DNA of 7,214 nt from Gemmatimonadota bacterium (GTDB taxonomy: Bacteria > GCA-2686955). The position numbers and the translations under genes were made by a program. Below are positions 1 to 7,214 of this stretch, piece by piece. The notes beneath the pieces were generated by a model. The model saw only the letters and a list, made by a program, of their open reading frames with translations. It did no database searches and was not told where the DNA came from. Numbering within the stretch: the first letter of the stretch is position 1; each line of letters opens with the position of its first letter. The stretch lies in NCBI GenBank assembly GCA_002686955.1, contig NYZA01000065.1, forward strand, positions 1 through 7,214, in the 5' to 3' direction.

Positions 1-160
1 CCCATTTTGGCGCCCAGATGTGCCGCGGATCTGGTCGATCGGCGATCTTCGAAACCGGAGGAATAGCAGGCCTATTTCGAGGATTTCGGAGGTCGGCGAT
101 CGGCCGGAGACGTGGTGCAGATGGGATGCCAAAATGGGAAGTTATTCTTGCGCGAACCCT
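1..160. repeat. Palindromic interspersed repeat, copy 1 (left end cut by window edge)
   Basis: The core at 9-130 aligns without gaps to 1851-1972, with 102 of 122 positions identical by hand count. The left arm visible at 1-11 is the perfect reverse complement of 128-138. The right arm continues to about 160 and ends in GCGCGAACCCT. Inside, 37-54 can pair with 84-101 (17 of 18 positions, counting G-T wobbles, with one G-G mismatch), and 60-66 can pair with 72-78 as the apical stem. No transposase or other protein is encoded. The shape resembles a small non-autonomous palindromic element of the MITE or REP type, but that class is inferred. Both strands look alike, so no orientation is assigned. 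Confidence 0.85.
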
Positions 161-268
161 AAGGCCAAGATTCGCACGGCTCGGGCACGCATTAGGTGGC
201 GGATCCTGGGGTATTCGGCACTGATTCTCTCCTGCAACGATACTCCATGCAGGAACCGATTGCCTGAC
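161..268. other. Intergenic stretch without a recognised gene
   Basis: This stretch lies between the right end of repeat copy 1 and a possible small lipoprotein ORF. The only structure I see is a short inverted repeat, TCCTGCA at 230-236 and TGCAGGA at 248-254, with an 11-base loop. It is too short and lacks a T-run, so I do not call it a terminator. I could not identify a convincing sigma-70-type promoter for the downstream gene, although one would be expected between here and 416. Confidence 0.4.
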
Positions 269-454
269 ATGTCAACCCCCTGCCCCATTTCGAGATTGAC
301 CGGTGCCGCCCTATCGATGATCCTTGGAGCCTGCAGCACCATCGACCTTCCGGGCGAGGCGCCGGTTCCCTTCCGCACGCCCCCGTCGAGGGTCGTCACT
401 CCCGGAGTCGATTCGAATGAAGAAGATCATCATCATGGGAGCCGCGGGTCGTGA
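269..454 (+). CDS. Possible small lipoprotein (61 aa), overlaps next gene
   Basis: The ATG at 269 opens a 61-residue frame that looks like a lipoprotein precursor. It has a short N-terminus with Arg9, a hydrophobic stretch at residues 10-21 (LTGAALSMILGA) and the lipobox L19-G20-A21-C22. Signal peptidase II would cleave before Cys22. The remaining roughly 40 residues are proline-rich, low in complexity and match no family I know. The last 38 bases overlap the start of the following P-loop gene in another frame, giving an acidic and His-rich tail that may simply mirror that gene's N-terminal codons. The nearest purine-rich site (AGGA, 251-254) is 14 bases from the ATG, which is too far for a good ribosome binding site. 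The frame stays open upstream through repeat copy 1 to position 20, which weakens the case. It could be a real small lipoprotein, a remnant or chance. Confidence 0.3.
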   Translation: MSTPCPISRLTGAALSMILGACSTIDLPGEAPVPFRTPPSRVVTPGVDSNEEDHHHGSRGS

Positions 455-1724
455 CTTCCACAATTTCAACACCCTCTTTCGCGGAAACGACGACTACGAA
501 GTCGTGGCCTTCACCGCCACCCAGATTCCGAATATCCACGGCCGAGTCTACCCGGCCGAGCTCGCCGGGACGCGCTACCCGGAGGGGATTCCGATCCACG
601 CCGAGGAGGAGCTAGCGACACTGATTGGCGAAACAAACGCCGAAGAGGTTTGGTTCTCCTACTCCGATGTATCGCACGCCTATGTGATGGAACAAGGCAG
701 CAAGGTCAACGCGGCCGGTGCGCACTTCGTCCTCTTCTCGTCACGCAAAACCATGATTCCGTCGACCAAGCCTGTGGTCGCGGTCACGGCCGTGCGCACG
801 GGTGTCGGCAAGTCTCAGACTTCCAGGTATCTCAGCCGCCTCTTCAAGAAGCTGGGCAAGAGGGTCGTGGCGATTCGGCACCCTATGCCCTACGGCGACC
901 TGAATGAACAGGCCTGCCAACGCTTCGCCGCCTACGAAGATCTCGATCTACACAAATGCACCATAGAAGAGCGCGAAGAGTACGAGCCACATATCAACAA
1001 CGGTTTCGTCGTGTACGCCGGTGTGGACTACGAGAAGATCCTTCGCGAGGCGGAGAAGGAAGCCGACGTCATACTTTGGGACGGCGGAAACAACGATACT
1101 CCCTTCATCAAGCCCGACCTGCACATCACTTTGGTCGATCCGCATCGCGCCGGACACGAGCTCTCATACTTCCCGGGAATGGTCAACTTCTTGATGGCCG
1201 ATCTTCTGATCGTCAACAAGGTCCGTCGTGCCGATCCGGAGAAGGTCGAAGAGGTTTTGGAAAACTGCCGGCGTTACAACCCGAAGGCTCGCGTCCTTCG
1301 CTGCGCCTCGGTCATCAGCGCCGACGATCCGGAGCTGATTCGAGGCAAACGGGCCCTGGTCGTGGAGGACGGTCCGACACTCACGCACGGCGGTATGACC
1401 TACGGGGCGGGATGGTTCGCGGCGAAAGACGCGGGCGCTTCAGAGATCGTCGACGCGCGCCCCTACGCGGTCGGCACCATCAAGTCGACCTACGAGAACT
1501 ACCCGAACGCGGCGGCGATCCTGCCCGCCATGGGCTACGGCGACGCGCAGATTCGCGACCTCGAAGAGACGATCAACGCGACGCCGGCCGATGTCGTCGT
1601 CGAGGGCACGCCGATCGCCCTAAAGCGGATCCTCAACGCGAACAAGCCGATCGCCAACGTCACCTACGAGCTGGAAGAGCTCGAAAAGGGGGTGATTGAG
1701 GAGATGCTTCGAGAAGTGCTGTAG
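417..1724 (+). CDS. Cyclic 2,3-diphosphoglycerate synthetase-like P-loop protein (COG2403 family)
   Basis: This 435-residue cytosolic protein resembles the family that includes the methanogen cyclic 2,3-diphosphoglycerate synthetase, which makes the cyclic osmolyte from 2,3-diphosphoglycerate with ATP. Bacterial members are often called predicted GTPases, and their reaction is generally unproven. The N-terminus (MKKIIIMGAAGRDFHNFN) is typical and starts a Rossmann-like segment of about 110 residues. A P-loop follows at 127-133 (RTGVGKS) within the strand-loop VVAVTAVRTGVGKS, then an acidic WDGGNND at 221-227 and NK at 267-268 (LIVNKVR). The ATG at 417 is chosen because the family begins at MKKIII and GGAG at 404-407 lies 9 bases upstream. 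The longer frame from 324 adds 31 low-complexity residues and is unlikely. The gene stands alone and is followed by a hairpin. No 2-phosphoglycerate kinase, the partner enzyme in methanogens, is visible nearby. Family confidence is high and substrate confidence is low. Confidence 0.88.
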   Translation: MKKIIIMGAAGRDFHNFNTLFRGNDDYEVVAFTATQIPNIHGRVYPAELAGTRYPEGIPIHAEEELATLIGETNAEEVWFSYSDVSHAYVMEQGSKVNAAGAHFVLFSSRKTMIPSTKPVVAVTAVRTGVGKSQTSRYLSRLFKKLGKRVVAIRHPMPYGDLNEQACQRFAAYEDLDLHKCTIEEREEYEPHINNGFVVYAGVDYEKILREAEKEADVILWDGGNNDTPFIKPDLHITLVDPHRAGHELSYFPGMVNFLMADLLIVNKVRRADPEKVEEVLENCRRYNPKARVLRCASVISADDPELIRGKRALVVEDGPTLTHGGMTYGAGWFAAKDAGASEIVDARPYAVGTIKSTYENYPNAAAILPAMGYGDAQIRDLEETINATPADVVVEGTPIALKRILNANKPIANVTYELEELEKGVIEEMLREVL

Positions 1725-1749
1725 AAGAGCGCTTCGCCTCGGAGAACAG

Positions 1750-1779
1750 AGCCCCCGCTGATCCGAGTCGGCGGGGGCT
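1750..1779 (+). terminator. Hairpin terminator after the P-loop gene
   Basis: Positions 1751-1761 (GCCCCCGCTGA) pair with 1768-1778 (TCGGCGGGGGC) in an 11-base-pair stem with one G-T wobble and a 6-base loop. An extra A-T pair sits at 1750/1779. The stem starts 26 bases after the stop codon. The downstream sequence is TTCGTCGTG, so there is no real U-tract. It is probably a transcription terminator or 3'-end stabiliser, less certain than a classic intrinsic terminator. Confidence 0.6.
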
Positions 1780-1820
1780 TCGTCGTGCTAGGCTGGCGCG
1801 TCATGTTCGCCCCGGCCACT

Positions 1821-2001
1821 AAGGGTTCGCGCAAGAATGACCTGTCATTTGGCGCACAGATGTGCCGCAGATCTGGTCGATCGGTGAGTTCCGAAACCGG
1901 AGGAGTGGCAACGCTACTTCGAGGCTTTCGGGGCTCGCCGATCGGACGGAGATGAGGTGCAGATGGGAAGCCAAATGACAAGTCATTCTTGCGCGGCCCC
2001 C
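1821..2001. repeat. Palindromic interspersed repeat, copy 2 (complete), forms the 5' end of the EF-G-like gene
   Basis: This is the full 181-base form of the element seen at the left edge. The terminal arms are 1828-1853 and 1970-1995, 26 bases each and reverse complements with one mismatch. Each arm also carries a small palindrome, AATGAC-NN-GTCATT. The inner stem pairs 1879-1896 with 1926-1943, giving 18 of 18 pairs when three G-T wobbles are counted. An apical stem pairs 1902-1909 with 1913-1920 around a 3-base loop. Relative to copy 1, several pairs change on both sides or shift between Watson-Crick and wobble. The right arm reads as codons for SHSCAAPK in frame with EF-G, so the gene start lies within the repeat. 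No coding function or target-site duplication is evident. Confidence 0.88.
1954..1970 (+). promoter_or_regulatory. Candidate ribosome binding sites inside repeat copy 2 for the EF-G-like gene
   Basis: GAGG at 1954-1957 stands 5 bases before the ATG at 1963, and GGGAAG at 1965-1970 stands 4 bases before the ATG at 1975. A GTG at 1957 is a third in-frame option, with GGAG at 1948-1951 upstream. I prefer 1963 for its spacing. Starting at 1975 would give an N-terminus of more usual EF-G length. All of these signals belong to the repeat, and the 1975 ATG lies in its outer stem. Confidence 0.45.
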
Positions 2002-4068
2002 AAGCTTCGCAACATAGGCGTCGCGGCCCACATCGATGCGGGGAAGACCACGACGACGGAGCGGATCCTCTTCTATGCGGGTGTTACCCACCGACTGGGA
2101 GAAGTGGATGAGGGCTCCGCCACGATGGACTGGATGGAGCAGGAACGCACCCGGGGCATCACGATTACGAGCGCGTGCACCCAGGTGGAATGGCGCGATC
2201 ACGCCATCAATATCATCGACACCCCGGGGCATGTCGACTTCACCGTCGAGGTCGAGCGCTGCATGCGGGTTCTCGATGGAGCGGTGGCTGTCTTCTGTGC
2301 CGTGGGCGGAGTCGAGCCGCAATCGGAGGTCGTCTGGCGGCAGGCCGACCGCTACCGCGTTCCAAGAGTGTCGCTCGTCAACAAGATGGACCGGATCGGC
2401 GCCGACTTCGGCAGAGTGCTGCGACACATGAAGGAGAGGCTGAAATGTGTTCCGATCCCAATCCAGCTTCCGATCGGCGCGGAGGCCGACTTCGAGGGTG
2501 TCGTGGACTTGATTGGACAGCGCGCCTTGATCTGGGACGAAGGATCGCTTGGTGAGCACTACCGCATCGCGGAGATCCCGGACGAATTGCGCGATCGAGC
2601 GCATGCGTTGCGAGAAGAACTGATCGCCATATGCGCCGAAGTCGACGAAGAGCTGCTCGATATGCACTTCGAGGAGGTCCCGATCCCTCCATCTCGCATC
2701 ATCGCCGCATTGCGCACCAAAACCATATCGCTAGAGGTTTTTCCGGTGCTCTGTGGATCGTCCCTCAAGAACCGAGGTGTGCAACCTCTGCTCGATGCGG
2801 TAGTTGATTTCCTTCCGGCGCCGCACCAGGTCGATTCGATCACCGGCGTCGATCCCGCCTCGGGCGAGACGGTCGAGGTGGCGTTCGGCGACCGGAACTT
2901 GGCGGCGCTCGTCTTCAAAGTGATGGCCCAAGATGCCTACCAAACCCTTTGCTATGCGCGTCTCTACTCCGGCGAAATCGTCCGCGGCGGCGTGGTTCGC
3001 AACGCCGTCAGCGGAGAGGACGAGAGGATTGGGCGCATCCTGCGCATGCATTCCAATCGGTCGCGACAGATCGAGAAGGCTCGAGCCGGCGACATCGTGG
3101 CACTCATCGGGCTGAAACACACGACTACGGGCGAAACGCTCTGCAGCAGCAATCGACCGGTCGCACTCGAGGGGATGAGTTTCCCGGAGCCGGTGATTCA
3201 AGCCGTGGTCGAGGCGAGAAGCGCGGCGGATCAGCGCCCCCTGGAAGATTCGCTGTCCCAATTCGCGCGAGAGGATCCGACATTTCGCCTGTCGGTCGAT
3301 GAAGAGACCGGGCAGACGCTGATCGGCGGCATGGGAGAGCTTCATCTCGACGTCATCGTTCAGCGTCTGCGCGACGAGCGGGGGCTCGAGGTGCGTAAGG
3401 GGAAGCCGCAGGTGGCCTATCGGGAGTCGATCACGATCGCGGCGGAGCACGAAGATGTCTTCCACCGCCAAGTCTCCGGGGCGCGGCTCTCGGCCCGCGC
3501 CCTCGTCCGAGTAGAGCCGAGCGCGAAGGGCGCCGGCGTGGAGGTTTGCGAGAGAGTCCCGCCCGAAAGGGGAATCCCCGCCCCGCTGCTCGCCGACGCC
3601 GTCCAGCTCCTGAAGGACGCATCGACGACCGGGCCAGTCGCCGGCTACCCCCTGATCGACGTGATCGTGACTCTGCTCGACGTCACGACGCAGGGCGAAG
3701 AGCTCTCGGCGGTCGCGATCCAATCATCGGCCGCCCGTGCTCACGGCGAAGCGTTGCGAAGCGCCGCCCCTACGCTGCTGGAGCCGATCATGGCCATGGA
3801 GGTCTCGGTTCCAGCCGAGTGCACCGGCGCCGTCCTCAAAGACATCGGCGCCCGCCAAGGTGAGATACTCGGTGTCGAGTCTCGACCGGAGAGCGACATC
3901 GCGCGGGCGCACGTTCCACTGGCCCGGGTTTTCGGATACAGCACCGATCTGCGCGACCTGACGCGAGGCCGAGGCACCTTTACTCTTCGCCCACACTCCT
4001 ACGAACCGATCGAGCGATCACCGCTGAATCTCGCCGGGGCACTTCGAGATCGAGACACACGGAATTGA
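1963..4068 (+). CDS. fusA: Elongation factor G paralogue (EF-G2-like translational GTPase)
   Basis: This is a 701-residue five-domain translational GTPase of full EF-G length. From the ATG at 1963 the GTPase motifs are G1 at 22-30 (AHIDAGKTT), G2 RGIT at 64-67, G3 DTPGH at 86-90, G4 NKMD at 140-143 and a G5-like CGSSLKN at 264-270. Domain II covers about 290-400. Domain III carries [15 protein letters not shown] at 437-451 and GGMGELHLD at 455-463. Domain V has LLEPIM at 605-610 and [16 protein letters not shown] at 658-673. Domain IV is divergent: the usual glycine-rich RGQ segment is replaced by [10 protein letters not shown], and the tip His of canonical EF-G appears to be Gln577. No ribosomal protein genes or tuf flank it, so this is probably a paralogue with a specialised role such as recycling or stress translation. 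The start and first 13 or so codons come from repeat copy 2. The 3' end overlaps msrB tail to tail by 89 bases. Confidence 0.93.
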
Positions 4069-4429
4069 TGCAATAGCGGAGCCCCGTCGGAGGTGGACCG
4101 TCATCGAAAACATGGCCGAGATGCGAGCCACAGCCCGCGCAGGTGACCTCGGCGCGGAGAGTGCCGAGAGAGCGATCTTCCTGCTCGATCAGATGGGCGC
4201 CGTCGAACGGTTCGAAGAAGCTCGGCCATCCACAGCCTGCATCGAATTTGGCATCCGATCGAAAGAGCGCGAGCCCACAACCAGCGCAGCGATAGGTTCC
4301 TGCCATCGAGGTCCGCCAATAGGCACCGCTGAAAGGTCGTTCCGTTCCCTTCTCGCGCATGACATGATACTGCGAGGGTGTCAGCAGCTCCCGCCACTCG
4401 ACATCGGTCCTCGATGTGTCCTCGATCAT
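3980..4429 (-). CDS. msrB: Peptide-methionine (R)-S-oxide reductase MsrB
   Basis: MsrB reduces methionine-R-sulfoxide in proteins, usually with thioredoxin, and repairs oxidative damage. The 149-residue protein has no signal peptide and is probably cytosolic. It shows the zinc-binding CxxC pairs C48/C51 and C97/C100, the conserved GCGWPSF segment with the likely resolving Cys66, the SHLGHVF motif at 102-108 (His103 and His106), and the catalytic Cys120 in GLRYCINS. An extra Cys125 follows the active site where Ala or Ser-Leu is common. The conserved fold ends near residue 130. The last 19 residues are a non-conserved Arg/Ser-rich tail encoded opposite the 3' end of the EF-G-like gene. The ATG at 4429 has AAGGA at 4438-4442 on this strand, 8 bases away. 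Its 5' end faces the SAM hydroxide adenosyltransferase gene across 32 bases. Confidence 0.96.
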
Positions 4430-4461
4430 AGATTCGGTCCTTTCGCGGAAGAGGTTCAGCA

Positions 4462-5235
4462 GTGAGCACGATCATCGCGATCACGACCGATTTCGGCACC
4501 CGCGACGGCTATGTCGGTGCCATGAAAGGACGCATCCTCTCGATCTGCAACGATGTCGTTCTGGTGGACCTCAGCCACGAAATCGCTGCCCAGGACATCT
4601 CGGGTGCCGCCTGGTGCATCGCGCGAGCCGCCCCGAACTTCCCGCGAGGCACGATCCACCTGGTGGTCGTCGACCCAGAAGTCGGCTCCGGGAGAAGAGG
4701 GATCGTCTTCCGTGCCGGCGGGCAGATCTTCGTGGGTCCCGACAATGGTGTTTTCGATCGCCTGCTCGATCGATATCAGCCCGAGGACGTGCGCGCGATC
4801 CGGTCGACGACCCCGTGGTGGTCCACCCACTCGACTTTCGATGGACTCGCCCTTTTCGCCCCGGTCGCCGCCCATCTGGCCCGCGGACTTGCTCCCTCGA
4901 AGATCGGAACGCGGACAACGATCGAGCCCCGTCTCACGCAGATCCCAGCACTGCGGGAGAGAGACCGGATCGTCGGAAGGATCGAGATTTTCGACCGTTT
5001 CGGCAACGGAATTACGACCATCCCCTCCGCCCTCATCGACCCGGAAATGGTCGCCCGCTGTCGCGGCGCCTGCTTCCCGATCGCCGACCACTACGCGGCG
5101 GTCGAAGAGGGGGAGCCGCTGGCGCTGATCGACAGTGACGATCGTCTGGAGCTGGCAGTCCGGAACGGCTCCGCCCGGGCCGCGTTCGGCCTGGAACGGG
5201 GCGACGAGGTCGATGTGGAGCCGGCGGATCGGTAG
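4462..5235 (+). CDS. SAM hydroxide adenosyltransferase / SAM-dependent halogenase family protein (DUF62, COG1912)
   Basis: The best-studied members of this family use water to split S-adenosylmethionine into adenosine and methionine. Relatives (SalL, fluorinase) use halide. The 257-residue protein has the N-terminal [16 protein letters not shown] block (residues 8-23, with Asp10 and Asp15), [13 protein letters not shown] at 68-80, VGPDNGVFD at 91-99 and DRFGNGITT at 178-186 in the C-terminal barrel. By eye, Asp71 and Arg78 or Arg79 match the Asp-Arg part of the described hydrolase triad. The expected His in the usual TFHGRD segment is replaced: here it reads [11 protein letters not shown], with Asp127. 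A neighbouring His123 is present. The GTG at 4462 is preferred because GAGG at 4451-4454 lies 7 bases upstream. The gene is divergent from msrB and convergent with the aldolase gene. The family call is firm, but the reaction is uncertain because of the triad change. Confidence 0.92.
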
Positions 5236-5242
5236 CCGGCTC
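5218..5242 (+). terminator. Hairpin overlapping the stop codon of the SAM hydroxide adenosyltransferase gene
   Basis: GAGCCGGC at 5218-5225 pairs perfectly with GCCGGCTC at 5235-5242 around a 9-base loop, and the loop includes most of the TAG stop at 5233-5235. Downstream is TCTATGCTCTT, with only scattered T. It lies at the convergent junction with the aldolase gene, so a terminator role is plausible but not strongly supported. Confidence 0.35.
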
Positions 5243-5263
5243 TCTATGCTCTTGATGGCGCGC

Positions 5264-6538
5264 TCAGTCGTCCCAGTCGCCCTCCGGGCCCTTATCGGAG
5301 CAGATCAGCGCCGCCTTATCGCGGATCTTCGCCTCGGTCCACTCGTTCGGATCCTCGATCCGGGTCGCCTTCGGCCCGAGGTCGTGTGAGCCGGCCTCGA
5401 GAAGCGCTTCGATCGCCAAGGGCGCCGTGTCGGTCGCATTGAAAACCTCGGTCAGCATGCGGTAGACGAAGTCGCGCACCTCGCCGGTCATCCGATCGCG
5501 GACCTCTTTGGCCTGGCCGAGAAACTTGTTCTCGAAGGGGAGGTTCAGCTTCTTGTAGTTGCCGCCCTTGATTCCGTTGGCGTCGGCGTAGGCCGCGAGC
5601 TCTTCCCAGAGCTCCTCCGACATCCCCCGTCCAGGCACCTTGACGAAGTTGCCCGCATCGTCGAGCACTGCGTTGCCGTAGTCGTTCACCTGGACACCCC
5701 AAGAGACCATCTGCAGGGCGGTCGCGACGTTCGCCTTGGTCGTACGGGTCTTGTCGGCGACCGCGCGCAGCCGCTCCGAGCTGTTGCCCGAGGTGCCGTG
5801 CTGAGCGCCCGAGACCCTGTAGGGCGCCAGCGCCTCGTGGATGGCGGCCGTCAGCTCGACCTGGATCCCTTGCGAGCTCGCCTGGATTCCGTGGGCCGAG
5901 CCGTTGTTCAGCGCGATCCAGTCGGGAGAGATTCCATGGGCGTTCAAACCCTGGATGAGGAAAAGAGCCTCCTCCTCGGTGGACAATCCCGCATCGCCCT
6001 TGATCTCACCGACCTCGGTCTCGATGCAGGCCCACCCGGGCACCAGCGGCATCAGCGCCAGGCTCGAGAGCAGATTCTCATCATCGGGTAGATGGGAAGC
6101 GTCGATGGCGATCGACGTGATCCCCGCGTCGAACATCGAAGGGATCTCGGTCTTCGCCCGCTCGACATCTGCCGGCCCCTTGATTCCGTAGTGATCGGCG
6201 TGAATCGCCACCGGAACCGTGATGCCGAGCTCGTTGCAGAGCGCATCGACGTGGCGGGCCATATTCCAGTAACTGACCGCGCAGTAAGCGTTGGCGCCGC
6301 CCTCCGACTTGGCGATCTCGACGATGAGCGCCGCGTTCGCCTTCTGGGCGGCGAGCAGAGCGCCGCGAATCGCGAAGTAGCTGCGGCCGTTCGCCGCCAT
6401 GGTCAGCGCCTTCCCTTTGGCCAGCATGGCACGATCGATCGCTTTTCCGCTCACGATCAGCGCCTGAGAGTTGGGGAAGAGACGGGTGATGTTGGGGGGG
6501 CGTCCTACCTCGAGCGCTCGTTGGAAATCGAAAGGCAT
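5264..6538 (-). CDS. fba: Class II (metal-dependent) fructose-bisphosphate aldolase family protein
   Basis: Class II aldolases cleave fructose 1,6-bisphosphate to dihydroxyacetone phosphate and glyceraldehyde 3-phosphate with a divalent metal, in the cytosol. The 424-residue protein shows the barrel motifs in order: AIHADHYGIK at 111-120 with Asp115 and metal-ligand His116, CIETEVGEIKG at 171-181, NNGSAHG at 211-217 with likely ligand His216, and GAQHGTSGNS at 244-253 with likely ligand His247. TTKANVATALQ at 267-277 replaces the usual N-x-D-T-D/T-Q type segment. It is about 60 residues longer than the E. coli-type enzyme. Most of the extra length lies after residue 300, ending in an acidic tail. 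The ATG at 6538 is chosen over the frame opening at 6607 because AAGGA (6549-6553 on this strand) is 10 bases away and the extra 23 residues look non-coding. The family is sure, but the substrate could be a related sugar or inositol bisphosphate. Confidence 0.9.
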   Translation of the reverse strand: MPFDFQRALEVGRPPNITRLFPNSQALIVSGKAIDRAMLAKGKALTMAANGRSYFAIRGALLAAQKANAALIVEIAKSEGGANAYCAVSYWNMARHVDALCNELGITVPVAIHADHYGIKGPADVERAKTEIPSMFDAGITSIAIDASHLPDDENLLSSLALMPLVPGWACIETEVGEIKGDAGLSTEEEALFLIQGLNAHGISPDWIALNNGSAHGIQASSQGIQVELTAAIHEALAPYRVSGAQHGTSGNSSERLRAVADKTRTTKANVATALQMVSWGVQVNDYGNAVLDDAGNFVKVPGRGMSEELWEELAAYADANGIKGGNYKKLNLPFENKFLGQAKEVRDRMTGEVRDFVYRMLTEVFNATDTAPLAIEALLEAGSHDLGPKATRIEDPNEWTEAKIRDKAALICSDKGPEGDWDD

Positions 6539-6618
6539 CTCGTTCTTTTCCTTTCTGGGAGGCGGGATCGCTGGGCCGTCTATTGGGAGGCCGCATCGAG
6601 TTGTCATCGACCGATGTG

Positions 6619-6647
6619 ATGATAGGTCTTTCGAGAAAGCGTGACCA
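6619..6647 (-). promoter_or_regulatory. Candidate sigma-70-type promoter for the aldolase gene, with a palindrome in the spacer
   Basis: Read on the minus strand, TGGTCA (6642-6647) and TATCAT (6619-6624) are separated by 17 bases. They match the -35 and -10 consensus at 4 of 6 and 5 of 6 positions. Transcription would start near 6612 and leave a leader of about 75 bases before the ATG at 6538. The spacer contains the inverted repeat CTTTC-GA-GAAAG at 6628-6639, which could be an operator. This rests on consensus matching only. Confidence 0.35.
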
Positions 6648-6718
6648 TCGAGGACAAGGGCATCGCCCGCTCGTGTTATTCCTATTCATGAGATCATCGC
6701 ACACTCTAGGAGCCGATC

Positions 6719-7214
6719 GTGATTCCCATCCCGCTTATCCGCCTATCCGCCGCTCTTCTTTTCTGCTCCACCGCAAGCGCGGCCGTGCCAAAGCAAGGCT
6801 CGTTCATGTTCGACGGCGAGATGCGCACCGGCCAGTACTATGTACCCGACGATCTTCCGCCAACGCCGGTCCCGCTAGTGTTCCATCTGCACGGCGGAGG
6901 AGGTGACAGCGACACGGCGATGGATTTCACGACGGAGTTCCGTTGGAACGAGCTCGCCGATCGCGATAAGTTCATCGTCGTCTACCCAGAAGGGATCGAT
7001 GATCATTGGAACGATTGTCGGGGCGACCTGCCCGACCTGCCCGATTCCGATGATGTCGGTTTCATTGCCGCCGCGATCGACCTGGTGGCGACGTATTTCA
7101 ATATCGATCAGGAGCGGGTCTACGCCGCGGGGATGTCGAACGGTTCGATGAAGCACCCTTTAAGAACGCGATTCGGCGTTGTGAACAGGACGGAGTTGTA
7201 TTCGAATCGATGGC
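6719..7214 (+). CDS. Secreted LpqC / polyhydroxybutyrate depolymerase-type esterase, partial and possibly disrupted at the 3' end
   Basis: This is an alpha/beta-hydrolase of the COG3509 type (LpqC, PHB depolymerase, feruloyl esterase relatives), exported to hydrolyse esters or polyesters outside the cytoplasm. A Sec signal peptide is visible at residues 1-22 (IPIPLIRLSAALLFCSTASA core). The oxyanion-hole strand VPLVFHLHGGGG lies at 51-62. DDVGFIAAAIDLV, typical of the family, covers 111-123. The nucleophile elbow is GMSNG at 138-142 with Ser140. The GTG at 6719 has AGGAG at 6708-6712 with a 6-base spacer. The reading frame stays open to the window edge, so the C-terminal half with the Asp and His of the triad is missing. 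After Met144 (about 7150) the residues KHPLRTRFGVV no longer look like this family, which normally continues with a helix such as MxxRLxCE. A rearrangement, frameshift or assembly join is possible. Confidence 0.85.
   Translation, partial: MIPIPLIRLSAALLFCSTASAAVPKQGSFMFDGEMRTGQYYVPDDLPPTPVPLVFHLHGGGGDSDTAMDFTTEFRWNELADRDKFIVVYPEGIDDHWNDCRGDLPDLPDSDDVGFIAAAIDLVATYFNIDQERVYAAGMSNGSMKHPLRTRFGVVNRTELYSNRW

Follow-up and report, generated by a model that had tools for sequence, protein, structure and literature searches.

Palindromic MITEs of bacteria are usually described as a pair of DNA ends with filler between them. For ERIC, Correia and RUP elements the target duplication is usually given as TA, and REPs and REPINs are known as palindromes of 20–40 bp that carry a GTAG/CGTC tag, have a linked RAYT gene and come without target duplication. 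Inside REPs, a fixed site is targeted by the insertion sequences ISPsy8, ISPa11, ISPpu9/10 and ISRm19/22 (PMC1525189). At the RNA level, Correia transcripts are reported to be cleaved by RNase III, and mRNA levels are affected by ERIC hairpins (PMC10969869; PMC2267715). Bacillus cereus carries the interspersed repeats bcr1–bcr18, 100–400 bp in length and often transcribed in UTRs, among which bcr1–3 are MITE-like while bcr10 and bcr18 have a conserved predicted RNA structure (PMC6542083, PMC3446304). The mobility of the bcr repeats has been linked to a TTTAT motif (PMC6542083). Rickettsia palindromic elements (RPE), palindromes of about 150 bp, go as far as lying within coding sequence and being translated (PMC10969869).

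Could a mobile hairpin of this kind also be kept for its fold? The family presented here is represented by two copies in the window (contig C65, 1–7214, the whole stretch of 7,214 nucleotides that was analysed). The source genome is a 4.28 Mb assembly, fragmented into 270 contigs and about 85% complete, and the host is a bacterium of a barely sampled lineage. We put at about 0.58 the probability that these are non-autonomous, MITE-like transposable hairpins whose fold is selected for a role as RNA, taken as the full explanation of what is described below.

The two copies in the window

The preliminary description recognized two palindromic cores, and its details hold on re-examination: 9–130 and 1851–1972 comprise 122 bases each, align without a gap and differ at exactly 20 positions. 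An apical-stem pair is A63-T75 in copy 1 and G1905-C1917 in copy 2, an inner-stem pair is T46-G92 and G1888-C1934, respectively, and the outer arms, of AAAATGGG type in copy 1 and AAATGAC type in copy 2, each complement their own partner arm. The repeat is nevertheless larger than was then described, since copy 2 runs from 1823 to 2000, has terminal inverted repeats and lies between flanks of 3 bp (Table 1). Against dinucleotide shuffles, copy 2 folds with an MFE of −119.7 (z −12.4) and copy 1 with an MFE of −98.3 (z −9.5).

Table 1. Coordinates of the hairpin copies, their parts and associated features (window positions).
Feature	Position	Strand	Basis and remarks
Hairpin copy 1, its left arm lost at the contig end	1..159	+	Family columns ~23-181; 84% identity to copy 2 (genome search); alignment A1; contig starts at base 1
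Copy 1 core (model R1 positions 1-122)	9..130	+	CM match, 127.2 bits
Copy 1 right terminal inverted repeat, GGGTTCGCGCAAGAATAACTTC on the - strand	138..159	-	Pattern match, 1 mismatch
Copy 1 right target-site flank TAA; left partner beyond the contig	160..162	.	Sequence; 3-bp duplications across the family
EF-G start before the insertion; from ATG 1803 the frame now runs for 50 codons, into the element, up to TGA 1953	1803..1955	+	Flank reading
Copy 2 left target-site flank TAA	1820..1822	.	One change relative to right flank CAA
Copy 2, complete 178-bp hairpin element	1823..2000	+	MFE -119.7 kcal/mol on + versus -92.9 on - (1821-2001)
Copy 2 left terminal inverted repeat	1823..1844	+	Pattern match, 1 mismatch
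Copy 2 core (model R1 positions 1-122)	1851..1972	+	CM match, 115.9 bits
Copy 2 tandem G-A internal loop 1, 5′ side GA	1859..1860	+	Partner 1962-1963; GA/GA in 31/35 copies
Copy 2 tandem G-A internal loop 2, 5′ side GA	1870..1871	+	Partner 1951-1952; GA/GA in 30/35 copies
EF-G paralogue, frame now starting inside the element (GTG 1957, ATG 1963 or ATG 1975)	1957..4068	+	ORF; Pfam GTP_EFTU, EFG_III, EFG_IV, EFG_C; relative's N-terminus MSASTHQLRNIG
Copy 2 right terminal inverted repeat	1979..2000	-	Pattern match, 1 mismatch
Copy 2 right target-site flank CAA	2001..2003	.	Flank comparison
Transposase_29 IS junction loci: L085 (C108), L093, L096, L097, L098, L099, L086			

Copy 2 interrupts the start of a gene for an EF-G paralogue. 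Reading the flanks with the element and one flank excised gives ATGTTCGCCCCGGCCACTAAGCTTCGC, that is MFAPATKLR and then NIG; this restored N-terminus, together with the start of a relative's EF-G (71% identical, N-terminus MSASTHQLRNIG), indicates that the element landed just after EF-G codon 6. Downstream of the element no start codon precedes the conserved LRNIG, and the EF-G frame can therefore open only at GTG 1957, ATG 1963 or ATG 1975 within the element, so that a translation-factor gene now has its start inside a mobile element. The stop codon TGA 1953 adjoins these element-borne start codons, an arrangement in which translational coupling could take place. Two further, more distant EF-G-like genes (48% and 37%) are present in the genome, and comparable start-codon cases may exist on contigs C199 and C144. 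That the hairpin preferentially supplies start codons was rejected by a frame count (outward genes 16/18/21 over the frames; ATG-arm frame 18/55, no enrichment), and a preference for in-frame coding insertion, as in Rickettsia palindromic elements, is likewise not seen.

Other observations concern the edges of the window copies and of the contig. The sequence CGGCTCGGGCACGCATTAGGTGGCGGATCCTGGG, which adjoins copy 1 (window ~172–206), also adjoins a truncated hairpin near C244:18920 (L127), and its recurrence reflects either another repeat or a trace of recombination. At 7140–7214, by the contig end, a PHB-esterase-like ORF apparently lacks the expected sequence directly after its GMSNGS motif; the last 67 bases of the window are unique in the assembly.

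Copy number, ends and insertion sites

The further copies that the preliminary description looked for exist by the dozen in the source genome, where they were gathered by searches and from retrieved stretches, all copy numbers being lower bounds. A covariance model places the core at about 59 or more positions (at least 68 matches before palindrome double hits were removed manually), BLAST with copy 2 scores at least 40 places, and the 22-bp terminal inverted repeat GGGTYCGCGCAAGAATRRCTTG has at least 131 matches at ≤2 mismatches, whereas the reversed control of this 22-base pattern has 0 in the same genome. Elsewhere, BLAST and the covariance model gave no match in 40 other genomes, among them the one same-family relative, in a collection with two genomes of this phylum, nor was any match found in the viral contigs searched. 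A lone exact 22-base match among GTDB genomes was rejected as a relative, its locus being no hairpin. In a search of the Rfam covariance models no family rose above threshold, the best matches being sub-threshold and located elsewhere, and for Rfam the earlier statement that no named family matches is thus confirmed.

Full elements measure about 178–182 bp, bear 22-bp terminal inverted repeats and have sharp ends in the aligned copies. They are found at unrelated loci, inserted in either orientation, and no orientation bias relative to genes or to GC skew (replication strand) was detected. In 18 of 32 full copies the 3-mers on the two sides are the same, the mean being 5.6 and the maximum 12 in 2000 shuffles, and duplication widths of 1, 2 and 4–9 show no comparable excess; the triplets are mostly TNA (TAA, TTA, TCA, TGA), with AAA and ATA in addition. 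These 3-bp duplications are the signature of transposition via the terminal repeats, the flanks of old copies having decayed. Like MITEs, the hairpins are short, non-coding and multi-copy, with terminal inverted repeats and a target-site duplication; the label “MITE-like” is used because no autonomous partner with the same ends was found, the terminal-repeat loci retrieved from this fragmented, incomplete genome including no long element with both ends; the partner may lie outside the assembled sequence. An IS5/IS4-type DDE_Tnp_1 was considered as partner and rejected, neither of its two loci having matching ends. In a second end type, GGGTCGGCGAAGAAAT, both arms have changed together, and a search for an autonomous copy with this variant found none.

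Shorter hairpins of 42, 89–92, 100–101 and 153 bp keep the arms and have lost the apex. By reading, several of their joints fall at the short direct repeats AGATGTG, GCAGAT or AGAT, as expected for slippage across the hairpin. A 91-bp copy on contig C242 is a fold-back form, one arm having given way to an exact complement of its partner, and indicates occasional arm copying. Minimal forms of about 40–57 bp, barely more than two terminal repeats, occur at L070 (C176:6983), L077 (C8:32785), L122 (C86:773) and L176 (C41:20739). In three copies, L108/L197 (C17:5509-5745), L055 (C212:~5873) and L192 (C66:4843), a block starting GAGATGGGATGAGAAGGCCGACCTCCCC splits the hairpin at nearly the same place in its apex; this block is perhaps another element with the hairpin as its target.

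The hairpin arm also harbours an insertion sequence. Its complete copy, 2.46 kb at C108:63504-65964 (L085), has two overlapping reading frames, one for a Transposase_29 protein (PF21804, E 3e-190) and one for a helix-turn-helix protein; a run of A near the overlap suggests a programmed frameshift. The ends of the IS are its own, CAGACCTCCTGATCTCGGG, and at C108 the AACTT of the insertion point is duplicated on both of its sides. All eight junctions seen (five outer-side, three inner-side) lie at one exact point of the hairpin arm, from which it follows that the hairpin is the target of the IS and not its offspring. The IS family is absent from the 40 relatives and 14 control genomes, and its protein had no match in the plasmids searched. 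A little-studied transposase family is thus seen landing at one exact repeat site.

Conservation of the fold and its strand preference

Each full copy forms one long hairpin. In alignment A1, RNAalifold finds 56 pairs, 23 of them with double changes, among 35 copies whose kinship by descent means that cell counts are not independent. Over an 80-pair structure, 95.1% of the stem cells are paired, compared with just 34–43% when the structure is slid by 1–3 columns. Double changes affect 32 of the 80 pairs and 103 cells, the shuffled means being 16.8 and 31.7, and none of 500 shuffles reaches the observed values. Stem positions do covary across the 35 copies rather than varying independently, and their compensatory changes exceed chance, as in a conserved structured RNA: on these statistics, the stems are maintained by compensatory change. 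A very divergent copy on contig C214 still folds, at −129.6 kcal/mol. The outer arms fall into the discrete homotypic types CTTGTCAT, CTTCCCAT, AATGCTAT and GTGGTGAG, and hybrids with mismatched outer arms on contigs C165, C240, C138, C1 and C56 show that a copy can persist without perfect outer pairing.

This pairing is not the same on both strands. In every one of 32 copies the + strand has the stronger MFE (mean −128 versus −96), and the ratio of G-U to A-C cells is 143:2 in the mid stem (columns 28–50) and 181:12 in the inner stem (columns 51–89), or 324:14 for the two combined, an excess that is in part ancestral (about 8 fixed G-U pairs), copy orientation having been assigned by similarity. 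Counted by column, 34 favour G-U and 3 favour A-C in columns 28–89 (p about 1e-7). In the outer arms (columns 1–27) the ratio is 41:27 by cells and 12 to 4 by columns (p 0.08), and by column the outer and inner parts do not differ significantly in bias (p 0.18). Divergent copies held out of the alignment give 93:8. Two 2×2 internal loops are GA/GA in 31 and 30 of the 35 copies; a single bulged A has been retained in 34 of them. Within columns 28–89, variants present in at least two copies count 17 G-U to 2 A-C, singletons 13 to 9 (Fisher p 0.04). This is the pattern expected if the copies that spread are selected for the + strand fold and later private mutations are not; a plain mutational strand bias is disfavoured, since singletons should then show it too.

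Readings of the strand-specific fold

A cruciform has no strand preference, and when one arm is copied onto its partner, Watson-Crick pairs result and mismatches are healed. Because the mismatches here are specific to one strand (G-U and not A-C) and the G-A loops are kept, the sequences point to a folded RNA or a single DNA strand as the object of selection, rather than to a cruciform or arm homogenisation alone. The 35 copies and the held-out ones thus lend strong support to the earlier proposal of a maintained fold, but two of the forms it envisaged, an extruded cruciform and pure arm homogenisation, fit poorly. A cruciform or a structure of double-stranded ends, selected for transposase binding and covarying regardless of strand, would suit terminal arms that are long and perfect enough, as well as the weak bias of the outer 27 columns; the asymmetry of 34 columns to 3 in the mid and inner stems makes it highly improbable. 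DNA copying that keeps the arms alike with no selected fold, through quasipalindrome correction or template switching while the element is replicated or mobilised, would explain why 5–7 adjacent outer-arm pairs change as a block between the four arm types, and the C242 copy looks like its product. It would leave neither G-U far above A-C on one strand nor two persistent G-A loops and a bulged A, and we hold it improbable as a full account.

The strand-specific fold might instead be a single-stranded DNA hairpin used for movement, as in IS200/IS605-type elements, REP/RAYT systems or integron attC sites. Such a role would leave an identical signature: DNA hairpins, too, tolerate G-T wobbles and tandem G-A mismatches, the DNA fold of the + strand is also the stronger (consensus −79.1 versus −70.0), and the genome has one Y1-transposase gene. 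This reading is nonetheless unlikely. The hairpins duplicate 3 bp of their target and end in terminal inverted repeats, neither of which is known as a feature of Y1/HUH systems, the Y1 locus has no hairpin ends, and orientation follows no replication-strand bias; the pattern of IS200/IS605-type or attC elements, with no target duplication and a Y1/HUH or tyrosine recombinase, is not found. The link to a TnpA-REP transposase raised in the preliminary description is not supported. REPs, as far as we know, make no target duplications, and a REP/RAYT origin was rejected, the sole Y1_Tnp locus being unlinked and without matching ends; in size as well, the hairpins differ from RAYT-mobilised REPs and REPINs. 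By inference, RNA is preferred over single-stranded DNA because the ends and duplications are those of a double-strand transposon. As for the source of the hairpins, could they be deletion derivatives of the Transposase_29 IS? Four IS copies seem to open with the hairpins' own 22-base terminal repeat, and were candidates for the autonomous parent; they were rejected when the far side of the complete IS on C108 proved to re-enter the hairpin, AACTT[CAGACC...GGTCTG]AACTTGTCAT. With 8 of 8 junctions at that hairpin site, and with ends of its own (CAGACCTCCTGATC) and a 5-bp duplication, the IS is scarcely credible as parent.

The preferred reading, a transposable hairpin with a role as RNA, would work as follows. 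A DDE-type transposase, not seen in the incomplete assembly, would move the element through its terminal repeats, and the copies that spread would be those whose + strand still forms the long hairpin. The fold would be kept because the hairpin is active as RNA when transcribed, most likely as an extended RNA duplex for RNase III or a comparable nuclease, whose cuts would tame or process the transcripts that pass through the element. Once inserted, a copy would drift, singleton changes showing no strand bias, and erode by slippage across the hairpin; it may also become a landing site for the Transposase_29 IS or give a gene a start codon. Against this reading, the surroundings of copy 2 yielded no sigma-70-like promoter. 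Propagation itself may even require the folded RNA, in the manner of a SINE or via a transposase that reads RNA hairpins, since multi-copy variants obey the RNA pairing rule and private mutations do not; we regard this as a long shot. With dozens of copies in one genome, selection acting on double-stranded ends can be told apart from selection acting on a single folded strand, and it is the second that the data favour. Whether hairpin MITEs persist as RNAs thereby becomes a directly testable question.

Comparison with known systems

With ERIC, Correia/NEMIS (CREE), RUP and YPAL the family shares a length of about 100–180 bp, many copies, terminal inverted repeats, a short duplication and a whole-element hairpin in transcripts, here a predicted one; its duplication, however, is of 3 bp and of TNA type, unlike that of ERIC, Correia and RUP. 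From palindromic MITEs it differs in having no Rfam match and in showing strand-specific covariation and conserved tandem G-A loops. REP, BIME and REPIN sequences are likewise high-copy palindromes with an IS at one fixed internal site, but the present elements are of 178–182 bp with duplications, and their IS belongs to Pfam Transposase_29 (PF21804), likened to the REP-targeting ISs by its use of one fixed site. In contrast to RPE, the hairpin has been seen only at the 5′ end of genes, with a replaced start codon. Finally, compared with the bcr repeats, it lives in an unrelated host, does not show the TTTAT motif, and unites mobility features and RNA covariation in one and the same element.
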